Shown: one piece after another, positions 1-26,575 of the stretch
Layout: the number at the start of each line of letters is the position of its first letter
Position numbering within the stretch: the first letter of the stretch is position 1
DNA from: a virus
Reading direction: 5' to 3' (one strand)
Length of the DNA: 26,575 bases
Virus record (IMG/VR): IMGVR_UViG_3300042453_003902
Span: 1-26,575 of that record
Made by a program: the position numbers and the translations under genes
The notes under the pieces: model-generated
Told to the model about the DNA's origin: nothing
The model's database searches: none
What the model saw: only the letters and a program-made list of their open reading frames with translations

Positions 1-2
1 TG

Positions 3-1226
3 GCCCGTAAGATCCGTTTTAATGGCGACGCTAACACTGCTAACAGCAAGTTTGCCGGTCTTACCAGTGCGGACGTTCAGATCCTGCATGGTATCGCTAA
101 GGGACTGAAGAACGGCCCTAGCGAAGAGCTCGAGAACGCCTTTAACCACGTTTCGCGGAATTACATCAATAACACCAAGAATGATGCGATTCCCTACCGT
201 AAGGCCACGCAGAACGAAGGCGCAGCGGGTTATGGCCAGGAACTGGTTGGTGTTCAGTACGTTAATGAGCTTTGGGACGCTGCTCGCCAGGATTCGCGCG
301 TCTTTAGCCTGCTCGATACGTTCGAAATGAACCAGGCCAGTGCTTATCTGCCTGTTGTCGCAGATCTCCCCGAACCCCAGTTCCTGGGTGAGAACACTAC
401 GGAAAACTCGTTCCTTAGCGGCACTGGCCGTGTTGGTTCGAATCGTGTCCTGGTTTCTGCCAAGAAGATGCTTATTAACCAGATTTGGACCTATGAACTC
501 GAAGAGGACGCTATCATTCCGTTCCTCCCGTTCATTCGTGCGCAGATCGCTGCAAGCCTGGCTTTCTATAGCGATGCTGTTGTCCTGAATGGTGATACCA
601 CTAATGCGGCTACCGGCAACATTAACCTGGATGATGCCGATCCCGCCGATACCAAGTATTACCTGGCTTTCGATGGCCTGCGTAAGGTTGGCCTGGTGGA
701 TAACACGGCTAACAGGCTTGATGAAGGCGGTTCCCTGGACCTTAGCTCCATTGCTGCCCTTAAGGGCCTGATGATGGACCGTTCTAACCTGATTGACTGG
801 GGCCATCCGGTTCGTTCCAGCGATCTTATCTTCGTTTGCGATCCCCAGACGGCGGATAAGCTGGTTCAGTTGGATCAGGTCGTTACCGTGGATAAATTCG
901 GGCCGCAGGCTGGTGTTCTTACCGGCCAGGTCGGAAATATCCTTGGACATCCCGTTATTTCCACGATGGCGATGGGTCTTACCGAAGCAGACGGTAAGAT
1001 TTCGACCACTTCGGCCAATAACACCAAGGGGCAGCTTATCGCCTTCAATCGCAATGCGTTTAAGGTCGGTCTGAAGCGCCAGGTGGCTATTGAACTCGAG
1101 CGTATGCCCGGTATGCAGCAGTCTCGCCTGGTTGCTTCGTTCCGCCTGGGTCTGGGCCGTTATAGCCCCTCTGGTGCGGCTTCTGGCATTGAAGGCGCGG
1201 CTGTCCTGTATAACATCAGCCTGTAA
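3..1226 (+). CDS. Major capsid protein, HK97 fold (5' partial)
   Basis: The reading frame is open from the window edge to the stop at 1226, giving 407 visible residues; bases 1-2 (TG) followed by GCC would fit an ATG just outside, but that is not provable here. The protein has an N-terminal alpha-helical stretch, then features typical of HK97-type major capsid proteins: the ELVGVQYVNELWDAARQDS segment, the SAKKMLINQIWTYELEEDA spine-like segment, a loop listing DDADPADTKYY, and a C-terminal RQVAIELERMPGMQQSRLVAS strand region. It would form the icosahedral shell of the head. Codon choice is very biased (Lys nearly always AAG, Arg mostly CGT/CGC, almost no AGG/AGA), unlike the replication genes, which fits the most highly expressed virion protein. 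Assignment is by family resemblance of sequence pattern and by position ahead of connector genes. Confidence 0.85.
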   Translation, partial: ARKIRFNGDANTANSKFAGLTSADVQILHGIAKGLKNGPSEELENAFNHVSRNYINNTKNDAIPYRKATQNEGAAGYGQELVGVQYVNELWDAARQDSRVFSLLDTFEMNQASAYLPVVADLPEPQFLGENTTENSFLSGTGRVGSNRVLVSAKKMLINQIWTYELEEDAIIPFLPFIRAQIAASLAFYSDAVVLNGDTTNAATGNINLDDADPADTKYYLAFDGLRKVGLVDNTANRLDEGGSLDLSSIAALKGLMMDRSNLIDWGHPVRSSDLIFVCDPQTADKLVQLDQVVTVDKFGPQAGVLTGQVGNILGHPVISTMAMGLTEADGKISTTSANNTKGQLIAFNRNAFKVGLKRQVAIELERMPGMQQSRLVASFRLGLGRYSPSGAASGIEGAAVLYNISL

Positions 1227-1237
1227 GGTGCAAACTA

Positions 1238-1663
1238 ATGCAAGTTGAAGCAATTGCATCCAAAGGGCAGATTGTTCCGTTTATCTTCTGCCAACATAGC
1301 GTGGCTAATAGCCAAACTGATGTTCAATTGAACGTCATTGAGGCCGGTAACCAGACTTTGGCCGTACAGGGCATTTCTATGCCTTTTGCGGGCAGTGTCG
1401 TGGGTATGTCGGTGGATTTGTCTGCCGCTGCTACAGCAGGCACGCTATCTGTTGGTGTTACCGTTGGTGGAACAGAACAATCCGCTTCCACGCAGACGAT
1501 CACGACGGCTATTGCTGCCCGTGCAGTATTTGGCAGGAATTCTATCGCGCTTGCCGCAGGCGATAAGCTGGGGGTTGAAATTACCTCTAATGCGGGATGG
1601 AATGGCACTAGCAGTGACCTGCTGGTTGTCGTTTATGTCCTTATCGATGCAGCGGGCATCTAA
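1238..1663 (+). CDS. Beta-rich head-associated structural protein (decoration protein candidate)
   Basis: This 141-residue protein follows the capsid gene by 11 bases, with AAGGTG as ribosome-binding site. It is rich in Ala, Gly, Ser, Thr and Val and has alternating hydrophobic residues throughout (for example GTLSVGVTVGG and LLVVVYVLIDAAG), with no signal peptide or membrane helix. This suggests a beta-sandwich virion protein. Its place directly after the major capsid gene is where head decoration or head-fibre proteins are often encoded. I do not recognise a specific family; decoration protein is inference from position and composition. Confidence 0.5.
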   Translation: MQVEAIASKGQIVPFIFCQHSVANSQTDVQLNVIEAGNQTLAVQGISMPFAGSVVGMSVDLSAAATAGTLSVGVTVGGTEQSASTQTITTAIAARAVFGRNSIALAAGDKLGVEITSNAGWNGTSSDLLVVVYVLIDAAGI

Positions 1664-1675
1664 ATAGCATCGCCG

Positions 1676-1714
1676 GTAGGTGGCTGGGTGGTTAATAGCC
1701 ATCCAGCCACTTGC
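1676..1714 (+). terminator. Intergenic stem-loop after the decoration-protein candidate
   Basis: The 12-base arms GTGGCTGGGTGG (1680-1691) and CCATCCAGCCAC (1699-1710) pair with one G-U wobble around a 7-base loop, and weaker pairing extends to 1676/1714. There is no T-tract after the stem, so it is not a standard intrinsic terminator; it may limit read-through, be an RNA processing site or protect the capsid mRNA 3' end. Confidence 0.45.
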
Positions 1715-1731
1715 CTTATCCAGGGGGACTT

Positions 1732-1962
1732 ATGGATCTGTTGTGTATCAGGCGCTTTAGCTCTAGCTCTGGTGTATTCTTCCCTGGCGACATCGTTAGC
1801 GGCAAGATTGCACTTCAGGTAATGAATGAAAGCCCGGATAGCTTTGAAGTTATCCAGCCAGCCAAACAGGATGAAATTAGGCCTGTTGAAATCGTACCTA
1901 TGGACAAAAGCATTCGCAAAGTGAAGCTTGCCCGTAAGGACTCGAGCAATGGCGATAACTAA
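1732..1962 (+). CDS. Small hypothetical protein between capsid and connector genes
   Basis: A 76-residue protein with start ATG at 1732, chosen because GGGGG lies just upstream (1722-1726); an upstream TTG in frame has no such signal. The C-terminal third is basic (KSIRKVKLARKD). No family is recognised. It overlaps the connector gene start by 14 bases, so the two are probably translationally coupled. The position suggests a minor head or head-completion role, which is inference only. Confidence 0.6.
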   Translation: MDLLCIRRFSSSSGVFFPGDIVSGKIALQVMNESPDSFEVIQPAKQDEIRPVEIVPMDKSIRKVKLARKDSSNGDN

Positions 1963-2554
1963 TGGGTATGCCACGCTAGCAGAGCTAAAAGCACGTCTAA
2001 CTATCGCACCTAGTGACACAGTAGACGATTCGATGCTTGAAGCCGTAATCGAGAGTGCATCCAGGGCAATTGACCGCTGGTGTAATCGGCATTTCTATCA
2101 AGCCGTGCAAACTCGTTACTTTTATGTGGTTTCTAGCGTCCTGGCCATCATTGATGACTGTATTAGCATTTCTTCCGTTGCCACTGATAGGAACCTGGAT
2201 AGAACCTGGTCCACTGTTATTACTGCAAGCCAGTATGAACTAGGGCCATTGTCTAGCCCGCAATATGGGCTTCCCTATTGCGAGTTGCGTATCAAGCCGC
2301 TTGCCAGCGAATCATTCGACCTTGGCAAGGACATGTTGAAGATAGCAGGCACCTGGGGCTGGTCTGCTATTCCCGATCCTGTAAATGAAGCCTGTTTGTT
2401 GCTGGCATCACGTTACTTCAAACGTAAGGATGCGCCATTTGGTGTTACTGGTGGCGGTGATGTGGGCCAGGCGATCGCTATTCGTGGGGTAGACCCAGAT
2501 GTTAGCGTTTTGCTTAGTGGATATCGCAGAATTGCTATAACGGACCTGGTATGA
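1949..2554 (+). CDS. Head-tail connector protein, gp6-like
   Basis: The 201-residue product starts at ATG 1949 with AAGGA eight bases upstream; this start overlaps the previous gene. The N-terminus (YATLAELKARL, then DDSMLEAVIESASRAIDRWCNR) matches the helical pattern of the HK97 gp6 / phage head-tail adaptor family, which forms a ring below the portal. The middle contains beta strands and a TWGW motif, and the C-terminal half has a helix with ACLLLASRYFKRKDAP, also usual in this family. The neighbours (capsid upstream, neck/tail-completion proteins downstream) agree. Confidence 0.75.
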   Translation: MAITNGYATLAELKARLTIAPSDTVDDSMLEAVIESASRAIDRWCNRHFYQAVQTRYFYVVSSVLAIIDDCISISSVATDRNLDRTWSTVITASQYELGPLSSPQYGLPYCELRIKPLASESFDLGKDMLKIAGTWGWSAIPDPVNEACLLLASRYFKRKDAPFGVTGGGDVGQAIAIRGVDPDVSVLLSGYRRIAITDLV

Positions 2555-3093
2555 ATGATCGTTTTACCCTGAAGATACAGGGGTTGCGCAAAATGGTAGA
2601 TCGGATGGATTTCCGGGCTCCATTAAGCAACACGCTGGGTAAATTCATTCGTGCTTCTGGTGAAACGATTGCAGGTGAAGCCAGAGCAGCAACCCCAGTG
2701 GACAACGGTACACTTAGGGCTAGTATCGTTAGTAATTACACGGAAGAACCCGGGTTCTATAGTGCTGTAATCGGTTCTAATGTGTCCTATGCCCCGTACA
2801 TGGAATATGGTACGGGAACCCAGCATGACCACCCAAATTGGCCACGCAAGCCCCATAGGGTAGCCCCTGAAGCCCTGGTTGCGTGGGCTACCCGTAAGCT
2901 TAGAGGAACGGGCAAGGATGGCCAGCCCCTGACGCCTGAAGCCCTCGCCAGGCGTGCGGCTTTTGCCATTATGGCTAGAGGGGGCCTGAAGCCTCGCAGG
3001 ATGCTGCGAAATGCCTTTAATCGCCTGGGGCCGTATGTGATAGAGGGCCTGGGTAGAATAACCAGGGGCATTATCAACGGGAGAACGGGATGA
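2551..3093 (+). CDS. HK97 gp10-like neck/tail-completion protein
   Basis: A 180-residue protein whose ATG overlaps the connector stop (ATGA, 2551-2554). The segment GEARAATPVDNGTLRASI followed by YAPYMEYGTGT is characteristic of the HK97 gp10 / tail-component family, which acts at the head-tail junction or tail completion. The C-terminal 70 residues are basic and helical. The gene order connector - gp10-like - terminator-like - tail tube is the usual siphophage order. Confidence 0.75.
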   Translation: MNDRFTLKIQGLRKMVDRMDFRAPLSNTLGKFIRASGETIAGEARAATPVDNGTLRASIVSNYTEEPGFYSAVIGSNVSYAPYMEYGTGTQHDHPNWPRKPHRVAPEALVAWATRKLRGTGKDGQPLTPEALARRAAFAIMARGGLKPRRMLRNAFNRLGPYVIEGLGRITRGIINGRTG

Positions 3094-3494
3094 TCATAGG
3101 TAATATCAGGGAAGGCCTACGGGTAAGGCTTGCTACCATTACGGGCCTTAGAACCTATGCGGAAATACCCGAAAGCATCAATGTACCCTGCGCAATTGTG
3201 GGGGTTCCTACAGAAATCAAGTTTGATGCCACGTTGAATCGTTCCAACGATTCCGCTGTCTTTCCAGTGCGCCTTATGGTTGCCAAGGCCCTGGATCGCA
3301 ATGCACAGCGGGCATTAGATGTCTATTTGCAGTCTACTGGGGCAAATTCAGTCAAAACAGTAATAGAGGCTGATAGCCAATTGGGTGGTGCCGCTAACAC
3401 TTTGATGGTTGAACGTGTCAGCGGGATCGGGGTTTATAATATAAGTGGAGTTGATTATCTGGGTGCGGAATTTCAGGTGAGGGTATGGGGATGA
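3090..3494 (+). CDS. Tail terminator / tail-completion-like protein
   Basis: The 134-residue product begins at an ATGA overlap with the previous gene. It has an N-terminal helix (NIREGLRVRLATI), a strand-rich middle and an ending GAEFQVRVWG, matching the size and layout of small tail terminator proteins encoded between gp10-like and tail-tube genes. No catalytic motif is expected or seen. The function rests mainly on gene order. Confidence 0.55.
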   Translation: MIIGNIREGLRVRLATITGLRTYAEIPESINVPCAIVGVPTEIKFDATLNRSNDSAVFPVRLMVAKALDRNAQRALDVYLQSTGANSVKTVIEADSQLGGAANTLMVERVSGIGVYNISGVDYLGAEFQVRVWG

Positions 3495-3715
3495 TCTACA
3501 TTGCCCTTAAAGGCGCCAGCCACGATCCTGCGGGCTTTAGTTGCGGGCCTGGCGGCATTATTCCCGCTGATCTTGTTCCTGTTTTCCAGCATGCTATCGA
3601 TGCAGGCGAAATTGTAGATAGCATGACGTACTTTGACCTGGCTAACGAAGATATTAGTTTGCCGATGGTGGATATTTCTACAGTTAACGCAGAAGCCATG
3701 GAGGGTTTGGACTAA
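3491..3715 (+). CDS. Small hypothetical tail-region protein
   Basis: The product is 74 residues when started at ATG 3491, preferred because it overlaps the previous stop as ATGA and sits at a workable distance from GAGGG (about 3479-3483); ATG 3485 is too close to that site. The protein is acidic with the segment ADLVPVFQHAIDAGEIVD. The stop TAA (3713-3715) overlaps the next ATG as TAATG, so it is coupled to the tail-tube genes. Family unknown. Confidence 0.6.
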   Translation: MIYIALKGASHDPAGFSCGPGGIIPADLVPVFQHAIDAGEIVDSMTYFDLANEDISLPMVDISTVNAEAMEGLD

Positions 3716-4560
3716 TGCCTTTTATTCGTGGCGGTTCTGCTCATGTGATGGTTGGTTCGCACAACCTGACGCCTTTTACCAATAATTGCAGCGTTCGTAT
3801 GGATGCTGGTTTGGTTGAAAACACTGTTTTCGGTGATACATACCGAGACTTTCAGGAAAACATCCAAACTGCCACGGTAAGCATCAGTGGCTTTTATGAT
3901 GTCCAGGCTTATGGTGCCCCAGGAACTGGCGCTGGTTCGGACGATATTGTTAGTGATCGGGTTACTTCAATCTCGCCTGGTATCCTGGCTCTAACCAATA
4001 CCATCGATACCACGAAGGGATATGCCCCTATTACCGTTGCATGGGCAGGTAATACTGGCGGAAATACCTGCTTTGTGGGGGCTGTTACGTCTGCCGATTA
4101 CGATACGGGCAATGATGTAGGTGGTTTGACCAGTTTTGCTGCAAATTACAATTGCGCAGCATCGTGGGAAGCATCCCTTGCAGGAACTAAGGGAACCACC
4201 CAGAAATCTGGCTTTAGCAGCCGTGGGGTTATCCTGGCCCCTCTGGCGACATACAGCAGTGGCGGATTCATTGGCAATGAACACGATAATGGCGCTGCAA
4301 CTCTAAATGGTGTCATTATCAATTTGCACGGGCAGTTTGTTGGTTCTTCTGGAACCTGTACCGTTAGGGTTGAACATTCCACTAGCCCTGGTGGTGTTGG
4401 TGCCACTACCGTTGCAACTTTTAGCGATTTGACCACTGTTACCGGCCCTTATGGGCAGAGCCTTATCATTCCGGGCACGATTAACCGTTATGTGCGGGCT
4501 TTTCTTGTTAGTAGCATGACCGGTGGCCAGACTTTGGCCGTTTCTTACGCCAGACTGTAG
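3715..4560 (+). CDS. Tail tube-like protein, long paralog with C-terminal Ig-like domain
   Basis: A 281-residue protein starting MPFIRGG, first of three tandem paralogs. Shared blocks are FIRG at the start, DTYRDFQENIQTATVSISGFYD near residues 42-63, and a late NDVGGLTSFAANYN block. This pattern fits siphophage tail tube proteins. Unlike its two partners it carries an extra C-terminal region (about residues 180-281: VRVEHSTSPGG, ATFSDLTTV, TINRYVRAFLV) that reads as a beta-sandwich, Ig-like add-on likely displayed outside the tail tube. Codon use is of the high-expression type. Role from family resemblance and gene order. Confidence 0.65.
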   Translation: MPFIRGGSAHVMVGSHNLTPFTNNCSVRMDAGLVENTVFGDTYRDFQENIQTATVSISGFYDVQAYGAPGTGAGSDDIVSDRVTSISPGILALTNTIDTTKGYAPITVAWAGNTGGNTCFVGAVTSADYDTGNDVGGLTSFAANYNCAASWEASLAGTKGTTQKSGFSSRGVILAPLATYSSGGFIGNEHDNGAATLNGVIINLHGQFVGSSGTCTVRVEHSTSPGGVGATTVATFSDLTTVTGPYGQSLIIPGTINRYVRAFLVSSMTGGQTLAVSYARL

Positions 4561-4572
4561 GGAGGGCTAATA

Positions 4573-4971
4573 ATGGCATTTATTCGTGGTTCTAAGGCAA
4601 CAATCACTTATAACTCGGTTGCTTTGACCAACTTCGTTAACCAATTCAGTATGTCGCGCGAAAGCCAGCTTATCGACATTACTACGCTGGGTGATACGTT
4701 TTCCGAATCGCAACAGAACCTAAAAAGCGCCAGGATCACCATGTCTGGCTTCTTTGATACGGCTGCATCTAGCACGCCTGATACCGTGCTTTCTGCTGCC
4801 CTTCTGGCGGGCACTAGCGCATCGCTAATTATTACTTACGTTGGAGCGACCACCAGAACCATTACTTGGGCTGGTGCGCGTGTTGCTAGTTACGAAATCA
4901 CGGCTGTAACCGATAACCTGGTTGCGTGGTCGGCAGAAATCCAGACTACTACCGTCGGCACCTATTCGTAA
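4573..4971 (+). CDS. Tail tube-like protein, short paralog
   Basis: A 132-residue protein starting MAFIRGS, preceded by GGAGGG. It aligns by eye with its neighbours in the blocks GDTFSESQQNLKSARITMSGFFD and GARVASYEITAV, but lacks the C-terminal extension of the first paralog. Probably a tail tube subunit or a variant used at one end of the tube. Twelve bases separate it from the previous gene and 14 from the next, so all three are likely on one transcript. Confidence 0.65.
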   Translation: MAFIRGSKATITYNSVALTNFVNQFSMSRESQLIDITTLGDTFSESQQNLKSARITMSGFFDTAASSTPDTVLSAALLAGTSASLIITYVGATTRTITWAGARVASYEITAVTDNLVAWSAEIQTTTVGTYS

Positions 4972-4985
4972 CGGAGGACCAATAA

Positions 4986-5441
4986 ATGCCATTTATTCGT
5001 GGTGGAAACGCTACTTTGGTCCTGGTTAAGCCTGGTCCTACTACTCAGACGCTTACCACGCAGGTTAATAACCTGAGTATTAGTTTTGATTCTGGTTTGA
5101 CCGAAACTAGCGTGCTTTCTGATACATACAGGGATTTTCAGGAAACTATCCTATCGGGCACCATTACAGTTAGTGGTTTCTTTGACGATACCAGCGTTGG
5201 AGCAACAGCAGGCGCGGATTACTTTCTTGGTGATGCCATCAATAACGATAGCCTGCTGAATTGGTCTGTTGTATTGGGAACTGGCACTACCCGCACCTAT
5301 CGCAATAGTGGTTATTCAACCTCGAGCCCTAGCACGTCGCATGGTGCTCGCATTGCCAGTTACGAACAGTCTAACGACGTTGGCGGCATTGCAGCCTTTA
5401 GCATGACGTTGAACATTCACGGAACGTGGGAAGTGGTCTAA
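4986..5441 (+). CDS. Tail tube-like protein, third paralog
   Basis: A 151-residue protein starting MPFIRGGN with GGAGG upstream. The block LSDTYRDFQETILSGTITVSGFFDD nearly repeats that of the first paralog, and the ending HGARIASYEQSNDVGGIAAFSMTLN repeats both partners. The stop TAA overlaps the chaperone ATG as TAATG. Any of the three could be the main tube subunit; this one is nearest the chaperone genes, the usual place of the major tail protein. Confidence 0.65.
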   Translation: MPFIRGGNATLVLVKPGPTTQTLTTQVNNLSISFDSGLTETSVLSDTYRDFQETILSGTITVSGFFDDTSVGATAGADYFLGDAINNDSLLNWSVVLGTGTTRTYRNSGYSTSSPSTSHGARIASYEQSNDVGGIAAFSMTLNIHGTWEVV

Positions 5442-5761
5442 TGAAGCCTGAATTGAAAGCCCTTCTGGCCCCTAAGCAGCAAGTGATGGAACTTGCGCCT
5501 GGTGTAGAGGTTCGCATCAAAGAACTTAGCCTGAAAGAGCGCATTAAGTGGCGGGCCAGCGTCCTGGATGGCGAAACCCTGAAACCTGAATGGGTGCAAT
5601 CGCTTCTTCAGGCTGCTGTTATGGATTTGGATGGGGAACCCATTTGGGCTTCTGTGGACGAAGTAGATGGGTCAGAAGCCATCCTTACCCAGTTGCTTAA
5701 GATGGTCCAGGCCGTAAATGGCCTGAATACTGAAGCTGTGGATGCCGCAGAGGGAAACTAA
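5441..5761 (+). CDS. Tail assembly chaperone, zero-frame product (lambda gpG-like)
   Basis: A 106-residue acidic protein beginning at ATG 5441, which overlaps the preceding stop. The layout (short beta N-terminus with GVEVRIKELSLKERIKW, helical C-terminus) and the position immediately before the tape measure gene match gpG-type tail assembly chaperones, which bind the tape measure during tail formation. Its last codons, GAG GGA AAC TAA, contain the slippery heptamer GGGAAAC, and a -1 open frame continues past the stop (see 5758-5952). Confidence 0.75.
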   Translation: MKPELKALLAPKQQVMELAPGVEVRIKELSLKERIKWRASVLDGETLKPEWVQSLLQAAVMDLDGEPIWASVDEVDGSEAILTQLLKMVQAVNGLNTEAVDAAEGN

Positions 5762-5827
5762 TACTGCTGCCCGAAATCCGCGTGGCAATGAAGCTATGCA
5801 GGGAACTAGGGATGACGCTAGGGCAGC
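5752..5827 (+). promoter_or_regulatory. Programmed -1 ribosomal frameshift signal
   Basis: G GGA AAC at 5752-5758 is in register with the zero frame (codons GGA AAC, then stop TAA). It is a canonical X XXY YYZ slippery heptamer, differing in the last base from the GGGAAAG of lambda G/GT. Seven bases downstream, GCTGCCC (5766-5772) can pair perfectly with GGGCAGC (5821-5827), a plausible stimulatory stem with a long loop. A slip yields a 170-residue fusion. Confidence 0.85.
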
Positions 5828-5952
5828 TTATGGACCAAATGTCATCTGCGGAATTCGTCTTATGGGTTGGCTTGTTTCAAGCAGAGGCAAAAGAAGAAGC
5901 CGAAAGGCAAGTAAGGGCTAAGGCAGCAGCAAAAGCGCAACGTAGGGGATAA
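5758..5952 (+). CDS. Tail assembly chaperone, -1 frame extension (lambda T-like part of GT)
   Basis: This 64-codon frame has no ribosome-binding site and no suitable start of its own, and is entered by -1 slippage from the upstream gene. It encodes a segment with KLCRELGMTLGQLMDQMSS followed by EFVLWVGLF, the pattern of T-like tail assembly proteins (minor tail protein T / DUF4035 type), then an Ala/Lys/Arg-rich helical tail. In lambda the fusion form bridges the tape measure and tail tube subunits. The stop is 2 bases before the tape measure GTG. Evidence is direct for the frame and slippery site, and by family analogy for function. Confidence 0.8.
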   Translation, partial: LILLPEIRVAMKLCRELGMTLGQLMDQMSSAEFVLWVGLFQAEAKEEAERQVRAKAAAKAQRRG

Positions 5953-5954
5953 CC

Positions 5955-8633
5955 GTGGCAGACGAATCTATTTCAGTAAAAATTGATGGTGATGCCAGGG
6001 GTTTTATCAAAGCAAGTGCGGAAGTTGCTAAAGCTGCCGAAAAGATGGCAGATACAGCAGAAGCCGCAATGGGTGATGCTGCTAAAGCCGCAAACAACCT
6101 CGAAGAAGAAATAAAGCAAGTAGGTAATGAGGCGGCGAAAGCAGCCCCAAAAGTAGACGGGCTTAATAAGTCACAGAGTGATTCCGCGAAAAGCAGTAAA
6201 GAAGCGGTAAGTGCATTTCAAAGCCTGAAAAATGCAACTAATGCGGCATTTGCAGCAATCATCACCAATCCATTTGGACAATTCGCAGCAGCCGTTGCTG
6301 TTGTAACCAAAGTCATCAATGAAGCCACAGAATCAGAACGGGAAGCCGCTGCAATGTTTGCGGCTTTCGGAAAAGATACAGCGGGGCTTGAAAAGACTTC
6401 CCGCCTGGTAAAAGAACTGGCAGATAGCACTGGCCTGTTTGATGAAGGCAATATTGCAGCAGGCGCAGCAGCCCTTAAAGAATTAGGGGCCACGCAAGGG
6501 CAGATTGAAGCCCTGTTGCCCGCTGCAACCAATCTTGCTGCTGTTTATGGCACAACCATACCTGATGCTGTTAAACGCCTGGCAGGTGGCATTGTAGGTA
6601 GCACTGAAGGCCTGCGCAATTTCGGCATTAACGTCAAGAACAATTCAACCACTGCCGAAAGATACGCTGCCATCCTGGAACGAAATGCCAGGGCCACCGA
6701 AGAAACAAAGCGGCTTTCAGATGGCCTTACGGGTTCCATGGCCCGCCTTGGTGTTGCAACCAATGAAGCGTTTGGCTCATTTGGTGAAAACTTCAGTGGC
6801 GCATTAACGCTTGCCATCGATGGCCTTACAAAACTGCTTCAGGCCATTGCTCTAATCCCGCCAGCGGTTAAACTCGTTGCAGAAAGCATTGTTGGCCTTA
6901 GTGGCAATATTGCCATTGCTATGGGTTCCATTGGGGAATCCTTGGAGAATCTATTTACAGGCAAGGGATTCAAAAGCCCGAAAACTGATATGTTCTGGAA
7001 CGCCTGGCGTAAGCAGGGCCAGGAATCCATTGATAAAACCTATAACGAATTCCAGAAGCGCCTTGGGGCCCTTCTTGGTGGGCCTACTGGCGCAGCTGTA
7101 GGAACTAATGGAATCCCTGATGTATCCAGTGGTTTGATTAAGCCACCAGGTGAGGAATCCTCGCCTGATGCCAAGAAACCTAAGACATTGTTGGAACGTG
7201 CGCAGGAACTTGCACGAACCATGATGTTGTATGGCAAAACCCAGGCAGAAGCGCAGGCGGCGGCTGGCGAGGAAATTCTAAAGGGTATTAATGCATGGGG
7301 TTTGAAGACTAAGCCTGGCCAGCCTGTTGTCGCTATCGGTAGCGCAGCAGGTGCACTAAAGCGCCAGCAAGAAGCCGGATTCCCTGGTGTTGATACCAGT
7401 AAAATATCGATGAACGATATTATGGCCGTTTTCGGATTTACCAGTGGTGGACAGCAGGCTAGCCGTCAAAATTTGATTACCGAAAGACTTTCCAAGCTGG
7501 AAACTCTACCTAGTGACTTTGCTAATATTTCTGACAAACTTGCGCTAGTTGCAGATGCTATCCGCCTTGCAGAATTAAATGTTAGAACGGCTCTGCCTGG
7601 TGACGAAGAAGAAGCCGCACGCAAGAACCTGCGCGACCTTAAGAACCAACAAACTAACCTTCTTAAGACGCAATCGGACATAAACGGGCAATTTCTTACC
7701 AAGTTTGCCGATGTCCTGAGTAGTTTTCTTGGCCAGTTTGCAAGCACGATAGGTGCATCATTTGCAGGCGGGCAAGGCGCAACAGGCGGTGATAAAGCCA
7801 GAGGATTTGCTGGTTTATTGCAAGGTGGCCTTGGAATCGCTGGAATGGCAGCAGGCCAGGCCACAATGATGCTTGGATCTATAACTGTCCCGGTTGTAGC
7901 GGTCATTGCTGCTGTTGGTTCGGCTATTGGTGTTCTTGGCAATATACTTGGTGGATTTTTGGACCAAACAGATCAGAACTTGGAAATAGCTAAAGAACAA
8001 TTGCAAGTTGCCAGAGATTCGCAGACTAGACTTGCACAAATTCAGGCTAACACTGGTAAATCCATAACTGAAGCAGGATTATCCGCTGGATTCATAACTG
8101 AATCACAAGCGGCTATTGAATCTCTTTTTTCTGGATTGCGGTCAGTTGCTGCATCAAATATGGGCACTTTGGGTGTTACTGGTCAAAAATTTGGAACTGT
8201 TGGCCAAATTCAAAATAAAATCACTGATTATTTGCAGGCTAATCCAGATGAGCTAAAAAGAATTGTTGAACCATTTGTAAAAGCAGGTGGTTCTGATAAG
8301 GCACTTACGGCTCTAACATATGCCCTTAGAGACTTGCCTGGTGAAGTTGGAGATGGCTTCTTTGGATTATTGCCAGAACAACGTAATTCTTTCATCGATG
8401 AGCTAGTAAAAGTATTCGGTGGTCTATCTGGTATGAAGAAAACAGAAGAAGAAAGAAAGTTTGATGCAGAAATGGCTGCAATTGGCTCCACTCCAAGAAA
8501 TCCGGTCTATGTATACGATGTGACGCCTAAAGAAGAGCAATTTACATTTGCTCCTAGGGAAGCGTTCTTCCGGGCTGCATCGATGCGCCAGCTAGGATAC
8601 AACGACGTTAATCTGTCAGCCGCACGGGCATAG
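5955..8633 (+). CDS. Tape measure protein
   Basis: An 892-residue protein starting at GTG 5955 (AGGGG upstream, two bases after the chaperone stop). The N-terminal 90 residues are Ala/Lys/Glu-rich and coiled-coil-like; hydrophobic stretches follow at about 90-115 and 280-320, and a strongly hydrophobic Gly/Ala region lies at about 600-680 (GITVPVVAVIAAVG-like). This is the usual build of tape measure proteins, which set tail length and may help DNA entry. Position after the G/GT chaperones confirms it. Roughly the last fifth of the gene (about 7960-8500) looks richer in A and T than the rest. There is no obvious lysozyme or peptidase domain. Confidence 0.85.
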   Translation: MADESISVKIDGDARGFIKASAEVAKAAEKMADTAEAAMGDAAKAANNLEEEIKQVGNEAAKAAPKVDGLNKSQSDSAKSSKEAVSAFQSLKNATNAAFAAIITNPFGQFAAAVAVVTKVINEATESEREAAAMFAAFGKDTAGLEKTSRLVKELADSTGLFDEGNIAAGAAALKELGATQGQIEALLPAATNLAAVYGTTIPDAVKRLAGGIVGSTEGLRNFGINVKNNSTTAERYAAILERNARATEETKRLSDGLTGSMARLGVATNEAFGSFGENFSGALTLAIDGLTKLLQAIALIPPAVKLVAESIVGLSGNIAIAMGSIGESLENLFTGKGFKSPKTDMFWNAWRKQGQESIDKTYNEFQKRLGALLGGPTGAAVGTNGIPDVSSGLIKPPGEESSPDAKKPKTLLERAQELARTMMLYGKTQAEAQAAAGEEILKGINAWGLKTKPGQPVVAIGSAAGALKRQQEAGFPGVDTSKISMNDIMAVFGFTSGGQQASRQNLITERLSKLETLPSDFANISDKLALVADAIRLAELNVRTALPGDEEEAARKNLRDLKNQQTNLLKTQSDINGQFLTKFADVLSSFLGQFASTIGASFAGGQGATGGDKARGFAGLLQGGLGIAGMAAGQATMMLGSITVPVVAVIAAVGSAIGVLGNILGGFLDQTDQNLEIAKEQLQVARDSQTRLAQIQANTGKSITEAGLSAGFITESQAAIESLFSGLRSVAASNMGTLGVTGQKFGTVGQIQNKITDYLQANPDELKRIVEPFVKAGGSDKALTALTYALRDLPGEVGDGFFGLLPEQRNSFIDELVKVFGGLSGMKKTEEERKFDAEMAAIGSTPRNPVYVYDVTPKEEQFTFAPREAFFRAASMRQLGYNDVNLSAARA

Positions 8634-8641
8634 GTGGGCAA

Positions 8642-11383
8642 ATGATCACTAGAGAACGGGATGCAGGTAGGACGCTACCCAGCATTGTTGATAGCCAGGC
8701 CATGGGCCTTACCTTCAGCTTCAGGATTGCGGATACCAACGGGGTAAAGAACAGCAATACGAACTGGGTCTATTACGAACTGCCCGCATCTGCTGTTGTA
8801 AGCAGGAATCGTTCTTGTTCGTGCGATCAGATGTCGCAGCAAGTTAGTCTGACGATTCTTGAAGACCTGTTGCCCGATTACTACACCATCCAGCCTTTTA
8901 TGGTGCTGGAAATTGATTTGGTAGATAGGGATGGGTTTCGATGGCCGTACCATACCGGGCCTATCGATAGCATTAGAGAAAGCTACAACATTGTAGATAA
9001 CAGCATCAGAAAGACGCTTGAAATCAACTCGTTTGGTGTTTTGCAGAATACCAAGGATGCTTTCTACATTGCGCAATATTGGAGCCCTGCAACTAGCACT
9101 TTTACAGGCAACCTTACGGGCTATGCCACGGTAAAGCACTTCAGTTACACGGGCATTGGTCGCGTCCCTGGTACAGTGCAACTTATTGATGGCAGCATGA
9201 ACAGTGCGGAAGTGCTTACAACGGGCACTTTCCCTGGTGTTGTTGTTTCTACCAATAGCGATTTCAGTGCACCGTATACCCGTGGGGTACAGTACGAAAT
9301 AACCAATAGCGCAGGCGTGCTTCTGGTTCCAGCCACTAGCAAGAATGAGCCACTGTATATCAAGTGGATTATTACCGAACCAAATGCGCAGCTGTATATC
9401 AAATTCTGGACAGTGGACTATTTTGCTGTATCCAGAACCACGCTTGCTTCTTTTCCCGCAATTATTCGTCTGCCTGATTACTCGCAGGCATTTACTTACG
9501 CTTTGCAGCCGCCTTTAAAGCGGTATCTGTGGGATGACTTCGTTACTACCATTGCTAGTGGGGCAACCACTACAATCGTTACACCAATCGACACTTCAGG
9601 CTATAAACTCATTGCGGGTAACCCTGCTGGGGCTCCTACTGAATTTGTGGAATGGCAGCGGGCAGATACAGGCGCCAGGGAAGTTAGGCAGGTATCTAGC
9701 ATCAATGCGGGCACTGGGGCCGTCACTGTAAGCTCTGCTTTCTCTTCTGCGCCTGTTGCAGGAGATTACTTGCGTGTTGTGACGACCAGGCCGTTCCCTA
9801 GCTTTGAAAGATTCAATAACAACCAACTTTCTGGCCTACAGAACCAACCAACATTTGCGAAAACGTCTGGTGGTACGTCTTATTCAAAAGGTGGATTTGA
9901 AGTCAAACCAGAACAGGGGATCGTGGTTCCAACTTATGGAAATCACTTTGATAGTAGCACTGCCCTTGTATACGTTAGCAATCTGATCGTGAATAACGTA
10001 TCTGAAGGAACACTGGGGACAGATAACCGTGTTGAAACCCTGGTCTATAGTGCTTTGACGGATTATGTAGGAACTAGCAAGGTTCTTACGGGGAATCCTG
10101 CGGATGGTGCCAATTACTATGGCAACCATACCAAAATGAACGCATTTGTGAATGTCCTGGATGCTAGTGGCGAAACTAGCCAGGCATTGTTGCAAAAGGT
10201 AGCTACAAACGGATTTCCGCCAAACGGTAAGCTGTTCGATAGGCCAGACGGTACGGTATTGGTGGCTGCTTTGCGGCAGTCGCCAGTTAGCCAATACACC
10301 ATTGGCAATGTTATTTCAGTGTCGAAAGAAAACAGCCCTGCGCAGCCTACTGCTGTTACCGTCATCAGTAAATTCCCTGAAAGTCAGCGCCTTAATCGTG
10401 GTTTGTTCCAGGCGTGGGAAATTTCTGGTTCTAATATCGCAAACTTCAATTATTTGTTTGATGGTATCGAAAACGCAGACCCAACCAATACAGGAACCGA
10501 TAGTATATTTGCTTCCGTTGCTTTGCCTAACTTTGGCGACGTGCTTATTACTGTTCCTGACTTTGGCCCAATCGTTTTGGACCCATTAGACAAGATTGTA
10601 ATTAAAGGCCTAACTGGTGTTGTTGTTGCAAGCCTGTTGGTCAAAAACTCTAGCACTAATGCATATACGAAACAGAATTACTTTTGGGGAGGACAGCCCA
10701 AGGTAATTCAGCAGGATAGCCCGCTTGAAATCGATGCCAAGGATTTCCAGGCTGCATATCAGGCCTATAAAGGTGAAACTGGTTTTAGCCCTGGTCGTCA
10801 GGCCTTCATTTATTTGCGATTTGATAATACGAACCTGGTCCAGGTTGGCGGTAACAACATGGCTCCACGCATTACCGAAATAGAGCTATGGTCTAAATAC
10901 AATTGCAGTTGGACAGCACTGTTAACCGATGACTTGGTAGAAACCAACGACACTAGCACTTACCCGACAGGATGGAACAGCTATAGCTCTGTTACTAATG
11001 TCGGTTCTATCTGGTGGAAGCGTGGTGTTAGCATAACTAGCCACAAGTATATGAACCCTAGTGTCCTGAAACGAATCCAGCCCCTGTATAACGCAAACTG
11101 GACTAGCAACAGGCCTAGGATGACCGTAATTAACCAGACTAGAATCAGCATCACGGAATGTCGCCAGATTGCAGAGAGATATATCGATGAAATGGCTATC
11201 AAGTCTGCCGAGTATACGGTAGATGCTCTATTCGATCCGCGCGTGGAACTAGGGGACACTGTTACGGTAAATCTGCCTGATGGTTCGTGTTTGGACCTGT
11301 TTGTATGGCAGATTAGCGATAGTGGCGGGCCTGGCCCCATGATGGCCACCTATAAATTGGTGGATTATAGTGGGGTTGCCTAG
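8642..11383 (+). CDS. Tail hub / tail-tip protein candidate
   Basis: A 913-residue protein eight bases after the tape measure stop, start ATG 8642 with TAGGTGGG upstream. Residues about 60-130 (QVSLTILEDLLPDYY, MVLEIDLVDRDG, GPIDSIRESYN) look like the paired beta-barrel pattern of baseplate/tail hub proteins. A long middle of beta-rich sequence is followed by a C-terminal region (YTVDALFDPRVELGDTVTVNLPDG then WQISDSGGPGP) typical of the closing barrel of tail hub proteins. A tail-tip role therefore fits both sequence pattern and position. A Cys-x-Cys (SCSCDQ) near residue 59 is unusual. Confidence 0.55.
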   Translation: MITRERDAGRTLPSIVDSQAMGLTFSFRIADTNGVKNSNTNWVYYELPASAVVSRNRSCSCDQMSQQVSLTILEDLLPDYYTIQPFMVLEIDLVDRDGFRWPYHTGPIDSIRESYNIVDNSIRKTLEINSFGVLQNTKDAFYIAQYWSPATSTFTGNLTGYATVKHFSYTGIGRVPGTVQLIDGSMNSAEVLTTGTFPGVVVSTNSDFSAPYTRGVQYEITNSAGVLLVPATSKNEPLYIKWIITEPNAQLYIKFWTVDYFAVSRTTLASFPAIIRLPDYSQAFTYALQPPLKRYLWDDFVTTIASGATTTIVTPIDTSGYKLIAGNPAGAPTEFVEWQRADTGAREVRQVSSINAGTGAVTVSSAFSSAPVAGDYLRVVTTRPFPSFERFNNNQLSGLQNQPTFAKTSGGTSYSKGGFEVKPEQGIVVPTYGNHFDSSTALVYVSNLIVNNVSEGTLGTDNRVETLVYSALTDYVGTSKVLTGNPADGANYYGNHTKMNAFVNVLDASGETSQALLQKVATNGFPPNGKLFDRPDGTVLVAALRQSPVSQYTIGNVISVSKENSPAQPTAVTVISKFPESQRLNRGLFQAWEISGSNIANFNYLFDGIENADPTNTGTDSIFASVALPNFGDVLITVPDFGPIVLDPLDKIVIKGLTGVVVASLLVKNSSTNAYTKQNYFWGGQPKVIQQDSPLEIDAKDFQAAYQAYKGETGFSPGRQAFIYLRFDNTNLVQVGGNNMAPRITEIELWSKYNCSWTALLTDDLVETNDTSTYPTGWNSYSSVTNVGSIWWKRGVSITSHKYMNPSVLKRIQPLYNANWTSNRPRMTVINQTRISITECRQIAERYIDEMAIKSAEYTVDALFDPRVELGDTVTVNLPDGSCLDLFVWQISDSGGPGPMMATYKLVDYSGVA

Positions 11384-11411
11384 CAAGTTGCTGCTAGCCG
11401 TTCTGTAAGGC

Positions 11412-11453
11412 CCTGGATTCAATTCTGTTTTCAAACAGGATGAATCACCCAGG
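11412..11453 (+). terminator. Nested stem-loop A
   Basis: Arms CCTG+GATTCA+CTGTTT (11412-11430) pair with AAACAG+TGAATC+CAGG (11433-11453), 16 pairs interrupted by internal loops ATT/GA and -/ACC. There is no T-run follows, so terminator is a guess; an attenuator or RNA-stability element is equally possible. Confidence 0.45.
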
Positions 11454-11459
11454 CAAGTT

Positions 11460-11520
11460 ATTTCAGGCCCCTGGAAAGCCATCCTAGAAAGCCGGTTTTC
11501 CAGGATTGAACGCCTGAAAT
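11460..11520 (+). terminator. Nested stem-loop B
   Basis: The outer arms ATTTCAGG (11460-11467) and CCTGAAAT (11513-11520) are perfectly complementary. Inside them CCTGGAAAGCC (11470-11480) pairs with GGTTTTCCAGG (11494-11504) with one wobble. The right outer arm lies in the spacer of the promoter candidate at 11506-11534. Confidence 0.45.
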
Positions 11521-11534
11521 GGCAAATCTATACT
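11506..11534 (+). promoter_or_regulatory. Sigma70-type promoter candidate for receptor-binding and lysis genes
   Basis: TTGAAC (11506-11511), a 17-base spacer and TATACT (11529-11534) are 4/6 and 5/6 matches to the bacterial -35 and -10 consensus. It sits about 26 bases before the GTG of the next gene and after the two stem-loops, a sensible place to start a late sub-operon. Confidence 0.4.
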
Positions 11535-11560
11535 AGATAAGTCAGATGGAGGGATGATCT

Positions 11561-14161
11561 GTGACCAAACCTTACGGGCCTATTGTGGGGCAGATTCATC
11601 TGGACGATGGCACCCATACCAAATTTATTTGGGTAGACGAACAGGGCCTACAGAACCCAGCGGGTAATGCTGTTGGTTCGATGGTAGATACTTTCGCTGG
11701 CCCCGTGATGCTTCAACCTAATTGGGTTGCAACACCGATTAGATCCCTAACTTTCCCTGGCTACCTATTCCCGATTGCATCTAGCGTAACGGTAACCACT
11801 GGCCAGAAAGAAATGATGGATTGGTTTCGCAAGGTATACGATCGTATCGGCAAACCTGGTATCAATTCACGGGTTACTATTGGCAATTCCTACTATCGTG
11901 GGTTTCCTGATGCAGTAGAAATTAACAAGTTTAAAAGCCATGGAAAGATCCTTGGCTATAACTTCGATTTGCGTCCTAATGAAGGAGCCTGGATTCAGTC
12001 ATATCGTAGTGCCATTAACCCAGGTGGATTTGCTCGCATTAGGTACGATTCGCCATTCTTGGAGCGTTCTAGCACGGCCACTATCGCTAGCACTCCATTT
12101 CTAATCAATAATCCTGGCGATATGCCAACCAAACTGGTTTGCACGCTAACGTTCAGTGCGGCAATCAGAACCACGCGCTTTTTTCTGCGAGTTATTCCGA
12201 AAGATGGGCAGCAGGCGCAGCGTGTTGCGCTAACTCCTAACTCTAGTGGAGTTGCATACGTTTCTGAATTAGATAACGTGTACCTTGCACCTGGCGATAA
12301 CTATTTGCGGGTTGAAGAAGCCAGTGGCGCATATGTGACCACTAGCACTATCCACATTAGTTGCTATGGAACTAAGTGGCGCTATTCCAGCCCCAGCGGG
12401 CCAGACCTTTGGCCTACGCTTGCAGCGTCCAGGCGGACAAGAGGCTACTATAGCACTAGTACCACTAGCACTAGCAGCCAGAGCATCAGATTTCCTGATG
12501 AAGTGCGGCAAGGCACCATAGATAACTACAATGCCAATAATGCTGGGGTTATTGTTGAAGCAGACAGCAATAACGTGCTTCGTGCTTCAGAAGATCACGA
12601 CAACGTTACTTATTGGACAGTAAATAACGCAAGCGTTACTCCAAACAACATTGCAAGCCCTAACAATACCAATACTGGCGACAGAATCACTAATACAGCC
12701 CTTCTAGGTGGTGTTTATCAGGATTACACGACATCTGCTGCGAGCAAGTGGACTTTTAGCCTATTTGCTAAAACTGCAACATCAGGAACGACAATTAACC
12801 TAGCAATTGACGACATAACTGGTGGCGCGCCTGGAACTAACCTTGTTTCAACCAACTTCACGATAACTTCATCGTGGCAGCGCTTCAGTGTTACAACGCC
12901 TGCTTCTGTTGCGAGTGCGCGTATTTTGCGCGTTCAAATTGGTATTCCTAACGTCATTGGTGGAAATGCAGACGTTTGGGGTTCACAACTTGAAGCACTA
13001 AGCTATCGGTCTAGTTATATTCCTAGTCCGACCTGGGCTAGCACTAGTAATAGCTTTCGTGGCATGGATACGATTTATCTGGATAATCCTCACAATTACC
13101 TGGCTTACAGCAACGATTTCTTCAAACAGACGACCACGCAAGGAACACCAGGCCTTTGGTTTCTTGATAGTGGTTGCACTATCAGCAACACGCGAGTAGC
13201 AGGGCCAGATATAACGCCTTTAACGGCCACGCAGATTACTTACGCTGCATCTGGTGACTATATCGAGCAAACCATTATCAACAGCGAAATGCTTACGGGT
13301 CTTACCCGTGTAGTGCTGTCTGGATGGGTACGCAATAGCAGCACTACAGCCAGAAGCAGCATACTGTTTGGCATCGTTAATCAGGCCGGAACCAGTATTA
13401 ACAGCGCTACCTTTACCACTTACGAAAACTGGACCAGGTTTGCGATCCCGTTCAACATTTCCGCAGGAACCACGGTAGGGCGTATCCGAATTGAAGGAAC
13501 AGGTGCAAATACCCAGTATATCTATGGTTTGCAGCTAACTAACCATGCATGGGTTGGCGATACGTCATCACCTATCCCTGAATTGCCGGAAGTATATACA
13601 GAAACCCAGGCTAGTCCGATCTTGCCAGACAATACGGGTAACTGGCCTGTTTGGATGTCGCAGAATGGATATGTTCAATTCGACATCAGAAATAACGAGA
13701 CATCCAGGCCAGACGCAGAAGGCAGATTGTTTTTTGGTGGCTTTAGCAATACTGGTGCTATTCCAGAGCATCCAGTTTGCTATCGAGCAAGCGCAACCAC
13801 TTCTGCTAACAACAATGTGACGTTTTATCGTAGAACTATCGCAAGTGGCATTGTGGCTGCAATTGATACAGCAGTTAACCTATATGATGGCGCTTTTCAT
13901 ACAATCAGACTTGAATGGTTCAACTATGTTTTGAACAATGCAAGGATTATGCAGGTAAAGCTGTTTATTGATGGTGTATTGCGTCAAACAACCAATGCAG
14001 GTGCATCAGAAACAGCATGGGCCACGCCACCTAAAATGATCTTTGCGCAGGGTAGAAACGTGATGATTTCTACACAGACTTTTAGATGCAATAGCGTCTA
14101 TAAGAACATTTCTATGGGCGTTCCCGAATTGCCAGCAGGCGCTATCCCTGCGGAATACTAG
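11561..14161 (+). CDS. Modular distal-tail / receptor-binding protein
   Basis: An 866-residue protein starting at GTG 11561; GGAGGG lies seven bases upstream and the nearby ATG at 11554 is out of frame. The N-terminal part (about 45-150: MLQPNWVATPIRSLTFPGY, ILGYNFDLRPNEGAWI) resembles distal-tail-type modules that attach to the tail tip. Two similar beta-sandwich modules follow (about 335-490 and 505-680), each with a W..F-type strand (SSWQRFSV; ENWTRFAI) and a closing WGSQLEAL or YGLQL motif, as in carbohydrate-binding modules. The C-terminal about 160 residues (YVQFDIRNNE, AFHTIRLEWFNYVL, LFIDGVLRQTT) look like a LamG/concanavalin-type domain. The layout suggests binding of a host surface glycan. 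Ser/Thr-rich linkers separate modules. Confidence 0.6.
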   Translation: MTKPYGPIVGQIHLDDGTHTKFIWVDEQGLQNPAGNAVGSMVDTFAGPVMLQPNWVATPIRSLTFPGYLFPIASSVTVTTGQKEMMDWFRKVYDRIGKPGINSRVTIGNSYYRGFPDAVEINKFKSHGKILGYNFDLRPNEGAWIQSYRSAINPGGFARIRYDSPFLERSSTATIASTPFLINNPGDMPTKLVCTLTFSAAIRTTRFFLRVIPKDGQQAQRVALTPNSSGVAYVSELDNVYLAPGDNYLRVEEASGAYVTTSTIHISCYGTKWRYSSPSGPDLWPTLAASRRTRGYYSTSTTSTSSQSIRFPDEVRQGTIDNYNANNAGVIVEADSNNVLRASEDHDNVTYWTVNNASVTPNNIASPNNTNTGDRITNTALLGGVYQDYTTSAASKWTFSLFAKTATSGTTINLAIDDITGGAPGTNLVSTNFTITSSWQRFSVTTPASVASARILRVQIGIPNVIGGNADVWGSQLEALSYRSSYIPSPTWASTSNSFRGMDTIYLDNPHNYLAYSNDFFKQTTTQGTPGLWFLDSGCTISNTRVAGPDITPLTATQITYAASGDYIEQTIINSEMLTGLTRVVLSGWVRNSSTTARSSILFGIVNQAGTSINSATFTTYENWTRFAIPFNISAGTTVGRIRIEGTGANTQYIYGLQLTNHAWVGDTSSPIPELPEVYTETQASPILPDNTGNWPVWMSQNGYVQFDIRNNETSRPDAEGRLFFGGFSNTGAIPEHPVCYRASATTSANNNVTFYRRTIASGIVAAIDTAVNLYDGAFHTIRLEWFNYVLNNARIMQVKLFIDGVLRQTTNAGASETAWATPPKMIFAQGRNVMISTQTFRCNSVYKNISMGVPELPAGAIPAEY

Positions 14162-14163
14162 TT

Positions 14164-14421
14164 ATGGATAACCAGGACTGGAACGACCTACGCAAATCCG
14201 TTTCTGACATTCACGAAGCTATTGTTGGTTCTACTAACAAAGTTGGCCTTATTGAATGGCAGCGGGCACAAGATGTAAAGTTGGCAGACCTAAGCGCCAG
14301 GCTTACCAGGCTTGAAGGCGCTAAGGAATCGGTAATAGCTACGATTTTGCGGCAGTTATGGCTAGCCGCCTGGGCCAGTTTCATTGGGGCTTTAGCTTAC
14401 AAGATTGGTGGTGGTAACTGA
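14164..14421 (+). CDS. XhlA-like membrane protein of the lysis cassette
   Basis: An 85-residue protein two bases after the receptor-binding gene. The N-terminal 55 residues are charged and coiled-coil-like (LADLSARLTRLEG), followed by one membrane helix (about 57-79, IATILRQLWLAAWASFIGALAY) and a short KIGGGN tail. This is the plan of XhlA-type hemolysin/holin-accessory proteins encoded next to endolysins. The stop TGA overlaps the next ATG as TGATG. Confidence 0.6.
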   Translation: MDNQDWNDLRKSVSDIHEAIVGSTNKVGLIEWQRAQDVKLADLSARLTRLEGAKESVIATILRQLWLAAWASFIGALAYKIGGGN

Positions 14422-14486
14422 TGTGCAAGTGTAGCTGCCCGCATTGCAAGTGCGCTAACTGTTGTGTTTGTGGAGCGAAGAAATGA
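14421..14486 (+). CDS. 21-residue cysteine-rich microprotein
   Basis: ATG at 14421 overlaps the previous stop (TGATG) and the stop TGA (14484-14486) overlaps the endolysin ATG (ATGA). Of 21 residues, eight are Cys (positions 2, 4, 6, 9, 11, 14, 15, 17), one is His (8) and four are Lys; the pattern is CKCSC, PHCKC, NCCVC. It resembles a mini-metallothionein or a metal/redox knuckle and matches no lysis protein that I know. Tight overlap on both sides supports translation by coupling; its last codons also contain the endolysin Shine-Dalgarno site (GGAG). It could instead serve only as a translational relay for the endolysin, but random sequence would rarely give this Cys density. Confidence 0.6.
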   Translation: MCKCSCPHCKCANCCVCGAKK

Positions 14487-14947
14487 GGCTTTCCACTAAC
14501 TTCATTCTGAATGAATTCGTTAATGACGCAGATCCCGTAAAGCCGGATAAAGCCGTCATTGCTAACCTGCAAGAACTTTGCCGCACCGTCCTGGAGCCAC
14601 TTAGAACGCAACTAGGTAAGCCGATTCAAATCACTAGCGGCTATCGTTCCCCTGTTCATAATGCCCGCATCGGTGGGGCAAAAGGCAGCATGCATTGCCT
14701 TGGTATTGCGGCAGATATCGCTGTTCCTGGTGAAAACCATCCAAATACCACGGAACAAATCAAAATGGCCCGCCTGCTGTACCAGAACCCCAATGTAGGT
14801 GGCATCGGGCTTTACGAACGCAAATCCATCATTCATGTGGATATCCGTGAATGGGTTGGTTCGTATCCTTCAATGTGGCTTGAAAACAGGCAGGGCCGTT
14901 ATGTGAAACTTCCGGATCATATCCTGGCGCAGATCACGAGGGGATAG
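14483..14947 (+). CDS. Endolysin, M15-family peptidase
   Basis: A 154-residue protein; ATG 14483 is preferred over upstream in-frame starts because GGAG lies eight bases before it and it forms ATGA with the previous stop. The catalytic domain shows ITSGYRSPVHNARIGG (about 50-65), then SMHCLGIAADI with zinc ligands H71 and D78, and IHVDIR with H118 and D120: the H-x6-D / H-x-D signature of M15 (D-Ala-D-Ala carboxypeptidase / L-Ala-D-Glu type) peptidases. It cleaves peptide bonds in peptidoglycan. No signal peptide is seen, so it should depend on the holin-like neighbours for release. Confidence 0.85.
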   Translation: MRLSTNFILNEFVNDADPVKPDKAVIANLQELCRTVLEPLRTQLGKPIQITSGYRSPVHNARIGGAKGSMHCLGIAADIAVPGENHPNTTEQIKMARLLYQNPNVGGIGLYERKSIIHVDIREWVGSYPSMWLENRQGRYVKLPDHILAQITRG

Positions 14948-14954
14948 GTAGACC

Positions 14955-15254
14955 ATGGAAATCATTTCGGGAATCACGGCTATCCTGGGGCAAGCCATCC
15001 AGGCCCCTGCTTTCCAGGGCCTGATTGTTGCCGCTGCCACCCAGGCGATTAAGCAGGCCCCTGTAGGCCCCTCTGGTGGCCCTACAGTGCGCTTTATTGC
15101 TGCTGCCCTTGCCCTGGCTTCTACCGTTGCCGCTGCCGCTGCAAGGGGCAGCCTGGATAGCCTGGATGCTGGGTTGGTTGGCCAGCAACTAATCGATGCT
15201 CTGGGGGCTTTTGCGGCAGCAACAGGGATCTGGTACAGCTTGAAGAAGGAATGA
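14955..15254 (+). CDS. Holin-like small membrane protein
   Basis: A 99-residue, Ala-rich protein right after the endolysin. It has hydrophobic segments at about 5-32, 47-65 (FIAAALALASTVAAAAA) and 79-96 (LIDALGAFAAATGIWYSL), and ends in the charged KKE, as holins do. Last gene before the terminator. Holin assignment is from topology and place; no family motif is available. Confidence 0.6.
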   Translation: MEIISGITAILGQAIQAPAFQGLIVAAATQAIKQAPVGPSGGPTVRFIAAALALASTVAAAAARGSLDSLDAGLVGQQLIDALGAFAAATGIWYSLKKE

Positions 15255-15259
15255 CATTA

Positions 15260-15291
15260 AAAGCCCCCTACCAATAAAGGCAGGGGGCTTT
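15260..15291. terminator. Bidirectional intrinsic terminator
   Basis: AAAGCCCCCT (15260-15269) and AGGGGGCTTT (15282-15291) form a perfect 10-pair stem with a 12-base loop, with A-rich sequence before and TTT at the end, so it can work in both directions. It lies between converging transcripts: the holin-like gene ending at 15254 and the primase-helicase gene ending at 15361. The remaining bases to 15360 hold only a short palindrome, GGAATTCAATTCC. Confidence 0.85.
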
Positions 15292-15360
15292 GTAACATCA
15301 GGTATTGAACAACCGGGTAGGAATTCAATTCCAGATGGTTCATTTATGTTATCACGGGCA

Positions 15361-17592
15361 CTAATACATGGCCATACGAATTCCGGATATACGTTCTTCC
15401 CTATTGCCACCTGTATTAGACCGATAGGTTTTATAGCCCATAGAATCAAGCGCCTGTTTGAAGTTGGTAATATTCAGGGGTTTAAAGCCATTGCTTATGG
15501 TGAAACTTGTGTAGTTTTCGTATGCAGTGGCACGGGATACGCTAGCAGTAGCGTCTGCCTCGCACTTTTCCTCTACCCATAGTGCTACGTTGTTGTTATT
15601 GGTACGCTGCTCATTCAATTCTGCCAACATCTTGGCAGATGGGTTGAATCCTTCTGCATACAGCATAGCCAGGCCCTGGATAGCCCAATTAAAGATGCCC
15701 GGCAATTCCTTAGCCAGTTTGCCCTGAAGTTGCGTATCAGGCGCGGCATAGCTGGGGCTTTCTACTTTGAACAGCAGCAATCGGCGCCAGACGCCTTTAG
15801 ACTTGTCTGTAATGCTAGGCATCTTGTTAGCGGAAATAATCCACCTGGCAGTTGATTCCGCACTGAAGGCTTTTGAATACTTTTGCTGCCAGACTATCTG
15901 ATCTTCCCCTGTAACCTTCTTGAATATGGCTTCGTCAAACACGTCTGCCTTGGTATCGCCATCGAAATTTACCAACTTACCGAACATTTCGATAGCAGAG
16001 AACTTTTCACTGATGTCCTGTAGCGAAACAGCGGATCGGTTTGCGGAACCAACCAACATTTCGATAGTGCGCAATACCGTGCCCTTACCGGCCCCGCCTT
16101 CACCTAACAGGATTGCAGCCTTCTGGTAACTGGTGTCGTATACCAGACAAAGCCCGATAAACTTCTGCAATTCCTTACGGGTATCGGCATCTGGCAATAG
16201 CGTAGCCAGGTGGCGCGTCCACAATGGGCAGGATGCTTCTTCGTCCAGGGCAAAAGGCAGTTTTGTAAGGGTAAAGTAATCTGGCGTATGCGGGATGCGC
16301 CATTGAATGACACCCATCGTTTCAAGGAACGATGAATCCTGCATTTCGTCTGGTTCCAGGATAGCCCGGGCATCAATGTAGGCCTGGACATCCAGGATGC
16401 AATCCTGAAGCACGATAAAGCTACCGGGCCTGGATTCATCCATCCAGGTATTCAGTTTCGGCTTGCTAGCCGTAATCTTGGCTAACCTGGTGATTGCGTC
16501 ATTCAGAAACGATGCTTTGCCGATAGCAGGCATACCCAATGCATCTAGCGTGTCCTGAATTGCAAAGTTAATTTCTTTCTTGCTCTTTTCGACGTAAACC
16601 CCTGCCTGATGTTGGTAAAAGTTTTCCGTAACCAGGTCGAACACCAAGCGCTCATTATCCTCTAGACGTTCTAGCGTATCCTGCGCAGCGGTCACAAAAG
16701 TATATTTCTCTGGTTCGGAAGCCTGGTATTCAGAAACTGTTTTGGCTTTTCGTTCCAATTCCGCAATAGGCAATGGGCCTTCTGGGTGGCTTATCGAGAA
16801 ATTGGTGTTTTCGTCTTTCAGAACCTCTAAAATTTGTTCGTAAGTGGCAGCGTATCGCTGCCTAACCACGCCTGCTAGAGAAACGAGATAGTTATCCCGG
16901 CCATCAGTCATCTTTGAAGCCGGGCTATCCGCTGCAAGTTTCTTCCGGAAAGTAGCAATGGTTCGGGCCTGGGGCCACTGTATAGCCCCCTGCTGGGGTT
17001 CCTTCTGGCTTGCCCGTGGTTTCTTCCGTGTTGCATCCATTAGAGCCGCTAACAGGGCTTCCGGAAGCAAGGGGATGCATCCATCTACAGTGGTTACTGT
17101 CCAGTCATAAATGACGGGCTTGCTGTCTTCCGGATCTTTCGGGCCAGGATGACGGGTAGACCCAGGACAAATGGCATTTCCGTTGCTTCCGTTACCAAGG
17201 ATATCGATACCCTCATGCAACTGGATACGGGATTTGCTTACCTGCTGCCCCGGGGCCAGACGGAAATAGTAATGTTTGCCCTTGCCCCCCTTACGGTAGG
17301 CCAGGCCCTGGAAATCGTCTAACTGATCACGAAACCACTGATCGGCTTCCGGGCCATCGGTATCCACGATCACTAACCCAGGATTATTAGGCCCCGTCAG
17401 AAGGGCCACGTTTTCCCCTGCCTTAAGGCGCTGGGTTCCTGTTTCTCTGGATATATGGCGATCCTGCCATCCAGGCCCACCAATAGGCTGCTTATTCCGT
17501 CCACTGCAAATGAACCTATCGAGGCTAATCCCGGATCGGGCTAGCGTGTCGCAATAGTGGTTCCAGATGTCGAGTGCGATCACTTGCTGCAT
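15361..17592 (-). CDS. Primase-polymerase / D5-type helicase replication protein
   Basis: A 743-residue protein. The N-terminal part is a primase-polymerase domain: IVDTDG with D77 and D79, KGKHYYFR (about 105-111) and a GNAICPGSTRHPG stretch (about 138-150). The C-terminal half is a D5-like superfamily 3 helicase: Walker A GEGGAGKGT (about 497-505), an acidic strand LVNFDGD (540-546), ISANKMP sensor-type motif (586-592) and VWRR (601-604). It would prime and unwind DNA at the phage origin, as P4 alpha or D5-type proteins do. Last gene of the leftward operon. A GGGGGTT sequence precedes the ATG. Confidence 0.88.
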   Translation of the reverse strand: MQQVIALDIWNHYCDTLARSGISLDRFICSGRNKQPIGGPGWQDRHISRETGTQRLKAGENVALLTGPNNPGLVIVDTDGPEADQWFRDQLDDFQGLAYRKGGKGKHYYFRLAPGQQVSKSRIQLHEGIDILGNGSNGNAICPGSTRHPGPKDPEDSKPVIYDWTVTTVDGCIPLLPEALLAALMDATRKKPRASQKEPQQGAIQWPQARTIATFRKKLAADSPASKMTDGRDNYLVSLAGVVRQRYAATYEQILEVLKDENTNFSISHPEGPLPIAELERKAKTVSEYQASEPEKYTFVTAAQDTLERLEDNERLVFDLVTENFYQHQAGVYVEKSKKEINFAIQDTLDALGMPAIGKASFLNDAITRLAKITASKPKLNTWMDESRPGSFIVLQDCILDVQAYIDARAILEPDEMQDSSFLETMGVIQWRIPHTPDYFTLTKLPFALDEEASCPLWTRHLATLLPDADTRKELQKFIGLCLVYDTSYQKAAILLGEGGAGKGTVLRTIEMLVGSANRSAVSLQDISEKFSAIEMFGKLVNFDGDTKADVFDEAIFKKVTGEDQIVWQQKYSKAFSAESTARWIISANKMPSITDKSKGVWRRLLLFKVESPSYAAPDTQLQGKLAKELPGIFNWAIQGLAMLYAEGFNPSAKMLAELNEQRTNNNNVALWVEEKCEADATASVSRATAYENYTSFTISNGFKPLNITNFKQALDSMGYKTYRSNTGGNREERISGIRMAMY

Positions 17593-17610
17593 TGGTAACC
17601 CCCATCGGGC

Positions 17611-17781
17611 TTAATTTGACTGATCCTTGTAGGTTCGCTCTATAGCAGACTTGATTAGCGTACCCTGCGGAACACCAGTGACTTCTGCTAGTTTGCGAAT
17701 GTAATCGATGGTATCTTCGTGAAGTTTGACAGCATAAAACTGCATTTCGGGCTTGCTAGGCCTACCGATCTTCTTTCTCAC
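17611..17781 (-). CDS. Ribbon-helix-helix DNA-binding protein (small)
   Basis: A 56-residue protein starting at GTG 17781 with AAGGTAGG upstream. After a basic start with GRPSKP (AT-hook-like) it reads MQFYAVKLHEDTIDYIRKL followed by GVPQGTLIKSAIERTY: one beta strand, a helix, a turn and a helix, as in CopG/Arc-type ribbon-helix-helix repressors. An internal ATG (residue 13) is possible but would drop the basic arm. It stands between the SSB-like gene and the primase-helicase and is a likely transcription or copy-control regulator acting as a dimer. Confidence 0.7.
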   Translation of the reverse strand: MRKKIGRPSKPEMQFYAVKLHEDTIDYIRKLAEVTGVPQGTLIKSAIERTYKDQSN

Positions 17782-17797
17782 AAGAACCTACCTTTTA

Positions 17798-17814
17798 ATG
17801 TAAATAAATGACAT
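17798..17814. promoter_or_regulatory. Operator-like imperfect palindrome before the ribbon-helix-helix gene
   Basis: ATGT (17798-17801) and ACAT (17811-17814) flank an A/T-rich centre just upstream of the regulator's ribosome-binding site. It would suit autoregulation, but the symmetry is short. Confidence 0.2.
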
Positions 17815-17824
17815 GCAGACAGAA

Positions 17825-17850
17825 ACCACCTGGGTAATGCCCCAGGTGGT
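17825..17850 (-). terminator. Hairpin between SSB-like and regulator genes
   Basis: ACCACCTGGG (17825-17834) and CCCAGGTGGT (17841-17850) make a perfect 10-pair stem with a 6-base loop. Read leftward it is followed by TTTCTGTCT, a weak T-run, so partial termination downstream of the SSB-like gene is plausible. Confidence 0.5.
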
Positions 17851-17865
17851 CTAGCATAGGGCAGA

Positions 17866-18165
17866 TTAGAAGGGGAAATCCCGCTTGTTCTGGATGGCCT
17901 GGCGCTGCCGCTGGTTATTAGGGACATCCACTTTCACGGGCACAAAAGGTTCGGCAAGTTTCAGGATATGGGTAGGGGAACGATCATTGTTCGGTTCCCG
18001 GTTTGCCCAAATCTCGATTACGGCTTCTTCTAAGCCATATTCCACGGCTTCATTGATAACCTTCTGGATTTCATCGATTTTGACCTTGCTCTGAAGCAAA
18101 GTCAGGCCCCCCTTGGTTTGCTTCGACCACAGTCCGCAAATCCGCCATGACTTAGTTGCTGCCAT
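17866..18165 (-). CDS. Small replication protein with SSB-like C-terminal tail
   Basis: A 99-residue protein; GGAAGGGG precedes the ATG, which overlaps the end of the Bet/RecT gene by 14 bases. The N-terminal WRICGLWSKQTKGGLTLLQ and later AVIEIWANREPNNDRSPTHILKLAEPF form a short beta-strand pattern reminiscent of small OB-fold/DUF736-like phage proteins. The C-terminus ends RDFPF, close to the DDDIPF-type tip by which SSB proteins recruit partners. With Bet/RecT upstream and the primase-helicase downstream, single-strand binding is a reasonable inference; the acidic part of the tail is weak. Confidence 0.45.
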   Translation of the reverse strand: MAATKSWRICGLWSKQTKGGLTLLQSKVKIDEIQKVINEAVEYGLEEAVIEIWANREPNNDRSPTHILKLAEPFVPVKVDVPNNQRQRQAIQNKRDFPF

Positions 18166-19000
18166 TGTTATCCCCTTCCTGAATCGTTTTCAGGGCTTCA
18201 ATCAGGCTTTCGGCTTCCGTTACCGAAAGATCCTGTCGCTTGTTCTTTCCAGTGACCTGCTTCATATGAATCTGCATGCTGGCTTTGTCTAATTCCATGT
18301 CCCCAGAATTAAATACCGCTTTCCAGAGATAACCGATCTGCCGGGCCTGCTGTCCAGTGATCTTATCGTCCTGGCTATCCTGGGGGGCCTGGGTATCCTC
18401 TGATGCGTCCCGCTGCGCCTGGGTGGCTTGCTGGCCATCCTGGATGGCTTCAGGGGCATCCTGGCGGGCCTGGGTGGCCTGCTGCCCTGCCTGGGGCAAG
18501 GGGACAACATCCAGGCTATCCGCCTGCATCATTTCTTCTTGCGTGTAGATTCCGGATAGTTCACCAGGGAACGCCTTACGCAAAGCAAGGGCTTCCGCGC
18601 ATTTACCCAGCATGAGGAATGGCATTTTACGCCACATCGGGCTGTTCTGCTGCGCATACTCATTCCATCGGGCAGAAGCGGCAAATTGACCAATCTGGCC
18701 ATTAGGCAACAGCTTCAGAACGGTAACGCTGGCTTCCGTGGGGTAGCCGGTTTCGTGTACCTGGTATGCGGGATCGCTAGTTCCTGCATGCAGGCCAGTG
18801 CGGGCTGCAACCAATCGGTATCCATCGATACCCGTCTGGATAGACATCTTGCCGCCACGTTTAATCCCGTGCAACTGGCGCTGAAACAGATTCAAGCCAC
18901 TTGCCTTAGAAACCTCGATTAGATACTGGAATTCGGTGGCTGTCAGATCGGAAAACTGGCTTTTCAAAATATCCAGTTGCTCATTCGTGTAACTGATCAT
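18152..19000 (-). CDS. Single-strand annealing recombinase, Bet/RecT family
   Basis: The 282-residue product starts at ATG 19000, six bases after GGAGGG; an upstream in-frame extension lacks a ribosome-binding site. It shows the Bet-type core: ATEFQYLIEVSKASGLNLFQRQ, KMSIQTGIDGYRLVAARTG, and RWRKMPF-like / KCAEALALRKAFPGELSGIYTQEE. The protein pairs complementary single strands in phage recombination and replication. Residues about 169-212 are a Gln/Ala/Asp-rich linker with two copies of GQQATQA, followed by a helical C-terminal region (QARQIGYLWKAVFNS). No exonuclease partner is encoded beside it. Confidence 0.85.
   Translation of the reverse strand: MISYTNEQLDILKSQFSDLTATEFQYLIEVSKASGLNLFQRQLHGIKRGGKMSIQTGIDGYRLVAARTGLHAGTSDPAYQVHETGYPTEASVTVLKLLPNGQIGQFAASARWNEYAQQNSPMWRKMPFLMLGKCAEALALRKAFPGELSGIYTQEEMMQADSLDVVPLPQAGQQATQARQDAPEAIQDGQQATQAQRDASEDTQAPQDSQDDKITGQQARQIGYLWKAVFNSGDMELDKASMQIHMKQVTGKNKRQDLSVTEAESLIEALKTIQEGDNNGSN
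18365..18496 (-). repeat. Imperfect tandem repeat coding the Bet/RecT linker
   Basis: Repeated CCTGGGTGGC / CATCCTGG units encode two approximate copies of a GQQATQA-type peptide. The stretch is low complexity and a likely site of length change. Confidence 0.6.
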
Positions 19001-19005
19001 TTCGA

Positions 19006-19065
19006 ACCCTCCATTAGGGTAGAAAGAAACCCCATCCAGGGGGCAGTGGGTTGTTCTGGATGGGG
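19006..19065 (-). promoter_or_regulatory. Hairpin plus start-associated element before Bet/RecT
   Basis: On the minus strand CCCCATCCAG/CTGGATGGGG (19030-19039 with 19056-19065) forms a 10-pair stem; then ACCCTAATGGAGGGT (19020-19006) holds the Shine-Dalgarno site and can itself fold as ACCCT/AGGGT, six bases before the ATG. Confidence 0.7.
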
Positions 19066-19087
19066 CCATCTTCACTGTAGACCGATT

Positions 19088-19255
19088 CTAGTGTTGTGAC
19101 AACCAGAAAGCATTAACCATTCCGGTAGCATCCTGGTACAGGCTGTCGGCTTCAAATTCCGTATATCCACTGGCCATATATGCCTGGATGAATTCACGGT
19201 ATTGCTGGCGGGCTTCTTCTTCATATTTGCGGATCTGTTCGGTAGAAATGCCCAT
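19088..19255 (-). CDS. Small hypothetical early protein
   Basis: A 55-residue protein with a strong ribosome-binding site (GAAGGAGGGG, seven bases before ATG 19255). It is mostly helical and charged: EQIRKYEEEARQQYREFIQ, then ASGYTEFEADSLYQDA. No family recognised. It lies between a small unknown gene and Bet/RecT in the leftward operon and carries a variant of the start-associated element. Confidence 0.7.
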   Translation of the reverse strand: MGISTEQIRKYEEEARQQYREFIQAYMASGYTEFEADSLYQDATGMVNAFWLSQH

Positions 19256-19262
19256 TGCTGTC

Positions 19263-19275
19263 CCCTCCTTCAGGG
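19263..19275 (-). promoter_or_regulatory. Variant start-associated element
   Basis: Read leftward CCCTGAAGGAGGG matches the CCCTAATGGAGGG element of five neighbours except in the loop; CCCT/AGGG can pair. No GC-rich hairpin precedes it here; the upstream gene stops one base before it. Confidence 0.55.
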
Positions 19276-19479
19276 TTACTTGCCGGTAGGCCGGATTTCA
19301 ACTTGCGAAAAGCCGTAAGTGATAGTGACTGTTTCGCCAGATTCCAGAATCGACTTAATTTCCGGGATGACTTCAGGATTAACGTAAATGTCAGCTTCGG
19401 CTATGCGGATTGCTTCGTCTATCGTGTTTGCATCGTAAGAATGATTCCACATGCCCCTGGTTGTTGTAACGAGAAACAT
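19276..19479 (-). CDS. Small hypothetical early protein
   Basis: A 67-residue protein, ATG 19479, with GGAGGG eight bases upstream and a TAATG overlap with the previous stop. It reads like a small alpha/beta protein: MFLVTTTRGMWNHSYDA, then a helix DEAIRIAEADIYV and strand TVTITYGFSQVEI. Family unknown. Translationally coupled to the membrane protein gene before it. Confidence 0.65.
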   Translation of the reverse strand: MFLVTTTRGMWNHSYDANTIDEAIRIAEADIYVNPEVIPEIKSILESGETVTITYGFSQVEIRPTGK

Positions 19480-19640
19480 TAATGCCCTCCAATGTGATAG
19501 TTGCTGCGATCCTGGGGCCTACCGTTGGCATCAAGCCATGCTTGCCTATCGACAAAGCTCCAAACGGTACAGAACACCAGGAACACGCAAGCGGAAGTGA
19601 AGATCACCAGGTCGATCAGGTTCTTTGCTCTGCTAGTCAT
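19479..19640 (-). CDS. Small single-pass membrane protein
   Basis: 53 residues when started at ATG 19640, which has AAGGGATGGG just upstream; a longer in-frame start overlaps deep into the previous gene. One membrane helix spans about residues 8-28 (IDLVIFTSACVFLVFCTVW), followed by a polar tail. It overlaps the upstream gene by 8 bases. The function is unknown; small early membrane proteins often act on the host envelope, but nothing here shows that. Confidence 0.6.
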   Translation of the reverse strand: MTSRAKNLIDLVIFTSACVFLVFCTVWSFVDRQAWLDANGRPQDRSNYHIGGH

Positions 19641-19821
19641 TAGCCCATCCCTTTTCGGCAGCATCCAGGATTTCACGCATATCTGTAACAAAGTCAGATA
19701 TCGGCAACCATTCCACGTCAGGGTTTACCACGAACAGATATCTGCAAGGTCCGTTCTGGCCTTCAACCCAGTAACTGTTAGCAGCAAGAAACTGGCGCAG
19801 CCATTTAGCGGTATTGTTCAT
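19633..19821 (-). CDS. Small hypothetical early protein
   Basis: 62 residues from ATG 19821 (GGGGG upstream, just after the preceding TAA); an upstream in-frame GTG is less likely. The protein contains WLRQFLAANSYWVEG and DFVTDMREILDAAEKG, suggesting two helices and a short beta element. No known family. Coupled to genes on both sides. Confidence 0.6.
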   Translation of the reverse strand: MNNTAKWLRQFLAANSYWVEGQNGPCRYLFVVNPDVEWLPISDFVTDMREILDAAEKGWAND

Positions 19822-19822
19822 C

Positions 19823-20272
19823 TTAGCCCCCACTAACTGGCTGGCTCATGGGTTCCTGGTAACGCTGCGACCGATAGAGCATCGCCACCAAGTGCTTCAT
19901 GAGGCTTTTAGAATCTTCAAATTGAAAGATGTCATCCAGGGTATCCACGATGCACTGTGCTTCCGCAATAATCCAGTTTGAATTTACAGGGCCGGATTCC
20001 GTATAGACATCCACCCATACCGCTTTTACTGCCATGTTGCTGTCCCTATCCAGCACTAGCGTAGCCTCACAATGGTTCGTCATGCTCTGGATGCTGATCC
20101 GGATACGATTGCGGCTGTCCACCCATCCCCTGTAAATAAAATTGGTGCGGGTAGACGTGAATTCCACCAGACGATTATCGATGCGCATCGATATTCCATC
20201 ATTAGGGATGCTGCGCAAGATCGCTTCGATTGCAGTTATCAAGCCGGGTTTCATTGCAGTAAATGTGACCAT
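19823..20272 (-). CDS. Hypothetical early protein
   Basis: 149 residues from ATG 20272. The in-frame ATG four codons upstream lies within the repeated start-associated element and is rejected, because in other copies of the element that ATG is out of frame. The protein has beta strands (GISMRIDNRLVEFTS, NRIRISIQ, CEATLVLDR) then a helical C-terminal third (AEAQCIVDTLDDIFQF, LMKHLVAMLYR). No family recognised. Confidence 0.65.
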   Translation of the reverse strand: MVTFTAMKPGLITAIEAILRSIPNDGISMRIDNRLVEFTSTRTNFIYRGWVDSRNRIRISIQSMTNHCEATLVLDRDSNMAVKAVWVDVYTESGPVNSNWIIAEAQCIVDTLDDIFQFEDSKSLMKHLVAMLYRSQRYQEPMSQPVSGG

Positions 20273-20276
20273 TGTT

Positions 20277-20322
20277 CCCTCCATTAGGGTTGTAATGTGG
20301 CCCCAGCAACGGCCAGGGCCAC
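20277..20322 (-). promoter_or_regulatory. Hairpin plus start-associated element
   Basis: GTGGCCC (20297-20303) pairs with GGGCCAC (20316-20322), then read leftward CCCTAATGGAGGG (20289-20277) supplies the ribosome-binding site four bases before ATG 20272. Confidence 0.7.
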
Positions 20323-20328
20323 GGGATG

Positions 20329-20643
20329 CTAATTCATCTGGTCCAGTGGATGCATGAGGGCATCAGGCCACTTAGCCAGGATGGTTTGCCGGGCACTGTA
20401 GATATCCTCTGCCTGCTTCATTTCTGCTGCCACATTAAGCAAGTAACGAAGATGCATGATGATGCTAGTCCCCAGCATGATAGAACCCCCTCCAAATTCA
20501 GGGGCCGTACCACGGATCGGAACCAGGGTTTGATAGCCCACGATGCTATCCGTTCCAATCCGGTAGACCGGCCAGACATCACCGATCTTCCGTTCAACCC
20601 AGGCGCGGGCTTGATTGCAGTAAACCTCTTTAGAGCCGATCAT
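20329..20643 (-). CDS. Hypothetical early protein
   Basis: 104 residues, ATG 20643, five bases after the start-associated element. It shows NQARAWVERKIGDVWPVYRIG, a Gly-rich centre EFGGGSIMLGTS, and a helical C-terminus MHLRYLLNVAAEMKQAED. No family recognised. One of four early genes separated by the same hairpin-plus-element cassette. Confidence 0.65.
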   Translation of the reverse strand: MIGSKEVYCNQARAWVERKIGDVWPVYRIGTDSIVGYQTLVPIRGTAPEFGGGSIMLGTSIIMHLRYLLNVAAEMKQAEDIYSARQTILAKWPDALMHPLDQMN

Positions 20644-20648
20644 CGTTA

Positions 20649-20693
20649 CCCTCCATTAGGGTTGCAGGTTCGGGGCCTGGATGGCCAGGCCCC
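20649..20693 (-). promoter_or_regulatory. Hairpin plus start-associated element
   Basis: GGGGCCTGG (20672-20680) and CCAGGCCCC (20685-20693) form a 9-pair stem with loop ATGG; the element CCCTAATGGAGGG (minus strand, 20661-20649) follows. The hairpin with its flanks (20669-20694) is identical to 21188-21213. Confidence 0.75.
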
Positions 20694-20702
20694 TGCTAGT
20701 CG

Positions 20703-21161
20703 CTAGTTGGCTTGCCAGACATAGCCGTAATTGACGGCCAAAATCAATTCAGGATGACGATCACGAGGACTAACCTCGGTAACGTGCTGGATGCTGTCTG
20801 TCCCCAGGATGGTGCATGCCTCTTCCCTGGTATAGGCAATACACAACGGGAATCCACTGGCCTGGATATAGCCGTTCCAATTTGTGGCAATGCCGGTATC
20901 CAGGTAAGTAGACTTGAAGAACTTACGGGTTGCGATCGTGTTGACCTTATCCGAAACGGCCCTCTGTTCCTGGCGCGTCCACGGCTTGCCCTTCTGGCGC
21001 CAGGTAAGATCCTGGGCCAGCACGGTAGCCATCCAGGGGTTCTTACCCTTGCTGCGGATCGTGATGATTTCAGTGGCCTGGCGCTGCTCTTCGTCGAAAT
21101 AGGTGGGGGCAATATCCACCATTTCCACGGGTTGCCCTGCAAAGATGAGTTCCATTTCCAT
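20703..21161 (-). CDS. Hypothetical early protein
   Basis: 152 residues from ATG 21161, five bases after the start-associated element; a second ATG two codons later is possible. The sequence alternates beta-like (GQPVEMVDIAPTYFD, ATEIITIRSKGKNPWMATVL) and basic helical parts (WTRQEQRAVSDKVNTIATRKFF), with GFPLCIAYTREEACTIL in the last third. I do not recognise the family. Long open frames on the opposite strand here are shadows. Confidence 0.65.
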   Translation of the reverse strand: MEMELIFAGQPVEMVDIAPTYFDEEQRQATEIITIRSKGKNPWMATVLAQDLTWRQKGKPWTRQEQRAVSDKVNTIATRKFFKSTYLDTGIATNWNGYIQASGFPLCIAYTREEACTILGTDSIQHVTEVSPRDRHPELILAVNYGYVWQAN

Positions 21162-21166
21162 TGTGT

Positions 21167-21212
21167 CCCTCCATTAGGGTTGGTAGATTCGGGGCCTGGA
21201 TGGCCAGGCCCC
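21167..21212 (-). promoter_or_regulatory. Hairpin plus start-associated element
   Basis: GGGGCCTGG (21191-21199) with CCAGGCCCC (21204-21212), loop ATGG, followed on the minus strand by CCCTAATGGAGGG (21179-21167), five bases before ATG 21161. Confidence 0.75.
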
Positions 21213-21224
21213 TATGGTTGCTGC

Positions 21225-21473
21225 TTAATCGACGGCCGAATAGTCACGCTGCCAGCGCACCATTTCCCGGTGTTCCTCACAAACGCGCTCATATTCGCGC
21301 TGCGCCAGGTCCATCTGGGGCCGGGTACGGTGGATGATGCCGAATTCCTCTGACTTCAAGTGATAGCTATAGCCGTTCGTGTAACCAACCACGGCTTCAT
21401 GAAAACCACGGAATTCATCCATGAAGATGACGCGGCTACCGGTATGGTACGGGTTCTTTTCGATGTAAGGCAT
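21225..21473 (-). CDS. Hypothetical first gene of the leftward early operon
   Basis: 82 residues from ATG 21473; as in the gene at 20272, the ATG four codons upstream belongs to the repeated element. The N-terminal half is beta-like (GSRVIFMDEFRGFHEAVVGYTNGYSYHL) and the C-terminal half a charged helix (MDLAQREYERVCEEHREMV). Family unknown. It is nearest the putative early promoter, so probably expressed first. Confidence 0.65.
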   Translation of the reverse strand: MPYIEKNPYHTGSRVIFMDEFRGFHEAVVGYTNGYSYHLKSEEFGIIHRTRPQMDLAQREYERVCEEHREMVRWQRDYSAVD

Positions 21474-21477
21474 TGTT

Positions 21478-21517
21478 CCCTCCATTAGGGATGCAGTATG
21501 GGTGGCCCCCTGGCCAC
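21478..21517 (-). promoter_or_regulatory. Hairpin plus start-associated element
   Basis: GTGGCC (21502-21507) pairs with GGCCAC (21512-21517). Then read leftward TCCCTAATGGAGGGA (21491-21477) can fold with T-A in place of the A-T closing pair found in other copies, an apparent compensatory change. Confidence 0.7.
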
Positions 21518-21524
21518 AAAATTA

Positions 21525-21554
21525 GTTGTAACAAAACCCTGGCCAGGCTGTCAA
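21525..21554 (-). promoter_or_regulatory. Leftward early promoter candidate with palindrome in spacer
   Basis: On the minus strand, TTGACA (21554-21549) is a perfect -35 and TACAAC (21530-21525) a 4/6 match to -10, with 18 bases between. The spacer contains the perfect 10-base palindrome CCTGGCCAGG (21538-21547), a possible operator. It would drive the operon beginning at 21473. Confidence 0.4.
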
Positions 21555-21562
21555 ATCCTGCT

Positions 21563-21658
21563 TTGGTCAAGTGACCGGTCAAGTCTTGGTCAAGTCTTGG
21601 TCAGCCTGTAGATCCGCTCCTGGTCAGGCTTTACAGGTTTGGTCAAGTTGGTCAATAG
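21563..21658 (+). repeat. Iteron array, left half
   Basis: Seven direct copies of a GGTCA core, most as TTGGTCAAG: cores start at 21565, 21577, 21588, 21599, 21622, 21641 and 21650. The first four are 11-12 bases apart, one helical turn, so a protein would bind one face of the DNA. Confidence 0.75.
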
Positions 21659-21756
21659 AAAAAGTAAAAAGTGTATATGACGCGACCCATTTAGTAAAAA
21701 AGTTTAATTAGAAAGCAGGTAGATCCCTGTAGAAAGAAAAGTTTTCGTCAAAACAC
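21659..21756. other. A-rich centre of the putative replication origin
   Basis: Between the two opposed iteron arrays lies a gene-free, A-rich stretch (for example AGAAAAAGTAAAAAGTGTAT and TAAAAAAGTTTAATTAGAAA) that would melt easily. With the arrays it forms an origin-like unit. Divergent promoters may also lie here. Confidence 0.55.
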
Positions 21757-21757
21757 A

Positions 21758-21839
21758 TGACCAACGTGACCAAAGCCGGGAAAGCCGCGCCATATCTCGA
21801 TTTACCGGATTTGACCAAAGACTTGACCAACTTGACCAA
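21758..21839 (-). repeat. Iteron array, right half (inverted)
   Basis: Five copies of TGACCAA, the reverse complement of the left-array core, start at 21758, 21767, 21812, 21824 and 21833, with 9- or 12-base spacing inside each cluster. An open frame from ATG 21757 would turn them into a repetitive LTK/LTN peptide, but it has no ribosome-binding site, so this is better read as noncoding DNA. Confidence 0.7.
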
Positions 21840-21900
21840 ATGTTTCGTTAGAACCGAATTTCTGGGGTATGATCATCGTGGAAGCATATTGGGGGCAATA

Positions 21901-22320
21901 ATGGACATCCATTGGGACGCCGAAAGCCAAATGCTGGTTATCCAGTCAGAAGACATCCCTGTTAGAACCAAACCACGGCCACGGGCCACGAAGTGGGGGG
22001 TTCATATGCCCCGGGAATATCAGGAATGGAAAGCCCTTATACGCCAGGCCATCGATACGACTATCGAGGAACGTTATTCAAAGAAGCAAACACTGTTCGG
22101 CAAACAGCCCGTTTCTATGTGGCTTCTGGTTGCTGCTAGCCGTGGGGATGCGGATAACGCAGCAGGCGGGATTATGGACGCCTTCACGGGCAGCGTTTGG
22201 GACGATGATCGCCAGGTAATGGAGCTCCATATCTGGAAAGTCCCTAAGAAGCAATTGGGCTATCACTGGAAATGCAGAGTGATGCCCAAAATAGCCACGT
22301 TTGATGACATCGGGCAATAA
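21901..22320 (+). CDS. rusA: RusA-like Holliday junction resolvase
   Basis: 139 residues from ATG 21901, chosen because GGGGG lies a few bases upstream and the length then fits RusA (about 120 residues); the in-frame ATG at 21757 has no such signal and runs through iterons. Family features are IPVRTKPRPRATKWG near the N-terminus and the acidic motif GDADNAAGGIMDAF ... VWDDDRQV. In E. coli RusA the metal ligands are in D-x-D-N and the later DD; those aspartates are present, but the lysine expected three residues after the Asn (K76 in E. coli) is Gly here. It would process branched DNA from replication or recombination before packaging, if active. Confidence 0.75.
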   Translation: MDIHWDAESQMLVIQSEDIPVRTKPRPRATKWGVHMPREYQEWKALIRQAIDTTIEERYSKKQTLFGKQPVSMWLLVAASRGDADNAAGGIMDAFTGSVWDDDRQVMELHIWKVPKKQLGYHWKCRVMPKIATFDDIGQ

Positions 22321-22330
22321 GCAGGGACAT

Positions 22331-22513
22331 ATGCCGCATGCTTATGCACTATTTGAATGTTCTGGATGCGGTATCCAGGTTGAAGCCAAGAAGCGTAGCC
22401 CGGAATATCGGGATAAGCTATGCCGGGCCTGTTTGGTGGAATGGAACGACCTGGACGCCAGGGCCACGGCTTTCCTGAAACATTTGCGGGCTATTGGTGA
22501 GCATCTGGAATAA
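22331..22513 (+). CDS. Small zinc-ribbon protein
   Basis: 60 residues from ATG 22331 (AGGG upstream). Two Cys-x2-Cys pairs, C10/C13 (CSGC) and C31/C34 (CRAC), make a compact zinc ribbon, followed by a helical tail (LDARATAFLKHLRAIGEHLE). Probably nucleic-acid or protein binding; the target is unknown. Follows the resolvase by 10 bases. Confidence 0.65.
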   Translation: MPHAYALFECSGCGIQVEAKKRSPEYRDKLCRACLVEWNDLDARATAFLKHLRAIGEHLE

Positions 22514-22517
22514 GGCG

Positions 22518-22543
22518 CCTGGTTTCGGTTACGTTGAAACAGG
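22518..22543 (+). promoter_or_regulatory. Hairpin ahead of a G-rich ribosome-binding site
   Basis: CCT(G)GTTTC (22518-22526) pairs with GAAACAGG (22536-22543) with one bulged G; GGGG of the downstream Shine-Dalgarno site starts at the stem end, so folding might reduce initiation at ATG 22556. Confidence 0.3.
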
Positions 22544-22555
22544 GGGGCAGCGACC

Positions 22556-22987
22556 ATGACGGCTATTGAAATCCTGTCTGAAATTTGCAGCCTGACCAAG
22601 GACCTTAAGGGCCACTTCATTACTGGCAAGGACGATTGCGGGCTCTATCTCGACATTGAAATTCCAGGTGCGGATTTGTCTATCCGGTATTACGTCGAAG
22701 ATGCCGAATTGCCGGGCTTGCTCGCATCCAGTAGGCCGGATTTGGATAAGGCCATCAGACAGAACATTACGGGCCTGATTGGTTGGCTAGAGGAATGGAG
22801 CGACCAGAAGGTAAGGCTCTATATCCCTTGCCAGGTAGGTTTTAAGTGGACGAAGAAGGGCCGGTTGCATATGGCCTGGCAAACCGAAAAGGGTACGCCA
22901 CTTAATTACTATTGCTGGTCAAATCTGAAGCGTTCTGACTTCCCCTTGCTAAGCCACGCAATAGCGCAGCAGGAAAGCGGGAACTAA
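22556..22987 (+). CDS. Hypothetical protein
   Basis: 143 residues from ATG 22556 with GGGGGG upstream. The product is mixed alpha/beta: a helix (AIEILSEICSLTKDL), strands (GLYLDIEIPGADLSIRYYV, VRLYIPCQVGFKW), and a Trp-rich centre. No family recognised. The stop overlaps the metallophosphoesterase start as TAATG, so the two are coupled. Confidence 0.65.
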   Translation: MTAIEILSEICSLTKDLKGHFITGKDDCGLYLDIEIPGADLSIRYYVEDAELPGLLASSRPDLDKAIRQNITGLIGWLEEWSDQKVRLYIPCQVGFKWTKKGRLHMAWQTEKGTPLNYYCWSNLKRSDFPLLSHAIAQQESGN

Positions 22988-23781
22988 TGTCGGACCTGGG
23001 GATTCCTACAGTAGAGTGCAAACTCCAGCCTGAAACAGCGGATTTGCGCATACTTATCGCATCGGATTGGCATCTGGGTTCCGAATGGTGCGATATGGCC
23101 CTGGTGCAACGTATCCTTGCCTATGCCGATAAACAGAAGGCATATCTGATCCTATGTGGCGATATGCTCGAAATGGCCATTAAACGTTCTGTTGGTTCGG
23201 TGCATGAGCAGAAACTTAGCCCCCAGGAACAATTAGAGCAATTAGAAGAACTGTTTGGGCCTAGGGCTCACAGAATCCTTGCTTGTTTGACGGGTAACCA
23301 CGAAGCCAGGACAGCAAGGGAAGCGGATATCGATGTTGTATCGTTTTGGTGCGCATCCAACAAAATCCCGTACCTGAATAAGGCAGGCGCACTTGCTATC
23401 CATGCGCACGGGCAAGTATGGGTTGTTTATGCGCAGCATGGCGTAAGGGGCACTGGACGCAAGCCAGGCGCAAGTTTGAATGCAATCCACGATATGCAGG
23501 AAAACGTGGTTGCCGATATCTACTTGCACGGGCATCACCATAGGGCTAGCGTAACTAAAACGACTGTTCTTAAGTACCAACCCAATGTTGGCTTCTATTG
23601 GCAGCGTAGATGGTTTATCAATGCGGGTACGATGCACCGATATGGGGGATATGCATCAGACGGGGCCTATCCGCCCACCGAAACGGGATGCTATCTTGTT
23701 CGTCTATCGAAAGCACGCAGCAGCGGTAAATATCTGATAGCAGACTTGCTAGACCGCCAGTTTTTCGGAATGAGCAACTAA
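22987..23781 (+). CDS. Calcineurin-like metallophosphoesterase
   Basis: A 264-residue enzyme with all usual motifs: SDWHLG (D27, H29), CGDMLE (D59), GNHE (103-106), AQHG (H151) and HGHHH (181-185). These bind two metal ions and hydrolyse phosphate esters. Phage members of this family act on DNA or nucleotides, or process branched or recombinational intermediates; the substrate here is unknown. It is coupled by TAATG both to the upstream unknown and to the downstream small-terminase candidate. Confidence 0.85.
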   Translation: MSDLGIPTVECKLQPETADLRILIASDWHLGSEWCDMALVQRILAYADKQKAYLILCGDMLEMAIKRSVGSVHEQKLSPQEQLEQLEELFGPRAHRILACLTGNHEARTAREADIDVVSFWCASNKIPYLNKAGALAIHAHGQVWVVYAQHGVRGTGRKPGASLNAIHDMQENVVADIYLHGHHHRASVTKTTVLKYQPNVGFYWQRRWFINAGTMHRYGGYASDGAYPPTETGCYLVRLSKARSSGKYLIADLLDRQFFGMSN

Positions 23782-24206
23782 TGAGTGACGATTTGATGCT
23801 GCCAAAAGAGCGCAGGCCAAAAGGCCGTTCTGTTACCCGTGGTAGACCACGGGGGCCATCAAAGATGACGCAAGATAGGGTAGATATCATCCTTCAGTGT
23901 TTGGCAGAAGGTCTATCGTTTGCGGCAGCAGCAAAAGCAGCCGGGATTGCACCTACCACGCTTCAAGACTGGAGGGCGCAGGATGATGTGTTGAATCATC
24001 AATGCGAACAGGCAATTGCATCCTGGGAACGCCAGCATGTGAATATAATTAGCCGATCAGGGCAAGAAGGGGACTGGAGGGCTAGCGCCTGGCTGTTGTC
24101 TCGCAGATTCCCGGATAGGTGGGGAGAGAGAAAGCCGGAAATGGAACGCCAGCAGGAAATTGTTATCCGATGGGCAGACGAACAGGATAACCACGCAGAA
24201 AACTAA
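23781..24206 (+). CDS. terS: Small terminase subunit candidate
   Basis: 141 residues. An AT-hook-like basic arm (RGRPRGPSK, 20-28) precedes a helix-turn-helix (about 45-66, SFAAAAKAAGIAPTTLQDWR), and then the segment DWRASAWLLSRRFPDRWGERK, which is common in phage small terminases and related DNA-binding proteins. A charged helical C-terminus follows. Small terminases recognise the packaging site and regulate the large subunit, which lies 1.8 kb downstream; a few unrelated genes separate them, which is unusual but not rare. Confidence 0.6.
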   Translation: MSDDLMLPKERRPKGRSVTRGRPRGPSKMTQDRVDIILQCLAEGLSFAAAAKAAGIAPTTLQDWRAQDDVLNHQCEQAIASWERQHVNIISRSGQEGDWRASAWLLSRRFPDRWGERKPEMERQQEIVIRWADEQDNHAEN

Positions 24207-24214
24207 GGGGGCTA

Positions 24215-24451
24215 ATGGTGCCAATGAACGAGAACGAAGTGCAAATGCTTACGGACATTTGCACGCGCATACGGGAAGAATTTGCTTCTTGCGTATACAT
24301 CGAAGCCACTAAAAGATGGAGCCAGGCATCAGTTAGGCAGATGATGCGGGATGCGATGGCGCAACTGGCCAAGATAGACGATGAAATGATTCGCATCGCT
24401 TTTTCTGACATTGAAGAAGAAGCAAACAGGCTAGAGGGCAGCAATGCCTAA
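24215..24451 (+). CDS. Small helical hypothetical protein
   Basis: 78 residues from ATG 24215; AGGGGG ends only three bases earlier, so GTG 24218 or ATG 24224 could be used instead. The product is almost entirely helical (MLTDICTRIREEF, VRQMMRDAMAQLAKIDDEM, DIEEEANRLEG). Family unknown. It overlaps the next gene by 8 bases. Confidence 0.6.
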   Translation: MVPMNENEVQMLTDICTRIREEFASCVYIEATKRWSQASVRQMMRDAMAQLAKIDDEMIRIAFSDIEEEANRLEGSNA

Positions 24452-24626
24452 AGATGGAATTGAAACCCAGATCAAATTGCGCCAGGATGACAACGGATAC
24501 CCGGTTGTCGTTATCGAACTGAAGATGTCCTGGATGTTACTTACGAAACTGGCTGCAACCATCAAATGGCTAAAGGTTGCGGGCTCTATGGCCACAGTGA
24601 AAGAAAGTGACAAAAGCCAGGCATAA
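24444..24626 (+). CDS. Small hypothetical protein
   Basis: 60 residues, ATG 24444 with GAGGG upstream within the previous gene. It has short strands (TQIKLRQDD, PVVVIELKM) followed by an amphipathic helix (SWMLLTKLAATIKWLKVAG). No family recognised. Confidence 0.6.
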   Translation: MPKDGIETQIKLRQDDNGYPVVVIELKMSWMLLTKLAATIKWLKVAGSMATVKESDKSQA

Positions 24627-24635
24627 GGAGGGCTT

Positions 24636-24941
24636 ATGCAGGCAATTTGTCCTATCTGCAATTCTGATTTCATTGCGGAAGTTAACCCGTACGGGCACTT
24701 ACCACAAAAGTATTGCACGATGAAATGCAAGAACGAAGCTAAGCGGCTTCGTGAAAAAATCCGCCCTCACAAGAGCAAAGCAATGGTACATAACCCTGAA
24801 ATCGTGGAGCTTATCAAGAAAGCCACGGAACAGGGAAAGAAGCCGTCACTTATTGCTAGCGTGCTCGATAAGCACGGGGTTTTGCAGCCAAATGGTAACC
24901 CGTACACGGTGAGGATGATTAATGTTATTGCCGGGCGATAA
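24636..24941 (+). CDS. Zinc-finger protein with recombinase-linker-like C-terminus
   Basis: 101 residues with a strong AGGAGGG site before ATG 24636. Residues 5-31 contain CPIC and CTMKC, a Cys4 (FCS-like) knuckle. Residues about 54-101 (PEIVELIKKATEQGKKPSLIASVLDKHG, then PNGNPYTVRMINVIAG) look like the Recombinase linker domain of large serine recombinases (helix, IA..LN..G, ..P.G..., V..I), but no catalytic serine domain is encoded. Probably a small DNA-binding protein. Confidence 0.5.
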   Translation: MQAICPICNSDFIAEVNPYGHLPQKYCTMKCKNEAKRLREKIRPHKSKAMVHNPEIVELIKKATEQGKKPSLIASVLDKHGVLQPNGNPYTVRMINVIAGR

Positions 24942-25272
24942 TCTGCAATTTAACCAATACCAAGAAGCAGCAAGCCGAACAGCCAGGACGGAAATGATGC
25001 CGGAACATCGGTTAGCCATTGCGGGCCTGGGGCTTGCTGGCGAATCTGGTGAAGTTGCGGATCTAATCAAGAAAGCCCTGGGGCATGGGCATCCATTGGA
25101 TGCAACGGCCATTATTGAAGAACTAGGTGATGTTCTCTGGTATATCTCCGAAATTTGCAGCGTCCTGGATACGCAACTGCATAGCGTGGCAATGCGTAAC
25201 ATCGTAAAGCTAAAGAAGCGATACCCGCGTGGTTTCGATTCGCAGCAATCGATAAATCGAGGTAGCGAATGA
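24922..25272 (+). CDS. MazG-like nucleoside triphosphate pyrophosphohydrolase
   Basis: 116 residues, overlapping the previous gene by 20 bases (ATG 24922, AGGATG upstream). It contains GLGLAGESGEVADLIKK (E41, E44) and IIEELGDVLWYI (E67, D70), the E-x2-E ... E-x2-D metal-binding pattern of MazG-type all-alpha pyrophosphohydrolases. Such phage enzymes hydrolyse (d)NTPs or alarmone-type nucleotides and can adjust host metabolism. The stop overlaps the next start as ATGA. Confidence 0.85.
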   Translation: MLLPGDNLQFNQYQEAASRTARTEMMPEHRLAIAGLGLAGESGEVADLIKKALGHGHPLDATAIIEELGDVLWYISEICSVLDTQLHSVAMRNIVKLKKRYPRGFDSQQSINRGSE

Positions 25273-25439
25273 ACTACAGGCTGGATGGCATCATTAGCTT
25301 TCTAAATCGTGTCGTTAGTGAAATGACGCATCTAGCGACAACAGAAACCAGGTTTGCAGTGCGCAATGAGCTTAGCCTGTATATCAACGACCTGGAAATG
25401 GTGATCGGTGGCTTAGAAGAAATGAGGGATGATGTCTAA
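25269..25439 (+). CDS. Small helical hypothetical protein
   Basis: 56 residues from ATG 25269 (ATGA overlap; GAGGTAG upstream). All helical: LDGIISFLNRVVSEMTHL and FAVRNELSLYINDLEMVIGGLEEM. Overlaps the next gene by about 11 bases. Unknown family, but the tight overlaps on both sides support it as a real gene. Confidence 0.65.
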   Translation: MNYRLDGIISFLNRVVSEMTHLATTETRFAVRNELSLYINDLEMVIGGLEEMRDDV

Positions 25440-26046
25440 TCCACATAAGCCCTATGCGCCATCTGATCGCAGAATTGAACAAGTAAAGCAATTTACAGCG
25501 GCAGGGCCGATTCATTTATCGAAACTTTCGGCTAATATGCGGGTGCATGAATCACTTGCACGGAAGATCGCTTTATACATCTGGGACAACCACGATAAGC
25601 CTGATTACATCAATAAGATCTATGTAAACAAGAAGGGTTCTACCACTATCACGCTAAGCCTCATTGATTCTGTGCAATATCACAGGCAGAAGCGTCAAAA
25701 CGATGGCAATATGCGATGCGCATCGTGTAATCTACCTGGCCAGATGGGTCATCCCTCTAGCGTGTATTGTGATTCGTGTTCGGTAAGCAAATATCTGGAC
25801 AAGAAGAGCAGCGTAGAACATCTAAGCAATGATCCGCGATGGAAAACCATTGTTGCGCGGGATCTGGCAAAGTATGGTTGTTGTTTGATTTGCGGCAGCG
25901 AAAAGGCGAAAGAACGGGATTCCCGGTATTGCAACTGGCGCCATGACGTACTGATGCTAGACCCAGGTGAAGTGGATGCTTTGTTTGATGCCTATGGTTA
26001 CGAACCAGAGCAACGGGATACCTGGGGCAGATTGGTTACACGATGA
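25429..26046 (+). CDS. Multi-zinc-knuckle hypothetical protein
   Basis: 205 residues from ATG 25429 (ATG 25432 has the better distance from GAGGG). The N-terminal 80 residues resemble a winged helix (AAGPIHLSKLSANMRVHESLARKIALYIWD). Two Cys pairs, CASC (97/100) and CDSC (114/117), and a later CCLICG with C168 give one or two zinc knuckles. It probably binds nucleic acid; the role is unknown. ATGA overlap with the large terminase suggests coupled expression. Confidence 0.6.
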   Translation: MMSNPHKPYAPSDRRIEQVKQFTAAGPIHLSKLSANMRVHESLARKIALYIWDNHDKPDYINKIYVNKKGSTTITLSLIDSVQYHRQKRQNDGNMRCASCNLPGQMGHPSSVYCDSCSVSKYLDKKSSVEHLSNDPRWKTIVARDLAKYGCCLICGSEKAKERDSRYCNWRHDVLMLDPGEVDALFDAYGYEPEQRDTWGRLVTR

Positions 26047-26575
26047 AAGTAACCTTGCCCCCCTTGCATGCACTTCAGAAGATGGTTGCAACCCATCCTG
26101 CCCGCTTCAAAATCCTCGTTTGCGGCAGGCGCTGGGGTAAGACGCGCCTGGGTTCTGTAATGGCCCTTAAGGCCGCACTGGAGGGCAAGCGGGTATGGTG
26201 GGTAGCCCCTACCTACTCTATCTCTACTATCGCCTGGCAGATGATCAGACCAATGGCCAGCCAGTTAGGTGGGGAAATAGCCGAATCCACCAGGACAGCC
26301 AAATTCCCTACTGGAGGGTTCATTTCCTGCAAGTCTGGCGACCAACCCAATAACTTGCGTGGGGAAAGCCTGGACCTGGTGATCCTGGACGAAGCCGATT
26401 TCCTGGATGAAATTGTTTGGACTGAAGTGTTGCGACCTGCCCTAGCAGACAGAAAAGGCCAGGCTGTAATGATTTCAACCCCTAACATTGAAGGGGGTTG
26501 GTTTCATTCCCTGTTCCAGAAGGGCCAGGATGGAACCCAGGACATCATTTCCTGGCAATTCCCTAGTGCGAGCAA
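26043..26575 (+). CDS. terL: Large terminase subunit (3' partial)
   Basis: 177 visible residues of the packaging motor, cut by the window edge. The N-terminal ATPase domain shows Walker A GRRWGKT (about 28-34), the segment WWVAPTY, and Walker B LVILDEAD followed by the motif STPN (ATPase coupling). The nuclease domain lies beyond the window. ATG 26043 overlaps the previous stop as ATGA. Confidence 0.92.
   Translation, partial: MKVTLPPLHALQKMVATHPARFKILVCGRRWGKTRLGSVMALKAALEGKRVWWVAPTYSISTIAWQMIRPMASQLGGEIAESTRTAKFPTGGFISCKSGDQPNNLRGESLDLVILDEADFLDEIVWTEVLRPALADRKGQAVMISTPNIEGGWFHSLFQKGQDGTQDIISWQFPSAS

Follow-up and report, generated by a model that had tools for sequence, protein, structure and literature searches.

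A mirrored iteron array around a weak A-rich core as the probable replication origin of a phage encoding a PrimPol/D5 helicase

Background

The question raised by the present locus is whether a cluster of short opposed repeats, lying between two divergent gene blocks of a phage genome, is the site at which replication begins, or whether it serves as an operator, a packaging site or a partition site. The locus is part of an IMG/VR record of linear class, possibly incomplete, all 26,575 bases of which were analysed (hereafter referred to as the window). An earlier reading made from the letters alone (hereafter the sequence-only reading) had proposed the repeats as a replication origin candidate, with P4 as the nearest comparison. 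The repeats, the intervening core, the neighbouring genes and the predicted initiator protein were therefore examined, together with the corresponding regions of other phage loci that encode related helicases.

Methods

The comparative panel was drawn from viral_contigs (80 helicase loci) and from annotated phages (14 loci), with similar helicases merged; 55 loci having sequence past the 3' end of the helicase gene formed the non-redundant set. Two-strand 7-mer arrays were accepted by the detector when they exceeded 30 Markov shuffles. As a positive control, the detector recovers crr and ori of P4 (counts of 7 and 6, respectively, where simulations reached no more than 4). Duplex stability was computed from nearest-neighbour energies and protein models were made with AlphaFold2. 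The promoters listed in Table 1 were assigned by eye.

Genomic context of the region

The rightward gene block at the start of the record takes in the major capsid gene and, after it, the tail genes. A leftward block holds the genes for the PrimPol-helicase, a ribbon-helix-helix (RHH) regulator and RecT (18152-19075), and small genes up to 21485, while a second rightward block holds those for the RusA resolvase, a metallophosphoesterase, TerS (23781), the N-terminus of which is HTH-like, and TerL (from 26043). The repeats thus occupy the divergent gap between a leftward recombination/primase operon and a rightward resolvase/terminase operon (Table 1). A nucleotide search for close phage records found none, and tRNA and Rfam scans of the window gave no matches. 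TerL matches in genome contigs reach at most 37% and are spread over several unrelated phyla.

Two further observations concern the leftward block. RecT carries a C-terminal GemA-like stretch (PF06252, 6.5e-6, residues 220-299), and a leader is repeated before most of the genes (20277-20315, 20649-20687, 21168-21206 and 21478-21516, with a weaker copy at 19263-19301). On the - strand, this leader reads as a GGGGCCTGG...CCAGGCCCC hairpin followed by CCCTAATGGAGGG right before the ATG, with the Shine-Dalgarno sequence placed within the CCCT/AGGG stem; it is found in the relative L004 too.

The region had been described as gene-free provided that the resolvase starts at 21901, and this start is borne out by two relatives. 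The RusA of contig L005, 45% identical, aligns starting at the methionine encoded at 21901, and an in-frame TAA in contig L004 rules out a coding reading in which RusA would begin at the ATG at 21757 and the repeats would encode T-N-L-T.

Table 1. Coordinates of the repeat array and of the associated features in the window
Feature	Position	Strand	Remarks
PrimPol + DUF5906/D5 SF3 helicase + C-terminal winged helix	15361..17592	-	743 aa; proposed initiator
Helicase C-terminal 88 aa	15364..15627	-	winged helix H-E-H-H-E-E, pLDDT 83; proposed iteron-binding domain
Ribbon-helix-helix-like regulator	17611..17781	-	56 aa; phrog_3887 transcriptional regulator, 3e-8; just upstream of primase gene
86-aa protein	21225..21485	-	no assigned function; opens leftward operon; 89% identical in L004
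Likely leftward-operon promoter	21525..21554	-	TTGACA 21554-21549, 18 bp, extended -10 TGTTACAAC (TACAAC 21530-21525)
Left iteron array	21563..21656	+	seven GGTCA-core copies
Left 9-mers	21563-21571, 21575-21583, 21586-21594, 21597-21605, 21620-21628, 21639-21647, 21648-21656
Palindrome TGACCGGTCA	21572..21581	.	formed by copies 1-2; yields one opposite GGTCA
A-rich core	21657..21755	.	99 bases; low stability; proposed DNA-unwinding element
Possible extra degenerate iteron TTTTGACGAAAAC	21741..21753	-	core's right edge, oriented like left array
Right iteron array	21756..21839	-	five inverted copies
Right 9-mers	21756-21764, 21765-21773, 21810-21818, 21822-21830, 21831-21839
Possible rightward-operon -10, TATGAT	21868..21873	+	lacks a good -35
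RusA-type Holliday junction resolvase	21901..22320	+	PF05866, 4e-11; phrog_140, 4e-13; opens rightward operon

Organisation of the repeat array and its core

The array proved to be as described by the sequence-only reading, with an exact span of 21563-21839. GGTCA occurs seven times on the + strand (at 21565, 21577, 21588, 21599, 21622, 21641 and 21650), the first four copies lying about one helical turn apart (spacings of 12, 11 and 11 bp), and is followed by five inverted copies, seen as TGACC on the + strand (21758, 21767, 21812, 21824 and 21833). An extra TGACC at 21572, the back half of the palindrome, brings the total to 13 GGTCA/TGACC words in 280 bp, as against a maximum of 5 and a mean of 2.9 in 300 second-order Markov sequences, and no other 5-mer cluster of the record is as dense. 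When the array copies are combined into a 13-bp matrix, the word lengthens to ACTTGACCAAA.C, and the eight top matrix sites of the record all fall inside the array. The iteron word of about 9-13 bp can be written 5'-ACTTGACCAAA / TTTGGTCAAGT, and in the form TTGGTCAA it is a palindrome broken at the two central bases alone. The degenerate copy at the edge of the core is weak, since it scores 12.1 against 12.8 for the best non-array site of the record. Word-cluster, array and matrix scans of the record found this one array only.

The stretch of about 100 A-rich bases reported between the two arrays was likewise found: the 102 bp from 21656 to 21757 contain 46 A, 24 T, 19 G and 13 C (69% A+T). 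The weakest 60-bp and the weakest 100-bp segments of the entire 26,575-bp record both start at 21654.

The TTGACA and TACAAC hexamers of the likely leftward promoter are both retained in L004; a consensus promoter scan, which demands T at position 6 of the -10 box, found nothing. As the left array starts 9 bp from the -35 box TTGACA, and 28 bp separate the end of the right array from TATGAT, binding of an initiator would probably affect both divergent promoters, although this is the most weakly founded step of the scheme proposed below. GC skew, the examination of which had been suggested for an origin candidate, has its minimum at 20.5-21.5 kb and switches at the array site, a signal that is confounded because the switch in gene direction accounts for it equally well.

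Conservation in close relatives

The sequence-only reading had taken absence of the repeats from close relatives as an argument against an origin. Contig L004, which is 97% identical, keeps 11 of the 12 copies; copy 5 reads GTTCA and the last copy of the right array has moved by 1 bp. Identity to L004 amounts to 97.8% in the left array, 98.0% in the core, 100% at 21841-21900 and 90.4% in the right array, the low last value being due to the displaced copy. The left array and the core, although non-coding, are thus more alike than the adjacent leftward genes, which are 84-90% identical. The rightward genes are 95-98% identical, and the array is thus part of a slowly diverging block. Its conservation is real, but, coming from a single close relative, it counts as mild evidence only. 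A search of the L004 contig for a primase found none on the contig.

The nearest syntenic relative beyond L004, contig L005, has no GGTCA array in its equivalent gap of 150 bp. This gap (1027-1175) contains only AT-rich inverted repeats; the metallophosphoesterase of L005 is similar at 67% and its primase lies off the contig.

The predicted initiator

The proposed initiator is a protein of the leftward operon with Pfam matches to Prim-Pol (2e-10), DUF5906 (1e-16), RFX_DNA_binding (4e-6) and Pox_D5 (1e-4). A profile of this helicase and two relatives matches the SaPI5 Rep structure 7ola (7e-26), and the model of residues 430-743 (pLDDT 85.5) matches AsfvPrimPol (4e-15) and again the SaPI5 primase-helicase 7ola (E 6e-15). 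For the model of the C-terminal 88 residues, the solved matches are RFX5 (8zjr, 1.4e-5), RFX1 on its X-box (1dp7, 2.7e-5) and an archaeal Orc1/Cdc6-DNA complex (2qby, 0.011); the top ones are RFX DNA-binding domains, one of them complexed with its site. Cch2, the helicase of SCCmec and a relative belonging to the Primase_Cterm/D5 type, binds direct repeats of a putative origin through its C-terminal domain (PMC7581432). SaPI Rep apparently binds its iterons as two hexamers (PMC7581432), and the alpha protein of P4 carries a C-terminal winged helix (PMC4234260).

The start codon of the helicase gene is 4.0 kb from the array, which lies upstream of the gene. No array is present on the 3' side of the gene, where 15255-15360 leaves no space for a crr-like site.

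Survey of D5-helicase loci

Among the 55 non-redundant loci, 18 two-strand arrays are centred between -300 and +700 of the helicase 3' end, a density of 0.33/kb as compared with 0.015/kb elsewhere in the same loci (binomial P 4e-14). The latter value is close to that of 19 control contigs derived from TerL, with 5 arrays in 306 kb (0.016/kb). The detector found no array in 30 of the 55 loci, some of which (L013, L016 and L057) have short conserved sub-threshold arrays. A segment within the bottom 1% of stability of its own locus, usually the weakest of all, is contained in 24 of the 27 arrays (16% expected for random regions), and the cores are mostly 60-110 bp long. Perfect mirrors occur in L077 (----+++++), L052 (---++++), L081 (++++----) and L045 (-----++++), the last, like the array of the window, in a divergent-gene gap, 4.7 kb from its helicase gene. 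The words differ between loci (those of L077 are TTGGAACA), whereas the opposed geometry recurs.

The L013 group is of particular use, having TerL (about 64%), RusA and a primase-helicase (32% identical) in common with the window. Here the helicase gene is followed by an AT core with opposed GGGGACC/GGTCCC words on its two sides, and then by RusA; the RusA-adjacent site has accordingly been kept, with the helicase module co-directional in that group and inverted in the window. When L059 (9029-9300) is compared with L013, L016, L057, L061 and L062, all words are seen to have changed from GGGACC/GGTCCC to GGGACG/CGTCCC. Such concerted turnover is as expected if one protein reads all the words.

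Covariation between winged helix and word was present in a Mantel comparison of all loci (r 0.21, P 0.002) and lost in the strict set without L070, and hence it is not used as proof. The 4-mers GTCA and GACA are common to the words of 7 and 8 of the 27 arrays, respectively (null maximum averaging 4.4, 95th percentile 6), which is suggestive only. The RFX X-box half-site has the consensus RGYAAC. As a predictor of the array words, this pattern has P 0.006 against shuffles, yet it ranks 17 of 360 permuted patterns and is therefore a weak one.

Several other repeats were encountered in the survey. Ten same-strand copies in L043 lie inside an annealing-protein gene and were rejected as an origin, being a coding repeat. 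L025 (190-385) carries opposed GGTTACTCT / AGAGTAACC arrays inside an open frame that starts with a winged-helix-like segment; L036 (2309-2591), a Gammaproteobacteria MAG contig from the control set, has ten two-strand GTCATCA copies; and L097 (10445-10637) has fourteen CCATAGC copies in about 190 bp, all on the same strand, an orientation that is not origin-like. No array of the panel is denser than that of L088 (8029-8351), which has fourteen GGTAACA copies in mixed orientation and begins 6 bp past the helicase gene.

Possible functions of the array

The weak core, the winged-helix helicase and the similar arrays at homologous helicase loci make the replication origin the best-supported of the readings considered, as the sequence-only reading had proposed. 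It is likely that the 277-bp element is the iteron-DUE-iteron replication origin of this phage, opened by its PrimPol-D5 helicase. Counting against it are the position of the array away from the helicase 3' end, where most array-bearing relatives have theirs, the gap in L005 that is devoid of an array, the 30 array-negative helicase loci and the weak covariation of word and domain.

The main rival is an operator array, in which dimers of the RHH protein would bind cooperatively to the near-palindromic TTGGTCAA and silence both divergent operons. Small RHH regulators, for example those of plasmids, are well known to act on tandem short operators; here the regulator gene adjoins the primase gene, and the array, bordered by a likely promoter, separates two divergent operons. 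L005, however, encodes an RHH-like protein and yet has no such words in its equivalent gap, and tblastn detected no similar protein in the other array-bearing loci. An operator would also leave unexplained why the core is the weakest segment of the record and why the same geometry is found beside D5 helicase genes elsewhere. The support for this function comes down to the RHH gene being present, and it is considered improbable.

A packaging site of the pac or cosB type would be bound by TerS, encoded about 2 kb downstream. The HTH-like N-terminus of TerS agrees with such a role, as does the order array-RusA-TerS common to the window, L004 and the L013 group, but the arrays of L045, L052, L077 and others are located away from terminase genes, at the helicase 3' side or in other gaps. 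A long weak core is not known as a feature of packaging sites either, and packaging is very unlikely to be the function of the array. Least probable of all is a partition centromere of a phage-plasmid, with iterated sites of the ParR/ParB type: plasmid parC sites can likewise have a promoter flanked by opposed arrays of 10-12-bp repeats, but none of the window ORFs stood out as ParA/ParM-like, an absence that, in an incomplete record, does not amount to proof.

Proposed mechanism and wider significance

If the element is the replication origin, helicase protomers would bind the words via the C-terminal winged helix, which resembles those of RFX and P4 alpha, and the opposed arrays would set two helicase rings facing each other across the core of roughly 100 bp. 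The core would then melt and the PrimPol domain prime both strands, giving two forks and a bidirectional start. The same binding may plausibly influence both divergent operons, as considered above for the promoters.

The type of origin is already known, and the array adds one more case with a word of its own. The more interesting part is the pattern that recurs across phages. A wider proposal is that a mirrored arrangement of iterons around a weak core of about 90 bp is a general origin type of PrimPol/D5-helicase phages, with a drifting word, a fixed geometry and a mobile position. This wider proposal is tentative, and we would give it somewhat less than an even chance. If it is true, the word would drift together with the RFX-like winged helix, the geometry would stay because two helicase hexamers need to be loaded face to face, and the element would move between the helicase 3' end and gaps between divergent promoters, in which it may double as a two-way transcription switch. 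A literature search, which covered sources other than subscription journals, did not find the recurring pattern stated.

For an uncultured phage lineage, the analysis provides a concrete candidate origin, initiator and recognition word, all of which are testable. The comparison also supplies a simple rule for searches, namely to look near a D5 helicase gene for words arrayed on both strands around the weakest duplex. Some twenty phage loci with likely origins were located in this way, several of them annotated genomes of phages of streptococci, lactobacilli, Vibrio, Rhizobium and Morganella. Origin choice and melting by self-loading SF3 primase-helicases thereby become testable over many word variants.

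Comparison with known systems

The element would probably act in the manner of P4 ori and of the SaPI/SCC origins. Those broad features of iteron origins of the P4/SaPI type that can be read from sequence are present in the window, namely a primase-SF3/D5 helicase with a winged helix, a non-random cluster of words and an easily melted segment. The SaPI/SCC subtype is marked by an origin that immediately follows the helicase gene, a feature absent here, and the two iteron sites (ori and crr) of the P4 subtype are not seen in the record, which is possibly incomplete. With these two subtype features missing, the array is placed among the broad primase-SF3 helicase iteron origins and in neither subtype.

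The comparison with P4 made by the sequence-only reading holds for position, since P4 ori sits in the gap from which the alpha operon runs leftward and the late operon rightward, kilobases away from the alpha gene; in architecture the array is closer to the mirror arrays of D5-helicase phages. Both ori (9086-9809) and crr of P4, to which the alpha primase-helicase binds, carry short iterons of the GGTGAACAG type in both orientations, and alpha, too, combines a primase with an SF3 helicase and has a winged helix at its C-terminus. However, P4 ori lacks mirror symmetry, three copies being followed by one in the opposite orientation and then by two more, P4 requires crr, adjoining alpha, as a second site whereas the record has one site, the primase of alpha is of the Toprim type rather than PrimPol/AEP, and the word GGTCA of the window is different.

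SaPI and SCCmec elements likewise have a D5/Primase_Cterm helicase (Rep and Cch2, respectively), in their case with an iteron-binding C-terminal domain, and the window model matches 7ola of SaPI5, but their origins adjoin the helicase gene on its downstream side, while the array of the window is in another gap, 4 kb upstream. The archaeal plasmid pRN1 has a small regulator gene (orf56) directly upstream of the gene for a PrimPol-SF3 helicase (orf904) with a C-terminal winged helix (PMC4234260), an arrangement similar to that of the window; its origin differs in being a 100-nt stem-loop, free of iterons, downstream of orf904.

The closest likeness in architecture is to the mirror arrays of Lacticaseibacillus phage C3.1 (L052), Morganella phage Henu15 (L045) and two IMG/VR loci (L077 and L081), which have opposed words around a 60-150-bp core that holds the weakest duplex of the locus or one nearly as weak. 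They differ from the window in their words (ATCCGTCAC, TGCAACA, TGGAACA and TGTCACA) and in that most of them adjoin their helicase gene at its 3' end, and the records viewed carry no origin annotation for them; what they share with the window is the opposed geometry around a weak core.

Follow-up and report, generated by a model that had tools for sequence, protein, structure and literature searches.

Our analysis points to positions 21563-21839 as the likely replication origin of a tailed phage, a site that would be bound and melted by the phage's own primase-helicase. The window, by which we mean the whole stretch of DNA that was analyzed, comprises 26,575 bp (positions 1-26,575 of IMG/VR record IMGVR_UViG_3300042453_003902). 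An origin at this location had been suggested by a sequence-only reading of the window. The proposal is supported by a core that forms the weakest duplex of the window, by the same architecture beside primase-helicases elsewhere, and by a SaPI5-like fold of the phage's primase-helicase, which ends in a winged helix. Compared with the known PICI/SaPI layout, what is new here is that the arrays belong to a tailed phage and are detached from the helicase gene by ~4 kb.

The phage genome

A relative of the phage, L008, is 94% identical to it over 6.5 kb neighbouring the iteron region. Since L008 contains 4.1 kb (its positions 3345-7451) that are missing from the window and join its end to its start, we estimate the phage genome at about 30.7 kb, and the window is incomplete as given. 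The virion genes of the phage include long tail-like genes and a capsid gene, the latter matching phage major capsid proteins in tblastn. When the right part of the window was compared with known phages by megablast, no match was returned. GC skew, which had been proposed as a check on the origin, does turn near 21 kb. However, gene orientation turns there too, and the skew was left out of the evidence because it is confounded by gene direction. Elsewhere in the window, a RecT/Bet-type annealing protein (18152-19075) has a GemA-like stretch at its C-terminus (PF06252, 27.5 bits; cut-off, 27), which is an unusual pairing.

Iteron arrays and AT-rich core

Seven GGTCA cores lie on one strand and are followed by five inverted copies, just as had been described. 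The left array (21563-21656, plus strand) consists of seven [T/C]TGGTCA(A)(G) sites with cores starting at 21565, 21577, 21588, 21599, 21622, 21641 and 21650. The steps between these cores are 12, 11, 11, 23, 19 and 9 bp, which places the first four repeats about one helical turn apart, again in agreement with the earlier description. An extra inverted core at 21572 forms, together with the site at 21577, the palindrome TGACCGGTCA (21572-21581). The right array (21758-21839, minus strand) holds the five inverted sites, whose TGACC cores start at 21758, 21767, 21812, 21824 and 21833 (steps of 9, 45, 12 and 9 bp). Over the twelve sites the consensus is [T/C]TGGTCA(A)(G)(T) with GGTCA invariant, and the iteron of this phage is TTGGTCAAG. 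The iterons next to the weak core point towards it.

The window contains 15 copies of TTGGTCA, 10 of them in the 415-bp intergenic region, where 0.05 would be expected. Shuffles of the whole window gave a mean of 3.7 copies and a maximum of 8, versus the 15 seen. Across the rest of the window, no heptamer exceeds five copies in any 415-bp stretch, and no second iteron array was found in the window or in the 4.1-kb remainder known from L008. The repeats are also present in this close relative, a point that the sequence-only reading had singled out for checking. L008 keeps all cores but the one at 21622, where GGTCA has become GTTCA, and the last step of its right array is 10 bp where that of this phage is 9 bp.

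The AT-rich core between the arrays (21656-21757, no strand assigned) is 102 bp long, with 45% A and 31% GC, which fits the roughly 100 A-rich bases originally reported. Calculated from nearest-neighbour energies, the lowest stability among all 50-, 80- and 100-bp stretches of the 26,575 bp falls in this core, and duplex stability was not used in finding the repeats. The core is nearly unchanged in L008. Such weakness would be expected of a DNA unwinding element, for which the core is a candidate.

We regard it as extremely unlikely that the arrays are tandem repeats without function, born of chance or slippage. Many bacterial chromosomes also contain TTGGTCANN triple repeats in tandem that are apparently unrelated, but the irregular spacing and two orientations seen here make slippage a poor source. 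Moreover, the repeats of this phage are conserved in L008 and flank the weakest duplex of the window.

Flanking genes, promoters and the ribbon-helix-helix protein

The iteron region is intergenic and separates two divergent operons, with an 86-aa gene on the minus strand and RusA on the plus strand. The 86-aa protein (21225-21485, minus strand), an open reading frame that is the first gene of the leftward operon, had no family match above cut-off. The rightward operon begins with a RusA-like Holliday junction resolvase (21901-22320, plus strand; Pfam RusA, 44.7 bits; phrog_140). The earliest possible start of RusA is 21757. Because L008 has an in-frame TAA in that upstream extension, we place the start at 21901 and consider the arrays non-coding, which upholds the earlier statement that the region is gene-free if the resolvase starts there.

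A candidate leftward promoter, TTGACA-18-TACAAC (21525-21554, minus strand), matches 10 of 12 consensus bases and is located 8 bp outside the left array, and both of its hexamers are conserved in L008. No consensus promoter passed a standard promoter scan, which missed this one because its -10 box has C at position 6. For the rightward (RusA) promoter, a possible -10 box, TATGAT (21868-21873, plus strand), was seen ~30 bp outside the right array; it is a weak candidate with no clear -35.

A 56-aa ribbon-helix-helix (RHH) protein is encoded directly upstream of the primase gene (17611-17781, minus strand; phrog_3887, E 3.4e-8), and it is a rival candidate for iteron binding or for autoregulation of the primase. 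ORF56 of the archaeal plasmid pRN1 is an RHH protein as well. In that plasmid the small regulator gene orf56 directly precedes the PrimPol-helicase gene orf904, an order matched in this phage, and its product is described as a repressor or copy-control protein of the PrimPol operon (PMC4234260). In contrast to this phage, a stem-loop follows orf904 in pRN1, where no iterons were found (PMC4234260).

With this gene order before the primase, with arrays set within the divergent region between both early operons, with a candidate promoter element outside each array and with the first four sites at helical spacing, the arrays could be read as operators. The RHH protein or the primase-helicase would then regulate both divergent early promoters, and the A-rich core would be a flexible spacer only. 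We consider this improbable, since similar arrays in other phages are mostly 3' of primase-helicase genes and not in divergent promoters, and since an operator has no need to include the weakest duplex of the window. In addition, the RHH family was not found in the eight array-bearing records tested, which include some fragments and the near relative without this region; the E. coli control was positive. For the same reason we favour the primase-helicase over the RHH protein as the candidate iteron binder. Neither the helicase association nor the weak core is accounted for by an operator role alone. The arrays may additionally regulate the flanking promoters, because one lies close on each side.

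Primase-helicase and proposed mechanism

The proposed iteron binder is a 743-aa primase-helicase (15361-17592, minus strand) encoded by the last gene of the leftward operon, so that the iteron arrays lie ~4 kb upstream of this gene, at the other end of the operon. Profile matches identify it as a PrimPol fused to a D5/DUF5906 SF3 helicase, the families matched being Prim-Pol, DUF5906, RFX and Pox_D5. It also matches TIGR01613 (primase_Cterm, 'phage/plasmid primase, P4 family') with 172.5 bits versus a cut-off of 108.7. No viral contig was recovered when the primase was used as a single-sequence query. A structure model was built with 18 sequences; its N-terminal half is poor, and the helicase and C-terminal parts are good. 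In this model, residues 668-743 follow the order helix-strand-helix-helix-strand-strand, which is that of a winged helix, and residues 672-740 weakly match the DNA-binding domain of human RFX1 (1dp7, E 0.04). The best structural match was the SaPI5 primase-helicase (7ola/7om0; Z 29.9 over residues 291-743), which was also ranked first by Foldseek.

Returning to the arrays as an origin, we infer that iteron binding, core melting, priming and replication are carried out by the primase-helicase. The C-terminal winged helix of the PrimPol-D5 protein would bind the TTGGTCA iterons on both sides, and two hexamers would probably be loaded facing each other. Melting of the AT-rich core between the hexamers would deliver one strand to each of them, and the PrimPol domain would prime for the host polymerase. 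The primase-helicase may also regulate its own operon, as the arrays abut two outward promoters and the leftward one lies just outside the left array. We count against an origin the distance of ~4 kb between the array and the primase gene and the irregular iteron steps, which range from 9 to 45 bp.

Similar arrays in other phages

The architecture seen here is found beside helicases of the same superfamily in other phages. When contigs were searched for two TTGGTCA pairs facing each other across 88-118 bp, only L008 and one unrelated contig, L009, were recovered, and the arrays of L009 are 3' of a Toprim/DUF927 primase-helicase. A second search, for three TTGGTCA at 9-bp steps, yielded 16 viral stretches and 110 in bacterial genome contigs. 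A primase-helicase adjoins five of the 16 viral triple arrays, namely those of L009, L011 (VapE), L014 (PrimPol-VapE), L019 (BT4734_N-VapE, with VRR_NUC beyond) and L023 (PrimPol-VapE). The reversed heptamer, ACTGGTT, was used as a control; of its 86 stretches, 68 were inside long open frames and none was beside such a helicase (5/16 versus 0/86, Fisher p 5e-5).

Opposed TTGGTCA arrays were located 3' of primase-helicase genes in L009, L011, L019 and L023, and in the bacterial genome contigs L055, L057 and L104, where the genes are of VapE or DUF927 type. Contig L301 has opposed TTGGTCA groups beside a gene that is RuvC-like by inspection only, with no family match, and the only DUF5906 helicase on this contig, a PrimPol-like fusion, is ~12 kb from the array. 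L301 appears to repeat the detached arrangement of this phage. Its repeats next to the weak core point towards it, as they do here, and those of L011, L019 and L057 point away.

Some candidates were not retained. L010 (DnaB) was set aside as an origin parallel as its repeats fall within an open frame, and L014 is a weak parallel in that its array lies 5' of the gene and has repeats in a single orientation. Most triple arrays of bacterial contigs looked like plain chromosomal tandem repeats without replication genes, and their use as evidence was limited to L055, L057 and L104. The TTGGTCANN triple tandem repeats (L025-L134) of many bacterial chromosomes are often at gene starts, where they encode LTNLTN- or DQTDQT-like peptides, and have no apparent function.

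To avoid bias, loci were also picked by VapE helicase and not by repeat, and the 80 viral loci obtained were reduced to 36 non-redundant ones. A repeat cluster, defined as a heptamer repeated at least five times in 400 bp, was present in 24 of the 36. In 17 of these 24 loci the cluster starts between -60 and +700 of the helicase stop codon and mostly no more than 80 bp from it (binomial p ~2e-12 if 10% were expected). The heptamers vary by clade and include GTCACCA, GTCCCAA, GTCCAAC, GGACCCA, CCTTGCC, GAGCGAC, ACGTAGA and others. When array loci of every kind were pooled (27 loci), the array contained the weakest 60-bp duplex of its locus in 18 (0.8 expected), and the array duplex was in the top 1% least stable of the locus in 24.

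Relatives of the phage's own helicase gave a more mixed picture. Of the 32 D5-type relatives scanned, L306 (31% identity) and L327 have arrays of 8-9 copies directly 3' of the gene or of a small downstream neighbour, and L331 has an array just 5' of the gene. No obvious iteron array was seen in the remaining ones. We count this against an origin, along with the finding that similarity of the helicase C-terminus did not clearly predict the iteron motif better than core similarity did. In L306, the arrays at 1740-2150, directly downstream of the D5-type helicase, are opposed 9-bp repeats of CTTGTCATT.

The association of arrays with helicases also bears on whether the region could instead be bound by another phage protein as a site of partition, packaging or recombination, which we judge very unlikely. 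The region adjoins RusA, and opposed repeat arrays occur in centromere-like sites too. However, no ParA or ParB was recognized among the proteins examined, the candidate terminase small subunit is ~2 kb away from the iteron region, and a site of this kind would leave the array-helicase association unexplained.

Comparison with known origins

The layout most like that of this phage is found in the pri-rep origins of PICIs and SaPIs (EcCICFT073, SaPIbov1 and SaPI5), which also have two iteron sets around an AT-rich region. E. coli PICI origins are described as 'always' consisting of two iteron sets flanking an AT-rich region, and one of them replicated a plasmid (PMC6092414). The Rep helicases of SaPIs recognize origin iterons through their C-terminal domain (PMC7581432). 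The PICI/SaPI initiator is a primase-helicase, or a helicase, with a C-terminal DNA-binding domain, and a counterpart is encoded here by the same genome. In contrast to this phage, which has virion genes, PICIs and SaPIs are satellites without virion genes of their own, and their iterons differ from TTGGTCAAG. Their origins, like most VapE origins, are directly downstream of the gene, whereas the arrays here are in a divergent promoter region beside RusA. Because the phage is tailed and the arrays are ~4 kb from the helicase gene, we do not class the region as a PICI/SaPI origin. It does share the features of SF3 (D5/VapE) helicase-associated iteron origins in the broad sense, with opposed arrays spanning the weakest duplex and an SF3-type primase-helicase in the genome.

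P4 had been named as the nearest comparison. This is fair with regard to the alpha protein, as a P4-family primase-helicase (TIGR01613) is common to P4 and this phage and binding to short iterons is proposed. It is not the closest, however, since P4 has two separate cis regions, ori and crr, and a single array was found here in the window and the 4.1-kb remainder from L008; the PICI/SaPI layout fits better. The putative origin of SCCmec Cch2 is similar in that short direct repeats are bound by the C-terminal domain of a D5/Primase_Cterm helicase (PMC7581432). It differs from that of this phage in that its iterons number only three, are 5 nt long and directly follow the helicase gene, and in that the helicase has no fused primase. 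The putative VapE-side origins of IMG/VR phages (L011, L019, L023, L057, L261 and L290, among others) resemble the present one in their opposed 9-10 bp iterons around the weakest duplex of the locus, with TTGGTCA in several. They differ in that the helicase is VapE and the array is directly 3' of its gene, whereas here the helicase is D5/DUF5906 and the array is detached.

TTGGTCA at 9-bp steps appears to recur at putative origins of D5/DUF5906, VapE and DUF927/Toprim primase-helicases in phages of apparently unrelated hosts. We suggest only tentatively, and with low confidence, that this reflects a shared winged-helix code or an accessory binder and not independent invention. If a shared recognition code were true, the origins of SF3-helicase phages would be readable from sequence. 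Our comparison suggests that such sites could be predicted in many other phages, the rule being that a D5- or VapE-type primase-helicase goes with opposed 9-10 bp repeats that span the weakest duplex and often follow the helicase gene immediately on its 3' side. Based on this phage, the proposed origin can also sit apart from that gene. Each candidate origin would be testable with one protein and one short DNA.

A gene for a nuclease of the Holliday-junction kind was seen on the far side of several arrays, as with RusA here (21901-22320). The far-side genes of L011 (473-937, resembling that of L057) and L301 (118-684, RuvC-like by eye) had no Pfam match above cut-off. In L019 (5200-5595) and L057 (3181-3648), the far-side gene is VRR_NUC.
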